Positions 1 through 64,000 of a DNA stretch of 64,000 nucleotides are shown piece after piece; position 1 is the first letter of the stretch; each line of letters starts with the position of its first letter. Origin of the DNA: Algibacter marinivivus. GTDB lineage: Bacteria > Bacteroidota > Bacteroidia > Flavobacteriales > Flavobacteriaceae. Location of the stretch: positions 62,001 to 126,000 of the forward strand of contig NZ_QFRI01000001.1 of NCBI RefSeq assembly GCF_003143755.1. Reading direction: 5' to 3'. The notes beneath the pieces were generated by a model. That model had not been told where the DNA came from and made no database searches. It worked only from the letters and a program-made list of their open reading frames with translations. The position numbers and the translations under genes are program-made.

Positions 1-6
1 GTAGTA

Positions 7-1011
7 TTATTCTTTGATGAATTTACGTGATACTCTACCATTATTAGTTAAAACAGTCATTATATAAATCCCTGTATTTAATTCACTTACATTGAGGTAA
101 TTAGTATCAGCATCCTTATTAACAATTTGTCTTCCAGTAATATCATAAACTTCAATACCAATAGTTTTGATATTTTCAGACAAACTAAAGTTTAAATCAT
201 TTTTAACAGGGTTTGGGTAAATATTTAAACTAGATTTAGAAATACTCCTTTGATCAACTCCTAAAGTAACTTCAGTTAAACTTTCAGTAACTACTGTAGT
301 ATCGTTAATTAAGGACGATGTAATTGCTAGAGTTGATGTTCTAAATACCAGATCTCCAGTACTATCATCATAATAATTATAAGTTTCTTGATTTATGTTT
401 CCATTTGCTACAGACATCGTTAAATCTTGAACTACTTTAAGACGAGTTACTGCACCACTAAAAGAAGTAACATCTGTTCCATTAACTGTTAATGTACCAT
501 AGGCATCTACTTCGCTTGTTATTGTTCCAAAAAAAGTACCATCAATAGTAAAAGGAACATAAGTAAATGTACCTGCAACATTATCGACTGTAGCTGCTGT
601 ACCATAACTTAATGGGAAAGTACCTATTAAGGCATTACCTCCTTGTGTATTATCATTGTATCTTAGAATTAAGCCTTCTCCTTCAACTCCAGTAAGAGAA
701 ATTGCTCCACTATTGTTTTCAGCAAAAACTTTTCCTGTAGTCCCATCTTTTACTGAAGTAAATACATAAGTTGTATTAGGATAATCTATTAACTCTTGAG
801 CAGTAGGGCTAGCATAAGCATCAGTTGCATCTCCAGTTTTAGTAAGGCCAGTAAAATTCCATATTGCATTAGTACCAGAAGTACTATTATCAACAACAGT
901 ACTGATTATAGCATACTCAGAACCATTAGCGCTATCGTAGTTTGCTATGGGTGTTTGAGAAAAAGCTAAAAAATTAAATAAAGTGAATAAATAGAGTAGT
1001 TTTAGTTTCAT
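7..1011 (-). CDS. T9SS-secreted protein with type A sorting domain
   Basis: The 334-residue product starts with a signal peptide (KLLYLFTLFNFLAFSQ) and ends with a type IX secretion C-terminal domain. The tail begins at about residue 262 with SLNIYPNPVKNDL, runs through YDITGRQI and LNTGIYIMTV, and closes on the basic end RKFIKE. This is the usual Por secretion tail, so the protein should cross the outer membrane through T9SS and be released or anchored at the cell surface. The body (about residues 20-255) is rich in Thr, Ser, Gly and Asn and looks like beta-structure. I recognise no enzymatic motif in it. The gene is alone in its transcription unit and lies at the window edge. Function beyond secretion is unknown. 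Confidence 0.85.
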   Translation of the reverse strand: MKLKLLYLFTLFNFLAFSQTPIANYDSANGSEYAIISTVVDNSTSGTNAIWNFTGLTKTGDATDAYASPTAQELIDYPNTTYVFTSVKDGTTGKVFAENNSGAISLTGVEGEGLILRYNDNTQGGNALIGTFPLSYGTAATVDNVAGTFTYVPFTIDGTFFGTITSEVDAYGTLTVNGTDVTSFSGAVTRLKVVQDLTMSVANGNINQETYNYYDDSTGDLVFRTSTLAITSSLINDTTVVTESLTEVTLGVDQRSISKSSLNIYPNPVKNDLNFSLSENIKTIGIEVYDITGRQIVNKDADTNYLNVSELNTGIYIMTVLTNNGRVSRKFIKE

Positions 1012-1236
1012 AATATTTTTTTTATAACTTATAAAATTAAAAAAACATTAGCTAATGAACATTCTATTATAGACATAAATACTCATTTTATAGTTATGAT
1101 GCTTTTTTTTCATTAAACTTATACATTACATCTCATATGCAAGGTATTTATTAGACATATTATTTGCTAAAACTTAATTCTTTATCTACTTTTAAAAAAT
1201 CCCAAGTCTTTTATTTTAAAATATTCAAAAAGGCTT

Positions 1237-2415
1237 ATGCAAGTAAAAACAAACCGCATTGAATCCATAGACATTTTAAGAGGTGTTGTTATGGTAATTA
1301 TGGCATTAGACCATGTTAGAGATTATTTCCATTATGGCTCTTTTTTTTCAGATCCAACAAATTTAGAAACCACTACTCCTTTTTTATTCTTTACAAGATT
1401 TATAACACATTATTGCGCACCTGTTTTTATTTTTTTAGCAGGTACTTCTGCTTTTTTATATGGTAGTAAAAAAACAAAGCCAGAGCTGTTTAAATTTTTA
1501 ATTACTAGAGGCTTTTGGTTAATTCTTCTTGCTTTTATTTTGAATAACTTTCTTTGGAAATTTGATGTTACATATGGATTTATAATACTCCAAGTTATAT
1601 GGGCAATAGGGCTTTGTATGGTATTATTGTCTTTTGTAATTTACTTACCAATAAAGGCGCTTTTTACAATTGGTGTAATTTTAGTGGCAGGACACAATTT
1701 ATTAGATGGCATTGTACTACAAGGAACAAGCTTTAAGTCAATAGTATGGTACATTCTTCATCAATCTCAGTTTATCAAAATTGGTGATACTATGTTTGCT
1801 TTTGTTTACCCAATTATACCTTGGTTTGGGTTAATTTGTTTTGGCTATTGTTTAGGAACACTTTACAAAAAAGGATACAACGTTGAACAAAGAAAGAAAT
1901 ATTTACTCAGAATTGGTATTATATTAATAGTCTTGTTTTTTTTAATAAGAGGGATAAATGTATATGGTGATTTGGTACCTTGGTCAGTTCAAGATACAAC
2001 TACAAAGACAATATTATCATTTTTCAATGTTACTAAATACCCTCCTTCTTTATCTTATTTACTAATAACAATTGGTCCCGCATTACTATTCTTATATGCT
2101 ATTGAAAAGGTAAAAAACAAAATAACCGATTTCTTTTTAGTGTTTGGGCGTGTTCCATTATTCTATTACTTTCTTCATATTTTAGTTATTCATATTTTAG
2201 CTATCATTGGAATATTAATTTTTGGTGGAGATTGGAAAAATATGATTCTTACAAATGAAGTATTTAGAGATGCTAAACTTATAAATTATGGATATTCGTT
2301 ATTTGTTGTTTATATGGTATGGATTGGTGTTATAGCGTTGCTATATATTCCATCTAAAAAATACATGATTTACAAAGCAAATAATAAAGATAAATGGTGG
2401 TTAAGCTACCTATAA
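1237..2415 (+). CDS. DUF1624 / heparan-alpha-glucosaminide N-acetyltransferase-like membrane protein
   Basis: This 392-residue polytopic membrane protein opens with RIESIDILRGVVMVIMALDHVRDYF, the signature of the DUF1624/HGSNAT-like acyltransferase family (also related to YeiB). About ten hydrophobic segments follow, and histidine-containing motifs (THYCAPVFIFLAGTSAF, YYFLHILVIH) sit at membrane boundaries as in other membrane acyltransferases. Family members transfer acyl groups from cytoplasmic donors to sugars or other extracytoplasmic acceptors; the substrate here is unknown. It stands alone between a T9SS gene and a convergent DinB gene. The ATG at 1237 directly precedes the family motif and fits well. 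Confidence 0.8.
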   Translation: MQVKTNRIESIDILRGVVMVIMALDHVRDYFHYGSFFSDPTNLETTTPFLFFTRFITHYCAPVFIFLAGTSAFLYGSKKTKPELFKFLITRGFWLILLAFILNNFLWKFDVTYGFIILQVIWAIGLCMVLLSFVIYLPIKALFTIGVILVAGHNLLDGIVLQGTSFKSIVWYILHQSQFIKIGDTMFAFVYPIIPWFGLICFGYCLGTLYKKGYNVEQRKKYLLRIGIILIVLFFLIRGINVYGDLVPWSVQDTTTKTILSFFNVTKYPPSLSYLLITIGPALLFLYAIEKVKNKITDFFLVFGRVPLFYYFLHILVIHILAIIGILIFGGDWKNMILTNEVFRDAKLINYGYSLFVVYMVWIGVIALLYIPSKKYMIYKANNKDKWWLSYL

Positions 2416-2436
2416 TTAAAGCATTAAAAAGATTCC

Positions 2437-2991
2437 TTAGTCTCTTAATTTTCCTCTAAAAACTGAAACTTTTGAATTAAATGGATTTCCTGAAGCACGT
2501 CTTAGCATAACCACTTGACCGCAATGCCATAACGCATCTGATATTGGCCCATTAATAACGTTCCAAAAAGGATATTTATCATTATCAAATTTCGATAAAT
2601 CTTCAGTAGCTGTTAAAATATCAGAAGCTGTTTTAAAATTTAAAAGTGTTTGTTTTCTTTTTTCCTCAAATGTCATTTTAGGGTTTTTAATAGCTTCAAA
2701 ATCCTTAGAGATCGAACTCAAAATAAAGTTCGACAATCCAAATAAATGATCTACTGTTTCAGAAGATGTGCGTCCAGATTCACTTGGTTTATAATTTAAA
2801 TCTTCAGGTCTTAAACCTTCTGTTGCCCAATAATATCTAAATCCTAAACCATCAACCATTCTCGCTGCAACAGTACCCTGCGTGTACGTTTCAGAATAAT
2901 CAGGAATTTGATAATAAGGTAATTTTTCTTCACTTTGTGCCATAGCTAATGCTGTTAAAATTAAAGCTAATAATAAAATTGATTTTTTCAT
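2437..2991 (-). CDS. DinB-superfamily protein, exported
   Basis: The 184-residue protein has a signal peptide (MKKSILLLALILTALAMAQ) followed by a DinB-like four-helix bundle. Conserved histidines occur in SETVDHLFGLSNF and DALWHCGQVVMLRR, the pattern that binds a metal in DinB/YfiT proteins. A periplasmic location is inferred from the signal peptide. The biochemical role of exported DinB proteins in Bacteroidota is not established. It is the last gene of a minus-strand cluster (M28 peptidase, TfoX-like, DinB) with gaps of 9 and 1 bp, so it is probably co-transcribed with them. Confidence 0.75.
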   Translation of the reverse strand: MKKSILLLALILTALAMAQSEEKLPYYQIPDYSETYTQGTVAARMVDGLGFRYYWATEGLRPEDLNYKPSESGRTSSETVDHLFGLSNFILSSISKDFEAIKNPKMTFEEKRKQTLLNFKTASDILTATEDLSKFDNDKYPFWNVINGPISDALWHCGQVVMLRRASGNPFNSKVSVFRGKLRD

Positions 2992-2992
2992 T

Positions 2993-3313
2993 CTATTTTG
3001 GTTCTAGTGTTATGACATAATCATAACTTTCGTTTAATAGTTTTGCTACATTATCCAAATCTTCTAGCATGCTATCTGGAATTAAAACGTAGCCTTTCAT
3101 AACCGCTCCATATGATTTATATATTGAAGATTTGAATTGTTTTATATATTGTTCTTGAACATCTTTTGAAAAACGTATTCCTATTTCACCAGCTTTATTC
3201 AGTAAACCAAACATATAGCCATTAGCAGAGGTATATATCATGGATTTTCCTTTACGCTCAAACCTTGGGCACTTTTCTACTATAGCATCAAATATCTTAA
3301 GTTTTCTTCCCAA
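2993..3313 (-). CDS. TfoX/Sxy N-terminal domain family protein
   Basis: This 106-residue protein resembles the TfoX N-terminal domain: a central strand YTSANGYMFGLLNKAGEIGIRFSKD corresponds to the MFGxxGxF..G.xFALI..DxLYLK region of the family, followed by a helical C-terminus with VLIPDSMLEDLDNVAKLL. Many Bacteroidota carry such single-domain proteins without any link to competence, so I would not infer a competence role. It lies in a tight cluster between the M28 peptidase (9-bp gap) and the DinB protein (1-bp gap). No signal peptide is seen, so it should be cytoplasmic. Confidence 0.65.
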   Translation of the reverse strand: MGRKLKIFDAIVEKCPRFERKGKSMIYTSANGYMFGLLNKAGEIGIRFSKDVQEQYIKQFKSSIYKSYGAVMKGYVLIPDSMLEDLDNVAKLLNESYDYVITLEPK

Positions 3314-3322
3314 TCCATTTCC

Positions 3323-4726
3323 TTAATTCTTAATAGTCTCTTTATTTGAAATAGGATTTACACCATATTTATCAAACAAATAAACGAGAGCCGTCATAGT
3401 AGCTGCTCCAAGTTCCAACTCACGTCTATTAACAGCATCAAAGGTATCATTACTTGCATGATGATGATCAAAATAACGCTGAGAATCTGGACGCAATCCT
3501 GCCAAAACATTTGAATCTGTTTTTAATGGACCTACATCTGCTCCACTTCCACCCTTTTCAAAATAATGAATCAAGTATGGTTTGAATAGCGGTTGCCAAC
3601 TAATTACTTGATTAAAAGCAGCATCATTACAATCAAAACTAAAACCACGAGGTGTAAAGCCACCCGAATCACTTTCTAAAGCAAACACATGGTTTTCTCC
3701 TTTTCGTTTTGCTTCAGCAGCATATTTTTTCCCACCACGTAAACCATTTTCTTCATTCATAAATAATACAACTCTAATACTACGTTTTGGTGTAATACCT
3801 GATTCTTTTAATAACCTTAAAACATCCATAGACTGTACAACACCTGCACCATCATCATGAGAGCCATCGCCTAAATCCCAAGAGTCTAAATGCCCTCCAA
3901 TTATCATGTATTCATTAGGAAATTCGCTTCCAGTTATTTCACCAACAACATTATAAGATTGCACATCTTTTAATTGTTTGCAACTCTGTTTAAAGTAGAA
4001 TTGTATGTCACTATTCAACTTTAACATGGTACTTAATAATTCAGCATCATTAGTACTTATTGCTGCTGATGGAATACGTCTATCAACAGGTAAATTATCA
4101 TAAGTCATACTTCCTGTATGAGGTAAATCATCCATTCTCAAATTCATAGAACGCACTATAACGCCAACTGCTCCATATTTTGTTGCCTCAAGCGCTCCAT
4201 TATATCGTTGGTTAACACATCCTCCATAAGCTTCAAAAGTGTGAATTAAATCGGCCTGCATAGGGCGATTATAAAATACAATTTTACCTTCAACTTTTTC
4301 TGGCCCTAAGGCCTCTAATTCTTCAAAATTTTTAACCTCAATTACTTTTGCTTTTAAACCTAAAGCTGGTGTTGCAACAGAACCTCCCAAAGCGCAAATA
4401 TTAACATTTGTTGTTTTTCCAGGTTCGCTTTCAATATATGCATACTCTCTTGATCCTCTAACCCACTTAGGCACCATAACTGGTTGTAACCAAACTTTAT
4501 CTAAACCTAATTTTTCTAGTTCTTCTTTGGTGTAAGCCACAGCTCTTTCTGCCCCTAATGAACCTGATAGCCTACTACCAATTTGGTTGGATAAATGATT
4601 TAACCAATCATAGCTTTTTCCGTTAGTCAATGATTGTTTGTAAATGGTTTTAAGAACGTCTTTATCTGTTTGAGAAAAACTAAAAGAGAAACTTAATGCT
4701 AAAAGAATTAAAAGGGCCTTTTTCAT
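3323..4726 (-). CDS. M28 family zinc peptidase (carboxypeptidase Q-like)
   Basis: The 467-residue protein has a signal peptide (residues 1-18), a PA-like insert at roughly 115-250, and an M28 catalytic domain. Metal ligands are visible: GGHLDSWD (H279, D281), SHDDGAG (D291 or D292), and NEENG (E325/E326, general base and ligand). Further ligands probably lie in ESDSGG and in HHHASNDT near the C-terminus. The arrangement matches plasma-glutamate-carboxypeptidase/carboxypeptidase Q-type aminopeptidases that trim peptides outside the cytoplasm. It heads a cluster with TfoX-like and DinB-like genes. I cannot tell the substrate from sequence. Confidence 0.88.
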   Translation of the reverse strand: MKKALLILLALSFSFSFSQTDKDVLKTIYKQSLTNGKSYDWLNHLSNQIGSRLSGSLGAERAVAYTKEELEKLGLDKVWLQPVMVPKWVRGSREYAYIESEPGKTTNVNICALGGSVATPALGLKAKVIEVKNFEELEALGPEKVEGKIVFYNRPMQADLIHTFEAYGGCVNQRYNGALEATKYGAVGVIVRSMNLRMDDLPHTGSMTYDNLPVDRRIPSAAISTNDAELLSTMLKLNSDIQFYFKQSCKQLKDVQSYNVVGEITGSEFPNEYMIIGGHLDSWDLGDGSHDDGAGVVQSMDVLRLLKESGITPKRSIRVVLFMNEENGLRGGKKYAAEAKRKGENHVFALESDSGGFTPRGFSFDCNDAAFNQVISWQPLFKPYLIHYFEKGGSGADVGPLKTDSNVLAGLRPDSQRYFDHHHASNDTFDAVNRRELELGAATMTALVYLFDKYGVNPISNKETIKN

Positions 4727-4847
4727 AATTAATTACATGGTTTTACTGCCTGTGCAGGTATAATAAATAATGATTTAAAGATACTATTTCTAGTTAGTAG
4801 ATAGCAAACACAACTTATAAATTTGTGTTAATACCATATAAGTAAGT

Positions 4848-4931
4848 GCGTTAACGATTGAACGGCATGTTTGAAATCCTTTTTGTTTTTTTACAAAAAA
4901 ATTGAGTAGTGAAAGCGTGTTAAAACGCCCA
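4848..4931 (-). repeat. Repeat family A, copy 1 (divergent)
   Basis: Read on the minus strand the element starts GGGCGTTTTAACACGC and ends CGTTAACGC. It contains the core of the family (ACTACTCAA near one end, ATTTCAAACATGCCGTTCAA near the other) and outer inverted ends GCGTTA/TAACGC. It starts 5 bp after the ppk2 stop codon, in the same orientation relative to the gene as copies 2-5. The interior is AT-rich, and this is the least conserved of the six copies in the window. Confidence 0.75.
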
Positions 4932-4935
4932 AAAA

Positions 4936-5787
4936 CTATTCTTTATTTAGTTGTTGTTTATACTGCTCTAAATTTGCTTTTATATCATCATCCAATTCTG
5001 GTTCTTTGATGTCTTTATAAGCCCTCAAAGTATCCAATATGATTTTAGCTACAATATATCTTGCTGATGGCTTATCATCGGCAGGAATGGTATACCAAGG
5101 TGCATGAGGTTTAGATGTTCTATTTATAGCATCTTCGTAACATTCTTGATATTTATCCCAAAGTTTGCGTTCTTTTAAATCGCCTGGGGAGAATTTCCAA
5201 TTTTTTTCTTGTTTGTTTAAACGCCTTAAGAGTCGGTATTTTTGCTCACCTTTTGATAGGTTTAAAAAGAACTTAAAAATGAGCGTTCCATTTTCTGCTA
5301 TATGCTTTTCAAAACTATTTATTTGATCAAAACGTTTGTTCCAAAAGTCTTCATTTACATCATCTACAGTGTTTACATCTGGAATATTTTCACCCATTAT
5401 ATAACCTGGATGTACACGCGTTACTAAAACATTTTCGTAGTGTGTTCTATTAAAAACTCCAAATTTACCTCGAGCGGGAAGCACAATATAATGACGCCAC
5501 AAATAATCGTGTTTCAATTCCAATTCTGTTGGTACTTTAAAGCTATGAACTTCTACACCTCGAGCATTAAAATCTTTAAAAACTTCGCGTATTAAACTAT
5601 CCTTACCTGCTGTATCCATACCTTGCAAACATACCAAAACGGCATATTTTCCATGAGCGTATAATGTGTCTTGTAACGCTCCTAATTGTCTTCTAGTGTC
5701 TTTTAGTTTCTGCTTAGCATCTTCAATAACAACTTTTGTTTGCGTGTCTTTTAAGGCAATTTTTGAGGTTACTTTGTAGTTATTCAT
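4936..5787 (-). CDS. ppk2: PPK2-family polyphosphate kinase
   Basis: The 283-residue protein carries the PPK2 core. The Walker A motif is LQGMDTAGKDSLIREVF (about residues 54-70), and downstream are the lid and basic polyphosphate-contacting segments, including ARGKFGVFNRTHYENVLVTRVHP, with KYRLLRRLNKQEKNWKFSPGDLKER further on. PPK2 enzymes use polyphosphate to phosphorylate nucleoside mono- or diphosphates. The length and the GMDTAGKDS form suit the single-domain class found in Bacteroidota, probably class III, but the exact nucleotide preference cannot be read from sequence. It is monocistronic and followed 5 bp after its stop by a repeat A element. Confidence 0.9.
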   Translation of the reverse strand: MNNYKVTSKIALKDTQTKVVIEDAKQKLKDTRRQLGALQDTLYAHGKYAVLVCLQGMDTAGKDSLIREVFKDFNARGVEVHSFKVPTELELKHDYLWRHYIVLPARGKFGVFNRTHYENVLVTRVHPGYIMGENIPDVNTVDDVNEDFWNKRFDQINSFEKHIAENGTLIFKFFLNLSKGEQKYRLLRRLNKQEKNWKFSPGDLKERKLWDKYQECYEDAINRTSKPHAPWYTIPADDKPSARYIVAKIILDTLRAYKDIKEPELDDDIKANLEQYKQQLNKE

Positions 5788-5905
5788 AGTTTAAATTTTA
5801 TCTGGATTAAATATATAAAAATGCTATCAATTTTATCATGCTTAACATTAATTGTTTCTATTTGAAACCATCATTTCTAATGCTTTAAAGTTGTTATTTT
5901 GTGTT

Positions 5906-6421
5906 ATGAATAAAACGGTTATTATACAAGGAAGCTCTAGAAGCACTGGTGATACTAGTAAAGTTGTAAATTATATAGCGTCGAGAAATGCTGTTGATGT
6001 AATTGATTTATACACTAAAAATATAGGACATTATGACTATGCTTATAAAAATCAAGATGACGATTTTATTGAATTAATCACCAGTATTATTAATGCATAC
6101 GATACTATAATTTTTGCTACGCCTGTATATTGGTATACCATGAGCGGTGTTATGAAAGTGTTTTTTGATAGAATTTCTGATTTAATTAGAATACATAAAG
6201 ATACTGGCAGAAAATTACGTGATAAGAATATGGCTATGATAAGCACAAGCAATCATGATGATTTAATTAATGGCTTTAACATGCCTTTTGTGGAGTCTGC
6301 TAATTATTTAGGCATGACATACTTAGGTGATATACATACTAGTGTTGAAGATGATACACTAACTGAAACTATGAAATCAAGAATAGATGGTTTTATTAAA
6401 CATATAAAAGAGGCTATATAA
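5906..6421 (+). CDS. NAD(P)H-dependent flavodoxin-like oxidoreductase
   Basis: The protein (171 residues from the ATG at 5906) has a flavodoxin-like fold. It begins with the strand KTVIIQGSSRSTGDTSKV, whose GSSRSTGDT loop binds the FMN phosphate, and ATPVYWYTMSGVMKVFFDR matches the NADPH-dependent FMN reductase/NQO family. I prefer this ATG because an upstream TTG at 5852 would add an implausible hydrophobic stretch before the first beta strand. The specific electron acceptor is unknown. The gene is convergent with the NtrC-like regulator and separated from it by a hairpin terminator. Confidence 0.85.
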   Translation: MNKTVIIQGSSRSTGDTSKVVNYIASRNAVDVIDLYTKNIGHYDYAYKNQDDDFIELITSIINAYDTIIFATPVYWYTMSGVMKVFFDRISDLIRIHKDTGRKLRDKNMAMISTSNHDDLINGFNMPFVESANYLGMTYLGDIHTSVEDDTLTETMKSRIDGFIKHIKEAI

Positions 6422-6440
6422 AGCATAGCCTCTTTAGTTT
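6410..6440. terminator. Bidirectional hairpin terminator
   Basis: AAAGAGGCTAT and ATAGCCTCTTTA form a near-perfect stem around a short AAAGC loop, spanning the stop of the oxidoreductase gene and ending just before the stop of the convergent regulator gene. A/T runs on each side allow it to serve both genes. Confidence 0.7.
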
Positions 6441-6441
6441 A

Positions 6442-7605
6442 TTATTTTGAAGCAAATAGCTTAACATCTTGCTCGCTTACCTCTGGGCCTCCTAAAATAA
6501 TTAAGCGCTCTATAACATTTCGAAGCTCTCTAATATTTCCTGTCCAATCGTATTCTTGTAAAAGTTTTATCGCCTTAGCTGAAAATGCTTTTTTAGCAGT
6601 TCCCTGTTCGTTTGCTATCTTTCCTGAGAAATGCTCAACCAATAACGGAATATCATCTCGCCTATCATTTAAAGCAGGCACTTTAACTAAAATCACTGCT
6701 AACCTATGATATAAATCTTCTCTAAAATTCCCTTCTTCAATTTCCTTTTTTAAATTCTTATTTGTTGCAGCAATTACACGAACATCTACTTTTATATCTT
6801 TATCACTTCCAACACGTTGGATTCTACTTTCTTGTAATGCACGTAATACTTTTGCTTGAGCAGAAAGACTCATATCTCCAATTTCGTCTAGAAAAATTGT
6901 ACCGCCATTTGCAGCTTCAAATTTCCCAGCTCTGTCTTTATTTGCACTTGTAAAAGCACCTTTTACATGACCGAATAATTCACTTTCTATTAACTCGCTA
7001 GGTATTGCTGCACAATTAACTTCAATTAAATTACCCTTTGCACGGTCACTTTTTTCATGTAACCAATGAGCTACTAATTCTTTTCCTGTTCCGTTAGGTC
7101 CTGTAATTAAAACTCTGGCATCAGTTGGCGCAACTTTATCAATAATATCTTTAATTTGAGAAATAGCATCACTTTCTCCAATCATTTCATACTTCTTACT
7201 AACCTTCTTCTTCAGAATTTTGTTTTCTACTACAAGCTCTTTTCTATCCAAAGCATTTCTAACCGTATTTAATAACCTGTTTAAATCTGGTGGTTTTGAA
7301 ATATAATCAAAAGCCCCTAAACGCATAGTGTTTACAGCGGTATCTAAGTCTCCATGACCAGAAATCATAACTATTGGTGTTTCTGGTTTTATCTTTTTAA
7401 CAGCTTCTAAAACCTCTACACCATCCATCTTCGGCATTTTAATATCACAAAGAATCAAATCAAAATCATCATTCTTTATTTTTTCAATACCAGATAAACC
7501 ATCTTCAGCTTCATCAACTTTATAGGCTTCATTTTCTTCTGAAAGAATTTTTACTAGCACACGTCTAATCGCTGCTTCATCTTCTATTACTAATATTTTC
7601 GACAT
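6442..7605 (-). CDS. Sigma-54-dependent response regulator without C-terminal HTH
   Basis: The 387-residue protein has a receiver domain (phosphoacceptor D54 in LILCDIKMPKMDG) and an AAA+ central domain: Walker A GPNGTGKE at 169-176, the sigma-54 contact loop GAFTSA at 216-221, and Walker B GGTIFLDE at 234-241. An R-finger region and the TGNIRELRNVIERL segment follow. It should remodel sigma-54 RNA polymerase when phosphorylated. The chain stops at EQDVKLFASK, shortly after the AAA+ helical subdomain. The Fis-type helix-turn-helix that normally ends NtrC proteins (about 50-60 more residues) is absent. No histidine kinase is adjacent. Confidence 0.9.
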   Translation of the reverse strand: MSKILVIEDEAAIRRVLVKILSEENEAYKVDEAEDGLSGIEKIKNDDFDLILCDIKMPKMDGVEVLEAVKKIKPETPIVMISGHGDLDTAVNTMRLGAFDYISKPPDLNRLLNTVRNALDRKELVVENKILKKKVSKKYEMIGESDAISQIKDIIDKVAPTDARVLITGPNGTGKELVAHWLHEKSDRAKGNLIEVNCAAIPSELIESELFGHVKGAFTSANKDRAGKFEAANGGTIFLDEIGDMSLSAQAKVLRALQESRIQRVGSDKDIKVDVRVIAATNKNLKKEIEEGNFREDLYHRLAVILVKVPALNDRRDDIPLLVEHFSGKIANEQGTAKKAFSAKAIKLLQEYDWTGNIRELRNVIERLIILGGPEVSEQDVKLFASK

Positions 7606-7607
7606 AC

Positions 7608-8501
7608 TTAAATTTTAAATTTTATTCCTGTTCTTAAATAGAATGCATTCACATCGTCTAATTTAAAAACTTCATCTCTATTTTTATTACGTAATACATT
7701 ATTTAATCTAAATGTATAACCTGAGTACATATAGGCTACTAAATGTTTAGTAAAGCAATATTCATACCCAAGTCCTCCAATGGCAACAGATAATGAAATA
7801 TGATCTACACTTTTTCCGTCTATAACTACTGATTCTTGTAGGTGAGCTAAGTAACCATCTAACCCAACAAAGGCTTGCAGATTATTTCGCTCATTAAATA
7901 TATACTTTAAATTCGACTTAGGTATGCCTGCATTAAAACTCCAAGATTCATTTATTTCTCTATAATAACTAACAAATGGTAAAGGGAATGGTAATCCTGT
8001 TGTAGCATTATACGTTAAGCCTAAAATTAAACGGTAAGGCTTTTTTAAAGTTTCGTCTTTTCTTCTATCATTAATATAGAAAACCCCTCCATTCATAAAA
8101 TAATCATCAGAGCTTAAAGCACTTGTTAATGTTGATGCTATTCTAGGATTAAATTTAAAACCTAAACGTTTTTTATCATTTAATTTAAAAGTATAACCTA
8201 AATTTAAATCAATAACATGAATATTGTCCAAACTAGATGTATCAAACGGATAATTATCTTCAAGATTAAGAATGATTCGGTTATACTCTCCGCCTACAAT
8301 AAAATAATTTCCTTCTTTAATTTCAATAGGATAATTAAGAATTGCTCTAAGCCTTGTGTATTGATCTTCCGAATTGCTTTTAGGGATAAAAGAATACTCC
8401 AAACGAACTATATCAGTGAGTTGAGCTTTTGAAAATTGATAAACAAGACATAGACATACAACCAATATAAATCTAAAGTTTTTGCTTACCCTTTCATTCA
8501 T
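7608..8501 (-). CDS. DUF6268-like outer-membrane beta-barrel protein
   Basis: The 297-residue protein has an N-terminal signal sequence (FRFILVVCLCLVYQFSKAQ) and a body of alternating beta strands ending in FYLRTGIKFKI, typical of small outer-membrane barrels. The opening LTDIVRLEYSFIPKSNSEDQYTRLRAILNYPI resembles the DUF6268 family of Bacteroidota. Its cargo or role is unknown. It lies 2 bp upstream of the sigma-54 regulator gene and 14 bp downstream of mscS on the same strand, so the three are probably co-transcribed. Confidence 0.7.
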   Translation of the reverse strand: MNERVSKNFRFILVVCLCLVYQFSKAQLTDIVRLEYSFIPKSNSEDQYTRLRAILNYPIEIKEGNYFIVGGEYNRIILNLEDNYPFDTSSLDNIHVIDLNLGYTFKLNDKKRLGFKFNPRIASTLTSALSSDDYFMNGGVFYINDRRKDETLKKPYRLILGLTYNATTGLPFPLPFVSYYREINESWSFNAGIPKSNLKYIFNERNNLQAFVGLDGYLAHLQESVVIDGKSVDHISLSVAIGGLGYEYCFTKHLVAYMYSGYTFRLNNVLRNKNRDEVFKLDDVNAFYLRTGIKFKI

Positions 8502-8515
8502 AAACCTATTATTAA

Positions 8516-9346
8516 TTACTCTGGTTTTTGAATAATATGAATATCTCTCTGAGGAAAAGGTATACTAATATTATGTTCTCTAAATAACTTATCTATTTCA
8601 AATCGTAAATCACTTTTTGGTATGGCGCCTTGAAAACTATCATTTAAAGTAAATACTAATTTAAACTCTAAAGCGCTATCTCCAAAGTTGGTAAAAAACA
8701 CATATGGAGCTGGGTGCTTTAAAATAATATCATGTGAATCAGCAGCTTTTAAAAGTAGACTTTTTACTAATTGTACATCACTACCGTAAGCAACTCCAAC
8801 AGTTACTGATTCGCGAGTTGTTGCACCATTTTGAGTCCAATTATACAACGTATTTGTTAAATACAAATGATGAGGAATAACAAGTACTTTATTATCAATA
8901 GTAACGGCTCTTGTTGTTCGGAGTTTTACCTCATCTACTCTACCTACTTTTCCATCTATCTCGATAATATCACCAACATGAATAGTTTGGTCTATTAAAA
9001 TTAATACGCCAGCAATAATATCTTGAAATAAGGTTTGTAATGCTAAACCAACACCTATTAACAATGCCGCAGATGCAGCAAAAACAGCAGTAACATTAAT
9101 ACCAATACCATGAAAAGTAATAAGTAGGATAATTAAATAAACAATCCATTTACCATAACCAAATAAGATTTTAAACTTCGCTTTATCCTCGTTTGGCAAT
9201 CGTCTTGTTAATATTCTCCTAAATATATTTAGCAAAAAAGAAGTGAGTATAATAACTGCAATAACTAATAATATTCCTTTCACAGAAATACTAATATCAT
9301 TAGTAATACTAAAAGTATAATTTAGAATATTATTTAACTTTTCCAT
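8516..9346 (-). CDS. MscS-family small mechanosensitive channel
   Basis: The 276-residue protein has two or three N-terminal membrane helices and the MscS pore and beta domain: GIGINVTAVFAASAALLIGVGLALQTLFQDIIAGVLILIDQ is the glycine/alanine-rich pore helix, followed by VGDIIEIDGKVGRVDEVKLRTT of the Sm-like beta domain. A C-terminal alpha/beta part ends in SIPFPQRDIHIIQ, also a family hallmark. It should gate under membrane tension to release solutes during hypo-osmotic shock. It lies directly downstream (1-bp gap) of the ABC permease gene. Confidence 0.92.
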   Translation of the reverse strand: MEKLNNILNYTFSITNDISISVKGILLVIAVIILTSFLLNIFRRILTRRLPNEDKAKFKILFGYGKWIVYLIILLITFHGIGINVTAVFAASAALLIGVGLALQTLFQDIIAGVLILIDQTIHVGDIIEIDGKVGRVDEVKLRTTRAVTIDNKVLVIPHHLYLTNTLYNWTQNGATTRESVTVGVAYGSDVQLVKSLLLKAADSHDIILKHPAPYVFFTNFGDSALEFKLVFTLNDSFQGAIPKSDLRFEIDKLFREHNISIPFPQRDIHIIQKPE

Positions 9347-9347
9347 A

Positions 9348-10664
9348 TTAATATTTTATCCATTTCATCAATTCTTTATAACTTGGTTTTTTACCATACA
9401 TTAAAATACCTACACGATATATTTTTGAAGCAAACCAAACTGTAGACATAAAAGAACCAACCAATATTAGTAAAGATAACACTTGTTGCCAAATTGGAAC
9501 ACCAAAAGGAATTCGCATTAGCATAACAACAGGCGAAGTTAAAGGTATAAAAGAAAAAACAGTTGAAACCGTTCCATGCGGATCTTCAATAACCGTAAAT
9601 ATACCAATATAAACCGCCAGAATAAGTGGTAGAATTATAGGCAACATAAATTGCTGTGTATCCGTTTCATTATCAACAGCAGCACCAATGGCTGCGTATA
9701 ATGAGCTATATAACAAATAGCCACTAATGAAGAATAAAATAAAGGCAATAATTAAGTTAAATAAGGGCAGGTTTAAAAACGCAGTAAATGCATTTTGAAT
9801 TTGCAAATTCACCTCAGAATTTTCCATGGCTTGCTCCATAATTTGCTGCTGAGGCGTTTGCATCTCACTAATGTCTATTCCTAGAATTATTGAAGTAATC
9901 GTCATTAAAACACCTCCTAAAATAATCCAAATAACTAATTGAGTAATTCCTGCTAATGATGTTCCAATAATTTTACCAAGCATCAATTGTACAGGTTTTA
10001 CAGAAGAAATAATAACCTCAATAATTCTACTAGTTTTTTCTTCAATAACACTACGCATAATCATATTACCATATATAATTATAAACATAAATAATAAATA
10101 CCCAGCTGCACATCCAAAAATGAGCTTAACTACACTATCTACTTTAGACGTTTTTTCACCATCAAAACTCTCTTGACCAATATTGATACTTACTCGGGTA
10201 GCTTTTAGTTTTTCCTCATCAATATTTTCTTTAATTCTATTTTGTAATGTAAGTTCTGATTGAATTTCACTTTCTAAATCTGACATTAAAGTTAAAGAAG
10301 GTGAATCCTCTGAATAAAACGTAAAATTACTAGATGATATTTTTTCTTGAGGTATATTTTTAACATGAAGTAAACCATACCCTTCAGTTTCTTGTACTAA
10401 AGCTATAGCATCTTCAAGCGCCATGTTATTATCAAGAATATTATAAGATGTATGGTCTGTATTTTTAAAAACGTTTTTTACAATTCCAGATTCATCTAAA
10501 ATAGATATAACTCTAATTTTATCATTATTTAATTGTGATAAGTAAGCAACTACAGCTATTAATGTTATAAATATTATAGGGCTTAAAAAAGTCATAATAA
10601 TAAACGACTTGTTTTTTACCTTAGTTAAATATTCACGCTTTATAATAAGTGGTAAATGGTTCAT
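9348..10664 (-). CDS. ABC-2 type transporter permease (NatB-like)
   Basis: The 438-residue membrane protein starts with one helix (SFIIMTFLSPIIFITLIAVVAYLS), then a large extracytoplasmic domain (about residues 45-180), then five or six C-terminal helices, including the conserved VIEEKTSRIIEVIISSVKPVQLMLGKI coupling segment. This is the layout of NatB/YhaP-type exporters. It partners with the ATPase gene immediately upstream (3 bp gap). NatAB-type systems export Na+ or drugs in Bacillus; the substrate here is not known. Confidence 0.88.
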   Translation of the reverse strand: MNHLPLIIKREYLTKVKNKSFIIMTFLSPIIFITLIAVVAYLSQLNNDKIRVISILDESGIVKNVFKNTDHTSYNILDNNMALEDAIALVQETEGYGLLHVKNIPQEKISSSNFTFYSEDSPSLTLMSDLESEIQSELTLQNRIKENIDEEKLKATRVSINIGQESFDGEKTSKVDSVVKLIFGCAAGYLLFMFIIIYGNMIMRSVIEEKTSRIIEVIISSVKPVQLMLGKIIGTSLAGITQLVIWIILGGVLMTITSIILGIDISEMQTPQQQIMEQAMENSEVNLQIQNAFTAFLNLPLFNLIIAFILFFISGYLLYSSLYAAIGAAVDNETDTQQFMLPIILPLILAVYIGIFTVIEDPHGTVSTVFSFIPLTSPVVMLMRIPFGVPIWQQVLSLLILVGSFMSTVWFASKIYRVGILMYGKKPSYKELMKWIKY

Positions 10665-10667
10665 AAA

Positions 10668-11594
10668 TTAATTATTCTTAACGGCTTGAATAAAAATATC
10701 GTTTACACTAGGTATAAGTTCTACAAAATGAGACACCTCTCCCTTACTTGTTAAATAACTTAAAAGTTCATTTGGTTTTTCACCTTGTTTAAGTTTAATA
10801 TTAAGTTTCAATTCGTCTTCTAAAGTTTTAAAATTGGCTTTTGAAATACTAAATCTTTCTGACAAATCTTTTTCTAATATAGATTGATTTTTGGCTCTTA
10901 TACCAACTTCATAAGTATTAATTTTATATTGTCTTTTAACATCAACAAGCTTTCCGTCTAGTATCTTATTAGACTTGTTAATTAGTGCTATATCATCACA
11001 TAACTCCTCAACAGATTCCATTCTATGTGTAGAAAATATAACGGTAGCTCCGTTTTCTCGTAATCGCAAAATTTCATCTTTAATTAAATTTGCATTTATT
11101 GGGTCGAAGCCCGAAAAAGGTTCATCAAAAATCAATAATTTAGGCTCGTGAAGCACAGTAACTACAAATTGGATTTTCTGAGCCATTCCTTTTGAAAGCT
11201 CTTGGATTTTTTTATTCCACCAATCTCCTATTTCCAGACGCTCAAACCAATATTTTAAACGTTTTTTTGCTTCTGTTTTACTTAAACCCTTTAATTGCGC
11301 TAAGTATATAGCCTGCTCTCCTACTTTCATAGATTTATACAAACCTCGTTCTTCAGGCAAGTAACCAATATCCATAACATGATTTTGGTGTAACGGTTCT
11401 CCATCCAAACTTACTGAGCCCGAATCTGGCATAGTTATTTGATTAATAACACGTATAAGCGTTGTTTTTCCTGCACCATTAGGCCCTAGCAAACCAAATA
11501 TACTCCCTCTTGGTATAGTTATAGATACATCATTCAAAGCTTTAAAATCCCCGAAATACTTGGAAACATTATTAACTTCTAGTAAGTTATTCAT
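10668..11594 (-). CDS. ABC transporter ATP-binding protein (NatA-like)
   Basis: The 308-residue ATPase shows Walker A GPNGAGKTT, signature ELSKGMAQK (a degenerate LSGGQ with K-G in place of G-G), Walker B LLIFDEPFSGFDP and the H-loop STHRMES. A C-terminal extension of about 90 residues follows, as in NatA/YhaQ-type exporters. It is the first gene of a minus-strand run with the permease, mscS, the DUF6268 barrel and the sigma-54 regulator, separated by gaps of 1-14 bp. Upstream, hairpins separate it from dnaJ. Confidence 0.9.
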   Translation of the reverse strand: MNNLLEVNNVSKYFGDFKALNDVSITIPRGSIFGLLGPNGAGKTTLIRVINQITMPDSGSVSLDGEPLHQNHVMDIGYLPEERGLYKSMKVGEQAIYLAQLKGLSKTEAKKRLKYWFERLEIGDWWNKKIQELSKGMAQKIQFVVTVLHEPKLLIFDEPFSGFDPINANLIKDEILRLRENGATVIFSTHRMESVEELCDDIALINKSNKILDGKLVDVKRQYKINTYEVGIRAKNQSILEKDLSERFSISKANFKTLEDELKLNIKLKQGEKPNELLSYLTSKGEVSHFVELIPSVNDIFIQAVKNN

Positions 11595-11910
11595 ACTTGA
11601 CTTTTAATTGAATATGATTGGTAAATATATTAAATGTTTAGGCTAGATTATTATTGCGCTCAGTAATAATTTTAATCCCAAAAAGTAAGGTTATTGCTTA
11701 AAAATTTGACTTTAAAAACAAAACCCACCCTTAATAAATTAAGGATGGGAAAAAAATTGCTATGAAAAAGAAAAATTATCACTAAAATAAATTAGTGATA
11801 TTCAAATATAGTTTTTTTTTCAATACTAATAGCAAAACTATTAATTATCTTCACTTTTATGGCAAAAAAAATCTGCTTAAAAAGCAGATTTTTATATACT
11901 ATATCTATGT
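11595..11910. other. Gene-free spacer with three hairpins
   Basis: This 316-bp spacer lies between dnaJ (minus strand, ending at 11911) and the ABC ATPase (starting at 11594). It holds three stem-loops in a row. The first, near 11727-11752, has arms CCCACCCTTAAT and TTAAGGATGGG followed by an A run. The second, near 11777-11800, has arms TATCACTAA and TTAGTGATA. The third is the dnaJ terminator at about 11864-11896. I see no convincing gene in it. Confidence 0.6.
11864..11896 (-). terminator. Terminator of grpE-dnaJ
   Basis: AAAAATCTGCTT and AAGCAGATTTTT form a strong stem with a tiny AAA-rich loop and T-runs on both strands. It sits about 15 bp after the dnaJ stop codon and should end the grpE-dnaJ transcript. 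Confidence 0.8.
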
Positions 11911-13032
11911 TTACGAAAACATATCTTTCACTTTTTCAAAAAAAGATTTATCTGAACTTTCAGGTTTGGGTGAGAAATGCTCATCTTCCTGCATAGATTC
12001 AAAAAACTCTTTTTGTTGTTTATTAAGCGTTTTAGGCGTCCAAACATTAACATGTACCAATAAATCGCCTTTACCATAACCATTTATACTAGGAATCCCT
12101 TTTCCGCGTAATCGCAAAATTTTACCAGACTGCACGCCAGCTTCTACTTTAATACGCACCTTTCCAGTAACGGTATCAATTTCTTTAGAGGTTCCTAAAA
12201 CTGCCTCTGGAAAACTTACATACAAATCATAATGCAAATTATCGCCTTCACGTTGTAAGTTCTCATGTGTTTCTTCTTCAATAACAACTATTAAATCTCC
12301 TGAAATTCCATTACCAGGAGCTTCATTTCCTTTAGCAGAAACTTTAAGTTGCATACCATCAACAACACCTGCAGGTATTTTTATGGAAACTGTTTCTTCA
12401 GCAACTTTTAAACCTTGCGCATCTGCATCATTTGGTTTTTTATCTATAGTTTGTCCTACACCACCGCATACGTTACACGGAGCCGATGTTTGCATTCTTC
12501 CTAGGATAGTATTAGCAATTCGTGTAACTTGCCCAGAACCATTACATGTAGAACATGTTTTATAAGTAGTTCCTGGTGCTTGAACTTTACGTTTTACTTT
12601 TACTTTTTTCTCAATGCCTGTGGCTATTTCTTCCAGAGTAAGCTTAACACGAATACGAAGGTTACTTCCCTTTACTCGACGTTGGCCTCCGCCACCACCA
12701 AAACCAGAGAAACCACCACCAAAACCGCCGCCGCCAAAGATATCACCAAACTGACTGAATATATCATCCATATTCATGCCACCACCGCCAAAACCGCCAC
12801 CGCCGTTTTCAAAGGCTTGATGTCCATATTGGTCATAACGTGCTTTTTTATTGTCGTCGCTTAATATTTCATAAGCTTCAGCAGCTTCTTTAAATTTAGC
12901 TTCTGCTTCTTTATCATCAGGGTTTTTATCAGGATGAAACTCAATAGCTTTCTTTCTGTAAGCCTTTTTTATTTCAGCTGCACTTGCTCCTTTACTGATG
13001 CCTAATATCTCGTAATAATCTCTTTTAGCCAT
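11911..13032 (-). CDS. dnaJ: Chaperone protein DnaJ with only two zinc-finger repeats
   Basis: The 373-residue Hsp40 has a J domain (HPD at residues 33-35), a long Gly/Phe/Met linker (about 76-116), a cysteine-rich region, and C-terminal domains ending in [13 protein letters not shown]. It stimulates DnaK ATPase and hands over unfolded clients. Only two CxxCxGxG motifs are present: CSTCNGSG (C160, C163) and CNVCGGVG (C186, C189). By position they match motifs 2 and 3 of E. coli DnaJ, which form zinc centre II. Motifs 1 and 4 (centre I) are replaced by APGTTYKT and [11 protein letters not shown]. It follows grpE with a 9-bp gap. Confidence 0.95.
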
Positions 13033-13041
13033 ATCTTAGAT

Positions 13042-13590
13042 TTATTGACCTATAACTACTTTTGGGAAACGAATTATTTTTTCGCCCAAAACATATCCTT
13101 TTTCAACAATATCGATGATTTTTCCTTTCATATCATCACTTGGAGCAGGAATTTGAGTAATAGCTTCATGATTATCCGCATTAAAAACATCACCTTTATC
13201 TACTTCCATAGGCTTTAGTCCTTTTTGCTCTAAAGTTTTTATTAATTTCTGATAAATCAATAAAACGCCTTTACGTAACTCTTCAGCTTCTTTATCTTCT
13301 TCAATATGCAATAAGGCACGCTCAAAATCATCTAAAACTGGCAATAATGTTTTCATAACATCTTCACTAGCTGTTGAGAATAATTCTATACGTTCTTTAG
13401 CTGTACGTCTTTTATAATTTTCAAACTCTGCAAACAAGCGCAAAAACTTATCTTTTTCTTGCTTTAACTCCCCTTCAAGTTTTTCCTCTTTAGTTTGCTC
13501 TTCTTCAACTTGCTCCTCAACCTCAACAGTTTCTGCTTGAGTTGATTCTACTTGTTCGTTTTCTATATCGTTCTTATCTTTTTTACTCAT
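13042..13590 (-). CDS. grpE: Nucleotide exchange factor GrpE
   Basis: The 182-residue protein has an acidic, glutamate-rich N-terminus (residues 1-40), a long coiled-coil helix (EKLEGELKQEKDKFLRLFAEFENYKRRT), and the C-terminal beta domain with the family signature HEAITQIPAPSDDMKGKIIDIVEKGY, ending EKIIRFPKVVIGQ. It releases ADP from DnaK and dimerises through the coiled coil. It is the first gene of the grpE-dnaJ operon. dnaK is not in this window. Confidence 0.95.
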   Translation of the reverse strand: MSKKDKNDIENEQVESTQAETVEVEEQVEEEQTKEEKLEGELKQEKDKFLRLFAEFENYKRRTAKERIELFSTASEDVMKTLLPVLDDFERALLHIEEDKEAEELRKGVLLIYQKLIKTLEQKGLKPMEVDKGDVFNADNHEAITQIPAPSDDMKGKIIDIVEKGYVLGEKIIRFPKVVIGQ

Positions 13591-13761
13591 GGTAAATCCA
13601 ATTTATTTCAATCTTAAATTTAGTTGGCAAAAGTACTGCCAATATTATAAAAATGTCATAATGTCATTAAAATAATTTTAATTTTTTTTTTGATAGCTAA
13701 TGCCTAATTTTACGACACAAGTATTTAAATAATTTTAATTACAAACACTAAAACATTTAAA

Positions 13762-14415
13762 ATGAAAAAGAATTTTTTGAAAATTTTATTTATTACAGCA
13801 TTAACGGTTTCTTTTACAAGTTGCAAAGACAAAGCAAAAGAGGCTGAAACTACTGCTGCTGAAGCTGTTGAAGAAACAGTAAACTCTGAAAGTTTTGTTG
13901 TAAAAACTGATGCATCAACTATAGAATGGAAAGGTTTTAAGCCAACAGGATCTCATAACGGAACCATTGCTATTGACAGCGGTGTTTTAGATATTGCTAA
14001 TGGAAACGTTGTTGGGGGTTCTTTCATTATTGATATGAAGTCTATTACTGTTACTGATATTCCTGCTGAAGAAAAAGGAAATGCAAAACTTAAAGGGCAT
14101 TTATCTAGTCCAGACTTTTTTGATGTTGAAAAATACCCGAATGCAGGTTTTACAATTACAGGTTTAGAAAACGTTGAAGGTAAAATGATGCTTTCAGGAA
14201 ACTTATCGCTTAAAGACGCTAAGAATAACGTTACATTTCCTGTAACTGTTAGCAACGAAAATGGTGTTGTTACGCTTACTAGCGAAACCTTTACTATTGA
14301 TAGAACAAAGTGGAATGTACAATATGGTTCTAAATCTATATTTGATAATTTAGGTGATAAATTCATTAATGATGATATGGAATTAAAAGTTATGGTTAAG
14401 GCAGCTAAGTCTTAA
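13762..14415 (+). CDS. YceI-family lipoprotein
   Basis: The 217-residue protein has a lipoprotein signal (ALTVSFTSC, lipobox cysteine at about residue 21) and a YceI/lipocalin-like barrel from about residue 45: STIEWKGFKPTGSHNGTIAIDSGVLDI, FIIDMKSITVTDI, KLKGHLSSPDFFDVEKYPNAGFTIT. YceI proteins bind isoprenoid-like amphiphiles in the periplasm; the ligand here is unknown. Alanine- and glutamate-rich residues 24-40 form a linker. It is monocistronic, has its own terminator, and is divergent from grpE. Confidence 0.88.
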   Translation: MKKNFLKILFITALTVSFTSCKDKAKEAETTAAEAVEETVNSESFVVKTDASTIEWKGFKPTGSHNGTIAIDSGVLDIANGNVVGGSFIIDMKSITVTDIPAEEKGNAKLKGHLSSPDFFDVEKYPNAGFTITGLENVEGKMMLSGNLSLKDAKNNVTFPVTVSNENGVVTLTSETFTIDRTKWNVQYGSKSIFDNLGDKFINDDMELKVMVKAAKS

Positions 14416-14438
14416 CTTATAAAACTATTATATTTTAA

Positions 14439-14473
14439 AAGCCATCTTGTGAAAACAAGGTAGCTTTTTTGTT
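14439..14473 (+). terminator. Terminator of the YceI gene
   Basis: AAAGCCATCTTGT and ACAAGGTAGCTTTTTT pair around a GAAA loop about 25 bp after the stop codon, followed by a T-run. One internal mismatch is present. Confidence 0.75.
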
Positions 14474-14509
14474 TTTTGTGAAGTTTGATTTTGTAAAAAT
14501 TTTCAGCCA

Positions 14510-14577
14510 CCTTCGTTTAACGTCGGATATAAGTCATTAAAACGACGCATATCCGTAAAAACATTAAACGAACCTCC
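14510..14577. repeat. Repeat family B, copy 1 (complete hairpin)
   Basis: The element runs from CTTCGTTTAACGTCGGATAT to ATATCCG and ACATTAAACGAACCTCCC. Outer ends TTCGTTTAACGT and ACATTAAACGAA are near-perfect inverted repeats, and GGATAT/ATATCC form an inner pair, so the unit folds into one imperfect hairpin. It fills the gap between the convergent YceI and epimerase genes and ends only a few bases from the epimerase stop codon. The first 50 bases are identical to copy 2 near 32.9 kb. Confidence 0.8.
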
Positions 14578-14582
14578 CAAAA

Positions 14583-15488
14583 TCACTCCAACAAATCCTC
14601 TAAAGCAGGTTCCAAATAATTATACTCAAAATGGAATCCTTTGTTTTCAATTTTTTTGGAACTTACACGCTGGCTTTCAAATAACAAAATATGCATTTCT
14701 CCTAAAACAAGTTTCATGAAAAACTTAGGAATATTTGGCATAAATAATGGTTTTTTTAATTTGCTAGCAGCCACTTTTGTTAGCTCTTGATTGCTAACTG
14801 GATTTGGTGCTACACCATTATAAACTCCTTCTATATTTTTTTCTAAAACGTAAAGAAACATATTTGCCAAATCTTGAATATGTATCCATGATTGCCATTG
14901 CTTACCGCTACCAAAAGCGGCTCCAAACCCGAACTTAATAGGTTTTACAATTTCTGCTAACGCGCCGCCTTTATTTGATAATACCAGACCAATTCTGATT
15001 TTTGAAACAGTGATATTTAATTTTGAAAACTCATCTACAGCTTGTTCCCAAACGGAAACCACTTGCCCTAAAAAAGATGAACTAACTTCGTTATGAGTTT
15101 GATCGTAATAATTGGTTAATGAATCTGGATAAATACCAATAGCACTTGCTGAAACAACCTGCTTTACTTGATGTTTTATTTCTTTAAGACTATTAATTAA
15201 TAAAGTTGTAGTTAAAGTTCTGCTAGAAATAATTTCTTTTTTATAGCTAGCCGTCCAACGTTTTGAAACTGTTGCGCCTGCTAAATGTATAATGGCATCA
15301 ACACCTTTAAAACAATCTGTATCAATTTTGTTTGCTCTTGGGTTCCAATAAAACCCTTTATAATTTTCGGCTTGAGATATTTTAGATTTACTTGTTGTTA
15401 AGTAACTTACCTGAATATCTTTTTCATGACAGCGCTTTACAATCTCCTGTCCTATTAATCCGGTTGCTCCTGTTATTAAAACACGCAT
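14583..15488 (-). CDS. TIGR01777 (SDR39U1) family NAD-dependent epimerase
   Basis: The 301-residue extended short-chain dehydrogenase starts with the nucleotide-binding motif VLITGATGLIGQEIVKRC. It has VDAIIHLAGATVSKRW and SWIHIQDLANMFLYVLE, both diagnostic of the TIGR01777/SDR39U1 group, and a C-terminal DUF1731-like segment. VSASAIGIYPD replaces the usual Ser-Tyr-Lys arrangement around the active tyrosine. The substrate of this family is not established. It stands alone. Confidence 0.88.
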   Translation of the reverse strand: MRVLITGATGLIGQEIVKRCHEKDIQVSYLTTSKSKISQAENYKGFYWNPRANKIDTDCFKGVDAIIHLAGATVSKRWTASYKKEIISSRTLTTTLLINSLKEIKHQVKQVVSASAIGIYPDSLTNYYDQTHNEVSSSFLGQVVSVWEQAVDEFSKLNITVSKIRIGLVLSNKGGALAEIVKPIKFGFGAAFGSGKQWQSWIHIQDLANMFLYVLEKNIEGVYNGVAPNPVSNQELTKVAASKLKKPLFMPNIPKFFMKLVLGEMHILLFESQRVSSKKIENKGFHFEYNYLEPALEDLLE

Positions 15489-15725
15489 TTTCTTTTTTTT
15501 ATAAAGTTACAAAATGGGTATTGGGTTTACTAAGTATTTATATTAGGTTTAACATGTTCTAGGAAAAGAGGGATAAGGCAAAAGTTAAAAGAGACTTCAA
15601 AAATTAAATTGTGCTAAGGAACTCAGATATAAAAAAAATCCCTTTTAGTGTAAACCGAGACTAAAGACTTATTTAGTTGCTCGTAGCATTTAACTCCAAT
15701 AATTATTTAATTGAGTCGTTGAATG

Positions 15726-16415
15726 TTACGCTTCTTTGCAAGCGCGTAACATTTCTCGTTTTCCTGGAGGCCCAGGAAGCCTTTCTACTGTAAACCCAAC
15801 AGATTGCATTGCTCTACGTACGCTTCCTTTTGCTGAATAGGTTACTAATACACCTTTAGGCTTTAATGCTTTATACATGATTTTAAAGATGGTTTCTGTC
15901 CATAATTCGGGTTGTACTCTGGCTCCAAAAGCATCAAAATAAATAATATTGTGGGCTACAGAATCGTTAATTTCTGAAAAAAATTGTTTTAGTTTCTTTA
16001 ATTTGAAATGGCTTGTTATTTTGTGTTCTACTTCCCATGTTGTATCATGAAGTTGTTTGAAAATTGAATGTCTGTTTTCTTCTTTCAATGCTTCCACATA
16101 ATTAAGTGCATTAATTTCTTCTTTTGAAACTGGGTAGGCTTCAACGCCATTATAATTAATATTAAGTTTTAGTTTTTCTGATTCCAGAAATGTGATAAAG
16201 GCATTTAATCCTGTACCAAAGCCTATTTCTAAGATGGAAATATTATTTTGAGATTCTTCACTTTGTTCGGAATGGCAAAAATAATGCAAACCGTGTTTTA
16301 TAAATACATGATAGGCTTCTTGTATGGCACCGTGTTTGGAATGGTATTGCTCGTTCCATTCTGGTATTTGAATAGTTGTTGAGCCATCTGCAGTTACGAT
16401 TATTTCGCGTTTCAT
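15726..16415 (-). CDS. mnmD: MnmD tRNA U34 methyltransferase with repeat-derived insertion
   Basis: The 229-residue protein corresponds to the stand-alone methyltransferase half of MnmC. It would methylate 5-aminomethyl-(2-thio)uridine at the tRNA wobble position using SAM. Family features are EWNEQYHSKHGAIQEAYHVFIKHGL at the N-terminus, the SAM loop ILEIGFGTGLNAF (about residues 61-73), YFDAFGARVQPELW, and VTYSAKGSVRRAMQSVGFTVERLPGPPGKREMLRA at the end. Residues 47-56 (CHSEQSEESQ) do not belong to the family: they are the translation of a common Bacteroidota repeat inserted in frame just before the SAM-binding strand. Function is probably kept. Confidence 0.9.
   Translation of the reverse strand: MKREIIVTADGSTTIQIPEWNEQYHSKHGAIQEAYHVFIKHGLHYFCHSEQSEESQNNISILEIGFGTGLNAFITFLESEKLKLNINYNGVEAYPVSKEEINALNYVEALKEENRHSIFKQLHDTTWEVEHKITSHFKLKKLKQFFSEINDSVAHNIIYFDAFGARVQPELWTETIFKIMYKALKPKGVLVTYSAKGSVRRAMQSVGFTVERLPGPPGKREMLRACKEA
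16247..16276 (-). repeat. Short dispersed repeat inserted inside mnmD
   Basis: On the minus strand this reads CATTCCGAACAAAGTGAAGA then ATCTCA. It closely matches the repeat CATTCCGAACGAAGTGAGGA that I know from many Bacteroidota genomes. It adds about ten residues in frame, immediately before the SAM-binding motif, without a stop codon. Confidence 0.65.
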
Positions 16416-16451
16416 GTTTTATTGATTAGAGTTAAAACTTTGTTAGCCTTT

Positions 16452-16601
16452 GCGTTAGGGATTGAAACGGCATCCTTTTTTTAAAATATAAGTTTGAATT
16501 TGATTATAAACGAATAGTTTACAAATTGTTACGGTCGTTTCTTCCTCACAATGACGTAAAAAAAAGATATAGTGGAAAGCCCGACCCTTGTGGTAACGCC
16601 C
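16452..16601 (-). repeat. Repeat family A, copy 2
   Basis: On the minus strand the element reads from GGGCGTTACCACAAGGGTCG to ATGCCGTTTCAATCCCTAAC and GC. The ends GCGTTA/TAACGC are inverted. A T- and A-rich interior of about 80 bp includes CGTCATTGTGAGGA, part of another dispersed repeat. It starts about 26 bp after the stop of the DUF4920 gene, in the same orientation as the gene, and lies upstream of mnmD. Confidence 0.8.
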
Positions 16602-16627
16602 AAATTATTTAAAAAAATGTGATTGTA

Positions 16628-17131
16628 TTATTGTACCACCAGTACACCATCTGCCTCGAAAGAATAGGTGCGTTTTGGCTCGATAATTTTTGCAATTTCC
16701 TCAGCTGATTTACCTGCATCCTCAGCATAATGACGCTGCTCATCAACAGATACTTCCTTTACAAAAGCTTTACCATTTATAATAACCTCTTTACCTGTGA
16801 TGTCTTTTGGTACAAAGAATCCGTAGTCTTTAAATTTAACCATAACCTCGTTACCATCATCAAGATCTAAACGCATCCAACAGCCTTTAGCTTGACAAAC
16901 ATTGTTAACTTTAGCAACCATTTTTGAATCTATACTATCTCCAGTTTTCATGGTTTTATAATGCGATGCCATAGATTTGGCCGCAATAGCATCTGAAGCA
17001 ACAATTTCTTTACCGAAAGACGCATATTCTATTTTTTCAACTTTAACTTGATTTTGTGGTTCTTCTTGACTTTTGTTTTTGCAAGAATTTAACATTAAAA
17101 CGCATATTATTGCTAAGGTTACTAACTTCAT
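16628..17131 (-). CDS. DUF4920 lipoprotein
   Basis: The 167-residue protein has a lipoprotein signal (TLAIICVLMLNSC, cysteine at about residue 17) and then the DUF4920 domain, recognisable by EYASFGKEIVASDAIAAKSM, VNNVCQAKGCWMRLDLDDGNEVMVKFKDYGFFVPKDITG and the C-terminal YSFEADGVLVV. The two cysteines in VCQAKGCWM are a family hallmark and could bind a metal or form a disulfide. The function is unknown. It sits between ilvE (divergent) and mnmD; I recall this neighbourhood from other Flavobacteriaceae. Confidence 0.85.
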   Translation of the reverse strand: MKLVTLAIICVLMLNSCKNKSQEEPQNQVKVEKIEYASFGKEIVASDAIAAKSMASHYKTMKTGDSIDSKMVAKVNNVCQAKGCWMRLDLDDGNEVMVKFKDYGFFVPKDITGKEVIINGKAFVKEVSVDEQRHYAEDAGKSAEEIAKIIEPKRTYSFEADGVLVVQ

Positions 17132-17196
17132 AATGTAAATATTTCAATTTTAATCGATTTATGTAAATATACCGCTTTTTTAAAAACGTTTTTAAC

Positions 17197-17204
17197 TAAA
17201 TTTG
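17197..17204 (+). promoter_or_regulatory. -7 promoter box of ilvE
   Basis: TAAATTTG fits the Bacteroidota -7 consensus TAnnTTTG and lies 22 bp upstream of the ilvE ATG, implying a very short 5' leader. Confidence 0.5.
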
Positions 17205-17225
17205 TATCATTAAATAACAAGACTT

Positions 17226-18293
17226 ATGAATGCTATAATCAACGATATAGAGATTGTAAAGGCTAAAACCTCGAAAATCAACGACGTAGATTTTGATAAT
17301 TTGAAATTCGGACATGTGTTCTCTGATCACATGTTAGAATGTAACTTTAAAGATGGTAAATGGCAAGCACCAAAAGTGATTCCTTACCAACCTATAGTTT
17401 TGGAACCTTCTGCAAAAATTTTCCACTACGGGCAATCTATTTTTGAAGGTATGAAGGCATATAAGGATGTTGATGAAAATGTCTGGTTATTTCGTCCGTT
17501 AGATAATTTTAAGCGTTTGAATATTTCAGCTAAACGTTTGGCAATTCCTGAGCTTCCTGAAAATTATTTTATGGATGGCTTAAAGGCTCTATTAGAAATT
17601 GATAAAGATTGGATTCCTAATAATGATGGTAGTTCTTTATACATAAGACCATTTGTATTTGCATCTGGACAAGGGTTTCATGCATCTCCTGCAGATGAGT
17701 ATAAATTTATTATTTGTACTGCCCCTTCTGGAGCTTATTTTGCTGGAGAAGTAAGAGTTTTAATAGAGGAAAAGTATTCGCGTTCTGCTAATGGAGGTGT
17801 TGGTTTTGCAAAAGCTGGTGGTAATTATGCTGGTCAGTTTTACCCAACGCAATTAGCTATTGAAAAAGGATACCAACAGGTAATTTGGACTGACGATAAT
17901 ACACACGAGTATATTGAAGAAGCTGGTGCGATGAATATTTTTGTCCGTATTAATGATACATTAATTACAGGACCAACAAGTGATAGAATCCTTGATGGGA
18001 TAACGCGTAAAAGTATTATAGAACTTGCAAAAGCTGAAGGTATTAATGTTGAAGTTAGAAAGATAACTGTTAGCGAGGTTGTTGAGGCTGCCAAAAATGG
18101 CTCTTTAAAAGAAATGTTTGGAGCAGGAACTGCTGCTGTAATTTCTCCTATTGCAGGGTTTGGTTTTAAAGATGCTGATTATGAATTACCAAAACTTAAT
18201 GATACTTACGCTAGCTTTTTGAAAAAGCGTATTACTGATATACAAACTAATAAAGCTGAAGACCCATTTGGATGGCGTTATGCAGTTAAATAA
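17226..18293 (+). CDS. ilvE: Branched-chain amino acid aminotransferase
   Basis: This 355-residue PLP enzyme of fold type IV catalyses the last step of leucine, isoleucine and valine synthesis and the first step of their breakdown. Visible features are ILEPSAKIFHYGQSIFEGMKAYK-like substrate-side residues, SSLYIRPFVFASGQGFHASPADEYKF, the PLP lysine in GFAKAGGNYAGQFYPTQLA, IEEAGAMNIFV and the C-terminal EMFGAGTAAVISPI. The length and these motifs match the large BCAT-II-type group rather than the 310-residue E. coli type. It is monocistronic with its own promoter and terminator. Confidence 0.95.
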   Translation: MNAIINDIEIVKAKTSKINDVDFDNLKFGHVFSDHMLECNFKDGKWQAPKVIPYQPIVLEPSAKIFHYGQSIFEGMKAYKDVDENVWLFRPLDNFKRLNISAKRLAIPELPENYFMDGLKALLEIDKDWIPNNDGSSLYIRPFVFASGQGFHASPADEYKFIICTAPSGAYFAGEVRVLIEEKYSRSANGGVGFAKAGGNYAGQFYPTQLAIEKGYQQVIWTDDNTHEYIEEAGAMNIFVRINDTLITGPTSDRILDGITRKSIIELAKAEGINVEVRKITVSEVVEAAKNGSLKEMFGAGTAAVISPIAGFGFKDADYELPKLNDTYASFLKKRITDIQTNKAEDPFGWRYAVK

Positions 18294-18299
18294 TTTGAT

Positions 18300-18330
18300 A
18301 AAAAAAGCAGCCAAATGGCTGCTTTTTTTA
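18300..18330. terminator. Bidirectional terminator between ilvE and the MazG-like gene
   Basis: AAAAAAGCAGCC and GGCTGCTTTTTTT form a perfect stem around AAAT, with A- and T-runs on both sides, between two convergent genes. Confidence 0.88.
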
Positions 18331-18714
18331 TTTCTCTAATATAGATTGAATGTTTGGCTTAAAATAGTTTGGCCCTTTTAAAACTTTACCATCTTCTCTG
18401 TATATAGGTTGACCGTCTTCTCCAAGTTTACTCATGTTGCTTCGTTGTATTTCTTCAAACACTTCTTCAATTTTATGTTGCATACCATGTTCAATTATAG
18501 TACCACATAAAATGTAAAGCATATCTCCTAAAGCATCTGCAACCTCAACTAAATCATTATTATTTGCTGCTTCAAAATATTCTTCATTTTCCTCTTTCAT
18601 TAAATTAAAACGCAATGTGTTCTTATCTTCTCCAAGATTTGCTTTAGGCGTTTCTCTATGTCCTATTTTAAAAGCGGTGTGAAATGCTTTTACTGCTTCA
18701 ATTTTATTTTTCAT
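18328..18714 (-). CDS. MazG-like nucleotide pyrophosphohydrolase
   Basis: The 128-residue all-alpha protein has the MazG/HisE-type metal site: LMKEENEEYFEAANNNDLVEVADALGDMLYILCGT supplies the ExxE...ExxD acidic ligands. The C-terminal part RSNMSKLGEDGQPIYREDGKVLKGPNYFKP is typical of phosphoribosyl-ATP-pyrophosphohydrolase-like house-cleaning enzymes in Bacteroidota. The substrate is likely a non-canonical or excess NTP, by family analogy only. It shares a bidirectional terminator with ilvE. Confidence 0.82.
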   Translation of the reverse strand: MKNKIEAVKAFHTAFKIGHRETPKANLGEDKNTLRFNLMKEENEEYFEAANNNDLVEVADALGDMLYILCGTIIEHGMQHKIEEVFEEIQRSNMSKLGEDGQPIYREDGKVLKGPNYFKPNIQSILEK

Positions 18715-18785
18715 TTAGTATATAATTTTTTCATTTCCTTGAAGTAGGAAACCTCTTTTCATTAAATTTGCATAAAAGTAACTAT

Positions 18786-18971
18786 ATGTTTAGTAAAGGT
18801 CAAATCATTTTCGGAATTATATTCTTCATCGTTTTTGCTATAATAATTACCTTTACTTATAGAAAAGATTTAAAACTACACAAACGCTTTTATGCTGGTA
18901 GTGTATGGATACTTATAGCTTTTATTTCCTTTATATTATTTATTGCTGCTATTAAGTTTTTCTTTAAATAG
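18786..18971 (+). CDS. Small two-helix membrane protein
   Basis: The product is 61 residues long from the ATG at 18786 (MFSKGQIIFGIIFFIVFAII). Two hydrophobic helices, about residues 7-24 and 40-58, flank a basic loop (TYRKDLKLHKRF). An in-frame TTG 18 bp upstream is a less likely start. I believe similar small proteins occur in other Flavobacteriaceae, but no function is known to me. It is divergent from the MazG-like gene. Confidence 0.65.
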   Translation: MFSKGQIIFGIIFFIVFAIIITFTYRKDLKLHKRFYAGSVWILIAFISFILFIAAIKFFFK

Positions 18972-19097
18972 AAAACTAATTTTAAAACATTCGACTGTTA
19001 TATTCTTTAACGTGTAAAAACCTTATTTCGGTTTTATTTGCTTTTTATCTAGGTTTTAGTTTTTAGAAAATTGATTTTTCTAAATTAATAGATGAAT

Positions 19098-19115
19098 ATA
19101 CCTAGTAATGGGTAT
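19098..19115. promoter_or_regulatory. Regulon palindrome, site 1
   Basis: ATACCTAGTAATGGGTAT is an imperfect palindrome centred at 19106.5. The -7-like box CATCTTTG starts at 19138, 31.5 bp from the centre, and the ATG of the protease operon is 68.5 bp away. It differs from site 2 at a single base. Proposed activator-binding site. Confidence 0.7.
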
Positions 19116-19174
19116 TTTTTTGATGTTATAAACCAACCATCTTTGTATTATTAATTAACTAATCCAACTTAATT

Positions 19175-19525
19175 ATGAGTAAAACTGTATCTCCAATAAC
19201 GATGTTTATAGTAGCAGCTATATCGTTAGCAGTATCTGCAATCGTTTTAAATAATATAACTAAAGCCATAGTTTCTAATCCAAAAATTGGTAAAGAAGAT
19301 TATGAGTTTGTCTTTTGGTTTTTTAGAGTTGTTACAGCTTTAGCGGCAAGTGCCATAAGTATATCTATACCTGGAATGCTTAAAGTAGAGTATAATAATG
19401 GAACTTTTCAAACCAGGGCAGCTGGACAGCCTCCGCAGACGTTAACAGACAAAGCACCAAAAGTAATTGCTGGTGGAGCAATGGCGGTTTTTGTTTTGGT
19501 TTATTTGTTTAGTCCTTTAAGTTAA
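19175..19525 (+). CDS. Small integral membrane protein, first gene of protease-kinase operon
   Basis: The 116-residue protein has three predicted membrane segments: about residues 8-28 (TMFIVAAISLAVSAIVLNNI-like), 48-66 (a helix rich in F, V and A) and 97-114 (GGAMAVFVLVYLFSPLS). A soluble loop, EYNNGTFQTRAAGQPPQTLT, lies between the last two. I do not recognise the family. It starts the operon driven by palindrome site 1 and is 7 bp upstream of the protease gene. A membrane anchor or sensor partner for the protease is a guess from context only. Confidence 0.7.
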   Translation: MSKTVSPITMFIVAAISLAVSAIVLNNITKAIVSNPKIGKEDYEFVFWFFRVVTALAASAISISIPGMLKVEYNNGTFQTRAAGQPPQTLTDKAPKVIAGGAMAVFVLVYLFSPLS

Positions 19526-19532
19526 TTTAATT

Positions 19533-20513
19533 ATGACTGAGAAAGAAGCAAATGAAAAACTAAATTCGAAAGAAAAGGAAACAGAATACTTTAATTTATC
19601 TGCATTGCATGAAACCCAATACGCAGCTGTAATTAAAAAGTCTAATGATTTCTCTATAATTGATGATTACGCTATTGAAATTGGTCTTTCTAATTTCACT
19701 TATGAATATGATTCACTAAAAGGGCTTTTCGGTTACTTCTCAAAGAAAGAAGGCATGAGTTTAGAAACTCAAAAAGATTTTCAAAATGGTGACATTTTTC
19801 CTGTCAAATCTAATCCAATAAGTCTTCATTCTAATTCTAGTTATTACCAAAAATTAGAAAAACTAACAGGGGGTTGTAGTATTAGCTATGAAAATGGAGA
19901 TATCTATAGCGGGACAGCTGGAGCGTTTTTTAAATTATCTGATTCTCAAAATATATACATGATATCTAATAGACATGTAATTGTTGATAATGATTATGGA
20001 TTAGAAACCAAGATAATACATCCAAGTAAAACAGATGCAGAGAAAAAAGAGGATATAAGTCTCATAGGTAAAGTTTTTTGGACAAGTAAAGAAAAAGACG
20101 ATTTATTAGATGCAGCAATTGCTATTATATATGATGAAAAAACTACTGTAGATATAGGTAAATATTCTATATCAAATCAATTAAATTTTAATTCAATAGC
20201 TGCACCAAAAATTGGCCAAAATATTAAAAAAATTGGTAAAACATCTGGAGTAACTTTTGGAGAAATTAAATCCATAAATTGTACTGTAAACATTACTGAA
20301 AACATAAAAAAACCTAAAATATATAGGAAACAAATATTAACAACATGTATATCTAAGCCTGGAGATTCAGGTTCAGTATTACTGAATAATAATAATGAAG
20401 TTGTTGGTTTACTATTTGGAGGAAATAAACTTACAGCAAGTTTTTCTAACAACATAATGAATATTTTTAATCCGATACACCCTGAAATAAATAATTTCTC
20501 AAAATTTGTTTAA
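19533..20513 (+). CDS. Cytoplasmic trypsin-like serine protease
   Basis: The 326-residue protein has no signal peptide. Residues 1-110 have no recognisable fold. A chymotrypsin-like domain follows with a full catalytic triad: H148 in IYMISNRHVIVDN, D193 in DDLLDAAIAIIYD, and S279 in ISKPGDSGSVLLNNNNEVVGLLFGG. The spacing and the GDSGSV context match trypsin-like peptidases. Such proteases without export signals are often parts of regulatory or conflict systems, but no effector is evident here. It is second in a five-gene operon with a TPR kinase and a response regulator, so it may process a signalling component. Confidence 0.8.
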   Translation: MTEKEANEKLNSKEKETEYFNLSALHETQYAAVIKKSNDFSIIDDYAIEIGLSNFTYEYDSLKGLFGYFSKKEGMSLETQKDFQNGDIFPVKSNPISLHSNSSYYQKLEKLTGGCSISYENGDIYSGTAGAFFKLSDSQNIYMISNRHVIVDNDYGLETKIIHPSKTDAEKKEDISLIGKVFWTSKEKDDLLDAAIAIIYDEKTTVDIGKYSISNQLNFNSIAAPKIGQNIKKIGKTSGVTFGEIKSINCTVNITENIKKPKIYRKQILTTCISKPGDSGSVLLNNNNEVVGLLFGGNKLTASFSNNIMNIFNPIHPEINNFSKFV

Positions 20514-20529
20514 CTTAAATACATCAAAA

Positions 20530-20925
20530 ATGACTGGAATAAATGTAACACCTCACGATCTCGCAACAACACACACACTAATAAAAGATGGAACAATAAG
20601 TATAAAAGGAAAATTTACTAAGTGGAAAAACAAACATTTTATTGATGAAATAACAATAACCGATTTTTCTGAAAGTAAAAAAATTGAACTTGTAAATTAT
20701 TGTAAAAAGACAGATGCAATTGAAATCCATTATTTTAAATCTGCACCTAATAATTCCTTTAAACAAATTAGTTTTCCTTTAAAAAACTGTAAACTTGATT
20801 GTGTTCGAATATTAGTTTTGGCTTACGATGAAAATGAAACTATAACTGAGTGCATCTCTGAAAACACAACAGGAATGGGGCAACCAGACACTTCTAAAGG
20901 AAACATTATTGTAGGCAACCCATAA
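20530..20925 (+). CDS. Unknown 131-residue protein in the protease-kinase operon
   Basis: The start at ATG 20530 (MTGINVTPHDLATTHTL) is chosen over a TTG at 20506 that would overlap the protease gene. The chain has a mixed alpha/beta character with KGKFTKWKNKHFIDEITITD and PLKNCKLDCVRILVLAYDE, and a glycine-rich tail TTGMGQPDTSKGNIIVGNP. There is no signal peptide and no membrane segment. I do not recognise a family. The kinase gene starts directly at the base after its stop codon, which implies tight co-expression. It could be a substrate or partner of the protease. Confidence 0.7.
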   Translation: MTGINVTPHDLATTHTLIKDGTISIKGKFTKWKNKHFIDEITITDFSESKKIELVNYCKKTDAIEIHYFKSAPNNSFKQISFPLKNCKLDCVRILVLAYDENETITECISENTTGMGQPDTSKGNIIVGNP

Positions 20926-22692
20926 ATGATAGATTACATAAAAAAAAGCTTTTTAATTCCAGTAATAATATCTATTACTGGTTTTTGCTTTGGTCAAAAA
21001 GTAGATTTTTCACAAGTTTTAGAATCTTATAATTCAAATAAAAAAACTAAAATCCTTTTAGAACTGAAAAAAATAGATACAATCAATATAACAAAATATG
21101 ATAAAGCTGCTTGGTTATACTATTACGCTGATTACAATTCGGTTATTGACAACCATCATATTGCTTATGAGAATATAGTTATATCAAAAAAAATATTTGA
21201 AGTATTAAACAAAGAAAAAGATATTTTAGATTGTAACCTACTCATATTAAAAATATTAAGTAATCAAAATGAGTTAGATTCAAGAAAAAAAGAAATTATT
21301 GATGAAATCGAATTTTATTCAAAAAAAAATAAAGACACAACTGCGCTTATAGCAGCATACCATCATATTGCTACTGGTTTTCTAAACACAAATAATGGAG
21401 AGAAAGCAATAGAGTATTTCATTAAAATAAATACTATCTATAAAAAGCAAGGAAATAAACTAAAAGAAGCCCACAATAACATGAACATTGGTACAGTTTA
21501 TTCATCAGTATACCAAAACCCAGATTCATCGTTATACTTCACAAAAAAAGCCACACCTATTTTAAAAAAGTTTAATGACTATAAAAATTTAGCTTACAAT
21601 TATAACAATCAAGCTCTACAATATAAATTACTTGGTAAATATAAAAACGCTATTAAACTATACCTCAAGGCAGATTCGATTCAGTTAAATGAAAACAAAT
21701 CAAAAACTAAAGTTATTTTTTACAAAAATCTGGCTGATGCTTACTTATTAAATAAGGATTATAAAGAAGCGTCTTTATATCTAGATAAACTAAATAAATT
21801 AAAAGATAGTATTAACGATACTCAACAAAACATAGCTATATCAGAAATAAAAGAACAATACGACAACGAAAAACTAAGAGCAGATAACCTTGAAATAGAA
21901 TCTAAAAGAAAGCAAAGTAAAAACTTATTAATGGGTGCGTTAGCTTTTATTCTATTTGGAGGAATAACTGCTTTCTTAATTCAAAAAAACACTAGAAAAA
22001 AACAAAAACTAGCTGAACAAGAAAAAGCTTTGGAAACCCAAAAACTCGCAACCGTTTTAAAAGAACAAGAATTAGTGAGTATTGACGCCATGATTGAAGG
22101 GCAAGAGAAAGAGCGCCAACGCATTGCAAATGATTTGCATGATGATTTGGGAGGGCTTATGGCTACTGTAAAACTTCATTTTAATGTGTTAAAAGACAAA
22201 CAAACACCAGAATTATTTGATAAAACCACCAACCTTCTTGATGAGGCTTATAATAAAATACGTGGTATAGCACATGCTAAAAACTCTGGAGTTATTGCTA
22301 AACAAGGCTTACTAAAAGCTGTACAAAATATGGCTGATAAAATATCTGTTTCAAATAAAATTACTGTTGAGGTAATTGATTATGGTTTAGAAAACAGATT
22401 AGAAAACAGCTTAGAATTAACCATTTTTAGAATTATTCAAGAATTGATAACTAACGTTATAAAACATGCTGATGCAAGTGAAGCAACTATCCACCTAACA
22501 AATCATGATGACACATTAAATATTATGATAGAAGATAATGGCAAAGGTTTTAAAACAAATCAAATTACTACCAAAAGTAAAGGTATGGGCATTAGCAGTA
22601 TTGATAAAAGAATAGAACATTTAAATGGAAAAATGACCATAGAATCTGAACACAATAAAGGGACAACTATAATAATTGACTTACCAATATGA
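20926..22692 (+). CDS. TPR-containing membrane histidine kinase (HisKA_3 type)
   Basis: The 588-residue kinase has a signal sequence or first helix (residues 5-22), an extracytoplasmic region of about 300 residues with TPR repeats (AYHHIATGFLNTNNGEKAIEYF, NNQALQYKLLGKYKNAIKLY, KNLADAYLLNKDYKEASLYL), one membrane helix (about 333-352) and a coiled coil. The HisKA_3 box GQEKERQRIANDLHDDLGG carries phosphorylated H405. The HATPase domain shows a N-box (LITNVIKHADA) and DNGKGF. This NarL-type kinase should phosphorylate the regulator encoded next; stop and start overlap as ATGA. The signal sensed is unknown. Confidence 0.92.
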   Translation: MIDYIKKSFLIPVIISITGFCFGQKVDFSQVLESYNSNKKTKILLELKKIDTINITKYDKAAWLYYYADYNSVIDNHHIAYENIVISKKIFEVLNKEKDILDCNLLILKILSNQNELDSRKKEIIDEIEFYSKKNKDTTALIAAYHHIATGFLNTNNGEKAIEYFIKINTIYKKQGNKLKEAHNNMNIGTVYSSVYQNPDSSLYFTKKATPILKKFNDYKNLAYNYNNQALQYKLLGKYKNAIKLYLKADSIQLNENKSKTKVIFYKNLADAYLLNKDYKEASLYLDKLNKLKDSINDTQQNIAISEIKEQYDNEKLRADNLEIESKRKQSKNLLMGALAFILFGGITAFLIQKNTRKKQKLAEQEKALETQKLATVLKEQELVSIDAMIEGQEKERQRIANDLHDDLGGLMATVKLHFNVLKDKQTPELFDKTTNLLDEAYNKIRGIAHAKNSGVIAKQGLLKAVQNMADKISVSNKITVEVIDYGLENRLENSLELTIFRIIQELITNVIKHADASEATIHLTNHDDTLNIMIEDNGKGFKTNQITTKSKGMGISSIDKRIEHLNGKMTIESEHNKGTTIIIDLPI

Positions 22693-23312
22693 TACGATTA
22701 GCCATAGCCGAAGATCATCAGTCACTAATTGATGGAATTAAACTTTTATTAGAATATGAAGATAATATTTCTATTATTGGAACTGCAAATGATGGAAAAG
22801 AGCTTCTGGAAATTGTAGACAAAAAGCAACCCAATGTTGTACTAACAGATATACGAATGCCAAAAATGGATGGTATTCAAGCTACTAAACAAATCAAAAA
22901 AAAATATCCAAAAATTAATATTCTAGCGTTTACCATGTTTGAGCAAGTTGAAGCTATTGAACAAATGATTGACGCTGGCGCTTCCGGATATATTTTAAAG
23001 AACTCATCACTTAAAGAGGTACACAAAGCGATATTAACTGTTGCTAAAGGTGAAACATACTTTGATGCCAATATAAATACAAACGTGTTAAACTCGAAAT
23101 CTAAAAATAAAACTAAAGGCATTTTAACAAAAAGACAAATAGAAATTTTAGAACTCATTGGCCAAGGAAAAACATCAAGAGAAATTGCCGATTTGTTATT
23201 TATAGGAATCCATACAGTTGATACACACCGAAAAAACATGGTACGCATCCTAGGATTAAAAGGTAAAGGGGAATTAATGCGGTATGCTTTGGAGAAGAAG
23301 TATAAGTTTTAA
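22689..23312 (+). CDS. NarL/LuxR-type response regulator
   Basis: The 207-residue regulator has a receiver domain (D54 in VVLTDIRMPKMDG, lysine in GYILKNSS) and a LuxR-type HTH (about residues 142-205) with LTKRQIEILELIGQGKTSREIADLLFIG and recognition helix HTVDTHRKNMVRILG. It overlaps the kinase gene by 4 bp and is the presumed cognate regulator. Its recognition helix is much like that of the stand-alone regulator at 30.6 kb. I infer that it binds the 18-bp palindromes found in front of this operon and five further transcription units. Confidence 0.93.
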   Translation: MIRLAIAEDHQSLIDGIKLLLEYEDNISIIGTANDGKELLEIVDKKQPNVVLTDIRMPKMDGIQATKQIKKKYPKINILAFTMFEQVEAIEQMIDAGASGYILKNSSLKEVHKAILTVAKGETYFDANINTNVLNSKSKNKTKGILTKRQIEILELIGQGKTSREIADLLFIGIHTVDTHRKNMVRILGLKGKGELMRYALEKKYKF

Positions 23313-23315
23313 AAT

Positions 23316-23333
23316 TTACCTAGTAATGGGTAT
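23316..23333. promoter_or_regulatory. Regulon palindrome, site 2
   Basis: TTACCTAGTAATGGGTAT, centred at 23324.5. The -7-like box GAATTTTG begins 31.5 bp downstream at 23356, and the ATG at 23393 is 68.5 bp away, the same distance as at site 1. The site starts 4 bp after the stop codon of the response regulator gene. Confidence 0.7.
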
Positions 23334-23392
23334 TAAATAACTTGTAATTTTAAACGAATTTTGAAACACTAATCAATAAAATATATTTCATT

Positions 23393-24106
23393 ATGAAAAA
23401 AATTATCTTTTCAATTATAATAATTACATCATTCTATTCATTTTCTCAACAAAAAACTTTTCTAAAATTTGAAGATGCTGAGTCTAAAGTGTCTCTTTAT
23501 AGTCAAGAGACTCAAAGTAACCAACAAAGTACCTTAACTGAGGCTGAAGATGAATATGGAAGTATCAGTGAAAATATATCATTCGGTTTAAGTTTAGGGT
23601 TTAATAATGCTCTTGAAAGTTTAAAATTAGCACAAATTTCACCTATAGATAATACTGTTATAATAACTGATGCACAAAAAACAAATTTTGTATTATCTAC
23701 AGCTATTTCTGTACCTATATCTTTTCAAAAAAAGAAAGCATATAGGTACTTAGATAATAACGGTAAGCAAATGGGACAAGTACATAGAATCTCAGAATGG
23801 AGCATAATTGGTGTTGTAAATTTAGTAACACTAAAAGGTGCTGAGTCTGGTAGTACTTTTAATCAAAAACTAAGTGGAGGATTAGGTTTATCATATAGCT
23901 TTAGCTCAGACTTTGCAATTGGTTTAAGTTATGAATTGATTTCATATCGAAAGCCTAAAGACTTTTTAATTAATCAAGAAGGTCAAGAAATTCAAGTAAA
24001 TGGTGAAGCATTAAAATCTATTGAAATATCTAATGACGCCTATTATTTTGATAGATATGCAGGTACTTTAGCACTTAAAATTATATACAAATTAACTAAA
24101 TCTTAA
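23393..24106 (+). CDS. Outer-membrane beta-barrel-like protein of the regulon
   Basis: The 237-residue protein has a signal peptide (IIFSIIIITSFYSFSQ) and strand-rich sequence (FGLSLGFNNALESL, GGLGLSYSFSSDFAIGLSYELISY, GTLALKIIYKLTKS). The aromatic, alternating C-terminus suggests a small outer-membrane barrel. I cannot assign a family. It follows the two-component genes but has its own palindrome and promoter, so it is a separate unit of the proposed regulon. A second palindrome follows its stop codon, serving the next gene. Confidence 0.7.
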   Translation: MKKIIFSIIIITSFYSFSQQKTFLKFEDAESKVSLYSQETQSNQQSTLTEAEDEYGSISENISFGLSLGFNNALESLKLAQISPIDNTVIITDAQKTNFVLSTAISVPISFQKKKAYRYLDNNGKQMGQVHRISEWSIIGVVNLVTLKGAESGSTFNQKLSGGLGLSYSFSSDFAIGLSYELISYRKPKDFLINQEGQEIQVNGEALKSIEISNDAYYFDRYAGTLALKIIYKLTKS

Positions 24107-24132
24107 AATTGGAGTTATTATATAAAATTGCT

Positions 24133-24160
24133 AAAAAATCCCCAGTACTGGGGATTTTTT
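24133..24160. promoter_or_regulatory. Regulon palindrome, site 3 (28-bp perfect)
   Basis: The core ATCCCCAGTACTGGGGAT (24138-24155) is perfectly symmetric, and symmetry extends into A6 and T6 flanks for 28 bp in all. The centre is 24146.5. The consensus -7 box TAAGTTTG starts at 24178, 31.5 bp downstream. The site could also fold into a terminator for the gene upstream. Confidence 0.75.
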
Positions 24161-24177
24161 AGCTTCAAGATGTTTCA

Positions 24178-24185
24178 TAAGTTTG
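24178..24185 (+). promoter_or_regulatory. -7 promoter box of regulon gene at 24221
   Basis: TAAGTTTG matches TAnnTTTG fully. It is followed by GCTATTAATTAATC, a leader sequence repeated almost exactly in front of the gene at 25915 and in variant form at 29201. Confidence 0.6.
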
Positions 24186-24220
24186 ATTAGCTATTAATTA
24201 ATCTTTTAAAAACTCTCATT

Positions 24221-25786
24221 ATGAAACAGCTATTACTTTTTTTCTTATTAATCTATACTTCTTTTTATGCTAATGCTCAAATAATATGGCAAAATACCAT
24301 TGGAGGCAATAGCTTTGATGATGTTGAAGATGTTATTTACACATCAGATGGTGGCTTTCTACTTGTTGGCGTATCAGAATCAGGAATCTCAGGTGATAAA
24401 TCTGAAGCTAATCAAGGTGCTACAGATTATTGGTTGGTAAAAACCAATAATCTAGGAGTTGTACAATGGGATAAAACTTTTGGTGGAAGCGGCAATGATT
24501 ATCCCGTAACTGCAATAGAAGCTTTAAATGGAGATTTCATTATTGTAGGTGAGTCTGACTCTAATGTATCTGGCGATAAATCTGAAAACTCAAAAGGGGG
24601 TTACGATTTTTGGATAGTACGAATAAATAGTTCTGGAACAAAAATTTGGGATAAAACTTTTGGTGGATCTGACGATGAATATGCTATTTCAGTAAAAGAA
24701 ACAGGCACTAACGATTTAATCATTACTGGAGACTCAGCTTCAAATATCTCTGGTGATAAATCTGAAAATTCAAGAGGTTTTACTGATGTATGGACTATAA
24801 AAGTAACTGACACTGGTACTTTTATATGGGATAAAACATTTGGAGGTGATGCTGATGAAGAAGTTATAAATGTACTTCTAACTTCTGATGGTGGTTATCT
24901 TTTAGGAGTTATAGCAGAATCTGGAATTTCTGGAGACAAAACTGTAAACTCAAGTAATAATGAAGATTATTGGATACTTAAAGTAAGTAATACAAATACT
25001 ATCGATTGGCAAAAATCATATGGAGGCACATCCAATTCAGTTAGTATTCTATCATCCCTAATAACTACTTCTGATGGCGGCTATCTTTTAGCTGGAGATT
25101 CAGATTCTAACATAGGAAGTGAAAAAACAGAAAACACAAATGGTGGATCTGATTTATGGTTTATTAAAACTGATAACATAGGTAATATACAATGGCAAAA
25201 TACAATTGGTGGATCTGATGATGAATATGTTCCATATGGTTTTGAAAAACCTGGAGGTGGCTATATTTTTGCAGCTGAAACACTTTCTAATATTTCTGGC
25301 GATAAAACAGAAAATAGTTCAAGTAATGATATTTGGCTAGTAGAACTTGATGCAAACGGAAATATAATAGCTGACAAAACATTTGGTACTAATTCCACTG
25401 AAAATCCTGAGCAAATACTACAAACAAATGATGGTAATTATGTAGTAGTCTCCTCTATTGACGAATTATCAGGCGATAATACTGAAGCTCCAAATGGTGA
25501 TACAGATTATTGGTTATTTAAAGTTAATAAAAGTACATTATCAACTTCAAAATTAAATAATGATTTAGAATTAAACATTTACCCAAATCCGACTATAAAT
25601 CATCTAAACATAGCATCAAAAAATAAGATCAATACTATCGAAATTATTGATTTAACTGGAAAGCTAATCTCAAAAATAAAATCACCCAATAAAGTTATAG
25701 ATATTTCTAAACTTCCAATTGGAGTATATATTATAAAAAGTTATTCAAAAAATGGAGTAACCAATAAAAGAGTAATTAAAATATGA
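24221..25786 (+). CDS. T9SS-secreted repeat protein (propeller-like)
   Basis: The 521-residue protein has a signal peptide (LLLFFLLIYTSFYANAQ). It then has about seven repeats of roughly 58 residues built on W-[DQ]-K-[TS]-[FY]-G-G, a TSDGGYLL-type strand and SNISGDKSEN, ending in [DY]-[YFL]-W-[LIF]-[VI]-K. Such repeats probably form a beta-propeller. The C-terminus (about residues 450-521) is a type A sorting domain: LNIYPNPTINHLNI, IDLTGKLISKI, LPIGVYIIKSYSKNGVTNKRVIKI. It should be secreted by T9SS. Its signal and leader region closely mirror the next gene, suggesting the pair are switched together. Confidence 0.88.
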   Translation: MKQLLLFFLLIYTSFYANAQIIWQNTIGGNSFDDVEDVIYTSDGGFLLVGVSESGISGDKSEANQGATDYWLVKTNNLGVVQWDKTFGGSGNDYPVTAIEALNGDFIIVGESDSNVSGDKSENSKGGYDFWIVRINSSGTKIWDKTFGGSDDEYAISVKETGTNDLIITGDSASNISGDKSENSRGFTDVWTIKVTDTGTFIWDKTFGGDADEEVINVLLTSDGGYLLGVIAESGISGDKTVNSSNNEDYWILKVSNTNTIDWQKSYGGTSNSVSILSSLITTSDGGYLLAGDSDSNIGSEKTENTNGGSDLWFIKTDNIGNIQWQNTIGGSDDEYVPYGFEKPGGGYIFAAETLSNISGDKTENSSSNDIWLVELDANGNIIADKTFGTNSTENPEQILQTNDGNYVVVSSIDELSGDNTEAPNGDTDYWLFKVNKSTLSTSKLNNDLELNIYPNPTINHLNIASKNKINTIEIIDLTGKLISKIKSPNKVIDISKLPIGVYIIKSYSKNGVTNKRVIKI

Positions 25787-25831
25787 CAAAAAAACCATTA
25801 ATCGATAAAATTTTCGTTCAATAACCTAAAA

Positions 25832-25849
25832 ATCCCCAGTATTGGGGAT
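25832..25849. promoter_or_regulatory. Regulon palindrome, site 4
   Basis: ATCCCCAGTATTGGGGAT, centred at 25840.5. The consensus -7 box TAAGTTTG starts at 25872, again 31.5 bp from the centre, and the ATG at 25915 is 74.5 bp away, the same distance as at site 3. Confidence 0.75.
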
Positions 25850-25871
25850 TTCTTTATTTTACTCAGATTCA

Positions 25872-25879
25872 TAAGTTTG
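25872..25879 (+). promoter_or_regulatory. -7 promoter box of regulon gene at 25915
   Basis: TAAGTTTG, full match to TAnnTTTG, followed by the shared leader motif GTAGCTATTAATTAATC. Confidence 0.6.
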
Positions 25880-25914
25880 AGTAGCTATTAATTAATCTTA
25901 AAAAATCTCTCATT

Positions 25915-28900
25915 ATGAAACACTTATTACTATTGCTCGTATTTAGCACCAATTTAATATATGCTCAAGATTGGATAACAACTGTAACACAACAATCAGA
26001 TTTAATTAATGAAATTTCTGTAGTTGACGATAATGTTATTTGGGTCATGGATCAAGGAGACAACCCTAATGGCTTTTCAATTTCAACTGATGGTGGACTC
26101 AATTGGATAAAAAAAAGCTTTCCTCAATATTTTACTGATAATAATTTTTACGCGCTAGGGGTTTTAAGTGCTGTAAGTGAAACAACAGCTTATATTATAG
26201 TTTCAGGTGCAGACAATGCCAGTTTAGTTGGTTTATATAAAACAACGGATTCTGGAGACACATGGCAAAGAGAAAATGCCATATTCAATACAGGTTTCTC
26301 TTTTCCTAATCAAGTCCATTTTTGGAATGCTAACCGAGGTTTTGCCATGGGAGATGGACTTGAACTTTATGTCTACCTTGATGGCTCATGGTATAACCAA
26401 TCTTCTACAATTACATCAGTTGGAACATGGTCATTAAATAGCAGTAACTTTTTAAAAATAGTAGGGAACTCAGCATATTTTTTAACTGGATCTGGCACAA
26501 TAGTGAAAACAAATGACCAAGGCCTTAACTGGAGTGAAATAATCACACCTTTTAACTCTCAAGCTAATGTTAACTTTGATTTTAAAGACGATCTAAACGG
26601 AATTATAGTATATAATGATTTTACAACAAATCAATTGTACAGAACTACTGATGGAGGACAAAATTGGTTTTTACAAGGCAGTAATATTAATAATTTACAA
26701 AGCATAATCAAATATGCACCATCGCATGGAAAGTATTATAGTTTAGGTAGAGATAATGTTAATGGCTTTAAGAATTCATATTCAGAAGACAATGGAGTAA
26801 CTTGGACTACCATCCAAGAATTTGATGGATTATTATTAGGAGATATTGCGTATTCAACCACTGGAAAAGTTTTTATTGGTGGAAGTCCTAATATTTACTA
26901 TCAAAATCCTCCTGATTACTCTTCGCACCCAGATTACAATGCTCTAGTTGATTTTTATAATGCAACTCAAGGAGATAACTGGACAGATAACACCAATTGG
27001 CTAGATACAACTGCCCCCATATCAACTTGGTATGGCATAACTGAAACAAATGGACGAGTAACAGGCATAAACCTAAATAGTAATAATTTATCAGGAACTA
27101 TCCCTGAAAGTTTTGGAAACCTTACTAACCTTGAAACCTTTAGTATAAGAATTAATAATATTTATGGCTCTTTGCCTGAATCAATAGTCAATCTTACAAA
27201 AATTCAATATTTTGATATTAATTCTAATAGTATTGTTGGTATAATAGCTCCTTGGATTGGAATTTATACTGATTTATGGTATTATGATATTGGCTGGAAT
27301 TTTATATCTGGTAATATACCAGAAGATTTAACAACTTTGGATAATTTACAATACATATATCTTCAAAATAATAGCCTTACAGGTGACCTTACCTCTAATA
27401 ATATACCTCAAAGCCTAAATGTTTTTGATGCTTCAAACAATAATCTTTCTGGGGCTGTTCCTAATTTTAGTTTTATCACCACCCTAACTTTCTTAAATAT
27501 TTCTGGAAATCGATTTGAATTCGCAGATTTAGAACCTAATTATTCTGATATTAATAACTCATTAGGTGCCAATTTTATTTATAGCCCACAACAATTAGTA
27601 GACACGCCATTAAACGAAGTGCTTCTAATAGGCGAATCAAGTACATTAATAACAAATGTATCTGGCACTCAAAATAGTTATGCTTGGTCTAGAATTAATG
27701 CTGATGGTAGTGAAGGAGGTCCTATAGGCAATAATTCAACTATAAATATTACTATTAATACAGTAGATGACTATAAATGGTATTACTTTTATGAAGCTAC
27801 AAGCGCTATAGTACCCGGATTAATTCTAAAGAGTAATTTTTTCAAATTTTCAGAATCACCAACTACTCATCCAGATTATGATGCTTTAATAGCTATATAC
27901 AGCGCTTTAAATGGTATAGATTGGGATATTACAAAACCTATACATAATTGGTCTTCAAATTTTGATATTGGCTTTGACCCAGTCACAGACCGCGTTACAT
28001 CATTAGGTATTACTGGGAATGCCCCAATCACTGGAACAATACCACCCGAAATAGGCGATTTAACAGAATTAACTTATTTAGACTTATTACAAGAAGATCT
28101 ATCTGGAGAAATTCCAATTGAAATTTGGAGTTTGACAAAACTAAAAACATTGTTCTTAGGCGCTCAAGCTTCCAAACAATTATTGTTAACTAATGGAATA
28201 CCTCCAGAAATTGCTAACCTACAAGATTTAGAATGGTTAAACCTAACGCAAATCCCCTTAACTCAACCATTACAACCAGAGCTTTTTAATTTGCCTAATT
28301 TAATACGCTTACGTATTGTTGAATGTGGCCTTACAGGCAGTTTACCTAAAGAACTAGCACAAATTAGTGATTTATTAGCTAGCGGTAATGAATTTGAAGG
28401 GGCTATTCCTCAGGAGTTTTTGGATGCTGTTGGTAATACAAATCTAAATATCACAAACAACTATTTTAATTTTGCAAATCTAGAACCTCTTGCTCAAGCT
28501 AATAACTACCAAAACTTATATTATTCACCTCAACGTACAAAAGATATTGTGCAAAACTTAGACTTTGTACCAGGTTCAAACATAGTATTAAATATTGATG
28601 ACACCAGCCTTGGTAAAACGACTTCATCCAAAGGTATAGGTGACGAATATCAGTGGTATAAAGATGGTATATCTATAAATGGAGCAAATGCTATCAGTCA
28701 TACCATTAACAATGCACAAGAATCGGATAGTGGTGTGTATTATTGTATTATTACGAACCCTTTACTAGCGGATTTAATTATTCAAAGAGCTAATATTATT
28801 CTTAATATCGATTCAGCATTATCAATAGATGATTATATTTCTAAAAACATAAAGATTTATCCAAACCCAACAACAAATGTTTTAAATATAAAACTAAACA

Positions 28901-29073
28901 ATACTGAAATAAAAAAAGCACAATTATTTGATGTTAATGGAAAACAAATTTTAGACATGAAATTACAATCTGAATTAACAGTGGTTGATATTAGTAATTT
29001 AAATTCTGGAATATATTTACTTAAAATAGAATCAGTAAAAAACACCTTTATTAAACGTATAGTTAAAGAATAA
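25915..29073 (+). CDS. Large T9SS-secreted protein with BNR-like and leucine-rich repeats
   Basis: The 1052-residue protein has a signal peptide (LLLLLVFSTNLIYAQ) and an N-terminal propeller-like part (to about 340) with BNR/Asp-box-like motifs: STDGGLNWIKK, TTDSGDTWQRE, TTDGGQNWF, SEDNGVTWTT. Two leucine-rich-repeat blocks follow (about 345-560 and 650-870; for example LNSNNLSGTIPESFGNLTNL), each introduced by HPDYxALxxxYxAxxGxxW. An Ig-like segment (YQWYKDGISINGANA) precedes a sorting tail (IYPNPTTNVLNIKL to IKRIVKE). It is surface-exposed or released. A binding or adhesion role is plausible by analogy; no catalytic site is seen. Confidence 0.9.
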   Translation: MKHLLLLLVFSTNLIYAQDWITTVTQQSDLINEISVVDDNVIWVMDQGDNPNGFSISTDGGLNWIKKSFPQYFTDNNFYALGVLSAVSETTAYIIVSGADNASLVGLYKTTDSGDTWQRENAIFNTGFSFPNQVHFWNANRGFAMGDGLELYVYLDGSWYNQSSTITSVGTWSLNSSNFLKIVGNSAYFLTGSGTIVKTNDQGLNWSEIITPFNSQANVNFDFKDDLNGIIVYNDFTTNQLYRTTDGGQNWFLQGSNINNLQSIIKYAPSHGKYYSLGRDNVNGFKNSYSEDNGVTWTTIQEFDGLLLGDIAYSTTGKVFIGGSPNIYYQNPPDYSSHPDYNALVDFYNATQGDNWTDNTNWLDTTAPISTWYGITETNGRVTGINLNSNNLSGTIPESFGNLTNLETFSIRINNIYGSLPESIVNLTKIQYFDINSNSIVGIIAPWIGIYTDLWYYDIGWNFISGNIPEDLTTLDNLQYIYLQNNSLTGDLTSNNIPQSLNVFDASNNNLSGAVPNFSFITTLTFLNISGNRFEFADLEPNYSDINNSLGANFIYSPQQLVDTPLNEVLLIGESSTLITNVSGTQNSYAWSRINADGSEGGPIGNNSTINITINTVDDYKWYYFYEATSAIVPGLILKSNFFKFSESPTTHPDYDALIAIYSALNGIDWDITKPIHNWSSNFDIGFDPVTDRVTSLGITGNAPITGTIPPEIGDLTELTYLDLLQEDLSGEIPIEIWSLTKLKTLFLGAQASKQLLLTNGIPPEIANLQDLEWLNLTQIPLTQPLQPELFNLPNLIRLRIVECGLTGSLPKELAQISDLLASGNEFEGAIPQEFLDAVGNTNLNITNNYFNFANLEPLAQANNYQNLYYSPQRTKDIVQNLDFVPGSNIVLNIDDTSLGKTTSSKGIGDEYQWYKDGISINGANAISHTINNAQESDSGVYYCIITNPLLADLIIQRANIILNIDSALSIDDYISKNIKIYPNPTTNVLNIKLNNTEIKKAQLFDVNGKQILDMKLQSELTVVDISNLNSGIYLLKIESVKNTFIKRIVKE

Positions 29074-29122
29074 CATACTATATATATTTCATCGATAAGC
29101 ATTTCGACCAAAAACCTATAAA

Positions 29123-29140
29123 ATCCCCATTACTGGGGAT
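29123..29140. promoter_or_regulatory. Regulon palindrome, site 5
   Basis: ATCCCCATTACTGGGGAT, centred at 29131.5. The consensus -7 box TATGTTTG starts at 29163, 31.5 bp downstream. The ATG of the next gene is 69.5 bp from the centre. Confidence 0.75.
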
Positions 29141-29162
29141 TTTTTTATGCATCATCACTTAG

Positions 29163-29170
29163 TATGTTTG
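29163..29170 (+). promoter_or_regulatory. -7 promoter box of regulon gene at 29201
   Basis: TATGTTTG, full match to TAnnTTTG, followed by AAGCTATTATTAATC, a variant of the leader motif at the two preceding promoters. Confidence 0.6.
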
Positions 29171-29200
29171 ATAAGCTATTATTAATCAATTCAAATTAAA

Positions 29201-30526
29201 ATGAAAAAACTCAATTACTTAGTATTCGTCTTTATTATTTTCATAATATCTAACCATATAGAAGCTCAAAACTATGTTGGTGTAACAGTAGATAATTATG
29301 CCGGAATCCATAGTTTAACTTCAAACCCATCGAATGTTGTAGATTCCAGATTTAAAGCAGACATAAACTTAATCTCAATAAGTGCCTTTGGTGGTAGCGA
29401 TTATTTTGGTATCAATGTAAATGATATTATAAAATCTGATGGAGGCTTCGATTTCGAAACTGATGCAAAAAAATTTCCATCTGACGCAAATAATTTTTTC
29501 GCAAATGCGGATATACTAGGGCCTTCTTTTATGTTCAACCTATCTCCAAAAAGCAGTATAGCCATTGTAAGTAGAGTTAGAGCTTTTTTTAACATCAATA
29601 ATATTAGTGGCGAATTATATGAAAATATATCAGATAATTTTGATACTGGAAATGATTTCGATTTTAACTCAGAAGATTTATCTGGAACTGCTCATGTTTG
29701 GGCAGAAGCTGGTTTAGTTTATGGCCGTATTCTAGTTGACAAAAAACAAAACTTTCTAAAGGGTGGAATAACTCTAAAATACTTACAAGGCGCAGGTGGT
29801 GTATTTATAAATAGTCCAAACTTTACGGGACAATATGATGCCACAAATGAAACATTAACTACCACAGGAGAATTAAAATATGGCATCAGTCAAGATTTTG
29901 ATAATAATGATATCGATTTCAAAAACCTAACTGCTGGTTTTGGTGCAGATATAGGTTTTACTTATGAATATAGACCAAACATAGATCGAGATTCAGTTAC
30001 AAGAAAGCATAATAAATATAAACTAAAAATAGGAGCATCAATAACAGATATTGGTTCTATAAATTACAAAGAAAGTACTGTAACAACCTACGATTTAAAT
30101 GCTACTGCTGATGCCTCAAATTTTGATGATGATACTGAAGATTTTTTAGATAATAATTACACCAACACTGAAGAAACTTTAGCACAAGAAATTATGCTAC
30201 CAACAGCTTTCCATTTTTTAGCAGATTATAGAATAAAAAACAAACTATATGTTAGTTTGCAAACCCACTTATCATTAATTAAAAAAAATGCCCCAAACAG
30301 TAATAGTATAACAAACTCTGTAACTTTAGCGCCACGTCTAGAAACTAGAAGCTTTAGTTTATATTCACCTGTAAGTTTTAGACAACATGGTGATTTTGCC
30401 TGGGGAGCTGGATTAAGGTTTTCTGGGTTAATGATTGGTTCTGGTTCAATTTTATCAAACCTATTATCTAATACTACCAAAACCACCGATATTTACATTG
30501 GTTTAAAAATTCCTCTATACCAATAG
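29201..30526 (+). CDS. DUF5723-like outer-membrane protein
   Basis: The 441-residue protein has a signal peptide (to about IEAQ) and then NYVGVTVDNYAGIHSLTSNPSNVVDSRFKADINLISIS, the typical start of DUF5723/PorP-like outer-membrane proteins of Bacteroidota, where NPS near the mature N-terminus is common. The rest is strand-rich, with GAGLRFSGLMIGSGSILSNLL and an end IYIGLKIPLYQ typical of barrels. It may be an outer-membrane partner of the two preceding secreted proteins, as PorP/SprF-like proteins are for other T9SS cargo; that is inference. It is a separate transcription unit. Confidence 0.75.
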   Translation: MKKLNYLVFVFIIFIISNHIEAQNYVGVTVDNYAGIHSLTSNPSNVVDSRFKADINLISISAFGGSDYFGINVNDIIKSDGGFDFETDAKKFPSDANNFFANADILGPSFMFNLSPKSSIAIVSRVRAFFNINNISGELYENISDNFDTGNDFDFNSEDLSGTAHVWAEAGLVYGRILVDKKQNFLKGGITLKYLQGAGGVFINSPNFTGQYDATNETLTTTGELKYGISQDFDNNDIDFKNLTAGFGADIGFTYEYRPNIDRDSVTRKHNKYKLKIGASITDIGSINYKESTVTTYDLNATADASNFDDDTEDFLDNNYTNTEETLAQEIMLPTAFHFLADYRIKNKLYVSLQTHLSLIKKNAPNSNSITNSVTLAPRLETRSFSLYSPVSFRQHGDFAWGAGLRFSGLMIGSGSILSNLLSNTTKTTDIYIGLKIPLYQ

Positions 30527-30548
30527 TTTTAAAATAATTTCTTTAAAA

Positions 30549-30566
30549 ATCCCCAACATTGGGGAT
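30549..30566. promoter_or_regulatory. Regulon palindrome, site 6
   Basis: ATCCCCAACATTGGGGAT, centred at 30557.5, in front of the stand-alone LuxR-type gene. At the invariant 31.5-bp distance (30589) lies TAAATTAC, a weak match to the -7 consensus. This would make the regulator part of the regulon it may control. Confidence 0.65.
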
Positions 30567-30618
30567 TTTAAGGTTTATGTGTAAACCTTAAATTACTTAT
30601 AAACTTTTTTAGCATCAA

Positions 30619-30999
30619 ATGACTCCATTAGCAGAAATTCTAAACACCATTAAAAGCATTAAAAAAAAAGGAGAACTTATCTCTGAAGATGATATATTAG
30701 AAATCCTAAAGGCTACTAAAACTATTTCAAAAAACAAAGATGCATTACATACTTATATTTCATTTTTCAAAAGATTGGATAGAAATAAACTAAACAAAAT
30801 TAGTGCTCTAACTACAAGAGAATTGCAAGTTCTAAGACATATTGGAAACGGAGAAAACTCTGCTCTAATTGCTAAAAATTTAAATTTAAGTATATCCACT
30901 ATTGAAACTCACAGAAAAAATATTCGAAAAAAATTAGGTTTAGTAGGTAAAGGAAAGCTTATTGAGTATGCTATTATCAACCACTTAAACTCTTTATAA
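30619..30999 (+). CDS. Stand-alone LuxR-type transcriptional regulator
   Basis: The 126-residue protein has a short helical N-terminus (residues 1-55, IKKKGELISEDDILEILKATKT) and no receiver domain. A LuxR-type HTH follows, with LTTRELQVLRHIGNGENSALIAKNLNLS and recognition helix STIETHRKNIRKKLGL. The HTH is about half identical to that of the response regulator at 22.7 kb, including THRKN and GKG-L--YA. It may therefore bind the same palindromes as a modulator or second activator. It carries one of the palindromes in its own promoter region. Confidence 0.85.
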   Translation: MTPLAEILNTIKSIKKKGELISEDDILEILKATKTISKNKDALHTYISFFKRLDRNKLNKISALTTRELQVLRHIGNGENSALIAKNLNLSISTIETHRKNIRKKLGLVGKGKLIEYAIINHLNSL

Positions 31000-31111
31000 A
31001 CTTATAATGTTTTAAAAATCAAAACTTTATAATTTTATTCAAACAAATTTTGCTTTTTGACGCAACCTTTTTAAAAACGCTGCATCTATTAAGTAACTAA
31101 TCCATACTAAA

Positions 31112-31198
31112 ATGAATTTTATATTAATCGTAAGTACTCTCATTGTTATTAATTTAATCCTTTTAGCCTTTAGTGTCAATAAAAAAACCGACCCCTGA
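31112..31198 (+). CDS. Microprotein 1, 28 residues, single membrane helix
   Basis: ATG at 31112 and TGA at 31196-31198. The product begins MNFILIVSTLIVIN, continues LILLAFSVNKKTDP, and is one hydrophobic helix followed by the polar tail SVNKKTDP. It shares 16 of 28 positions, with no gaps, with the product of the ORF 62 bp downstream. Duplication with conserved length, frame and tail argues for a real protein. Function is unknown. Confidence 0.65.
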   Translation: MNFILIVSTLIVINLILLAFSVNKKTDP

Positions 31199-31260
31199 AA
31201 TAATTTTATGATGATGTTTTGATGTTTTTTAGATGTATTAGAAAACCACTCTAAAACATC

Positions 31261-31347
31261 ATGGATATTCTAATCATTATTTTTTTTCTAATTGTCATTA
31301 ATGCGCTTCTTCTTTTTTTCAGTGTAAACAAAAAAATGGAGCCTTAA
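31261..31347 (+). CDS. Microprotein 2, 28 residues, paralogue of microprotein 1
   Basis: ATG at 31261 and TAA at 31345-31347. The product begins MDILIIIFFLIVIN and ends ALLLFFSVNKKMEP. The LIVIN core, LL, FSVNKK and the final proline are shared with microprotein 1, while the DNA differs at many third positions. This is the pattern of an old tandem duplication under protein-level selection. Confidence 0.65.
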   Translation: MDILIIIFFLIVINALLLFFSVNKKMEP

Positions 31348-31502
31348 ATTAAAATCAGATTTAATTCTTCCCGCTTCTACCTCTTAAACTTAGTCCTAAC
31401 CCTGCTCTATTACATTTACCAAATTCTAATATTTATTGGCCATCAATAAATGAAATGTAAATTGATTATCTTTGATTTCAAGAAATTATCAAACTATATT
31501 TC

Positions 31503-32525
31503 ATGAAAGCCTTTAAGTATATTTTATTCTTATTACTAATTCTCATAATTGGATTAGCAATATATATAGCAGTACAACCAAATGAATTTGAAGTTACTAG
31601 AACTAAAACAATAAATGCACCTGCAGCTGTTGTTTACGATAATATTATCGATTTTAAAAATTGGGAATCTTGGTCGTCTTGGGCTGAGGCTGATCCAGAT
31701 ATGACTATCACACTTTCAGATAAAACAAAAGGTGTAGATGGGTCATATTCTTGGGAAGACAAAGATGGTGTTGGCACTATGAAGACCATTGAAGCTGTAG
31801 CGAATAAATCTATAACACAAGAGATGCAATTTGCAGATTTCCCCCCTTCTGATATTTCATGGGATTTTAAACCCAATGAAGATGGCACAACTGATGCAAC
31901 GTGGACCATTTCTGGAAAAGATTTACCTTTTGGCTTTAAAGCATTTGCCACTTTTATGGGTGGAATGGAAAAACAAATTGGACCACATTATGAGCGTAGT
32001 CTAGAAAAACTGGATAGTATTGTTGTTGCAAATATGAAAAAATATAGTATAAACGTAAACGGAATCACTCAACACGGTGGTGGCTATTATATTTACAACA
32101 CAACGTCTTGCAAAATATCTGATTTGGCTAATAAAATGCAAGAAATGATGCCTAAAGTTGGTATGTATGCCATGAATAATAATATTAAAATGGCTGGTAC
32201 AGCTTTTACAAGTTATCATAAATGGGATATAGAAAATAATGCCGTTATGTTTTCTTGCTGTGTGCCAACTACTGAAAAAGTTATTTCTTCTGAACCTGAT
32301 ATTTTAACTGGACAATTAAAACCCTTTAAAGCAGTTAAAACAACCTTAAAAGGTGATTATACCAATTTGAAAGAAGCTTGGGAAACTGCAGCTAAATATA
32401 TACAAGATAATAACCTTGAAGAATTACACAATGCTTCTGCTCTAGAGGTTTATCAAACGGATCCTATGAGCGAACCAAACCCTGCAAATTGGATTACAGA
32501 AATATACATTCCTATAAAAGAATAG
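31503..32525 (+). CDS. SRPBCC domain plus GyrI-like effector-binding protein
   Basis: The 340-residue protein has an N-terminal membrane helix (residues 5-23), an SRPBCC/polyketide-cyclase-like domain (about 30-165, with RTKTINAPAAVVYDNIIDFKNWESWSSWAEADP), and a C-terminal GyrI-like/AraC effector-binding domain (about 180-340, ending WITEIYIPIKE). Both domains bind small hydrophobic ligands in other proteins. The N-terminal helix suggests membrane anchoring. Ligand and role are unknown. It is followed 8 bp later by the fluoride exporter gene and is probably co-transcribed with it. Confidence 0.82.
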   Translation: MKAFKYILFLLLILIIGLAIYIAVQPNEFEVTRTKTINAPAAVVYDNIIDFKNWESWSSWAEADPDMTITLSDKTKGVDGSYSWEDKDGVGTMKTIEAVANKSITQEMQFADFPPSDISWDFKPNEDGTTDATWTISGKDLPFGFKAFATFMGGMEKQIGPHYERSLEKLDSIVVANMKKYSINVNGITQHGGGYYIYNTTSCKISDLANKMQEMMPKVGMYAMNNNIKMAGTAFTSYHKWDIENNAVMFSCCVPTTEKVISSEPDILTGQLKPFKAVKTTLKGDYTNLKEAWETAAKYIQDNNLEELHNASALEVYQTDPMSEPNPANWITEIYIPIKE

Positions 32526-32533
32526 AAACATAA

Positions 32534-32899
32534 ATGAAGCAACTTTTATTAGTTTTTGTTGGTGGTGGTTTTGGTAGTGTGTTACGTTATGTTATTGGAA
32601 AATATTTAAACAGCGCTGAAAACGGCATTCCTTATGGCACTTTAGCTGCAAATATTCTGGGAAGTTTATTAATTGGTATTATTTTAGGATTAGCTGCTAA
32701 AAATGATGCGCTTTCGCAAAACCAAACGCTATTATTAGCTACTGGTTTTTGTGGTGGCTTTACCACCTTTTCAACCTTTGCTTACGAGAATCATGTGTTT
32801 TTAAAATCTGGTGATTTTACAAGTTTTGCGTTTTATACTATAGCGAGTTTTGTTATTGGTTTTCTAGCTGTTTTTGCTGGGATATATTTGGTGAAGTGA
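32534..32899 (+). CDS. crcB: Fluoride channel CrcB/Fluc
   Basis: The 121-residue protein has four membrane helices and all family hallmarks: GGGFGSVLRYVIGKYL, GTLAANILGSLLIG (pore asparagine) and GFCGGFTTFSTFAYE (Phe box and Na+ site). It forms a dual-topology dimer that exports fluoride. I see no fluoride riboswitch, and with an 8-bp gap to the upstream gene there is no room for one directly before it. Confidence 0.93.
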   Translation: MKQLLLVFVGGGFGSVLRYVIGKYLNSAENGIPYGTLAANILGSLLIGIILGLAAKNDALSQNQTLLLATGFCGGFTTFSTFAYENHVFLKSGDFTSFAFYTIASFVIGFLAVFAGIYLVK

Positions 32900-32927
32900 C
32901 ATTTGACTTTGTAAAAAATTTCCGCTA

Positions 32928-33221
32928 CCTTCGTTTAACGTCGGATATAAGTCATTAAAACGACGCATATCCGTAAAAACATTGACATGTAATTGCCTGC
33001 GGCACGTAGAATCGCGTTTTGCAAACGCTGCCTTTATACTAATTACATATCAACGTCCACTGTTTGTCGCACCTCGCCAATTTTGTGTATATTTAGTCGA
33101 GTCTACGAGAACTCCTCACGAAACTACACACAACATAGTGTATAGCTAATGAGGCGCAACAATGGCTTCCCGTGAGGCGCGCCTCACTACGCCATACACA
33201 GTGGACGTTAAACGAACATCC
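32928..33221. repeat. Repeat family B, copy 2, interrupted
   Basis: The left 56 bp (CCTTCGTTTAACG through CCGTAAAAACATT) are the same as in copy 1. The expected right end TTAAACGAAC appears only at 33208-33217, so about 220 bp of other sequence lie in between. Confidence 0.75.
33052..33209. repeat. Nested 158-bp inverted-repeat element
   Basis: Perfect 12-bp ends AACGTCCACTGT and ACAGTGGACGTT bound the element. Inside, GTGTAT and GAGGCGC (33143-33167) pair with GCGCCTC and ATACAC (33178-33199), giving a long hairpin. It has higher GC than its surroundings and no ORF. It sits inside repeat B copy 2. Confidence 0.65.
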
Positions 33222-33236
33222 CAAATTCATTTAAAT

Positions 33237-33965
33237 TCAATGCTTATCAAAAGCCTTAACTCCTGCTTCTATTCTGGTTTTTAAATAGTTTTTTCTGGGT
33301 ACTATTGGGCACGAATATCTATCATTGTAAGCACAATATGGGTTATACGCTTTATTAAAATCAATAACCATAGTATCGCCTTCTGGAATTCTAGTATCTA
33401 CATAACGTCCGCCACCATAGCTTTCTAATCCGTTGGTTTCATCTAGAAAAGGTAAAAACAGATAATCTTCGTAACCTTCTTTTTCAATTAAACCTTGATT
33501 TTGATAGATATTTAATTTGAAAGGTTCGCCTTTTAAATTGAAGGTTAACTCGCCATATTTTACATAAATTGGTCGGCGGCTTGTTGTTGTTTTCATTTTA
33601 AAAGATTTTTCGTTTGGTGTTCTTTTAAAATTTGCTGTTACCACATAAGTAGAATCGAATTTAAAAAAATCTAAACCTTCGAAGTTTTTTCTATCTTTTT
33701 CTTTTAAAGGGGATTTACTGGCATCTTTATAATTGGCATTAATTTCTTTTTGAAATTCGGTTTCGCCTTGTATTGGACGCTTTTTTTGTGCGCAACTTGT
33801 AGAGACCATAATCAACATAAATAATACTGAGAATAGTCCTTTGCTTATTGTTGGATGAGTTGCCCGCGTTAGGGATTGAACGGCATGTTTGAAATCCCCG
33901 ACGTAGGAGGGATTGAGTAGTGAAAGCCCGACCCCTTGTGGGTAACGCCCAAATAATTTATTCAT
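33237..33965 (-). CDS. DUF1684 protein with repeat-derived N-terminus
   Basis: Residues from about 60 on match the DUF1684 family of Bacteroidota, with the hallmark PLPF-like/FNKAYNPYCAYNDRYSCPIVPRKNYL near the C-terminus. A lipoprotein-type signal is seen (SKGLFSVLFMLIMVSTSC), but it starts only at about residue 41. Residues 1-36 (for example GRYPQGVGLSLLNPSYVGDF) are the translation of repeat A copy 3. No good start codon lies between the repeat and the signal. The only ATG overlaps the stop codon of the upstream DUF4252 gene by one base. The native 5' end seems to have been replaced by the repeat. Confidence 0.75.
   Translation of the reverse strand: MNKLFGRYPQGVGLSLLNPSYVGDFKHAVQSLTRATHPTISKGLFSVLFMLIMVSTSCAQKKRPIQGETEFQKEINANYKDASKSPLKEKDRKNFEGLDFFKFDSTYVVTANFKRTPNEKSFKMKTTTSRRPIYVKYGELTFNLKGEPFKLNIYQNQGLIEKEGYEDYLFLPFLDETNGLESYGGGRYVDTRIPEGDTMVIDFNKAYNPYCAYNDRYSCPIVPRKNYLKTRIEAGVKAFDKH
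33866..33950 (-). repeat. Repeat family A, copy 3, inside a coding frame
   Basis: The minus strand starts GGGCGTTACCCACAAGGGGT and ends CAATCCCTAACGC. Interior arms AATCCC and GGGATT can pair, and ends GGCGTTA/TAACGC are inverted. It begins about 14 bp after the DUF4252 stop codon, and its sequence is open in the frame of the DUF1684 gene. Confidence 0.85.
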
Positions 33966-34492
33966 TAGTTTTCTGGATTAAAGGATGGATTTATATTGGT
34001 TTGATAGGATTGCATTAAATCGGTTGAAAAGGCATTAAATGTATCTTCGTCTGCAAATGATTTAATTTTTTCTGGATCAAAATTACCTTGTAAATAATAG
34101 GCTGTGGTTTCGGTTTCTGTGCTGTTAAAAATAATGACATCTGTAACCACTACTCCAATTTCACCAACTGAGATTATTCGAGTATTAGCCAAATCGTTTT
34201 TTCTAAAAACATCAGTAAAACCAGTATTAGTTATAGCATTCATTTCAGAAATAAGACTTTGACGTTTTAGTGCGCTTACATTTTGAAACTTAATATATTT
34301 AAAATCCGAAATGTTTCCAATAGCATGTTTAACTCCTGGGGAAATATTACTTAAAACGGCTTTCATAAAATTAGGCACTTGAAAGGATGTTGTTCCTATA
34401 TCTGCTTTATGTTTGTTATAAAAACTCTGGAAACTACTTCCACAAGAAACTAGCAAAAAACATAAGGCAAATGCAACTATTATTTTCTTCAT
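33965..34492 (-). CDS. DUF4252 lipoprotein
   Basis: The 175-residue protein has a lipoprotein signal (IIVAFALCFLLVSC, cysteine at about 17) and a DUF4252-like body with FKYIKFQNVSALKRQ, SVGEIGVVVTDVIIFNS and YLQGNFDPEKIKSFA. The family is restricted to Bacteroidota as far as I know and its function is unknown; in related genomes it often sits near ECF sigma factors, but none is adjacent here. The DUF1684 gene follows with a one-base stop/start overlap. Confidence 0.78.
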   Translation of the reverse strand: MKKIIVAFALCFLLVSCGSSFQSFYNKHKADIGTTSFQVPNFMKAVLSNISPGVKHAIGNISDFKYIKFQNVSALKRQSLISEMNAITNTGFTDVFRKNDLANTRIISVGEIGVVVTDVIIFNSTETETTAYYLQGNFDPEKIKSFADEDTFNAFSTDLMQSYQTNINPSFNPEN

Positions 34493-34538
34493 CTTAAAAA
34501 AATTTCATTTCAAAAATACAACTTACGATTATTTTATA

Positions 34539-34546
34539 TAGCTTTG
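34539..34546 (+). promoter_or_regulatory. -7 promoter box of the MFS leader transcript
   Basis: TAGCTTTG matches TAnnTTTG and lies 20 bp before the ATG of the leader ORF, so the transcript should begin near 34550. Confidence 0.55.
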
Positions 34547-34566
34547 AGGAATCAAAATAAACAAAA

Positions 34567-34650
34567 ATGCGTAATAACGTCACTATTTATAGAAAGCAAT
34601 GGACCTCTTGTTTAAAGACAAGACGTTGGGCTCGTTATATATTGTGGTGA
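34567..34650 (+). CDS. Putative 27-residue leader peptide
   Basis: ATG at 34567 and TGA at 34648-34650. The peptide begins MRNNVTIYRKQW and ends CLKTRRWARYILW. It is rich in Arg/Lys and has three Trp, one of them the last residue. The basic LKTRRWARY includes a K-x-R triplet, the type of motif at which macrolide-bound ribosomes are known to stall. It is followed by a strong terminator and then the MFS exporter gene, the arrangement of a ribosome-mediated attenuator. The codons GTT GGG CT (34625-34632, out of frame) may pair with the terminator arm. Confidence 0.55.
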   Translation: MRNNVTIYRKQWTSCLKTRRWARYILW

Positions 34651-34675
34651 TATAAATATAAGATATTACAATATT

Positions 34676-34708
34676 AAAAAGTCCGACTTCGCAGTCGGAC
34701 TTTTTATT
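34676..34708 (+). terminator. Terminator between leader ORF and MFS gene
   Basis: AAAAAGTCCGAC and GTCGGACTTTTT form a perfect stem around TTCGCA. It lies 25 bp after the leader stop codon and 54 bp before the transporter ATG, inside the presumed transcript, so it must be read through for transporter expression. Confidence 0.85.
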
Positions 34709-34761
34709 TTTAGTCAAATCCCAATTAATATTAATATGTAGAAAAAGAACAACTAGAACTC

Positions 34762-35997
34762 ATGAACACATTATTTAACAATTACCTAAACACCTTTAAA
34801 GGGTTATCGAAAGAAGTATGGTGGCTTGCTTTAATTACACTTATAAATAGAGCTGGCACCATGGTTATTCCTTTTTTATCATTATACCTTACCGAAGATT
34901 TACAATTTACTTTAGGTAATGTTGGTACTATTATGATGTGTTTTGGGTTGGGTTCTGTTGCTGGTTCTTGGCTTGGTGGAAAACTTACAGATACTATTGG
35001 TTATTACAAAGTTATGGTTAGAAGTCTTGTAAGTACAGGTATTCTGTTTATTGCGTTGCAATTTCTTAATACGTTTTATGCGCTTTGCTTAGGGATATTT
35101 TTAGTGATGCTTGTAGCAGATATGTTTCGTCCTGCTATGTTTGTGGCACTGAGTGCATACAGCAAACCAGAAAATAAAACACGAAGTGTAACGCTTATTC
35201 GTTTAGCAATAAATCTTGGGTTTTCTGCTGGACCAGCTGTTGGTGGGCTTATTATTACTACATTAGGTTATAGCGGTTTATTTTGGATAGATGGCATTAC
35301 ATGCATATTAGCAACTGTAGTTTTATTTATGGTATTAAATCCAAAGAAATCAACTGTTTTAGATAACATTATTGTGGCTAATCCAGATTCGGCTTATAAA
35401 GATAAAGCGTTTACTATATTTCTAATAGCTATGTTTTTGTTTGGGGTTATATTTTTACAATATTTCTCTACAATGCCAATCTATTACAGAGAAGTACACA
35501 TCCTTTCAGAACTTGAAATAGGATTGCTTTTAGGCGCTAATGGTTTTATTATTTTCTTATTAGAAATGCCACTTATTAAATGGTTGGAAAATAGTAGGTT
35601 TTCTAAAACAGAACTGATGTTGTTTGGTGCTATATTAACTGCTGCAAGTTTTATTATTTTAAATATTACAACGTGGTCTGGTATTTTAATTGTTGGTATG
35701 TTTTTAATGACTATTGGCGAAATGATTGCTTTCCCCTTTTCAAATGCCTTTGCTATGGAACGTGCTAAAAAAGGAAATCAAGGGGAATATATGGCACTAT
35801 ACTCTATTGCCTTTTCAATGGCTCATATTTTTGGACATAAAGCTGGTATGCAAATGGTAGACGGTTGGGGCTTTGATAATACTTGGTACATGATTACAAT
35901 TATAGGTGGTTTTTGTGTGCTTTTATTAATGATCTTAAAAAGTCATTTAAGCACTAAAAAAAACTTAAAAGCTGAAATTAAAAACATAAAATCTTAG
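34762..35997 (+). CDS. MFS exporter, putative drug efflux
   Basis: The 411-residue protein has 12 predicted membrane helices and the major-facilitator motif A region GSVAGSWLGGKLTDTIGYYKVM between helices 2 and 3, plus AGPAVGGLIITTLG (motif C-like, typical of antiporters). It resembles the multidrug group (YttB/Mef-like). An attenuator-like leader directly upstream suggests induction by a translation-targeting compound, but the substrate cannot be read from sequence. The glyoxalase gene starts 2 bp after its stop codon. Confidence 0.85.
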   Translation: MNTLFNNYLNTFKGLSKEVWWLALITLINRAGTMVIPFLSLYLTEDLQFTLGNVGTIMMCFGLGSVAGSWLGGKLTDTIGYYKVMVRSLVSTGILFIALQFLNTFYALCLGIFLVMLVADMFRPAMFVALSAYSKPENKTRSVTLIRLAINLGFSAGPAVGGLIITTLGYSGLFWIDGITCILATVVLFMVLNPKKSTVLDNIIVANPDSAYKDKAFTIFLIAMFLFGVIFLQYFSTMPIYYREVHILSELEIGLLLGANGFIIFLLEMPLIKWLENSRFSKTELMLFGAILTAASFIILNITTWSGILIVGMFLMTIGEMIAFPFSNAFAMERAKKGNQGEYMALYSIAFSMAHIFGHKAGMQMVDGWGFDNTWYMITIIGGFCVLLLMILKSHLSTKKNLKAEIKNIKS

Positions 35998-35999
35998 TT

Positions 36000-36377
36000 A
36001 TGAATTTAAATCAAATTACAATTCCATCTATAAATATTGAAGAGTCTGTGGCTTTTTACAAAACTTTGGGGTTGCATCTTATTGTAGATGTAATCCCAAA
36101 TTATGCACGCTTTGAGTGTCCTGATGGAGAGTCAACCTTCTCAATCCATAAAGTAGATAGTGTTACTAAAAATTCTGGCGTTACCATTTATTTTGAAGAT
36201 GATAATTTAGATGCTTTAGTAGAAAAATTAAAGAAAAAAGGAGTTAAATTTGATAGCTTACCAGAAGATAAGTTTTGGTTATGGCGTGAAGCACATTTAC
36301 AAGATCCAGACGGTAATAACATTATTTTATACCATGCAGGAGAGAACAGAAAAAATCCGCCTTGGCGTATTAATTGA
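36000..36377 (+). CDS. VOC/glyoxalase-family protein
   Basis: The 125-residue protein has the betaalphabetabetabeta repeats of the vicinal-oxygen-chelate fold: ITIPSINIEESVAFYKTLGLHLI, NYARFECPDGESTFSIH, and REAHLQDPDGNNIILYHAGENRKNPPWRI at the end. Metal-ligand-like residues are E in FECPD and H/E around EAHLQDPDGN. Substrate unknown. Co-transcribed with the MFS exporter (2-bp gap) and the DJ-1 gene (6-bp gap). Confidence 0.85.
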   Translation: MNLNQITIPSINIEESVAFYKTLGLHLIVDVIPNYARFECPDGESTFSIHKVDSVTKNSGVTIYFEDDNLDALVEKLKKKGVKFDSLPEDKFWLWREAHLQDPDGNNIILYHAGENRKNPPWRIN

Positions 36378-36383
36378 ATACCT

Positions 36384-37106
36384 ATGAAATATTATATAAT
36401 AGCTTTTATTAGCATAATGCTTTTTGGATGTCATAATTCCGAAAAAATCGAGAATAAAAAAACGTATCCAAAATTAGAACCAAATCGATACAATGTTGGT
36501 TTTCTAATTATGAATGGCGTTTATAATACTGAGCTTACAGCACCTTTTGATATATTTCAACATACTATATTTAGAGACAGTATTAAAGCTATGAATGTGT
36601 TTACATTAGCAAATACTGATGATGCCATAACCTCTTTTGAAGGGATAAGAATTCTTCCAGATTTCAACTATTTGAAAGATAAACTGCCTAAAATTGATAT
36701 TCTTGTTGTGCCTAGTGCAGAACACCATTTAGATTCTGATTTAGAAGATAAAGCCATGATTAGTTTTGTAAAAGAAGTAGACAAAGAAGCACTTTATTTA
36801 ACTTCTCATTGCGATGGTGCATTTGTTTTAGCGAAAGCTGGATTATTGGATAATTCTATTTCTACAACTTTTCCAAGTGATATTGACAAAATGAGACAAA
36901 TGTTTCCAGAATTAGATGTTAGAAAAGATGTTTTGTTTGTTCATGATGGAAAATATATTACTTCGGCAGGAGGTGCTAAAAGCTTTGAAGCTGCATTATA
37001 TTTATCTGAGCATATCTATGGAAAGAAAGTAGCTGATGCTTTAGCAGGAGGTTTGGTTATAGATTGGAATTTAAATGTTGTTCCGCATCTAATTGTAAAA
37101 AAGTAA
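36384..37106 (+). CDS. DJ-1/PfpI-family lipoprotein
   Basis: The 240-residue protein has a lipoprotein signal (IIAFISIMLFGC) and a DJ-1/PfpI domain: NVGFLIMNGVYNTELTAPFDIFQHT, IDILVVPSAEHH, and the nucleophile elbow LTSHCDGAFVLAKAGLLD with the reactive Cys followed by D-G-A. The end, YITSAGGAKSFEAALYLSEHIYG, resembles the amidase part of GlxA-like regulators, but there is no HTH here. An exported DJ-1 protein is unusual. Role unknown. It is convergent with the Lrp gene. Confidence 0.82.
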   Translation: MKYYIIAFISIMLFGCHNSEKIENKKTYPKLEPNRYNVGFLIMNGVYNTELTAPFDIFQHTIFRDSIKAMNVFTLANTDDAITSFEGIRILPDFNYLKDKLPKIDILVVPSAEHHLDSDLEDKAMISFVKEVDKEALYLTSHCDGAFVLAKAGLLDNSISTTFPSDIDKMRQMFPELDVRKDVLFVHDGKYITSAGGAKSFEAALYLSEHIYGKKVADALAGGLVIDWNLNVVPHLIVKK

Positions 37107-37109
37107 CTA

Positions 37110-37553
37110 TTATTTTATTGGAATAACTTCCTTCTGTTTAACTACTCTTGACAATACAATTTGTGTTTTTGATTCGCCATAACTTATAAGTTGGTCTATA
37201 AAAGTTTCAAGGTGTTTTTGGTTTTTTAAAACAACCTCCATAACAATGTTTTCATCTCCTGTGATGCGATAACAATTAATTACCTCATCATACGTTTTCA
37301 CCTTTTCTAAAAAAGGTTTTAATTTCCCCATAAATGCTCTTAAAGTAATTATGGCTTTGAGTTGATAACCAATTTCAAAAGAAGACACAATAGTTTTATA
37401 ACCTTCAATAATACCAAGGTCTTCCATTTTTTTAATGCGCTCTGATACAGCAGGCGAACTTATGCCCACTCGCCTACCGATTTCGGCATTAGAAAGTCTT
37501 GCGTTTTCTTGCAAACACTTTAAAATCTTGCTGTTAATCGAATCTAGACTCAT
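37110..37553 (-). CDS. Lrp/AsnC-family transcriptional regulator
   Basis: The 147-residue protein has an N-terminal HTH (DSINSKILKCLQENARLSNAEIGRRVGISSPAVSERIKKMEDLGII) and a C-terminal RAM domain (AIITLRAFMGKLKPFLEKV, CYRITGDENIVMEVVLKN) that binds amino acids and oligomerises. Its targets are unknown; the divergent gene at 37.7 kb is a candidate from position only. Confidence 0.92.
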   Translation of the reverse strand: MSLDSINSKILKCLQENARLSNAEIGRRVGISSPAVSERIKKMEDLGIIEGYKTIVSSFEIGYQLKAIITLRAFMGKLKPFLEKVKTYDEVINCYRITGDENIVMEVVLKNQKHLETFIDQLISYGESKTQIVLSRVVKQKEVIPIK

Positions 37554-37676
37554 TTTAAGGAATATTAATATAAAATAATTAAAATTTAAAGCAAATATAC
37601 ATTTTTACTTTAAAATCTAAAGTTAAATCTCGTTTCTTGTGAGTAATTTTGATAAAATTGCTTACAGAATTAGATT

Positions 37677-38072
37677 ATGTTACATAATACCCCACCAAAT
37701 CTATCGGATTTACCGGTTTATCAAAAAGCGTTAGAGATTTTTGCTCTATCGCAAAACATATCTACATACCTAAATCACGATCTATCTAATTTAAAACCAG
37801 ATGGTTCTGAAGATTCTAATATTTATTTTTCTGGAGATATAGTGCAGCAATCTGTCTCTTTAGTTCCAGAAATTATGAATGCTGAATTAGAAAGATACTC
37901 TGATAGAAAACATAAACATCTAGATTCTTTACGACGACTTACCAATAAGCTTTACAAAAATTCTTATAGATTAGAACGTTCAAATAGCAACGGGAAAGAT
38001 TTTTTACCTATTCTAAGAAGTGAATTAAAGAAATTTAAGAAGCTTCAAAGTTCTTGGATGCTTACGCTATAA
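37677..38072 (+). CDS. Small helical protein, possibly four-helix-bundle (S23-like)
   Basis: The 131-residue protein is mostly helical: LPVYQKALEIFALSQNISTYL resembles the first helix of the S23/four-helix-bundle family, and SVSLVPEIMNAELERYSDRKHKHLDSLRRLTNKLYKNSYRL forms long basic amphipathic helices. The family link is weak. A -7 box TAATTTTG (37644-37651) lies 26 bp upstream of the ATG. Function unknown; it is divergent from the Lrp gene. Confidence 0.6.
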   Translation: MLHNTPPNLSDLPVYQKALEIFALSQNISTYLNHDLSNLKPDGSEDSNIYFSGDIVQQSVSLVPEIMNAELERYSDRKHKHLDSLRRLTNKLYKNSYRLERSNSNGKDFLPILRSELKKFKKLQSSWMLTL

Positions 38073-38073
38073 C

Positions 38074-38502
38074 TTAGATTTTTTCAAATTTCTGTCCGCA
38101 ACCTTCAATGCATTGATACCAAAGTATTAAGTTTCCGCTTAAGGGCAAATCAAAATAAACTTTTGCTGAACGCGAACTACAAGTATTTGGAATAATTTCA
38201 CCATCAAAAGTTGTATCAGCTTCATTGGAACCTGTTATCATATATGTTCCTGTTTCTTTATCTCCAACTTCTGAAGACATAAAACAAAGAATGCCATTAA
38301 CTTCAATTGTTCCATCTTTAAAAAACTCAACTGTGCGGTTACTATTTATAGATTGAAAATCGCCACTACCATCTCCTAGGTCAAGGTATTGCTCAATTAA
38401 TTTCCATTTTCCAACAAGTTCAGTTTCGTCCTTTGGCTTATTGTCATCTGAGGAACAACCCGTGAGAATTAGCAAAGTAAAAATCAATAAATAAGCTCTC
38501 AT
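38074..38502 (-). CDS. Lipocalin-like lipoprotein
   Basis: From the ATG at 38502 the 142-residue protein begins MRAYLLIFTLLILTGCSSDD, a clear lipoprotein signal; a start 33 bp upstream would put 11 charged residues before it. The body has ETELVGKWKLIEQYLDLGDG, TVEFFKDGTIEVNG and a final YQCIEGCGQKFEKI, the pattern of lipocalin-like domains of Bacteroidota. Four cysteines in the mature part may form disulfides. Ligand unknown. Confidence 0.72.
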   Translation of the reverse strand: MRAYLLIFTLLILTGCSSDDNKPKDETELVGKWKLIEQYLDLGDGSGDFQSINSNRTVEFFKDGTIEVNGILCFMSSEVGDKETGTYMITGSNEADTTFDGEIIPNTCSSRSAKVYFDLPLSGNLILWYQCIEGCGQKFEKI

Positions 38503-38573
38503 AATTTGAAGATTTCTTTTAATTAAGATGTACAAATTGTAAAATGGTTGCGTATTAAAACTAGTTTATATAG

Positions 38574-38636
38574 ATTCCGAGACTGTGCTCGGGATAAGCG
38601 ATTCACTCACTTTTTCTGAAATAGAAAAAGTGGTTC
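38574..38636. other. Two small hairpins behind the mutase gene
   Basis: Just downstream of the icmF stop (minus strand) are CACTTTTTC and GAAAAAGTG arms (38610-38634), then CCGAG/CTCGG arms (38577-38593). The second overlaps GACTGTGCTCGGGAT, akin to the repeat found inside icmF. Neither is followed by a convincing T-run, so terminator function is uncertain. Confidence 0.4.
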
Positions 38637-38641
38637 TCTGC

Positions 38642-41600
38642 TTACATATTTCTGCGATACTGCCCTCCTACCTCAAACAGTGCTTTTGTGATTTGACCTA
38701 GTGAACATACTTTACAAACATCCATTAAGGCTTCAAAAATATTTTCGTTATTTATGGCCTTATTTTGAAGTTCTTTTAAGAGTACTTCAGTTTCATTAGA
38801 CTTATGGAGGTTTTCTAAAGTTTTAATTTGGAATTCTTTTTCTTCTTCAGTTGCTCTAATAACTTCAGCGGGTAAAACTGTTGGAGACCCTTTACTACTC
38901 AAAAACGTATTCACACCTATTATTGGAAATTTGCCATTATGCTTCAAGGTTTCATAATACAAGCTTTCTTCTTGAATTTTAGAACGCTGATACATGGTTT
39001 CCATAGCTCCTAAAACACCTCCTCTTTCTGTAATTCTATCAAATTCTAATAAAACAGCTTCCTCAACTAAATCAGTTAACTCTTCAATAATAAACGACCC
39101 TTGTATTGGATTTTCATTTTTAGCCAATCCTAATTCTTTATTTATAATCAGTTGAATAGCCATAGCTCTTCGCACAGATTCTTCAGTCGGTGTAGTTATC
39201 GCTTCATCATAAGCATTGGTGTGTAGAGAATTACAATTATCGTAAATGGCATATAATGCTTGTAACGTTGTTCTTATATCATTAAAATCAATTTCTTGTG
39301 CATGTAAGCTTCTACCTGAGGTTTGAATATGATACTTCAGCATTTGCGCTCTGGCATTGGCGCCATATTTCTCTTTCATGGCTTTTGCCCAAATTTTACG
39401 TGCAACACGACCTATTACGGCATATTCAGGATCAATTCCGTTAGAAAAGAAAAATGATAAATTTGGTCCGAATTTATTAATATCCATTCCACGACTTAAA
39501 TAATATTCCACGTAAGTGAAACCATTTGATAAAGTCAACGCTAATTGTGTGATTGGGTTTGCTCCAGCCTCAGCAATATGATAGCCTGAAATGGAAACAG
39601 AGTAAAAATTACGAACATTATTTTCAATAAAATACTCTTGAACGTCTCCCATTAAACGTAATGCGAACTCCGTTGAAAAAATACAGGTGTTTTGTGCTTG
39701 ATCTTCCTTTAAAATATCTGCCTGAACCGTTCCTCTAACTTGAGCAATGGTTTTTGTTTTAATATCATTATAAATAGCTTCAGGTAATACTTGATTTCCT
39801 GTAACCCCTAAAAGCATTAATCCTAAACCATTATTCCCTTCTGGTAATAGTCCATTATATTTAGGGCGCTCTTTGCCATTATAAATCTTAGCAATCTTAG
39901 TTTCTACTTCTTTTTCTAATTCGTTTTCTTTAATATAAATTTCACATTGTTGGTCAATGGCAGCATTCATAAAAAAACCAAGCAACATAGGTGCTGGCCC
40001 ATTAATAGTCATACTTACCGAAGTCATAACATCAGCAAGATTGAAGCCCGAATACAGTTTCTTTGCATCGTCTAAACAACAAATAGACACACCTGCATTA
40101 CCAATTTTACCATAAATATCTGGACGATAGTCTGGATCATTCCCATAAAGTGTTACACTATCAAAAGCTGTTGATAAACGTTTTGCTGGCAACCCAGCAC
40201 TTACATAATGAAAACGTTTATTGGTACGCTCTGGACCACCTTCACCAGCAAACATTCGCGCCGGATCTTCTCCAGTTCTTTTAAAAGGATATAATCCCGA
40301 AGTATATGGAAACTCTCCAGGTACATTTTCTTGTAAACACCATTTTAAAAGATCTCCCCAAGCTTGATATTTTGGGAGTGATACTTTAGGAATTTGAGTA
40401 TGAGATAAAGATTCAGTATGTGTATCAATTTTGATTTCTTTATCTCTTACTTTAAATGAATATATAGGGTTTTTGTATTTATTTACTTTTTCATCCCAAC
40501 CTGTAATAACTTCCCAATTGTAGGGGTCTAAGTCTAACTTTATTCTATCAAATTCTGAAATTAGGAGTTTTATAAAATCCTTATTTTTGTCCTGAACTTG
40601 TTTTAAAATTTCTTCATCATTTAAACCTAGTTTTCCAATAAAAGACCTTTCGACTGTGCTCAAGGTGACATTCAATACCGAACAAATAGTCTTGTAGATA
40701 CCATAAAGCTTTTGAGCAACATCAACTTGTTTTAACCCTTTAGTATCATAAGCTCTGTTACTTTCTGCAATCTCAGATAAATATCGTGTTCTTGAAGGCG
40801 GAATTACAAAAATCTTTTCGCTCATTTCATTTGAAATGGTGAATGTCGATTTTAAATCTGAATCGGCTTTTTCAACCAACTTATCCATCACCGCTTTATA
40901 GAGTGTATTCATTCCTGGGTCATTAAACTGAGAAGCTATAGTTCCAAAAACGGGTAAGTCTTCTTGAGGAATATCCCACAGGTTGTTATTACGCATATAT
41001 TGTTTTTTTACATCGCGTAATGCATCCAATGAACCTCGTTTATCAAACTTATTTATAGCAACTAAATCAGCAAAATCTAGCATATCTATTTTTTCGAGTT
41101 GTGTTGCTGCTCCAAACTCTGGAGTCATAACATATAACGAAATATCTGAGTGTTCTATAATTTCAGTATCACTTTGTCCAATTCCAGAAGTTTCCAGAAT
41201 AATTAAATCATATTCAGCAGCTTTTAAAACTTCAACGGCTTCGTTTACATGTTTAGATAATGCTAAATTAGATTGACGTGTTGCTAAACTTCGCATATAA
41301 ACTCTAGAGTTATTAATAGAATTCATTCTAATTCTATCTCCTAATAAAGCGCCGCCCGTTTTTCTTTTGGAAGGGTCAACTGAAATAATACCAATTGTTT
41401 TATTTGGAAAATCAATTAAAAAACGTCTAACTAATTCATCTACTAAACTAGATTTACCTGCCCCTCCTGTTCCAGTAATTCCTAAAACTGGTGTCTTTGA
41501 ATTTTCATTTTTAGAATGAATTTCATCTAAAGTATCTTTTGCAATTTCAGGAAAATTCTCAGCAGAAGATATAACTCTTGCAATAGATTCTGGTTTTTTA

Positions 41601-42079
41601 TCTTTTAGAGTATCTATTTGAATATTCAACTTATCTCCAATAGCAAAATCAGATTGTTTAACCAAATCGTTAATCATACCCTGCAATCCCATTTCACGAC
41701 CATCATCTGGTGAATAAATTCGTGAAATTCCATAATCCATTAGTTCTTTAATTTCTGAAGGTAGAATTACACCTCCACCACCTCCAAAAATCTTAATATG
41801 CTCTGAACCTCTCTCTTTCAAAAGATCATACATATATTTAAAATACTCATTGTGTCCGCCTTGATAAGAGGTTAAACAGATAGCGTTTACATCTTCTTGG
41901 ATTGCAGTATTTACTACTTCTTCAACACTTCTATCATGCCCCAAATGAATCACCTCAACACCAGTAGCTTGAATAATACGACGCATAATATTTATAGATG
42001 CATCATGGCCATCAAAAAGGGATGCAGCTGTAACTATTCTTACTTTATATTTTGGCTTATATGGCACTTGTTGGTTCAT
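38642..42079 (-). CDS. icmF: Fused isobutyryl-CoA mutase IcmF
   Basis: The 1145-residue protein joins three parts: a B12-binding domain (about 1-140, [19 protein letters not shown], with the cobalamin histidine in DGHD), a MeaB-like G-protein chaperone (about 180-460; [39 protein letters not shown]), and the mutase barrel (from about 570; [49 protein letters not shown]). It interconverts isobutyryl-CoA and butyryl-CoA with adenosylcobalamin. A stretch VTLSTVERS (about 468-476) between G-domain and barrel is repeat-derived. Stand-alone gene. Confidence 0.93.
40644..40671 (-). repeat. Short dispersed repeat inserted inside icmF
   Basis: On the minus strand it reads TGTCACCTTGAGCACAGTCG then AAAGG, very close to the repeat TGTCACCCTGAGCGCAGTCG common in Bacteroidota genomes. 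It is translated as VTLSTVERS within the linker between the G-protein and mutase domains and keeps the frame. Confidence 0.65.
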
Positions 42080-42222
42080 TCGTAAAGATTATTGAATTTC
42101 AGTGCTGCAATTTACGAAATATTCAAAAAAATAAGCCATTTACAGAAGATTATATAAAATTTAAATCTTAGTTCTTGCCTGTATATTTTTTAAACTAAAT
42201 TTAACGCCGAAGAATGATTAGT

Positions 42223-43077
42223 ATGAATAAGATAACAATTTTAATACACTGTCAAGATAGACCAAATATTATTGCATCTGTCACCAATTTTATTGCTAAA
42301 AATGGAGGTAACATAGTTTATATAGACCAACATGTAGATAGAGAGCAAGATATTTTTTTTATGAGACTAGAAAGTGAGTTCCTATCTGAATCTTTTTCAA
42401 CTGAATCTTTTAAAGCTATTTTTAAAAATGATTTAGCTGATCAATTTGAAATGAAATGGCGTATTTATTCATCTGAGAAGAAGCCAAAAATGGCACTATT
42501 CATATCTAAATACGATCATTGTTTGTATGATCTATTAGGGCGTTATAATTCTGGTGAACTTAATTTAGAAATCCCATTCATTGTGAGTAATCATAATGAT
42601 TTAAAACCTATTGCTGATAATTTTAAAATTCCTTTTTATCATATTCCTGTTACTAAAGAGACTAAACAAGAAGCTGAGGATAAGCAATTAGAGTTATTGC
42701 AAGAACACAATATAGACTTTATAGTTCTAGCACGCTATATGCAAATTGTATCTAGTAAGCTCATTAGTCAATACCCAAATAAAATTATTAATATTCATCA
42801 TTCCTTTTTACCTGCCTTTGTTGGTGCGAAACCTTACCATTCAGCTTACAAAAGAGGTGTAAAAATTATTGGAGCTACAAGCCATTATGTTACAGAAGAG
42901 CTTGACGCAGGACCAATAATAGAACAAGACGTAACTAGAGTTACTCATGCACATGCAATTATTGACTTAATATCAAAAGGAAGAGACTTAGAAAAAATTG
43001 TACTTGCAAACGCTGTTAAACTTCACGCAGACAGAAAAGTTATGGTTTTTAATAACAAAACAGTCATTTTCTCTTAA
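42223..43077 (+). CDS. purU: Formyltetrahydrofolate deformylase
   Basis: The product (284 residues from ATG 42223; an ATG 9 bp upstream is equally possible) has an N-terminal ACT domain (KITILIHCQDRPNIIASVTNFI) and a formyltransferase-like catalytic domain with ARYMQIVSSKLISQYPNKIINIHHSFLPAF (N-H-D-type site: asparagine and histidine visible) and GATSHYVTEELDAGPIIEQD. It hydrolyses 10-formyl-THF to formate and THF, balancing one-carbon pools. Alone between icmF (divergent) and ompA. Confidence 0.94.
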   Translation: MNKITILIHCQDRPNIIASVTNFIAKNGGNIVYIDQHVDREQDIFFMRLESEFLSESFSTESFKAIFKNDLADQFEMKWRIYSSEKKPKMALFISKYDHCLYDLLGRYNSGELNLEIPFIVSNHNDLKPIADNFKIPFYHIPVTKETKQEAEDKQLELLQEHNIDFIVLARYMQIVSSKLISQYPNKIINIHHSFLPAFVGAKPYHSAYKRGVKIIGATSHYVTEELDAGPIIEQDVTRVTHAHAIIDLISKGRDLEKIVLANAVKLHADRKVMVFNNKTVIFS

Positions 43078-43138
43078 TACCATAAAATTATTTAGGCATA
43101 AAAGTTAAGATTTTTCCTTAACAAATGTTAATATTCAT

Positions 43139-43146
43139 TATTTTTG
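43139..43146 (+). promoter_or_regulatory. -7 promoter box of the OmpA-like gene
   Basis: TATTTTTG matches TAnnTTTG and lies 68 bp before the ATG. Confidence 0.45.
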
Positions 43147-43214
43147 TGACCTATCCATTTTTTGTGTGTCTCACAGATGTGGAAATATTAACCATTAACT
43201 AAATTTTAATTTTT

Positions 43215-44312
43215 ATGAAAACAAATTTATTTTTATGCCTAACTTTTTTATTAGGCTTAGGTTTTGCTCAAGCTCAAAACTTACCCTCAAGCCCAGAACC
43301 TGGGAAGTGTTATGTGAAATGTATCACTAAAGATGAATTCAAAGAAGTAACAGAAACTATTGAAGTATACCCTGCTTACTCTAGATTAGAGGTTGTTCCT
43401 GCAACTTACAAAACTGTTGAAGACAGAGTTTTAGTGAAAGAAGCTTCAAAAAAATTCGTTTATGTACCTGCAGTATACGAAACTGTTGAAGTACCTTATG
43501 TAAAGAAAGAAGGAAGAAATGATTTAAACATCAGTCCTGCTACTTTTGGTTCTAACTCAAGAACTTTTGAAACTTATCCTGCAACTTCAGGATGGGAATA
43601 TAAAGAAACAGCATGTGATTCTCCTAACAAAGAAGATTGTATGGTAGCATGTTATGTTGGATACCCAGCACAATTTAGAGATGTTAGCTTTACAACTTTA
43701 GCTAAAGATGCAACAGTTAGTAACGTACCTGTACCAGAAGTTGGAACAACTTACAAAAAACGTGTTGTAAAAACTCCAGCAAGAATGGATGAAATTGAAA
43801 TTCCTGCTGAGTACAAAACTATCAAACGTCAAGTTGTAGCTACTCCAGCTTCTACAAGAAGTATTACAGTACCTTCAAAATCGCAAACAGTTACAAGAAC
43901 TGTATTAGCTAAAAAAGGTGGAATTACTACTTGGGAAGAAGTTGATTGTGGTTTATTTGATGCTAACGTATTACCAATTTTTTATGAGTTAGGTAGCGCA
44001 CGTATTACTCCAGCTTCAAAGAAAATTATTGATGAAACATTATTACCATTATTAAACAGTAAGCCTGTTAATATCGAATTAATGTCTCACACAGATTCTA
44101 GAGGTAATGATGATTTTAACATGTCTTTATCGCAACAACGTGCTAATTCTGTTGTAAACTATTTAGTTTCTAAAGGAGTTAACAGAAGCCGTTTATCTGC
44201 AAGAGGATATGGTGAATCTAGATTAGTAAACCGTTGTTCTAATGGTGTAGAGTGTTCTGAAGCACAACACCAAAAGAATAGAAGAACTGAGTTTAGAGTA
44301 TTAAATAACTAA
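43215..44312 (+). CDS. OmpA-family outer-membrane protein
   Basis: The 365-residue protein has a signal peptide (FLCLTFLLGLGFAQAQ). An N-terminal region carries repeated motifs of the type [EV]-x-x-P-A-x-Y-[KE]-T-[VI] (VVPATYKTVEDRV, YVPAVYETVEVPY, EIPAEYKTIKRQV, TPASTRSITVP). The C-terminal OmpA domain follows (about 250-363: PIFYELGSARITPASKKII, HTDSRGNDDFNMSLSQQRANSVVNYLVSKGV, QKNRRTEFRVL), which binds peptidoglycan. It links envelope layers. It has its own terminator and promoter. Confidence 0.9.
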   Translation: MKTNLFLCLTFLLGLGFAQAQNLPSSPEPGKCYVKCITKDEFKEVTETIEVYPAYSRLEVVPATYKTVEDRVLVKEASKKFVYVPAVYETVEVPYVKKEGRNDLNISPATFGSNSRTFETYPATSGWEYKETACDSPNKEDCMVACYVGYPAQFRDVSFTTLAKDATVSNVPVPEVGTTYKKRVVKTPARMDEIEIPAEYKTIKRQVVATPASTRSITVPSKSQTVTRTVLAKKGGITTWEEVDCGLFDANVLPIFYELGSARITPASKKIIDETLLPLLNSKPVNIELMSHTDSRGNDDFNMSLSQQRANSVVNYLVSKGVNRSRLSARGYGESRLVNRCSNGVECSEAQHQKNRRTEFRVLNN

Positions 44313-44337
44313 GATATATCTATTTTAATATATCCAT

Positions 44338-44369
44338 GTAAAAAGGCATCCAATTGGATGCCTTTTTTA
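44338..44369 (+). terminator. Terminator of the OmpA-like gene
   Basis: AAAAAGGCATCCAA and TTGGATGCCTTTTTT form a perfect stem with almost no loop sequence and T/A-runs on both sides, 25 bp after the stop codon and before the convergent thioredoxin gene. Confidence 0.85.
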
Positions 44370-44393
44370 TTTTTTATATACTAAATAAATTCT

Positions 44394-45524
44394 TTAGCGT
44401 CTTCTTTTAGTAATTATATATTCAGGATATTCAACTACTTTTTTATGAATATCAATTCCATAACTATCTTTCATTACAGAAACCATCAAATCGAAATACT
44501 TGTAGTGTATATCCCAATCATGAATAGTATTATCAACACCATTCTGCGCTATAAGTATTGGTGTTTCTAATACATTTGATAGTTGATATTTAACTTGACT
44601 TAAAGTTACATTATCGCCTTTTATTTCAGAATCTCCAATTAAAAAGTGCTGTGTATCACTTCCCCAATCAATTTGATTTGTATCCCAAAAAGTAGGCGTA
44701 TTTATATCAAAAACTAAAGCCTCTCCTTGTTTATCATTACTTGTTTTCTTTAACTTTAAAGCTTTAAAAACATACTTAGCCATATCATAATACGCATCAC
44801 TATTATGCTTTATACGTATTTGATATGATTCATTTATATCGGTAGAAATATTAATTTGACTTTTATAACAATCCAGTGAATATGCTAATATATCTTGTAG
44901 CCTTCCTTTTAATTCAATGTAACTTTCCTTATGAACTATTTGTAAACTAACATCCCAATCTTCATTTAACTTATAAATTTGAAAATCTTTTTTTGGCTGT
45001 TCATCTTTATCACTTTTTAAAATTTCCTTTTGATAGGATTGCGTAACAATCATTTTTTCTATTGAAACTTTACTTTTATTTTCTTTTAAATATTTTTCTA
45101 AATGATATGATTTAAAATCAGCTGGATGACCTTCCCATATTTTAACTCCTTGAGCATTTAATAAAATGCTATAAGGCAAACTATATATCTTGTTTTTTTT
45201 AAATGTCTCGCCTTCAAAATCAATAGCTGTTGCTAATCCATTTTTATGTTTAAGCATAAAACGTTTAACAACTTCTGGGTTTTCTTGTGATAAAGAGAGT
45301 ACATAAAAATTATCAGGATATTGTTTCTGTAGAGATTCTACATATTTAGAAGCATGAATACATGGTCCGCACCAAGTCGCCCAAAAATCAACAAAATATA
45401 ATTGATTATCAGATGAATTTGAAATTGATGAAGGTTGAATATATTCAGAAACTTTTATTTGTCCGAAAATAAAAGATGAACAAAAAAAACATAATAAATA
45501 GAGAGCGGTCTTATTAAATTTCAT
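44394..45524 (-). CDS. TlpA-like thioredoxin-fold protein
   Basis: The 376-residue protein has a signal peptide (LYLLCFFCSSFIFGQ) and a TlpA-type thioredoxin domain (about 25-150) with VDFWATWCGPCIHASKYV and YSLPYSILLNAQG (cis-proline loop). The C-terminal part of about 220 residues has no family I recognise; it contains YSLDCYKSQINI and ends in VVEYPEYIITKRRR. It should act in periplasmic thiol exchange. Alone on this strand. Confidence 0.82.
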   Translation of the reverse strand: MKFNKTALYLLCFFCSSFIFGQIKVSEYIQPSSISNSSDNQLYFVDFWATWCGPCIHASKYVESLQKQYPDNFYVLSLSQENPEVVKRFMLKHKNGLATAIDFEGETFKKNKIYSLPYSILLNAQGVKIWEGHPADFKSYHLEKYLKENKSKVSIEKMIVTQSYQKEILKSDKDEQPKKDFQIYKLNEDWDVSLQIVHKESYIELKGRLQDILAYSLDCYKSQINISTDINESYQIRIKHNSDAYYDMAKYVFKALKLKKTSNDKQGEALVFDINTPTFWDTNQIDWGSDTQHFLIGDSEIKGDNVTLSQVKYQLSNVLETPILIAQNGVDNTIHDWDIHYKYFDLMVSVMKDSYGIDIHKKVVEYPEYIITKRRR

Positions 45525-45635
45525 ATCCTAAAGTATACTTATAAACTAATGTTATTAAATACATAACAAACATTGTGCTAAAATAGTATTTTATAAATAT
45601 ACTTTCAATCTGAAGCCTATTTAAGAAGTAAAAAT

Positions 45636-45643
45636 TATCTTTG
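45636..45643 (+). promoter_or_regulatory. -7 promoter box of the DUF4197 gene
   Basis: TATCTTTG matches TAnnTTTG and lies 24 bp before the ATG at 45667. Confidence 0.5.
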
Positions 45644-45666
45644 TTTTAAATATTAAACCCAAAATC

Positions 45667-46371
45667 ATGATACGTAAATTTTTAGCCGTTTTATTAATTT
45701 TCAGCATGAGTTCTTGTGCCGAATTACAACAAGTAGTAAATCAATTACCACAAGGTGGTGTGCTTGGTAATACTGAAATAGCCTCAGGATTAAGACAAGC
45801 TTTAGACTTTGGAATAGATAAGCAAGTTACCAAACTGACACAAAAAGATGGTTTCTTTAAAAATGAGCTGGTAAAAATTTTATTACCAGAAGAACTTAGA
45901 AAAGTTGATAAGGCCTTACGAGATATTGGACTAGATAATTTAGCAGATGAAGGCTTAAAAGTTCTTAATAGAGCTGCTGAAGATGCTGTTAAAGAAGCAA
46001 CACCTATATTCGTTGATGCTGTTAAAGGTATTACTTTTGATGATGCTAAAAATATTTTATTAGGTAACAATGATGCAGCAACACAATATTTAACTTCTAA
46101 AACACAGACTGCTCTTTACGCTAAATTTAACCCAGTTATAAAAAACTCTTTTAGTAAAGTTGGAGCAGATGAAATTTGGAATAACCTTATTAATAAGTAT
46201 AATACCATACCATTCACAAAAGATGTAAACCCTGATTTAACAGATTATGTAACTGGAGAAGCCTTAAAAGGTGTTTATACCATGATAGCTGTTGAAGAAA
46301 AAGATATAAGAACTAAAATATCTTCAAGAACAACTGATTTATTGAAGAAGGTTTTTGCTTTACAAGATTAA
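45667..46371 (+). CDS. DUF4197 lipoprotein
   Basis: The 234-residue protein has a lipoprotein signal (LLIFSMSSC) and the helical DUF4197 domain: EIASGLRQALDFGIDKQVTKLTQKDGFFKNELVKILLPEELRKV, AVKGITFDDAKNILLGNNDAATQYLTSKT, and a C-terminal GEALKGVYTMIAVEEKDIR. The family is widespread in Proteobacteria and Bacteroidota and uncharacterised. Monocistronic with its own promoter and terminator. Confidence 0.88.
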   Translation: MIRKFLAVLLIFSMSSCAELQQVVNQLPQGGVLGNTEIASGLRQALDFGIDKQVTKLTQKDGFFKNELVKILLPEELRKVDKALRDIGLDNLADEGLKVLNRAAEDAVKEATPIFVDAVKGITFDDAKNILLGNNDAATQYLTSKTQTALYAKFNPVIKNSFSKVGADEIWNNLINKYNTIPFTKDVNPDLTDYVTGEALKGVYTMIAVEEKDIRTKISSRTTDLLKKVFALQD

Positions 46372-46392
46372 ATTAAAAAACTAAGTATTAAA

Positions 46393-46423
46393 TAAGCCGA
46401 ATATATATTATTCGGTTTTTTTA
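46393..46423. terminator. Terminator between DUF4197 and DUF1579-like genes
   Basis: CCGAATA and TATTCGG arms around a short AT loop followed by T7, between convergent genes. Confidence 0.7.
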
Positions 46424-46914
46424 TACAATCCATCGAAAGCAATAGTAATATCTTTATCATTGGTAATTGTCTCCCAATATTGGCGTACAGAACCATCATC
46501 ATTCACCGTCCAAGTTACTTTATGATAAAAAGGCTGTCCATCTTTGTTTTTAGCAACATCTGTTTTTAAAATCATTTGATTACCAAAACGATTCCCTTTT
46601 AAATGTAAGCTTCCGCCTTTGTTATCAATCCATATTTGTTCCCATTGCTTTTTAGTATAATTATAAAAATTACTACTGGTACCTGTATAATTCCCTTTTG
46701 CACTGGTCCAATTTTCTCTAAGAATACATTTATCTTGAATTTTATCTATAATATTATTACCTGCTAATTCTCCATCAGGATTAGTAACGGTCCAAGATCC
46801 AATCCAGAAATCAAATTCACTGTGCTTTTCTGTACAACATTCACAAGAATCATTTTGAGAATAACTAAACATCGAGAATAAAACAAACACTGAAAGTATA
46901 AATGCATTTTTCAT
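46408..46914 (-). CDS. Exported DUF1579-like protein
   Basis: The 168-residue protein has a signal peptide (AFILSVFVLFSMFSYSQ), then NDSCECCTEKHSEFDFWIGSWTVTNPDG, the FDFWxGxW start typical of DUF1579-like calycin barrels, and a strand-rich remainder (QWEQIWIDNKGGSLHLKG, FYHKVTWTVNDDGSVRQYWE). Three cysteines (CECC) precede the barrel. Function unknown. Its 3' end overlaps the shared terminator. Confidence 0.7.
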   Translation of the reverse strand: MKNAFILSVFVLFSMFSYSQNDSCECCTEKHSEFDFWIGSWTVTNPDGELAGNNIIDKIQDKCILRENWTSAKGNYTGTSSNFYNYTKKQWEQIWIDNKGGSLHLKGNRFGNQMILKTDVAKNKDGQPFYHKVTWTVNDDGSVRQYWETITNDKDITIAFDGLYKKTE

Positions 46915-47064
46915 ATGAGACTATTTTTGATCAAAATTAAATTTACAAAAAGATACCACCTATTATTTATAATTAACATAACATTATCATTCAAAAAAAG
47001 TTTCAGATTATTTAAAATGTATTAATAAATAATGTATATTTAAGTACTTGTTTATCAAACCTTC

Positions 47065-47262
47065 ATGAATAGAATTGACGATATAAAAACTAAACAATCT
47101 AAACTAAATACTAAGTATAAGCTTTTAGTTGAGCAAGCTTATAATTTTAGACAAACAGATTCCGCTTTAAGTGATATATCAGAATTTAAAGCAATCAAAC
47201 TTCTAAATAAGTTAAATAGATTAAAATATCTTCAAAGAGAACTCTTTCAATCCGCTAATTAA
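47065..47262 (+). CDS. Small helical protein, unknown
   Basis: The 65-residue protein is basic and helical (IDDIKTKQSKLNTKYKLLVEQAYNFRQTDSALSDISEFKAIKLLNKLNRL) with no signal or membrane segment. I know no family. It follows an AT-rich leader and is not overlapped by any other gene, which favours a real gene. Confidence 0.5.
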   Translation: MNRIDDIKTKQSKLNTKYKLLVEQAYNFRQTDSALSDISEFKAIKLLNKLNRLKYLQRELFQSAN

Positions 47263-47339
47263 ATTTAGCAATTCTTTAACCTTTACATCACATCTAAAAC
47301 ACTCACTTACACGTACTTTCTATATAAAAAGAACGTAAA

Positions 47340-47486
47340 ATGAACAAACAATTCTGTAGAGTTGGTAAAATAAAACCCAACCTAAGCAAGACAATCAGTT
47401 TAAAAGAATTGGAAAAAAGAATAGCGAATTTTGTAGATGATACTACTAAAGTGCATTATTCTGAAGATTTAAACGGAGCGTTTTAA
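47340..47486 (+). CDS. Possible 48-residue protein, convergent overlap
   Basis: ATG at 47340, stop at 47484-47486. The product begins MNKQFCRVGKIKPNLSKTI and ends VHYSEDLNGAF. Its last 41 bp overlap the 3' end of the BtuF-like gene on the opposite strand. The composition is protein-like and it follows another small ORF on the same strand, but nothing else supports it. Confidence 0.3.
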   Translation: MNKQFCRVGKIKPNLSKTISLKELEKRIANFVDDTTKVHYSEDLNGAF

Positions 47487-48255
47487 AATATGCAAACGCT
47501 TTTGTTAATCTAGAGCCATACCAAGAAAACATTTCTCCATCAACAAGTATAATAGTTGCATTGGGGTAAAGTTCTTGTAGCTCTTTTTTATGAGTTTCTT
47601 TAAATGGAAAAGGTTCTGAAGAAAGCATAACCACATCTACATTGTTGTGTACTGCAGAATCTGTTAGCTCAATTTCCGGATAACGCTCCTTGTTTGAATA
47701 TACGTTTTGAAGTTTATTCAAATCTAGTAAATAGTCTATAAATGTATGGTTTCCAACAACCATCCATGGATTTTTCCAAATAAAATACGCCACCTTTAAA
47801 GAAGGTTTGTTTTTAATAAAAAGATTAAAGCTTCTTAATTCTGTTTCTATTTTTTTAATTATTGAAAAAGCGTTCTGCATGCAATTAAATATTTCTCCAT
47901 ATTGGCTAATTAGCTCTAAGCTATCATCAATATTATAAATATCAGATACATGAACAGAACATACATGTTCACAAGACTCAACTATATCTTTGGTGTTTTC
48001 TTCTTTATTACAAAGAATAATATCTGGATTTAACGCTTTTATTTTATCCAGATGTATTTGTTTTGTACCGCCTATTACAGTAGTCTTTGTTTTTACATGA
48101 TGCGGATGAACACAAAATTTTGTTACACCAACCAAGTATGGTTCTAAACCCAAATCACAAAGTAATTCAGTTTGACTCGGCACTAATGAAATGATTCGCT
48201 TAGGCGTTTCTTTTAAATGAATAATTCTGTTGAGTTGATCTTTAAAATCCTGCAT
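47446..48255 (-). CDS. Helical-backbone metal receptor (BtuF-like), no signal peptide
   Basis: The 269-residue protein has the two-lobed periplasmic-binding fold of BtuF/FepB proteins: RIISLVPSQTELLCDLGLEPYLVGVTKFCVHP, IKALNPDIILCNKEENTKD, and VDVVMLSSEPFPFKETHKKEL. Unlike classical receptors it lacks a signal peptide, so it would be cytoplasmic, a form I have seen in other Bacteroidota. The ligand could be a corrinoid or metal chelate. The presence of a B12-dependent mutase in the same region is consistent with this but proves nothing. It follows pyrF by 18 bp. Confidence 0.78.
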   Translation of the reverse strand: MQDFKDQLNRIIHLKETPKRIISLVPSQTELLCDLGLEPYLVGVTKFCVHPHHVKTKTTVIGGTKQIHLDKIKALNPDIILCNKEENTKDIVESCEHVCSVHVSDIYNIDDSLELISQYGEIFNCMQNAFSIIKKIETELRSFNLFIKNKPSLKVAYFIWKNPWMVVGNHTFIDYLLDLNKLQNVYSNKERYPEIELTDSAVHNNVDVVMLSSEPFPFKETHKKELQELYPNATIILVDGEMFSWYGSRLTKAFAYFKTLRLNLQNNAL

Positions 48256-48273
48256 AGTTATCAGAATTTAGAA

Positions 48274-49086
48274 TTAACTCAAAATGGCTTCCATCTGTTT
48301 TTGAAGTTCTTCAGATTTTTTGGCAGCAGCCTCTACAAAATCAGTATCATTTGAAGCATAAATAATACCTCTTGATGAATTAATTAATAATCCAATAGTA
48401 TCACTCATTCCGTATTTACAAACATCTTGTAAGTTTCCGCCTTGAGCGCCAACACCTGGAACAAGTAAAAAACTGTTTGGAATTATTTTTCTAATATCTG
48501 CTAAAAATTCTGCTTTTGTAGCACCAACAACATACATTAAGTTTTCAGAATTCTTCCAAGATTTTGAAGTTTCAAGCACATGTTTATAGACCTCTTTACC
48601 TTCAATGTTTTTAGTTTGGAAATCAAACGCCCCTTGATTTGATGTTAACGCTAAAAGAATAGTATGCTTATTTTCAAACGCTAAAAAAGGCTCAACTGAA
48701 TCTTTCCCCATGTACGGTGCAACAGTAACTGAATCAAACGCTAAATCTTCAAAAAAAGCTTTTGCATACATCGTACTTGTATTACCAATATCACCACGTT
48801 TTGCATCTGCAATAGTAAAAATCTCTGGATGCTTTTCGTTTAAGTAATTAATCGTTTTTTCTAAAGCTTGCCAGCCTTTTATACCATAAGCTTCATAAAA
48901 TGCTGTATTGGGTTTGTACGCAACACATAAATGATTTGTGGCATCAATAATAGCTTTATTAAAAGCAAAAATAGGATCGTCTTCTTTTAATAGATGCTTT
49001 GGTATTTTATTTAAATCAACATCCAATCCTATACACAGGAAGGATTTCTTTTTTTTGATTTGCTGAACGAGTTGAGTTGTTGTCAC
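48274..49086 (-). CDS. pyrF: Orotidine 5'-phosphate decarboxylase (type 2)
   Basis: The 270-residue enzyme makes UMP, the last step of pyrimidine synthesis. Family motifs of the longer type-2 group are [14 protein letters not shown], the catalytic [24 protein letters not shown] (Asp-Lys-Asp), [17 protein letters not shown] and [11 protein letters not shown]. It lies 10 bp downstream of prfA and just upstream of the BtuF-like gene on the same strand, suggesting one operon. Confidence 0.95.
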
Positions 49087-49096
49087 GTAGTTTGTT

Positions 49097-50173
49097 TTAA
49101 ATCACATCCGTATTAGCCTTTAATTTTTCAGTATTTTCAGCCAGTTGCAATTCGTCTATAATTTTTTGAATATCACCATTAACGATGTTTGACAAATCGT
49201 AAAGTGTTAATCCAATTCTATGATCTGTAACGCGTCCTTGTGGGTAATTATACGTTCTAATTTTTGCACTTCTATCACCACTAGTAACCATGGTACCACG
49301 TAAAGCGGCATCTTCTTCCATCTTTTTTGCTAACTCCAAATCATATAAACGAGAACGTAATACTTTAAAAGCCTTCTCTTTGTTTTTATGTTGTGATTTT
49401 TGATCTTGACATTGTGCAACCAACCCTGTAGGCTCATGTGTTAATCGAACCGCAGAATATGTTGTATTTACAGATTGTCCTCCTGGACCCGAAGAACAGA
49501 AAAAGTCTATTCTTACATCTTTTGGATTAATTTCTACATCAAACTCTTCAGCTTCAGGAAATACCATTACGGTTGCGGCACTTGTATGTACACGCCCTTG
49601 AGTTTCTGTTTGTGGTACTCGTTGCACACGATGCACACCAGCTTCAAACTTTAAAGTACCATAAACATCTTCTCCAGAAACTTCAAATTGAATTTCTTTA
49701 AAACCACCGTTTGTACCTTCACTAAAATCTACTGTATCAACTCTCCAACCTCTTCCCTCACAGTATTTAGTATACATTCTAAATAAATCACCTGCAAAAA
49801 TACTCGCTTCATCACCACCTGTTCCAGCACGTAATTCCACTACAGCATTTTTAGAATCTTCAGGATCCTTAGGTATTAGCATTACTTTTATTTCTTCTTC
49901 CAAAGCAGGAATACCAGTTTTAGCTTCATCGTATTGCATTTTGGCCATTTCCACCATTTCTGCATCACTCCCGTCTGAAATAATTTCTTCAGCTTCAGCT
50001 AAATTATTGGTAAGTTCTATATACAACTCGCGCTTTTCCATAAGCAATCGCAAGTCTTTATATTCTCTATTTAGTGCCACATATCGTTTCTGATCTGTTA
50101 TAATATCAGGTTGGATAATTAAATCGCTAACCTCATCAAAACGTTGTTTTACTATTTGTAATTTCTCTAACAT
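49097..50173 (-). CDS. prfA: Peptide chain release factor 1
   Basis: The 358-residue protein has the catalytic GGQ loop in [23 protein letters not shown] and the RF1 pattern [17 protein letters not shown]. It recognises UAA and UAG. It heads the prfA-pyrF-receptor gene run. The length is normal. The GGQ glutamine would be methylated by PrmC, which is not in the window. Confidence 0.96.
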
Positions 50174-50291
50174 CTGCCTTTTTTATTGGAATCCAAAAAT
50201 ACGATAATTTATGAATTTTCAAGTGTTTGAAGTTAACGGAATGAGTTGATAATAAAAATATTCTTCAATAATTAACGTTATTAATCACAAC

Positions 50292-50579
50292 ATGCAGCAA
50301 TTATTCTCCATATTCATTTTTTACAGACCATTAATCTTATGGTCTTTCGGAATAAATATGTTTTTTTCATTTATAAAATTTAAAATAATTCCAATTTTAA
50401 TAATTAAACTATTGCTTGTTATTTTTTTATTATATATATCCAACGAAACAAAAGCAAAACGGAAATTAATTTTTTATAAGAATCTAGGGATTTCAAGCTT
50501 AAAATTATTTTCATATTTATATCTAATTGACATACTAATTTCATTACCTTTCCTTATTCTTTTGAAAGAATTTATATGA
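50292..50579 (+). CDS. Small membrane protein coupled to an ABC ATPase
   Basis: The 95-residue protein has two or three membrane helices (FYRPLILWSFGINMFFSF, ILIIKLLLVIFLLYIS and LYLIDILISLPFLILL) with a basic loop NETKAKRKLIFYKNLG. No family recognised. Its stop overlaps the ATPase start by 4 bp, so the pair probably forms a unit in which this is the membrane part. Confidence 0.6.
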   Translation: MQQLFSIFIFYRPLILWSFGINMFFSFIKFKIIPILIIKLLLVIFLLYISNETKAKRKLIFYKNLGISSLKLFSYLYLIDILISLPFLILLKEFI

Positions 50580-51238
50580 CATTAGAAATTGATAATGTAG
50601 AGCTTTACTTTAAAGAAAAACGGATTCTTAATGGCATTTATTTAAAAGCTGAAAAAGGAAAAATAACTGGTGTTCTTGGAAGTAATGGCTGTGGTAAAAC
50701 ATCTTTATTAAAAATAATTTTTGGCAATTTAAAGCCAAAATATAAACTTATTAGGATTGACAACAAGCCTATATTAAAACCATTATATCAAACAAAATTA
50801 ATTGCATATTTGCCTCAATATAATTTTATTCCTGGGTCTTTAAAATTAAAAACAATCTTTAATCTTTTTGAAGTAGACTGGAATCATTTCATCTCTTTAT
50901 TTGAAAAATTCTCTAATTACAAAAACTCAAAATTCAGCAAATTTTCAGGAGGAGAACGAAGGCTTATAGAAACCTACATTATATTAAGAAGTAATCGAGA
51001 AATTATTCTTTTAGACGAACCATTTTCTCATATAGCTCCATTAGAAATCGAAAAAATAAAAATTTTAATCGCTGAAGAAAAACAAAATAAAGTTATAATA
51101 GTTACTGACCATATGTACAGACATATTATTGACATGTCAGATAATTTATATCTGATAAAAAGTGGTCATTCTAAATTAATTAAAGACTTAAAAACACTTG
51201 AAGATTATAACTATTTAAGTATTGGTTCTTTAAACTAA
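50576..51238 (+). CDS. ABC transporter ATP-binding protein
   Basis: The 220-residue ATPase has Walker A LGSNGCGKTSLLK, signature SKFSGGERRL, Walker B EIILLDEPFSHIAP and H-loop VTDHMYRH. It is short and lacks extra domains. The only plausible membrane partner nearby is the 95-residue protein before it, which is small for a permease; an additional permease elsewhere is possible. It is convergent with the DUF3078 gene, the two overlapping by a few bases. Confidence 0.85.
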   Translation: MTLEIDNVELYFKEKRILNGIYLKAEKGKITGVLGSNGCGKTSLLKIIFGNLKPKYKLIRIDNKPILKPLYQTKLIAYLPQYNFIPGSLKLKTIFNLFEVDWNHFISLFEKFSNYKNSKFSKFSGGERRLIETYIILRSNREIILLDEPFSHIAPLEIEKIKILIAEEKQNKVIIVTDHMYRHIIDMSDNLYLIKSGHSKLIKDLKTLEDYNYLSIGSLN

Positions 51239-52194
51239 AAGTCAACAGCAAACCCTACACCCAAAAATTGTTTCCACTGTACTTTAGCACCAGCTTCATC
51301 AAACTCACCTTCAATATCTGATGGAATTTGTGTTTTAACATCATCATCATATCTTAAATGAGAACCTAATGTAGCTCTAACAAAACTGTTTACTTTAAAA
51401 TCAAAATCTATTCTCCAATCTAAATCTACGTTACCAAAATTATTAACATAGTCTGAATACAAACTCACTTGATTTTTTACGTTAATATTTTCAGCTAATT
51501 CCATTTCATAACCATTAGTAATCAAAACACCAACTTCTGTTCTGATTTGTTCTCCTGGAACAATAACATTTCCATCAAGGTCTAAAACTGCAGGTTTAAC
51601 ACCAAAAGAGCCAGCGTTAGCTAAATCTTCATCTAAAACAAAGGTTGCTTTTAATGTAATTGGTGAAAAGTAAAAAGATAACTTTTCTATATTCTTTCCA
51701 TATTCCATACCACCACCAAAAAACAAATAACCAGGTGCGAGTAGCCTAGAAATTGGCTCGTCTTTATTAGGGTAATTATAGCCATTAGTTAATTGTGTTC
51801 TGAAGTTTAATCTTGCTGAATAGAACCAATTAGATAAACTATCTGGCTTGTATCCCATATTGGAATTTATCTCAAATAAATCATCCGTTTTTCTTAATTC
51901 TCTAGCCTCTTGCTTGTTTACGCCATAGCGAACTTCAGCATTATTCTTCCAAACAAAAAACTTGTCTTTGTAATCCAGATGTGATTTTAAACCGAATAAT
52001 CCAGAAATTGAGTTACTACCACCGGCGTTCCAGTTAACAAAAGCAACTTCACTTAAATCAAAAGAGGCTTTGTTTTTTTGAGTCCATTGCGGGCCAGTAT
52101 ACTTTTGTTTTTCCTCTTTTATATATAGAGAATCAGGTTGAGCAAAACTTAAATTGTAGAAAAGGCAAATTAGAATAATTTGAAAATACTTCAT
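51235..52194 (-). CDS. DUF3078 outer-membrane protein
   Basis: The 319-residue protein has a signal peptide (IILICLFYNLSFAQ) and the DUF3078 body: PQWTQKNKASFDLSEVAFVNWNAGGSNSISGLFG at the N-terminus and WRIDFDFKVNSFVRATLGSHLRYDDDVK, ending WKQFLGVGFAVDF with a terminal Phe, as in outer-membrane barrels. The family belongs to Bacteroidota and has no established function. It lies downstream of purM on the same strand. Confidence 0.85.
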   Translation of the reverse strand: MKYFQIILICLFYNLSFAQPDSLYIKEEKQKYTGPQWTQKNKASFDLSEVAFVNWNAGGSNSISGLFGLKSHLDYKDKFFVWKNNAEVRYGVNKQEARELRKTDDLFEINSNMGYKPDSLSNWFYSARLNFRTQLTNGYNYPNKDEPISRLLAPGYLFFGGGMEYGKNIEKLSFYFSPITLKATFVLDEDLANAGSFGVKPAVLDLDGNVIVPGEQIRTEVGVLITNGYEMELAENINVKNQVSLYSDYVNNFGNVDLDWRIDFDFKVNSFVRATLGSHLRYDDDVKTQIPSDIEGEFDEAGAKVQWKQFLGVGFAVDF

Positions 52195-52262
52195 GGTTAT
52201 GTTAGGTTATTTTAAAATTTTATTATTCATCAAAAACTATTCCATTTGAAGAAAAAAAACAA

Positions 52263-53441
52263 TTAATAACTAAACTCTCCGTACTCAGATTTTATTGTAA
52301 GCTTTTTTGTTTCTGAAGGTTCAACTCTACCAATAATTTTAGCATCTACATTGAAAGATTTTGAAATTTCTATAATACTATCTGCTATTTCTTGTGTTAC
52401 ATATAATTCCATTCTATGCCCACAATTAAATACCTGATACATTTCTTTCCAATCGGTTTTAGATTGTTCTTGTATCAATTTGAAAAGTGGTGGAATTGGG
52501 AACATGTTATCTTTTACAATATGAAATTCATCCACAAAATGAAGAATTTTTGTTTGTGCACCACCAGAACAATGTACCATACCATGAACCGTATCACTAT
52601 TATATTTTGATAGAATTGTTTTAATTATAGGCGCGTAAGTTCGTGTTGGCGATAATACTAATTGACCAGCATCAATTGGTGAATTATCAACAGCATCTGT
52701 TAACTTGACACCTCCAGAATATACTAAATCTTCAGGCACTGAAGCATCAAAACTTTCAGGGTATTTTTTAGCTAAATATTTACTAAACACATCGTGTCTT
52801 GCAGAAGTTAGTCCGTTACTTCCCATGCCGCCATTATATTGTTTCTCGTAAGTAGCTTGCCCGAAACTTTCTAAACCAACAATAACATCTCCTGCTTTAA
52901 TATTTGCATTATCTATAACATCACTACGTTTCATTCTTGCAGTAACCGTAGAATCTACAATTATGGTACGTACTAAATCTCCAACATCGGCTGTTTCTCC
53001 TCCTGTTGAATGGATGGTTACACCGAAAGATTTTAAATCTTTTAGAAGTTCTTCAGTGCCGTTAATAATGGCCGAAAGTACTTCTCCTGGAATTAAATTT
53101 TTATTTCTTCCAATGGTAGAAGATAGCATGATATTATCAGTAGCCCCAACACACAATAAATCATCAATATTCATGATTAAAGCATCTTGTGCAATACCTT
53201 TCCAAACAGAAACATCACCAGTTTCTTTCCAATACATATACGCTAAAGACGATTTTGTTCCTGCACCATCAGCATGCATAATCAAGCAATAATCATTATC
53301 ATTGGTTAAATAATCTGGAACTATTTTACAGAATGCCTTTGGAAATAGCCCTTTATCAATATTCTTAATAGCATTGTGTACATCTTCTTTTGATGCTGAA
53401 ACACCACGTTGCGCGTAACGTTTTGAAACTTCTTGACTCAT
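52263..53441 (-). CDS. purM: Phosphoribosylformylglycinamidine cyclo-ligase (AIR synthase)
   Basis: The 392-residue enzyme closes the imidazole ring in purine synthesis (FGAM plus ATP to AIR). PurM/SelD-superfamily motifs: DYCLIMHADGAGTKSSLAYMYWKETGDVSVWKGIAQDALIMNIDDLLCVGATDNIMLSSTIGRN, FGVTIHSTGGETADVGDLVRTI, GDVIVGLESFG and MVHCSGGAQTKILHF. It is longer than the roughly 345-residue E. coli enzyme, as is usual in Bacteroidota. Confidence 0.93.
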   Translation of the reverse strand: MSQEVSKRYAQRGVSASKEDVHNAIKNIDKGLFPKAFCKIVPDYLTNDNDYCLIMHADGAGTKSSLAYMYWKETGDVSVWKGIAQDALIMNIDDLLCVGATDNIMLSSTIGRNKNLIPGEVLSAIINGTEELLKDLKSFGVTIHSTGGETADVGDLVRTIIVDSTVTARMKRSDVIDNANIKAGDVIVGLESFGQATYEKQYNGGMGSNGLTSARHDVFSKYLAKKYPESFDASVPEDLVYSGGVKLTDAVDNSPIDAGQLVLSPTRTYAPIIKTILSKYNSDTVHGMVHCSGGAQTKILHFVDEFHIVKDNMFPIPPLFKLIQEQSKTDWKEMYQVFNCGHRMELYVTQEIADSIIEISKSFNVDAKIIGRVEPSETKKLTIKSEYGEFSY

Positions 53442-53769
53442 AATATTGTATTGTGATGCAAAAGTAGTTTTTTGAATGAAAAAATCTTGGTTTTGCTAAT
53501 AAGTTTTAATAAAAAATAATGCTTCTTTTTTGGTTATAAATACTAGAATGATGTATTTAACTTCATAAGAATAAAATGACAACTTTGTTTAAGTGGATAT
53601 AAAACAATAAAACACTTTTATACCTACGAAATATTTTAGTCAATTTAAACAGACTAACCGTCTTAAAAAACATTCTCTTTTCCTTTCAATTACCTAAAAG
53701 CAAAAAGGTGTTGAAATAAGTTTGTAACCTTTTTATCAATCCTTACTCTTATATATAAAACAAAGCCAG
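53442..53769. other. 328-bp divergent spacer
   Basis: The spacer between purM and the ECF sigma operon is very AT-rich. Near its right end TAAGTTTGTAAC (about 53717-53728) offers a TAnnTTTG-type box (TAAGTTTG). I see no ORF and no clear repeat. Confidence 0.45.
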
Positions 53770-54108
53770 ATGCACACAACAAGTAATGAATTAAGCCTTA
53801 TCCCTTTTGTAGTAATTTTTGTTTCTATTATAACAATAATTATACTTTTTTTAAGAAATAGACATAAAGAAAAAATTGAACTTATAAAAAAAGGGAGTGA
53901 TGTAATTTTTGAGGATATTATTGAGCAAATGAGACTCAATAATTTAGGCCGAGGCATTATACTTATCAATTTAGCACTCGGCATTTTTTTGGGTCATTTA
54001 TTAACCACAATAAGCGATTTAAATAATGCTGTTTGTTATATAGGAAGTTGTCTTATGTTTTTAGGAATAGGTTCTCTATTATTTTATTTTATTTTAAGAA
54101 ATAAATAA
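53770..54108 (+). CDS. Small membrane protein heading the ECF sigma operon
   Basis: The 112-residue protein has one N-terminal helix (LIPFVVIFVSIITIIILFL), a short cytoplasmic loop (RNRHKEKIELIKKGSDVIFEDIIEQM) and two C-terminal helices. The RHKEKIELIKKG segment is like that of DUF6249 proteins, which in Bacteroidota commonly precede ECF sigma genes. The sigma gene begins at the base after its stop codon. A role in sensing or anti-sigma control is inferred from position only. Confidence 0.72.
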   Translation: MHTTSNELSLIPFVVIFVSIITIIILFLRNRHKEKIELIKKGSDVIFEDIIEQMRLNNLGRGIILINLALGIFLGHLLTTISDLNNAVCYIGSCLMFLGIGSLLFYFILRNK

Positions 54109-54633
54109 TTGGAGCCACTTATAAAACAAGCCAAAAAAGGTGATACAAATGCAATAAATACATTGATTAGCAATCATAGAGATTTAGCATTTTCTATTGC
54201 TTTAAACATTACAAAAAATAAAGCTGATGCAGAGGATATTGTTCAAAATTCTTTTTTAATTGTTCTAAAGTCACTTCAAAGTTTTAGAAATGAATCTAAA
54301 TTTTCTACTTGGCTGTTTAAAATAGTTTATCGAGAAAGCATAAGAGCCTTTAAACAAAAAAGAAAACTTATCGAATTCTCAAAAACTGATATTGAATCTG
54401 AAGAAACAGACGTTAAAAAGGAAATAAATATCACCAAACTACTATCAAATTTAAACGAAAAAGAATACATAGTAATTTCTCTATTCTACCTAAAAGAAAA
54501 GAGCATAAATGACATTATAAAAATCACTTCTTTTAGTAAAGCTAATATAAAAGTATTGCTACATAGAGGAAGACAAAAATTAAAAAAAATAAAATTAGAT
54601 ACATCTTATTATCATGGACAAGAAAACAATTAA
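54109..54633 (+). CDS. ECF-type RNA polymerase sigma factor
   Basis: The 174-residue protein has sigma region 2 (AFSIALNITKNKADAEDIVQNSFLIVLKSLQSFRNESKFSTWLFKIVYRESI) and region 4 (LSNLNEKEYIVISLFYLKEKSINDIIKITSFSKANIKVLLHRGRQKLKK). The start is TTG at 54109, directly after the TAA of the preceding gene; the protein from there (MEPLIKQAKKGDTNAIN) aligns with the usual start of the family and there is no in-frame ATG before region 2. Translational coupling is therefore likely. The next gene overlaps by 20 bp. Confidence 0.9.
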   Translation: MEPLIKQAKKGDTNAINTLISNHRDLAFSIALNITKNKADAEDIVQNSFLIVLKSLQSFRNESKFSTWLFKIVYRESIRAFKQKRKLIEFSKTDIESEETDVKKEINITKLLSNLNEKEYIVISLFYLKEKSINDIIKITSFSKANIKVLLHRGRQKLKKIKLDTSYYHGQENN

Positions 54634-54925
54634 TAATATACTTTCTAATGATTTAATCAAAATCTCATCAACAGAATTTAATAATGAAATTATTTCAAAA
54701 TTAAAAAAGAAACCAGCTATTAAATATAAACCCATTTTTAAATCAACAGAAGTACTATTATCAAGTTTAATTATTCTTACACTGTTTTTAACAGTAGAAT
54801 ACAAAATCATAAATAACCCAGACCAGACTACATTAATATTAAGTCTATCATTAATTCTTATCCCTATTTGCTTTTTAGGATTCAATAAAATTCAACAATT
54901 AATTATAAATCAAAAAAGAGCATGA
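54614..54925 (+). CDS. Small membrane protein, candidate anti-sigma factor
   Basis: The 103-residue protein has a soluble N-terminus (about 1-45, LIKISSTEFNNEIISKLKKKP) and two membrane helices (STEVLLSSLIILTLFLTV and LILSLSLILIPICFLGF). It overlaps the sigma gene by 20 bp and the serine hydrolase gene by 4 bp. Small two-helix proteins right after an ECF sigma gene are often anti-sigma factors; no recognised anti-sigma domain is visible, so this rests on context. Confidence 0.65.
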   Translation: MDKKTINNILSNDLIKISSTEFNNEIISKLKKKPAIKYKPIFKSTEVLLSSLIILTLFLTVEYKIINNPDQTTLILSLSLILIPICFLGFNKIQQLIINQKRA

Positions 54926-56025
54926 AAAAAAACTATTTACTACTAATTGCTTTTGTAATAACTGTGAGCTGTATAAGTCAAAACAAGTTTATATATTCTG
55001 AGGCTGCTTTAAAAAAAATAATAGATAAAAATGTAAATGAATTACTAACTGATAAAAGCATCCGTTCAGTAGCAATTGGAGTATACTTAAAAGGAAATGA
55101 ATTTTCCGCTTACTATGGTGAGTTAGATAAAGAAAAAAATAACGCCCCTAATGATGGTTCAATATATTCAATAGCTTCAATTACTAAAACTATGACTGGT
55201 CTTCTTGCTGCTAGAGCTGTTTTAGATGATAAATTTTATTTAGAAGATGATATTAGGCAATATTTAAAAGGTGATTATAAAAATTTATCTTTTAATAACC
55301 ATCCTATAAAAATTAAACATCTTCTAACACATACTAGTGGATTACCTGCAGAATTAGTTGGTGTAGAAGCTTATTTAAAAAATGGAGATATTAACGGCGC
55401 TTTAAACTTTGTAGAAAATTACAAAAAAGATAATTTTTTTAAAGATTTAAAAAGAATAAAAATAAATAAAACACCTGGAACAGAATATGTATATTCTTCT
55501 AACGGTACTAATCTATTGGGTTACATTTTAGAAAATGTATATAAAATGTCTTATGAGTTACTCTTGAAAAAATATATTTTTAAACCTTCTGAAATGGATA
55601 ATACAAAACTAGAACTGTCTGACATAGAATTACAAAAGTTAACTAAAGGACATGATGGCCAAGGAAACACAACACCTAATCAACCTCGTTTTCATTTAGG
55701 AGCAGATGGCTATTTAAAATCTACTATTCCTGATTTACAAAAGTATATGAAGTTCTTATTGAATGATAAAAATGTAGTTGCTCAAGAATCTTGGAAAAAA
55801 GTAACCCAGAATACTACACCAATGGGATATTTTTGGCATATTGAAAACGATAATAAAACAACCATATATAAACATGCAGGAACAGCAATAGGTACTACAT
55901 CTTGGTTAATTATTTGTCCTAAAAATAAAATAGGGATTAGTATGATAATAAATAGTAGATTTTCTAATTCTTCTGATTTACTTTATAGTACGGTTAAGAA
56001 TATATTTCATGATATTAACTTATGA
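54922..56025 (+). CDS. Serine beta-lactamase-like hydrolase
   Basis: The 367-residue protein has a lipoprotein-like signal (LLLIAFVITVSC) and a class C beta-lactamase/D-peptidase fold. The active-site motif is S86-I-T-K89 in SIYSIASITKTMTGLLAARA; the second motif is Y191 in YVYSSNGTNLLGYILE; the third is likely KHAGTAIG near the C-terminus (H-A-G in place of K-T-G). Also HLLTHTSGLP. It could act on peptidoglycan peptides or small esters. As last gene of the ECF operon it may be the stress effector. Confidence 0.88.
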   Translation: MKKNYLLLIAFVITVSCISQNKFIYSEAALKKIIDKNVNELLTDKSIRSVAIGVYLKGNEFSAYYGELDKEKNNAPNDGSIYSIASITKTMTGLLAARAVLDDKFYLEDDIRQYLKGDYKNLSFNNHPIKIKHLLTHTSGLPAELVGVEAYLKNGDINGALNFVENYKKDNFFKDLKRIKINKTPGTEYVYSSNGTNLLGYILENVYKMSYELLLKKYIFKPSEMDNTKLELSDIELQKLTKGHDGQGNTTPNQPRFHLGADGYLKSTIPDLQKYMKFLLNDKNVVAQESWKKVTQNTTPMGYFWHIENDNKTTIYKHAGTAIGTTSWLIICPKNKIGISMIINSRFSNSSDLLYSTVKNIFHDINL

Positions 56026-56063
56026 TAATAAGCAAAAAACTGGCTGCAAAATCATAAAGAAAT

Positions 56064-56125
56064 ACATTAAACGAACCTCTACTAAAAAAACAATTCCGGA
56101 TTTATAAAACACATCTTCGGATATC
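56064..56125. repeat. Repeat family B, copy 3 (degenerate)
   Basis: ACATTAAACGAACCTC (56064-56079) is the right end of family B. A further matching motif, TTCGGATATCCG, occurs at 56115-56126 and runs straight into repeat A copy 4. It lies between the convergent serine hydrolase and GSIII genes. Confidence 0.6.
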
Positions 56126-56126
56126 C

Positions 56127-56213
56127 GCGTTAGGTATTGAACGGTATGTTTGAAATCCCCGACGAAGGAGGGATTGAGTAGTGAAAGCCCGACCCCTTTT
56201 CGGGGTAACGCCC
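56127..56213 (-). repeat. Repeat family A, copy 4
   Basis: The minus strand starts GGGCGTTACCCCGAAAAGGG and ends ACCTAACGC; it is nearly the same as copy 3 throughout. It begins about 11 bp after the GSIII stop codon, in the gene's orientation. Confidence 0.85.
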
Positions 56214-56224
56214 AAATAAAAACA

Positions 56225-58411
56225 CTACCTTGTAAATAGCATTTCGCGGTACTTGGTTAGTGGCCAAATTTCGTCGTCTACCAATAGTTCTAGCTTATCG
56301 CAATGGTAACGGATATCATCAAACAGGGGTTTTACATTGTTGCAGTAAGCATGTGCTTTCTTTTCGATATCTTTACTTGCATTAGCCTTTTTTCTGGCTT
56401 CTAACATTTTGGTTACGTTAGCATTTATGCCTTCTATATGCTTAGATATTTCTTCGATTAAATTGATTTGCTCTCTGGAAACACTGTTGTACTTTTCTTC
56501 GAAAATTTCTTTTAAACCTCGAACATTTTCTACCAAAATATTTTGATACCTAACCGCTGTTGGTACAATATGATTTCGGGCAATATCGCCCAATACACGA
56601 CTCTCAATTTGAATATGCATGATGTAAGCCTCCACCTCTATTTCGTAACGGGCTTCGGTTTCAATTTTACTCATAACACCCATTTCTTCAAACAGTGCAA
56701 TGGCTTCTTTAGAAACTCGAGCTTTTAAGGCTTCTGGCGTTGTTTTATTATTACTTAAACCGCGTTTTTTTGCTTCTTTCTCCCAAGCTTCTCCATAACC
56801 ATTGCCTTCAAACAAAATGGCTTTGGATGCTTTAATATATTCTCTTAATACATTAAAAACAGCCTCATCTTTCTTTAAATCTTTTTTGTCAATTAAAGCA
56901 TCAACTTCTTTTTTGAAATCTTTAAGTTGTTTGGCTACAATGGTGTTTAAAACCGTCATTGGGTTACCACAATTTGCTGTAGACCCAACGGCTCTAAACT
57001 CAAACTTATTTCCTGTAAAGGCAAAAGGCGATGTTCTGTTTCTATCCGTATTATCTAATAAAACATCTGGTATTTTACCAACTACATTAAGTTTTAATTC
57101 GGTTTTTTCTTGTGGTGATAACTTTCCTTTTGTTACGCCTTCTAACTCTTCTAAAACTTTGGTTAACTGCTCGCCAATAAACACGGATATAATGGCTGGT
57201 GGTGCTTCGTTTGCACCTAATCTATGATCGTTACTAGCAGATGCTATAGCTGCTCTTAAAAGTGCTTCATGTGTATGTACTGCTCTAATCGTGTTTATAA
57301 AAAATGTTAGAAATTGCAGGTTACTCATTGGTGTTTTTCCTGGTGCCAATAAATTAACCCCTTTATCTGTTGATAAGGACCAATTGTTATGTTTACCAGA
57401 ACCATTTACGCCTGCAAAAGGTTTTTCGTGAAGCAATACTTTAAAGTTATGACGAGATGCTACACGCCCCATAATATCCATTAATAACGCATTATGATCT
57501 ACCGCTAAATTGGCTTCCTCATAAATAGGCGCTAACTCAAATTGGTTTGGTGCCACCTCATTATGTCTGGTCTTTACAGGAATTCCGAGAAGCATACATT
57601 CGGTTTCCAACTCTCGCATAAAGTTTAATGCTCGGCTAGGAATAGATCCAAAATAATGATCGTCTAATTGCTGACCTTTTGCTGAAGAATGTCCTAACAA
57701 AGTACGCCCCGTTAAAGTAATATCTGGACGACTTGCTGCCATCATTTTATCTATTAAAAAATACTCTTGCTCCCAACCTAAAGACGAGGTTACTTTCTTT
57801 ACGTTTTTATCAAAGTACTTGCAAATGGCAGTTGCAGCATCATCTACAGCATGTAATGCTCTTAATAATGGTGTTTTATAATCTAAAGCTTCACCAGTAT
57901 ATGCAACAAAAATGGTAGGAATACATAATGTTGTTCCGTATATAAATGCTGGTGACGTTGGGTCCCAAGCTGTATAACCTCTAGCCTCAAAAGTGTTTCT
58001 AATACCGCCACTTGGAAAACTAGATGCATCAGGTTCTTGTTGTACCAATTGGTTACCACCAAATTTCTCGATAGCCATTCCACCACCTACAGTTTCAAAA
58101 AAGGCATCGTGTTTTTCAGCAGTTGTTCCTGTTAAAGGCTGAAACCAGTGTGTATAATGTGTAACACCTTTTGAAAGTGCCCAATCCTTCATTGAAGATG
58201 CTACTTGGTCTGCTACACTTCTATCAATCTTTTTTCCATGCTGAATAGCATTCATAACACCTATAAAAGCATCTTTTGTTAAGTAATGGCGCATCGTGTT
58301 TTCGTTAAACACATTTTTACCAAATAAATCTGAGCGTCGCTCTTTTTCTTCAACCAAAATAGGTTTGTAATTAAGAGACTCTTTTATAGCGTGAAATCTT
58401 AGTGTAGACAT
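56225..58411 (-). CDS. glnN: Glutamine synthetase type III
   Basis: The product (728 residues from the ATG at 58411, MSTLRFHAIKESLNYKP; an upstream ATG at 58453 adds 14 unlikely residues) is a GSIII, the large form found in Bacteroidota and cyanobacteria. Motifs: HWFQPLTGTTAEKHDAFF, SSLGWEQEYFLIDK (metal-binding Glu), TRHNEVAPNQFELAPIYEEANLAVDHNALLMDIM, LLHEKPFAGVNGSGKHNNWSLST and NRTSPFAFTGNKFEFRAVGS. It makes glutamine from glutamate, ammonium and ATP as a dodecamer. It is divergent from the second synthetase gene. Confidence 0.95.
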   Translation of the reverse strand: MSTLRFHAIKESLNYKPILVEEKERRSDLFGKNVFNENTMRHYLTKDAFIGVMNAIQHGKKIDRSVADQVASSMKDWALSKGVTHYTHWFQPLTGTTAEKHDAFFETVGGGMAIEKFGGNQLVQQEPDASSFPSGGIRNTFEARGYTAWDPTSPAFIYGTTLCIPTIFVAYTGEALDYKTPLLRALHAVDDAATAICKYFDKNVKKVTSSLGWEQEYFLIDKMMAASRPDITLTGRTLLGHSSAKGQQLDDHYFGSIPSRALNFMRELETECMLLGIPVKTRHNEVAPNQFELAPIYEEANLAVDHNALLMDIMGRVASRHNFKVLLHEKPFAGVNGSGKHNNWSLSTDKGVNLLAPGKTPMSNLQFLTFFINTIRAVHTHEALLRAAIASASNDHRLGANEAPPAIISVFIGEQLTKVLEELEGVTKGKLSPQEKTELKLNVVGKIPDVLLDNTDRNRTSPFAFTGNKFEFRAVGSTANCGNPMTVLNTIVAKQLKDFKKEVDALIDKKDLKKDEAVFNVLREYIKASKAILFEGNGYGEAWEKEAKKRGLSNNKTTPEALKARVSKEAIALFEEMGVMSKIETEARYEIEVEAYIMHIQIESRVLGDIARNHIVPTAVRYQNILVENVRGLKEIFEEKYNSVSREQINLIEEISKHIEGINANVTKMLEARKKANASKDIEKKAHAYCNNVKPLFDDIRYHCDKLELLVDDEIWPLTKYREMLFTR

Positions 58412-58561
58412 CTTATTAAGTATTAAAATGTTTGATTTTGAATTGTTAAGCAAAAATAAGCAGGTTAAATAATAAAACCTTCAAACTGAAAAATTCTTTT
58501 AAGCTTTTTTCAGTTTTTTTATAAAATAATCATCTTTTTTTAAAATAAACCTTAAAAAAAT

Positions 58562-58605
58562 GGGGTATGAATAAAAATAACTCATCCATTTACTAAAATA
58601 CCCCC
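58562..58605. promoter_or_regulatory. GGGGTAT / ATACCCC inverted pair between glutamine synthetase genes
   Basis: GGGGTAT (58562-58568) and ATACCCC (58598-58604) are exact inverted copies 29 bp apart in the AT-rich intergenic region shared by the two divergent synthetase genes. They could be two half-sites for one regulator. The symmetric arrangement is seen; function is a guess. Confidence 0.35.
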
Positions 58606-58634
58606 TATATATTTAAAGTGAATATATAAAAAAT

Positions 58635-58642
58635 TATATTTG
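58635..58642 (+). promoter_or_regulatory. -7 promoter box of the GSII gene
   Basis: TATATTTG matches TAnnTTTG and lies 39 bp before the ATG at 58682. Confidence 0.55.
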
Positions 58643-58681
58643 TGATATTATTATCAATATTTCAATTATAAAATATTCATT

Positions 58682-59704
58682 ATGGCAAAAATTAAATTAG
58701 AATATCTTTGGTTAGATGGGTACTACCCAACTCAAAACTTGAGAAGTAAAACTAAGGTAGAAGAGCACGAAAACTTTAAAGGGACATTAGAAGAATTAGG
58801 AAACTGGTCTTTTGATGGATCATCAACTAGACAAGCAGAAGGTGGATCTTCAGATTGTTTATTAAAACCTGTAGCTATTTATCCAGATCCAGATAGAATC
58901 AACGGATACTTAGTAATGACTGAAGTTTTAAATGCAGATGGAACGCCTCACGTATCTAACGGAAGAGCTACAATTGATGATGATGATAATGATTTCTGGT
59001 TTGGTTTCGAGCAAGAGTATTTCATAATGGATACAAAAACTCAATTACCATTAGGATTCCCTGTTGGCGGATATCCTGCACCTCAAGGTATGTACTACTG
59101 TTCAGTTGGTGGTAAAAATACTCACGGTAGAGATTTAGTTGAAGAGCACGCTGATTTATGTATTGATGCTGGCTTGAACTTTGAAGGTATTAACCAAGAG
59201 GTTGCTTCTGGACAATGGGAATTCCAATTGTTTGCTAAAGGTGCTAAAAAAGCTGGTGACGAAATATGGGTTGCTAGATATTTATTAGACCGTTTAACTG
59301 AAAAATATGGTTACTACATTGAGTATCACCCAAAACCATTAGGTAAAGATATGGACTGGAATGGTTCTGGTATGCACGCTAATTTCTCTAACGAGGTTTT
59401 AAGAACATGCGGATCTAAAGAAACTTACGAAGCTATTTGTGAAGCTTTCCGTCCGGTAGTAAAAGAACACATTGCTGTTTACGGTGAGTTTAACGACCAA
59501 CGTTTAACTGGAGATCACGAAACTGCAGCTATCACAGATTTCTCTTATGGAGTTTCAGATAGAGGAGCATCAATTCGTATTCCAATTATTACTGTAGAGA
59601 AAGGTTGGAAAGGTTGGTTAGAAGATAGAAGACCAGCATCAAACGGAGATCCTTATAAAATTGCAGGTAGAATTATTAAAACTGTTAAATCTGCTAAAAT
59701 ATAA
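58682..59704 (+). CDS. Glutamine synthetase, short (GSII-like) form
   Basis: The 340-residue enzyme has a beta-grasp N-terminus (KIKLEYLWLDGYYPTQNLRSKTKV, WSFDGSSTRQAEGGSSDCLLKP) and catalytic domain (WFGFEQEYFIMD, GINQEVASGQWEFQLF, GSGMHANFS, DHETAAITDFSYGVSDRGASIRIP). These match type II synthetases, otherwise common in eukaryotes and present in several Bacteroidota. Third positions look codon-optimised compared with neighbours (AAC, TTC, GAC more frequent), suggesting high expression. Its partner is the divergent GSIII gene. Confidence 0.93.
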   Translation: MAKIKLEYLWLDGYYPTQNLRSKTKVEEHENFKGTLEELGNWSFDGSSTRQAEGGSSDCLLKPVAIYPDPDRINGYLVMTEVLNADGTPHVSNGRATIDDDDNDFWFGFEQEYFIMDTKTQLPLGFPVGGYPAPQGMYYCSVGGKNTHGRDLVEEHADLCIDAGLNFEGINQEVASGQWEFQLFAKGAKKAGDEIWVARYLLDRLTEKYGYYIEYHPKPLGKDMDWNGSGMHANFSNEVLRTCGSKETYEAICEAFRPVVKEHIAVYGEFNDQRLTGDHETAAITDFSYGVSDRGASIRIPIITVEKGWKGWLEDRRPASNGDPYKIAGRIIKTVKSAKI

Positions 59705-59728
59705 TTTAGCAACAGATTTTGTTCATAA

Positions 59729-59763
59729 AAGAACGCTAGCATTAATTTGTTAGCGTTTTTTTG
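59729..59763 (+). terminator. Terminator of the GSII gene
   Basis: AACGCTAGC and GTTAGCGTT arms around an AT loop, followed by T7, about 25 bp after the stop codon. Confidence 0.8.
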
Positions 59764-59776
59764 TGGTTAATAATTT

Positions 59777-59940
59777 GGGCGTTACCACAAGGGTCGGGCT
59801 TTCCGCTATATCTTTCTGCGAAGCAGCCCCGAACATGTTTCGGGATCTCGTTATCAATTAACTTCACATTTCAAAAAATCTATTTATAACCAAAACTTCG
59901 CATAAAGGATGCCACTGCAATCCCTAACGCGGGTGTGTTT
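59777..59940 (+). repeat. Repeat family A, copy 5
   Basis: Starts GGGCGTTACCACAAGGGTCG and ends GCAATCCCTAACGC on the plus strand. The 160-bp interior includes CCCCGAACATGTTTCGGG, a perfect small hairpin. It follows the GSII gene and its terminator in the gene's orientation. Confidence 0.8.
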
Positions 59941-59992
59941 GCTTGCTTTAGGTGTTTAAACTGTGGTTTTGGGTCTGTTTTGGGAGGTTCGT

Positions 59993-60090
59993 TTAATGTT
60001 TCGTGGATATAAAATCGTTTTAATACTGAAACAAGTTCAGCACATGTGTTTTATATCCGATACTAAACGAAGATAGTAGGTTTTTTTACA
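59993..60090. repeat. Repeat family B, copy 4 (long variant)
   Basis: GGAGGTTCGTTTAATGT at the left and ACTAAACGAAGATAGTAGG at the right are the two ends in the opposite orientation to copy 1. GGATATAAAA and TTTTATATCC form inner arms. The middle (ACTGAAACAAGTTCAGCACA) differs from copy 1. Confidence 0.65.
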
Positions 60091-60159
60091 AAATAAAACC
60101 CTAAGCTACAATACTATTTGTGAAAATTAAGAAAAATAGGATTCGAATTTTTAAAACTA

Positions 60160-60248
60160 AAGCTTCACGTGAGTAAATATCAAAAACATAAACACGCCAT
60201 AGCAAACCACTAAAAAGAACCCTTTAGATCTACTAATTTGGAAACGTT
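60160..60248 (-). pseudogene. Remnant of calcium/sodium antiporter gene 3' end
   Basis: This 89-bp stretch matches 61958-62046, the 3' end of the antiporter gene, with five mismatches. On the minus strand it still encodes FLVVCYGVFMF and H-V-K-L followed by a TAG stop at the same place as the TAA of the intact gene. No upstream part of the gene is present. Confidence 0.85.
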
Positions 60249-60281
60249 CTTTTATTAAACAAATTCTTACAATTATTTTTT

Positions 60282-60289
60282 TAGATTTG
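60282..60289 (+). promoter_or_regulatory. -7 promoter box of the gene at 60315
   Basis: TAGATTTG matches TAnnTTTG and lies 25 bp before the ATG. Confidence 0.5.
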
Positions 60290-60314
60290 CACACTTAAAA
60301 ACAAACCAATTATA

Positions 60315-61892
60315 ATGAAAAAACTATTTACATTAATTCTATTACTATTTATCACAATGTCTTTTGCACAAGATGTTTCTATTACAAAAAGTGACATTTT
60401 TAAGGACAAGAAAAAAAATTCATATTTATCATTTACGCTTGAAGCAGATGATGGAGGTATAGTAACCATAAGATCATACCATGGAGGTATGCAACAAAAA
60501 CTTAAAGGCTATTACATTCAATATTTTGATAGCAACCTGAAGGAAGTTAAAACTCTTGATTATGAAGTTAAAAATAAAACTATAAAAAATGCTTTTTTAA
60601 AAAACGACAAACTACATCTTATAGAAATTGAAGAGCTTAAAAAGGAAAAATCTATTGCAATAAATATATCATCATCAGAAATTAATAGTTTAAGTTTTTC
60701 ATCTCAAAACTTACTTAAGTTTTCTGAAGATAACATCAAAGACTATTTTGGAGTATTTATATTTCCATTTTTTATAAATAATGGTTGGGGACAAGCTGAT
60801 GGTAATCATATGGGAGAGGTTATTTTCTCACTAAACAAAAAGTTTTTTGCCATAAATTTTGATATTAAAAATAAAGACAAAGAAACCCATAAAGTATTTG
60901 TTTTTAATGACAATTTTGAGCTTGTTTATGATAAACTAATTACTAAAAATATTAAAGACAGGCTATTTGAATACAATAGTTTTGAAGTAGATGATGAAGA
61001 TGGTACTGTATATTTTCTTGGTAAATCCTTTGAAAAAAATTCAAAAAGAACTAAAAAAGGTGGAAAAGTAAATTACCATTTTGAATTATATAAAGTTAAT
61101 GCAGAATCGGTTGAAAGCACTAGTTTTAAAACTACTGGAAAATTAATAGAATCTTTACAATTATTAAAAAATGAAGATAGGTTAATTTGCACTGGTTTTT
61201 TCGGAAATGACAAAGAACATAAAATCAATGGTGTTTGCATTTATGATTTAAATCCTACTACGTTAGACATAAATTATAGTAAATTCAATGAGTTTTCAGA
61301 AAAATTCTTGAGTGATAAATACGGAGAAAAAAACAGAAAAAAGAAACGTAAAAAGGAAAAAGGAATTGACAATATAGAATTTAAAGGTGTTTACCTAATG
61401 GGCAATAATGACCTTGTAATAAATGCTGAAGAGTTTTTTATAACGACACATACAATGTCGAGTGTAAATGGAGGTATGAGAACTTATACAGTATACCACT
61501 TTAATGATATTATGACTCTAAGACTAGATGCTAATGGTGACTTAAAATGGGCAAGAAATATTAATAAGTCTCAAACAGGTTTTACAACTAGTTCTTTTAC
61601 TACACTTCCTGTAAACGAGTCTACTTACTTTTTTATAAACTGCTCAGATAAAATAAAAAGAGTTAGCAAAGACAAAATTTATTTTAGCCAAACATCATCA
61701 AAAAAGTCTAATCTATATATCATCTCTCTTGATGAAAACGGGAACTATGATTACAAAAAATTAATTGATGATAAAGAATCAAAAGTTTATTACAAAGTAA
61801 ATAATGGTATTCCAAATTTAGAGAAGAAAACTGTTTTCTTGCTAGGTGAACGAAAGAAAAATGGAAGAATCATTAAACTGAAAGTCGATTAA
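60315..61892 (+). CDS. Secreted or periplasmic protein of unknown function
   Basis: The 525-residue protein has a signal peptide (LFTLILLLFITMSFAQ) and a strand-rich body without a domain I recognise. It has a lysine-rich stretch at about 337-350 (KYGEKNRKKKRKKEKG) and alternating segments such as NTKFFAINFDIKNKDKETHKVFVF and YTVYHFNDIMTLRLDANGDLKWARNINKSQ, suggestive of a propeller. The end LGERKKNGRIIKLKVD is not a T9SS tail. The gene lies exactly between an 89-bp antiporter remnant and the intact antiporter gene, which suggests it arrived with a local duplication. Confidence 0.75.
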   Translation: MKKLFTLILLLFITMSFAQDVSITKSDIFKDKKKNSYLSFTLEADDGGIVTIRSYHGGMQQKLKGYYIQYFDSNLKEVKTLDYEVKNKTIKNAFLKNDKLHLIEIEELKKEKSIAINISSSEINSLSFSSQNLLKFSEDNIKDYFGVFIFPFFINNGWGQADGNHMGEVIFSLNKKFFAINFDIKNKDKETHKVFVFNDNFELVYDKLITKNIKDRLFEYNSFEVDDEDGTVYFLGKSFEKNSKRTKKGGKVNYHFELYKVNAESVESTSFKTTGKLIESLQLLKNEDRLICTGFFGNDKEHKINGVCIYDLNPTTLDINYSKFNEFSEKFLSDKYGEKNRKKKRKKEKGIDNIEFKGVYLMGNNDLVINAEEFFITTHTMSSVNGGMRTYTVYHFNDIMTLRLDANGDLKWARNINKSQTGFTTSSFTTLPVNESTYFFINCSDKIKRVSKDKIYFSQTSSKKSNLYIISLDENGNYDYKKLIDDKESKVYYKVNNGIPNLEKKTVFLLGERKKNGRIIKLKVD

Positions 61893-61910
61893 ATTCTTCA
61901 AAATCTAAAC

Positions 61911-61948
61911 TATAAACCTCCAATTCTTTTTTTGAATTAGGAGGTTTT
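61911..61948. terminator. Bidirectional terminator
   Basis: AAACCTCCAATTC and GAATTAGGAGGTTT are perfect arms around a T-run loop, followed by TTTCTTTTTT, between convergent genes. Confidence 0.85.
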
Positions 61949-61954
61949 TCTTTT

Positions 61955-62905
61955 TTAAAGCTTCCCGTGAGTAAACACCAAAAACATAAACACGCCATAG
62001 CAAACCACTAAAAAGAATCCTTTAGCTCTACTAATTTGGAAACGTTTAGGAAGAAATATTAACGGAATTAGAATTGCTGAAAAACCAAGCATCCAAAAAA
62101 TATCGTTTGATAATATTTGAGGTTCTGTAACTGGTATTGGTTTTACCAAAGATGTTAAACCTAAAACTGAAGCTATATTAAATATGTTCGAGCCTATAAG
62201 GTTTCCAAGAGAAATGGCTTTTTCTTGTTTTGCGGCTGCAATTACTGATGCTGCTAATTCTGGCACACTTGTTCCAATAGCTATTAAAGATACACCTATT
62301 ACAGCTTCACTAACCCCAACAGAACGTGCTATTTCTTTAGAGCCTTCAACCAACCATTCGCTTCCAAAATAAAGTGATGCTGCTCCGATTAATAACCATA
62401 GGCCAATTTTAAAGTTAGAAACGGTTGCTAAGGCATCATCAACCTCTTCTGAAACGGTATCTTTTTTTGCACTTCGGATGAGATAAACTAAAAATGTAAT
62501 TAATCCAGCAAATAAAATACCGCCTTCTATGGCTGTTAAAACATTATCATTCTTTAAAAAATAATAGAGCACAATGGAAAACACCATCATTACTGGCCAA
62601 TTAAGCTTGTAAAACGATTTATCTACAGCTATTGCTCCTACCATAGCTGTAATTCCTAAAACCAAACCAATGTTAGCTATGTTAGAGCCTACTACATTGT
62701 TAATAGCTATTGCTGGCGAACCAGAAAGTGCCGCTTGTAAGCTTACTAATAATTCTGGTGCAGAGGTTGCAAATGAAACCACCGTCATACCTATTACCAT
62801 TTTAGAAATACTAAACTTAAATGATAAGGCTACTGATGAGCGTACTAAAAACTCACCTCCTATTACTAACAATATAAAACCAAGGATAACCCAAAGGATG
62901 CTCAT
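61955..62905 (-). CDS. Calcium/sodium antiporter (YrbG-like)
   Basis: The 316-residue protein has about ten membrane helices in two inverted halves, each with an alpha repeat: GMTVVSFATSAPELLVSLQAAL with NNVVGSNIANIGLVLG, and GVSLIAIGTSVPELAASVIAAAKQ with GNLIGSNIFNIASVLG. The acidic residue in each SxPE motif coordinates cation. It belongs to the CaCA family and exchanges Ca2+ for Na+ (or K+). Its last 89 bp are also present as a remnant 1.8 kb away. Confidence 0.93.
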   Translation of the reverse strand: MSILWVILGFILLVIGGEFLVRSSVALSFKFSISKMVIGMTVVSFATSAPELLVSLQAALSGSPAIAINNVVGSNIANIGLVLGITAMVGAIAVDKSFYKLNWPVMMVFSIVLYYFLKNDNVLTAIEGGILFAGLITFLVYLIRSAKKDTVSEEVDDALATVSNFKIGLWLLIGAASLYFGSEWLVEGSKEIARSVGVSEAVIGVSLIAIGTSVPELAASVIAAAKQEKAISLGNLIGSNIFNIASVLGLTSLVKPIPVTEPQILSNDIFWMLGFSAILIPLIFLPKRFQISRAKGFFLVVCYGVFMFLVFTHGKL

Positions 62906-63044
62906 AAACTTATTTTTTTACGAAGATAAATGAAAGTAAAAAAAGTGATAAGTTAAAAGTAAAAAGTTTTTTGAAAACTTAAAATTTAGTTAAATAACTA
63001 TTAATTTAGTTGTGTAACTATAAAAATAGTTATAGGTTTGTAAT

Positions 63045-63125
63045 GCGTTAGGGATAGTAGCGGCATCCTTTTTTGAAGCATGAGAAAAAGATATAGCGAA
63101 TAGCCCGACCCTTGTGGTAACGCCC
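63045..63125 (-). repeat. Repeat family A, copy 6
   Basis: The minus strand starts GGGCGTTACCACAAGGGTCG and ends CTATCCCTAACGC. Unlike copies 1-5 it is not directly behind a stop codon: it lies between the divergent antiporter and blaI genes, its GGGCGTT end only 16 bp from the blaI ATG. Confidence 0.8.
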
Positions 63126-63141
63126 AAATATTTATTAGGAC

Positions 63142-63501
63142 ATGGAAAAATTAACCAATAAGGAAGAAGAAATTATGCATATTTTATGGAAGCTAGAAAA
63201 GGCTTTTGTGAAAGATGTGCTTGCAGAAATTAGCGAAGATAAACCGCATTACAACACGCTTTCTACCATTATTAGAAACTTAGAAGAGAAAGGTTATGTA
63301 GCTTATAATGCTTACGGGAAAACACACCAGTACTACCCTATTATTAAAAAGGAGGATTATAGAAAACGGTTTATGAGTAATGCAATAGATAGCTATTTTA
63401 ACAATTCTTATAAGAATGTAGTATCATTTTTTGCTAAGGAGGAAAAGATTAGCGTTGAAGAATTAAAGGAGATAATTAAACTTATTGAAAAAAACGAATA
63501 A
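63142..63501 (+). CDS. BlaI/MecI-family transcriptional repressor
   Basis: The 119-residue winged-helix protein begins LTNKEEEIMHILWKLEKAFVKDVL and has HYNTLSTIIRNLEEKGYVAYNAYGKTHQYYPIIKKEDY, the DNA-binding wing of BlaI/MecI/CopY repressors. A C-terminal helix pair dimerises. In the classical system it is cleaved after its BlaR1-type partner senses beta-lactam or wall stress; the partner gene follows 2 bp later. Confidence 0.92.
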   Translation: MEKLTNKEEEIMHILWKLEKAFVKDVLAEISEDKPHYNTLSTIIRNLEEKGYVAYNAYGKTHQYYPIIKKEDYRKRFMSNAIDSYFNNSYKNVVSFFAKEEKISVEELKEIIKLIEKNE

Positions 63502-63503
63502 CC

Positions 63504-64000
63504 ATGGAATATTTAATTAAAGCGAGTGGCGTTATTGCTGTTTTTTACCTGTTTTACAAGTTGCTTTTAGAGCGCGATACTTTTTTTAAATCTAACAGGT
63601 GGTTTTTACTTGTTGGTTTATTGATTGCTATAATTGTACCTAGTATTGTAATTCCTGTATATATTGAATATACGCCTATTGATGTATCTGAACTTACATT
63701 TGAAAATGTTGCAACTGCTCCCGCAAATTCTGGTTTAGAGTTTTGGGATTACGTTATTATAGCCTATGCATTAGGTGTTGTTTTCTTTTTTGGTAGATTT
63801 TTTGTTCAGATGTCATCCTTATTACTCCTTATTTTTAAGAATAAAAAGGAAAAACAAGGCAAGTATACTTATGTAAAAACCAAAACTGATATTTCTCCGT
63901 TTTCATTTTTTAATTGGATTGTTTACAACCCAACGCAGTTTAATAAAACAGAATTGAAGCAGATAATTGCTCATGAAAAAGTACATGCTAAACAATATCA
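63504..64000 (+). CDS. BlaR1-like M56 family metallopeptidase (partial)
   Basis: The ATG at 63504 opens a frame that runs off the window end (165 codons visible). It begins MEYLIKASGVIAVFYLFYKL, has membrane helices (including FLLVGLLIAIIVPSIVIPVY and YVIIAYALGVVFFFGRFF), KTDISPFSFFNWIVYNP, and reaches the zinc motif IIAHEKVHAKQY (HExxH) at the end of the window. These are typical of M56/BlaR1 sensors of Bacteroidota, where the C-terminus often carries TonB- or carboxypeptidase-like parts; this cannot be seen here. It forms a pair with the repressor gene. Confidence 0.9.
   Translation, partial: MEYLIKASGVIAVFYLFYKLLLERDTFFKSNRWFLLVGLLIAIIVPSIVIPVYIEYTPIDVSELTFENVATAPANSGLEFWDYVIIAYALGVVFFFGRFFVQMSSLLLLIFKNKKEKQGKYTYVKTKTDISPFSFFNWIVYNPTQFNKTELKQIIAHEKVHAKQY

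Follow-up and report, generated by a model that had tools for sequence, protein, structure and literature searches.

A probable self-regulated, NarL-type gene circuit for cell-surface proteins with a fixed operator–promoter spacing in Algibacter marinivivus

Six palindromes beside a sensor–regulator gene pair in the analysed window (64,000 nucleotides of A. marinivivus DNA), each matched to a promoter box, very probably mark a genuine circuit that regulates itself and a set of cell-surface proteins; dozens of related Flavobacteriaceae have this palindrome–box arrangement next to the same regulator. In the reading that we hold with good confidence, a sensor kinase signals to a NarL-type response regulator, which would act at 7-2-7 operators and activate both its own operon and secreted-protein genes.

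Sites and genes of the locus

A sequence-only reading of this DNA had proposed six palindromes at a constant distance from a −7 box. All six are present (Table 1), the letters quoted for the boxes agree with the sequence and the first base of the box lies at +40 from the first base of the palindrome (centre + 31.5) in 6/6 cases. The boxes have no mismatch to TAnnTTTG at sites 3–5, one at sites 1 and 2 and two at site 6, which with its weak box is the least certain of the six. The proposed 18-bp consensus matches the sites closely and proved slightly too strict, with 0, 1, 0, 1, 1 and 3 mismatches at sites 1–6 on the + strand.

The genes following the sites are the regulator's own operon (site 1) and secreted-protein genes. 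The kinase and regulator genes overlap by 4 bp; the kinase contains HisKA_3 (28.9 bits, cut-off 24) and HATPase_c (58.2) domains, and the regulator combines Response_reg (98.8 bits) and GerE (51.1 bits) in one protein. As had been claimed, the locus encodes two LuxR-type proteins, the response regulator and a 126-residue protein, with a GerE domain in each. No autoinducer-binding domain of the quorum-sensing LuxR type was found in them at E ≤ 0.001, the domains being receiver plus GerE or GerE alone. In Pfam searches, nine of the ten proteins of one set had no family, and two of another eight reached the curated cut-off. A conflict-system reading was considered for the peptidase-containing operon; the text available from PMC7159879 describes trypsin-like peptidases beside effectors and contains no system like the present operon.

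Table 1. Features of the locus, in window coordinates
Feature	Position	Strand	Remarks
Site 1 palindrome ATACCTAGTAATGGGTAT	19098..19115	+	Putative 7-2-7-type operator of kinase–regulator operon; R1 36.5 bits
−7 box CATCTTTG of site 1	19138..19145	+	+40; first base C, like most promoters upstream of regulator
116-residue protein	19175..19525	+	Long hydrophobic stretches (by eye); no family match; cluster in 8/44 loci including window
326-residue trypsin-like peptidase	19533..20513	+	Weak Pfam matches; PF00089 alone reaches cut-off
131-residue small protein, end GNIIVGNP	20530..20925	+	Variable cassette position; alternative TTG start 20506
Sensor histidine kinase	20926..22692	+	TPR region, HisKA_3, HATPase_c
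NarL-type response regulator	22689..23312	+	Receiver + GerE; likely binder of the sites
Site 2 palindrome TTACCTAGTAATGGGTAT	23316..23333	+	Directly behind regulator stop codon; R1 29.4 bits
−7 box GAATTTTG of site 2	23356..23363	+	+40
237-residue protein	23393..24106	+	Start signal-peptide-like (by eye); no family match
Site 3 palindrome ATCCCCAGTACTGGGGAT	24138..24155	+	R1 39.5 bits
−7 box TAAGTTTG of site 3	24178..24185	+	+40
521-residue protein	24221..25786	+	T9SS type A sorting domain
Site 4 palindrome ATCCCCAGTATTGGGGAT	25832..25849	+	R1 39.9 bits
−7 box TAAGTTTG of site 4	25872..25879	+	+40; same letters as box of site 3
1052-residue LRR-containing protein	25915..29073	+	T9SS type A sorting domain
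Site 5 palindrome ATCCCCATTACTGGGGAT	29123..29140	+	R1 37.3 bits
−7 box TATGTTTG of site 5	29163..29170	+	+40
441-residue DUF5723 protein	29201..30526	+	–
Site 6 palindrome ATCCCCAACATTGGGGAT	30549..30566	+	R1 22.3 bits
Weak −7-like box TAAATTAC of site 6	30589..30596	+	+40; 2 mismatches
126-residue LuxR-type HTH protein, receiver-less	30619..30999	+	GerE

Conservation of the spacing

At 44 regulator loci, TAnnTTTG with at most one mismatch occurs at +40 in 86/268 site-orientations, compared with a mean of 3.4 and a maximum of 10 at 134 other offsets and 1/50 in a reversed-sequence control. At 62 held-out named loci the box is at +40 in 120/330, compared with a mean of 4.2 and a maximum of 12 at other offsets and 0/58 in the reversed control; the spacers are clearly different in 93 of these 120 sites. 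Since the counts at +40 lie far above those at other offsets in both sets, in tests that treat related genomes as independent and leave kinship uncorrected, the palindrome–box spacing is not explained by chance. An ATG follows 58–88 bp from the palindrome start in 62/78 cases, and 7/86 sites have no nearby gene start behind them, all gene calls being our own longest-ORF calls. Of the 44 loci, 37 have a site upstream of the regulator, 28 have one no more than 250 bp behind it and four have none in either place; in the held-out set, 48/62 loci have a site upstream of the regulator and 39/62 have one behind it.

The first base of the box differs with position. With upstream meaning the 5.5 kb that precede the regulator and downstream anything further on in the region, it is C or G at 25/30 upstream promoters (held-out 43/48) and T or A at 51/54 downstream promoters (held-out 55/62), and this split is real.

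The sequence-only reading had also divided the palindromes into ACC and CCCC subclasses, perhaps with different regulators. The separation is clean in the window (sites 1 and 2 versus 3–6), and, with upstream and downstream defined as above, few upstream sites are of the CCC type (2/30; held-out 0/48), which is commoner downstream (16/54; 12/62). However, mixed sites occur both upstream (5/30; held-out 4/48) and downstream (9/54; held-out 8/62), the orthologous place after the regulator carries ACC in the window and CCC in loci L067 and L072, and in several loci ACC sites alone precede the targets. Because mixed sites occur and the class changes at an orthologous place, a second regulator is not needed; two operators for two regulators are thus unsupported and very unlikely, and the subclasses behave as a single motif whose third base may be A or C.

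Copies elsewhere in the genome

A 54-position profile of palindrome, spacer and box (R1) was built from 74 of the 86 sites, which align gap-free across the 54 columns; the other 12 were excluded by our choice. The genome-wide consensus search suggested by the sequence-only reading returned few copies outside the locus: with at most one mismatch on both strands of the 3.34-Mb genome, only sites 1–5 and C4:111638 were found. Sites 1–5 alone score at least 29 bits with R1 (29.4–39.9 bits), scores that are built in since these five are among the building sequences; site 6 and C4:111638 are not among them. The next-best scores are those of site 3 read on the reverse strand (28.9 bits) and C4:111610-111656 (27.5 bits). 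C4:111638 and C4:565085 lie at lipoprotein-like genes; the former is a likely further member of the regulon outside the locus, the latter a doubtful one.

This scarcity also speaks against reading the palindromes as intrinsic terminators of the genes before them. Sites 2–6 each stand directly behind a co-directional gene, site 3 folds with −22.9 kcal/mol (z −6.6; remaining sites z −1.6 to −3.2) and a simple terminator scan picks out site 4 (+ strand) and sites 3 and 5 (− strand), with 6 hits in the region against 4.8 expected. Against this, a promoter box stands at a fixed +40, outward stem extension is the same for sites within 120 bp of a co-directional gene end (1.84, n = 58) as for the others (1.88, n = 24; p 0.94) and such ends show no excess of CCC-type sites (13/58 versus 8/24, p 0.40). 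These three results rule out terminators as the general explanation, in agreement with the earlier argument that terminators would not keep the spacing, and the idea retains hardly any credibility. Single sites, site 3 above all, may nevertheless serve as terminator and operator together.

Identity of the binding protein

R1 matches at E ≤ 1e-5 were counted by eye in 12/15 regulator-positive genomes outside the R1 build and in 50/339 regulator-negative ones, the regulator threshold being E ≤ 1e-75; some 'negative' genomes hold a 56–62% regulator. Within the genus, four regulator-positive genomes (all in the R1 build) have 4, 3, 3 and 2 R1 matches of at least 30 bits, and six regulator-negative genomes have 1, 0, 0, 0, 0 and 0; two of the latter (G002 and G006) carry matches of 26–27 bits. 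In non-random sets of our choosing, a regulator at E ≤ 1e-45 is present in 9/20 genomes from the site-rich end without a 1e-75 match and in 0/20 site-free genomes (those heading the list of genomes without a match).

The remaining 11/20 site-rich genomes have no regulator at E ≤ 1e-45, and therefore proteins other than the response regulator can use the same palindrome–box composite. The main binder in the window might then be another LuxR-type protein, either the 126-residue one or a PAS-LuxR, or several proteins might share the sites. The regulator, the short LuxR and the PAS-LuxR have similar recognition helices (mostly T-x-x-THRKN), the source genome encodes one PAS-LuxR (C1:548030) and sites adjoin PAS-LuxR genes in G259 and G379, where no regulator match reaches E ≤ 1e-45. 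However, whereas at least one site with a box accompanies 61/62 held-out regulator loci, a receiver-less LuxR is present in 9/44 loci; PAS-LuxR (E ≤ 1e-30) tracks the sites weakly, in 7/13 site-rich versus 6/20 site-free genomes of a survey that took in 13 site-rich genomes of the above set, its 20 site-free ones and seven of the genus; and no R1 match of E ≤ 0.1 lies near the PAS-LuxR of the source genome. We consider such a binder improbable, though it deserves to be kept in mind.

Proposed circuit

With the response regulator as the probable binder, each palindrome would be a 7-2-7 operator for its dimer. The neighbouring TPR histidine kinase would phosphorylate the regulator on sensing a signal, perhaps at the envelope, and the phosphorylated dimer would bind at the place of the −33 element and help the housekeeping RNA polymerase to start at the TAnnTTTG-type box. 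A sigma-70 promoter scan gave 83 hits versus 78.8 expected and was uninformative. Through site 1 the circuit would activate its own kinase–regulator operon; its targets would be the secreted-protein genes behind sites 2–5, probably the gene behind site 6 and, outside the locus, one or two lipoprotein-like genes. The C or G that usually replaces T as the first base in the operon's own −7 box would make autoregulation weaker than target activation.

Class II activation typically shows one rigid distance abutting the polymerase, and here too the operator borders on the core promoter and its distance from it is constant. Passages of PMC9723704 place the −7 box at −12 to −5 in Flavobacterium psychrophilum, and applying this position, from a species other than the host, puts the palindrome centre at about −43.5, a position from which NarL can activate. 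Spacing in the 44 and 62 loci, the small number of copies, the association with the regulator, the 7-2-7 geometry and the case against general terminators all favour the proposal of a NarL/LuxR-type activator regulon in class II position.

We infer activation rather than repression from the position of the sites. The regulator might instead act as a repressor that blocks the −33 region, which borders on the palindrome; part of PMC4549865 describes repression by NarL at frdA. By eye, however, no conserved −33 TTG stands beside the sites in the 54-column alignment, and the single rigid distance abutting the polymerase fits class II activation, which leaves repression a slim chance.

Relation to known systems

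The closest solved full-length relatives of the regulator are VraR, DesR and NarL, a likeness of proteins; VraR and DesR are response regulators of Gram-positive bacteria. Receiver and GerE in one protein and an adjacent HisKA_3-type kinase are traits of NarL/FixJ two-component systems, both present here, and no locus protein reaches the equivalog cut-off for NarL, NarP, NarX or NarQ. In the sections available from the sources, a high-affinity 7-2-7 test site for NarL is TACCCCTAAAGGGGTA and NarL sites lie at −40 to −49 (napF) and −38 to −47 (yeaR) (PMC4549865), with one ogt site at −44.5 (PMC7419079). The site consensus resembles TACCCCTAAAGGGGTA, in sequence, in its 7-2-7 inverted-repeat layout. 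The Escherichia coli NarL/NarP operators at napF, yeaR and ogt, as described there, share inverted heptamers around 2 bp, a TACC core, a NarL-type regulator and a site centre in the −40s. They differ in having −10/−35 promoters instead of the flavobacterial −7 box TAnnTTTG, whereas the present sites lie mostly beside the regulator, the targets are secreted-protein genes and the kinase has a TPR region. In FimS/FimR of Porphyromonas gingivalis the sensor kinase likewise has a TPR domain, and the response regulator of the pair activates fimbrial genes, according to portions of PMC1974823 and PMC11053733 that contain no operator sequence for FimR; the kinase of the present locus scores 37.2 bits against the NCBIfam FimS equivalog, below its 600-bit cut-off. 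Among the open-licence papers listed in literature searches, none describes this operator in its title or the start of its abstract.

Implications

A more speculative and rather unlikely extension would make the locus a polymorphic surface-identity island, in which kinase, regulator and operator–promoter grammar are constant in Flavobacteriaceae and the plugged-in genes vary between species. Ahead of the kinase, the variable genes would encode a peptidase, a small protein or both; behind the regulator they would encode T9SS-sorted or lipoprotein-like proteins. The TPR kinase would read a signal made by the peptidase and small protein, and the threshold of positive feedback would be set by the C or G with which the operon's −7 box begins.

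To our knowledge, few response-regulator operators have been defined in Bacteroidota. The contrast between C/G at the operon's own box and T/A at the targets offers a testable design rule for autoregulated circuits. An operator and an exact −7 box distance that are readable across many genera make regulon members predictable genome by genome, and these predictions are open to ordinary reporter work.

Site spacing across loci

The sequence-only reading placed six 18-bp palindromes before six transcription units, each at a fixed distance from a TAnnTTTG-like −7 box. All six lie exactly where it put them, with the box starting at +40 from the first base of the palindrome in every case. The co-directional gene block in the window begins with genes for a 116-aa protein, a trypsin-like peptidase and a 131-aa protein; a TPR sensor kinase and a NarL-type response regulator (the regulator below) come next, followed by a 237-aa protein, a pair of T9SS-sorted proteins, a DUF5723 protein and finally a receiver-less LuxR protein of 126 aa. 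About half of the 44 loci examined share the flanking genes (upstream, a 61-aa ORF in 26/44; downstream, a GyrI-like protein in 23/44 and CrcB in 22/44). The genome is of Flavobacteriaceae type, and Algibacter is the source of the closest named regulator loci among the 80 named loci listed.

The 44 loci are 20-kb regions around regulator orthologues (three from the genus, 40 from the wider family and the window). Palindromes were defined independently of the box as WTMCC-N8-GGKAW, one mismatch being tolerated if 8/9 half-site positions were self-complementary. TAnnTTTG (≤1 mismatch) stands at +40 in 86/268 site-orientations, compared with a mean of 3.4 boxes and a maximum of 10 at 134 other offsets (−60 to +99); reversed sequence gave 50 site-orientations, one with a box at +40. 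A replicate set of 62 of the 80 named loci, the 18 already represented being excluded, gave 120/330 at +40, a mean of 4.2 and a maximum of 12 elsewhere, and 0/58 in reversed sequence; 93 of these 120 spacers are mutually different at more than six of 22 positions. Gapless alignment over 54 columns holds for 74 of the 86 sites (the 74 picked by us). An ATG follows 58–88 bp from the palindrome start in 62/78, corresponding to a short leader, and seven of the 86 sites have no nearby gene start behind them.

Features of the locus and of its genome (window coordinates unless a contig is named; R1, the 54-position profile of palindrome, spacer and box, was built from 74 sites including sites 1–5)
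Feature	Position	Box	Remarks
Site 1	starts 19098	19138-19145	ACC
Pre-kinase genes	19175-20925
TPR histidine kinase	20926-22692
Regulator	22689-23312
Site 2	starts 23316	GAATTTTG	ACC
Site 3	starts 24138	24178-24185	CCCC
Site 4	starts 25832	25872-25879	CCCC
Site 5	starts 29123	29163-29170	CCCC
Site 6	starts 30549		CCCC; R1 22.3 bits
Second inverted repeat	30570-30589		AAGGTTTATGTGTAAACCTT
Seventh palindrome	C4:111638-111655 (L039:10039-10056), − strand	TATTTTAG at +40 after 22 bp	R1 27.5 bits
Doubtful further site	C4:565085	TTACTTTG at +40	R1 15.4 bits, E 0.07

The second inverted repeat fills the spacer of site 6, whose box is weak. Near a contig end, L182 (G247:C46) has three consecutive palindromes (ATACCTACAATTAGGTAT twice and ATACCTAATTGTAGGTAT once), all three having perfect boxes at +40.

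An unlikely alternative is that the palindromes are intrinsic terminators. In a simple terminator scan, site 4 is picked up on the + strand and sites 3 and 5 on the − strand only; the scan finds six terminators in the region against 4.8 expected. All six sites fold below the shuffle mean, and site 3 does so very strongly (z −6.6; others −1.6 to −3.2); however, neither stem extension nor palindrome class changes with a co-directional gene end just before the site, and termination would not call for a constant +40 distance to a promoter box. Termination thus does not explain the spacing, as the earlier reading had argued, and a double role is possible at single sites.

Promoter position and asymmetry

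The palindrome consensus ATACCCAnTAnTGGGTAT contains two heptamers in inverted orientation separated by a central pair, as in the 7-2-7 arrangement of NarL sites; PMC4549865 gives TACCCCTAAAGGGGTA as a NarL site of high affinity and locates the napF and yeaR sites at −40 to −49 and −38 to −47, respectively. By analogy with the F. psychrophilum sigma-A box (−12 to −5 in PMC9723704), the palindrome centre is predicted at −43.5. The nearest solved full-length relatives of the regulator are VraR, DesR and NarL.

A site precedes the regulator in 37/44 loci and one follows its stop codon by at most 250 bp in 28/44 (both in 25/44, neither in 4/44); in the held-out loci the counts are 48/62 upstream and 39/62 within 300 bp after it. 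Where the +40 box fits nAnnTTTR, its first base is C or G at 25/30 sites upstream of the regulator and 3/54 downstream (Fisher p 2e-13, kinship ignored), and in 43/48 and 7/62 of held-out sites (p 2e-17, kinship ignored). Downstream it is mostly T, including sites 3–5, in contrast to site 1; site 2, downstream of the regulator, is an exception. Since upstream boxes start with either C or G (13 and 12; held-out 33 and 10) and seldom with T, a C or G here looks selected, and would weaken the −7 box on the circuit's own promoter. The accessible part of the literature searched contained no description of this asymmetry.

The proposed ACC and CCCC subclasses separate in the window, but elsewhere mixed ACC/CCC sites exist and the class varies at one orthologous place. 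Because fewer of the sites upstream of the regulator (2/30; held-out 0/48) than of those downstream (16/54; held-out 12/62) are of the CCC class, this class may tune affinity.

Candidate binding proteins

In this genome sites 1–5, all used in building R1, score 29.4–39.9 bits. The seventh palindrome precedes the gene of a lipocalin-like protein of 156 aa whose start is of the lipoprotein type, likely a regulon member outside the locus; the C4:565085 match, before a 476-aa lipoprotein-like gene, is doubtful. Within the genus, matches of at least 30 bits number 4, 3, 3 and 2 in four regulator-positive genomes and 1, 0, 0, 0, 0 and 0 in six negative ones, with one match of 26–27 bits each in negative G002 and G006. 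Across the family, R1 matches at E ≤1e-5 occur in 12/15 positive genomes outside the R1 set versus 50/339 negative (regulator threshold E ≤1e-75; counted by eye).

A more distant regulator is present in nine of 20 site-rich `negative' genomes (seven at 56–62% identity) and in 0/20 site-free genomes; the other 11 must rely on a different protein. Among Flavobacteriaceae, G077 (L156–L158) and G207 (L165–L166) have strong scattered composite sites and no regulator copy at E ≤1e-45. PAS-LuxR and short LuxR proteins have a recognition helix similar to that of the regulator, mostly T-x-x-THRKN. PAS-LuxR genes adjoin sites in G259, G379 and G241, but their presence (7/13 site-rich, 6/20 site-free genomes) is only a weak predictor of sites. 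The response regulator is thus the likely binder, although others are possible too.

Probable targets and related systems

Probable targets in the window are the T9SS-sorted proteins, the DUF5723 protein and the 237-aa protein, which has a signal-like start. By a crude rule, signal peptides were called in 32/50 genes behind downstream sites versus 332/839 of all ORFs in the 44 loci. The pre-kinase genes differ between species, encoding trypsin-like or papain-like peptidases (the latter by eye only) and small proteins, a few of them with G-x-IIVG-like tails. The nearest studied design found is the FimS/FimR pair of P. gingivalis, in which a TPR kinase is paired with a regulator of fimbriae; the kinase here scores below the FimS equivalog cut-off.

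The spacing, the 7-2-7 layout and the association with the regulator lend good sequence support to the main proposal of the sequence-only reading, a NarL/LuxR-type activator regulon at a class II position. The system is a putative NarL-like circuit of a known general kind, whose promoter geometry is of the Bacteroidota type and whose promoter asymmetry is conserved.
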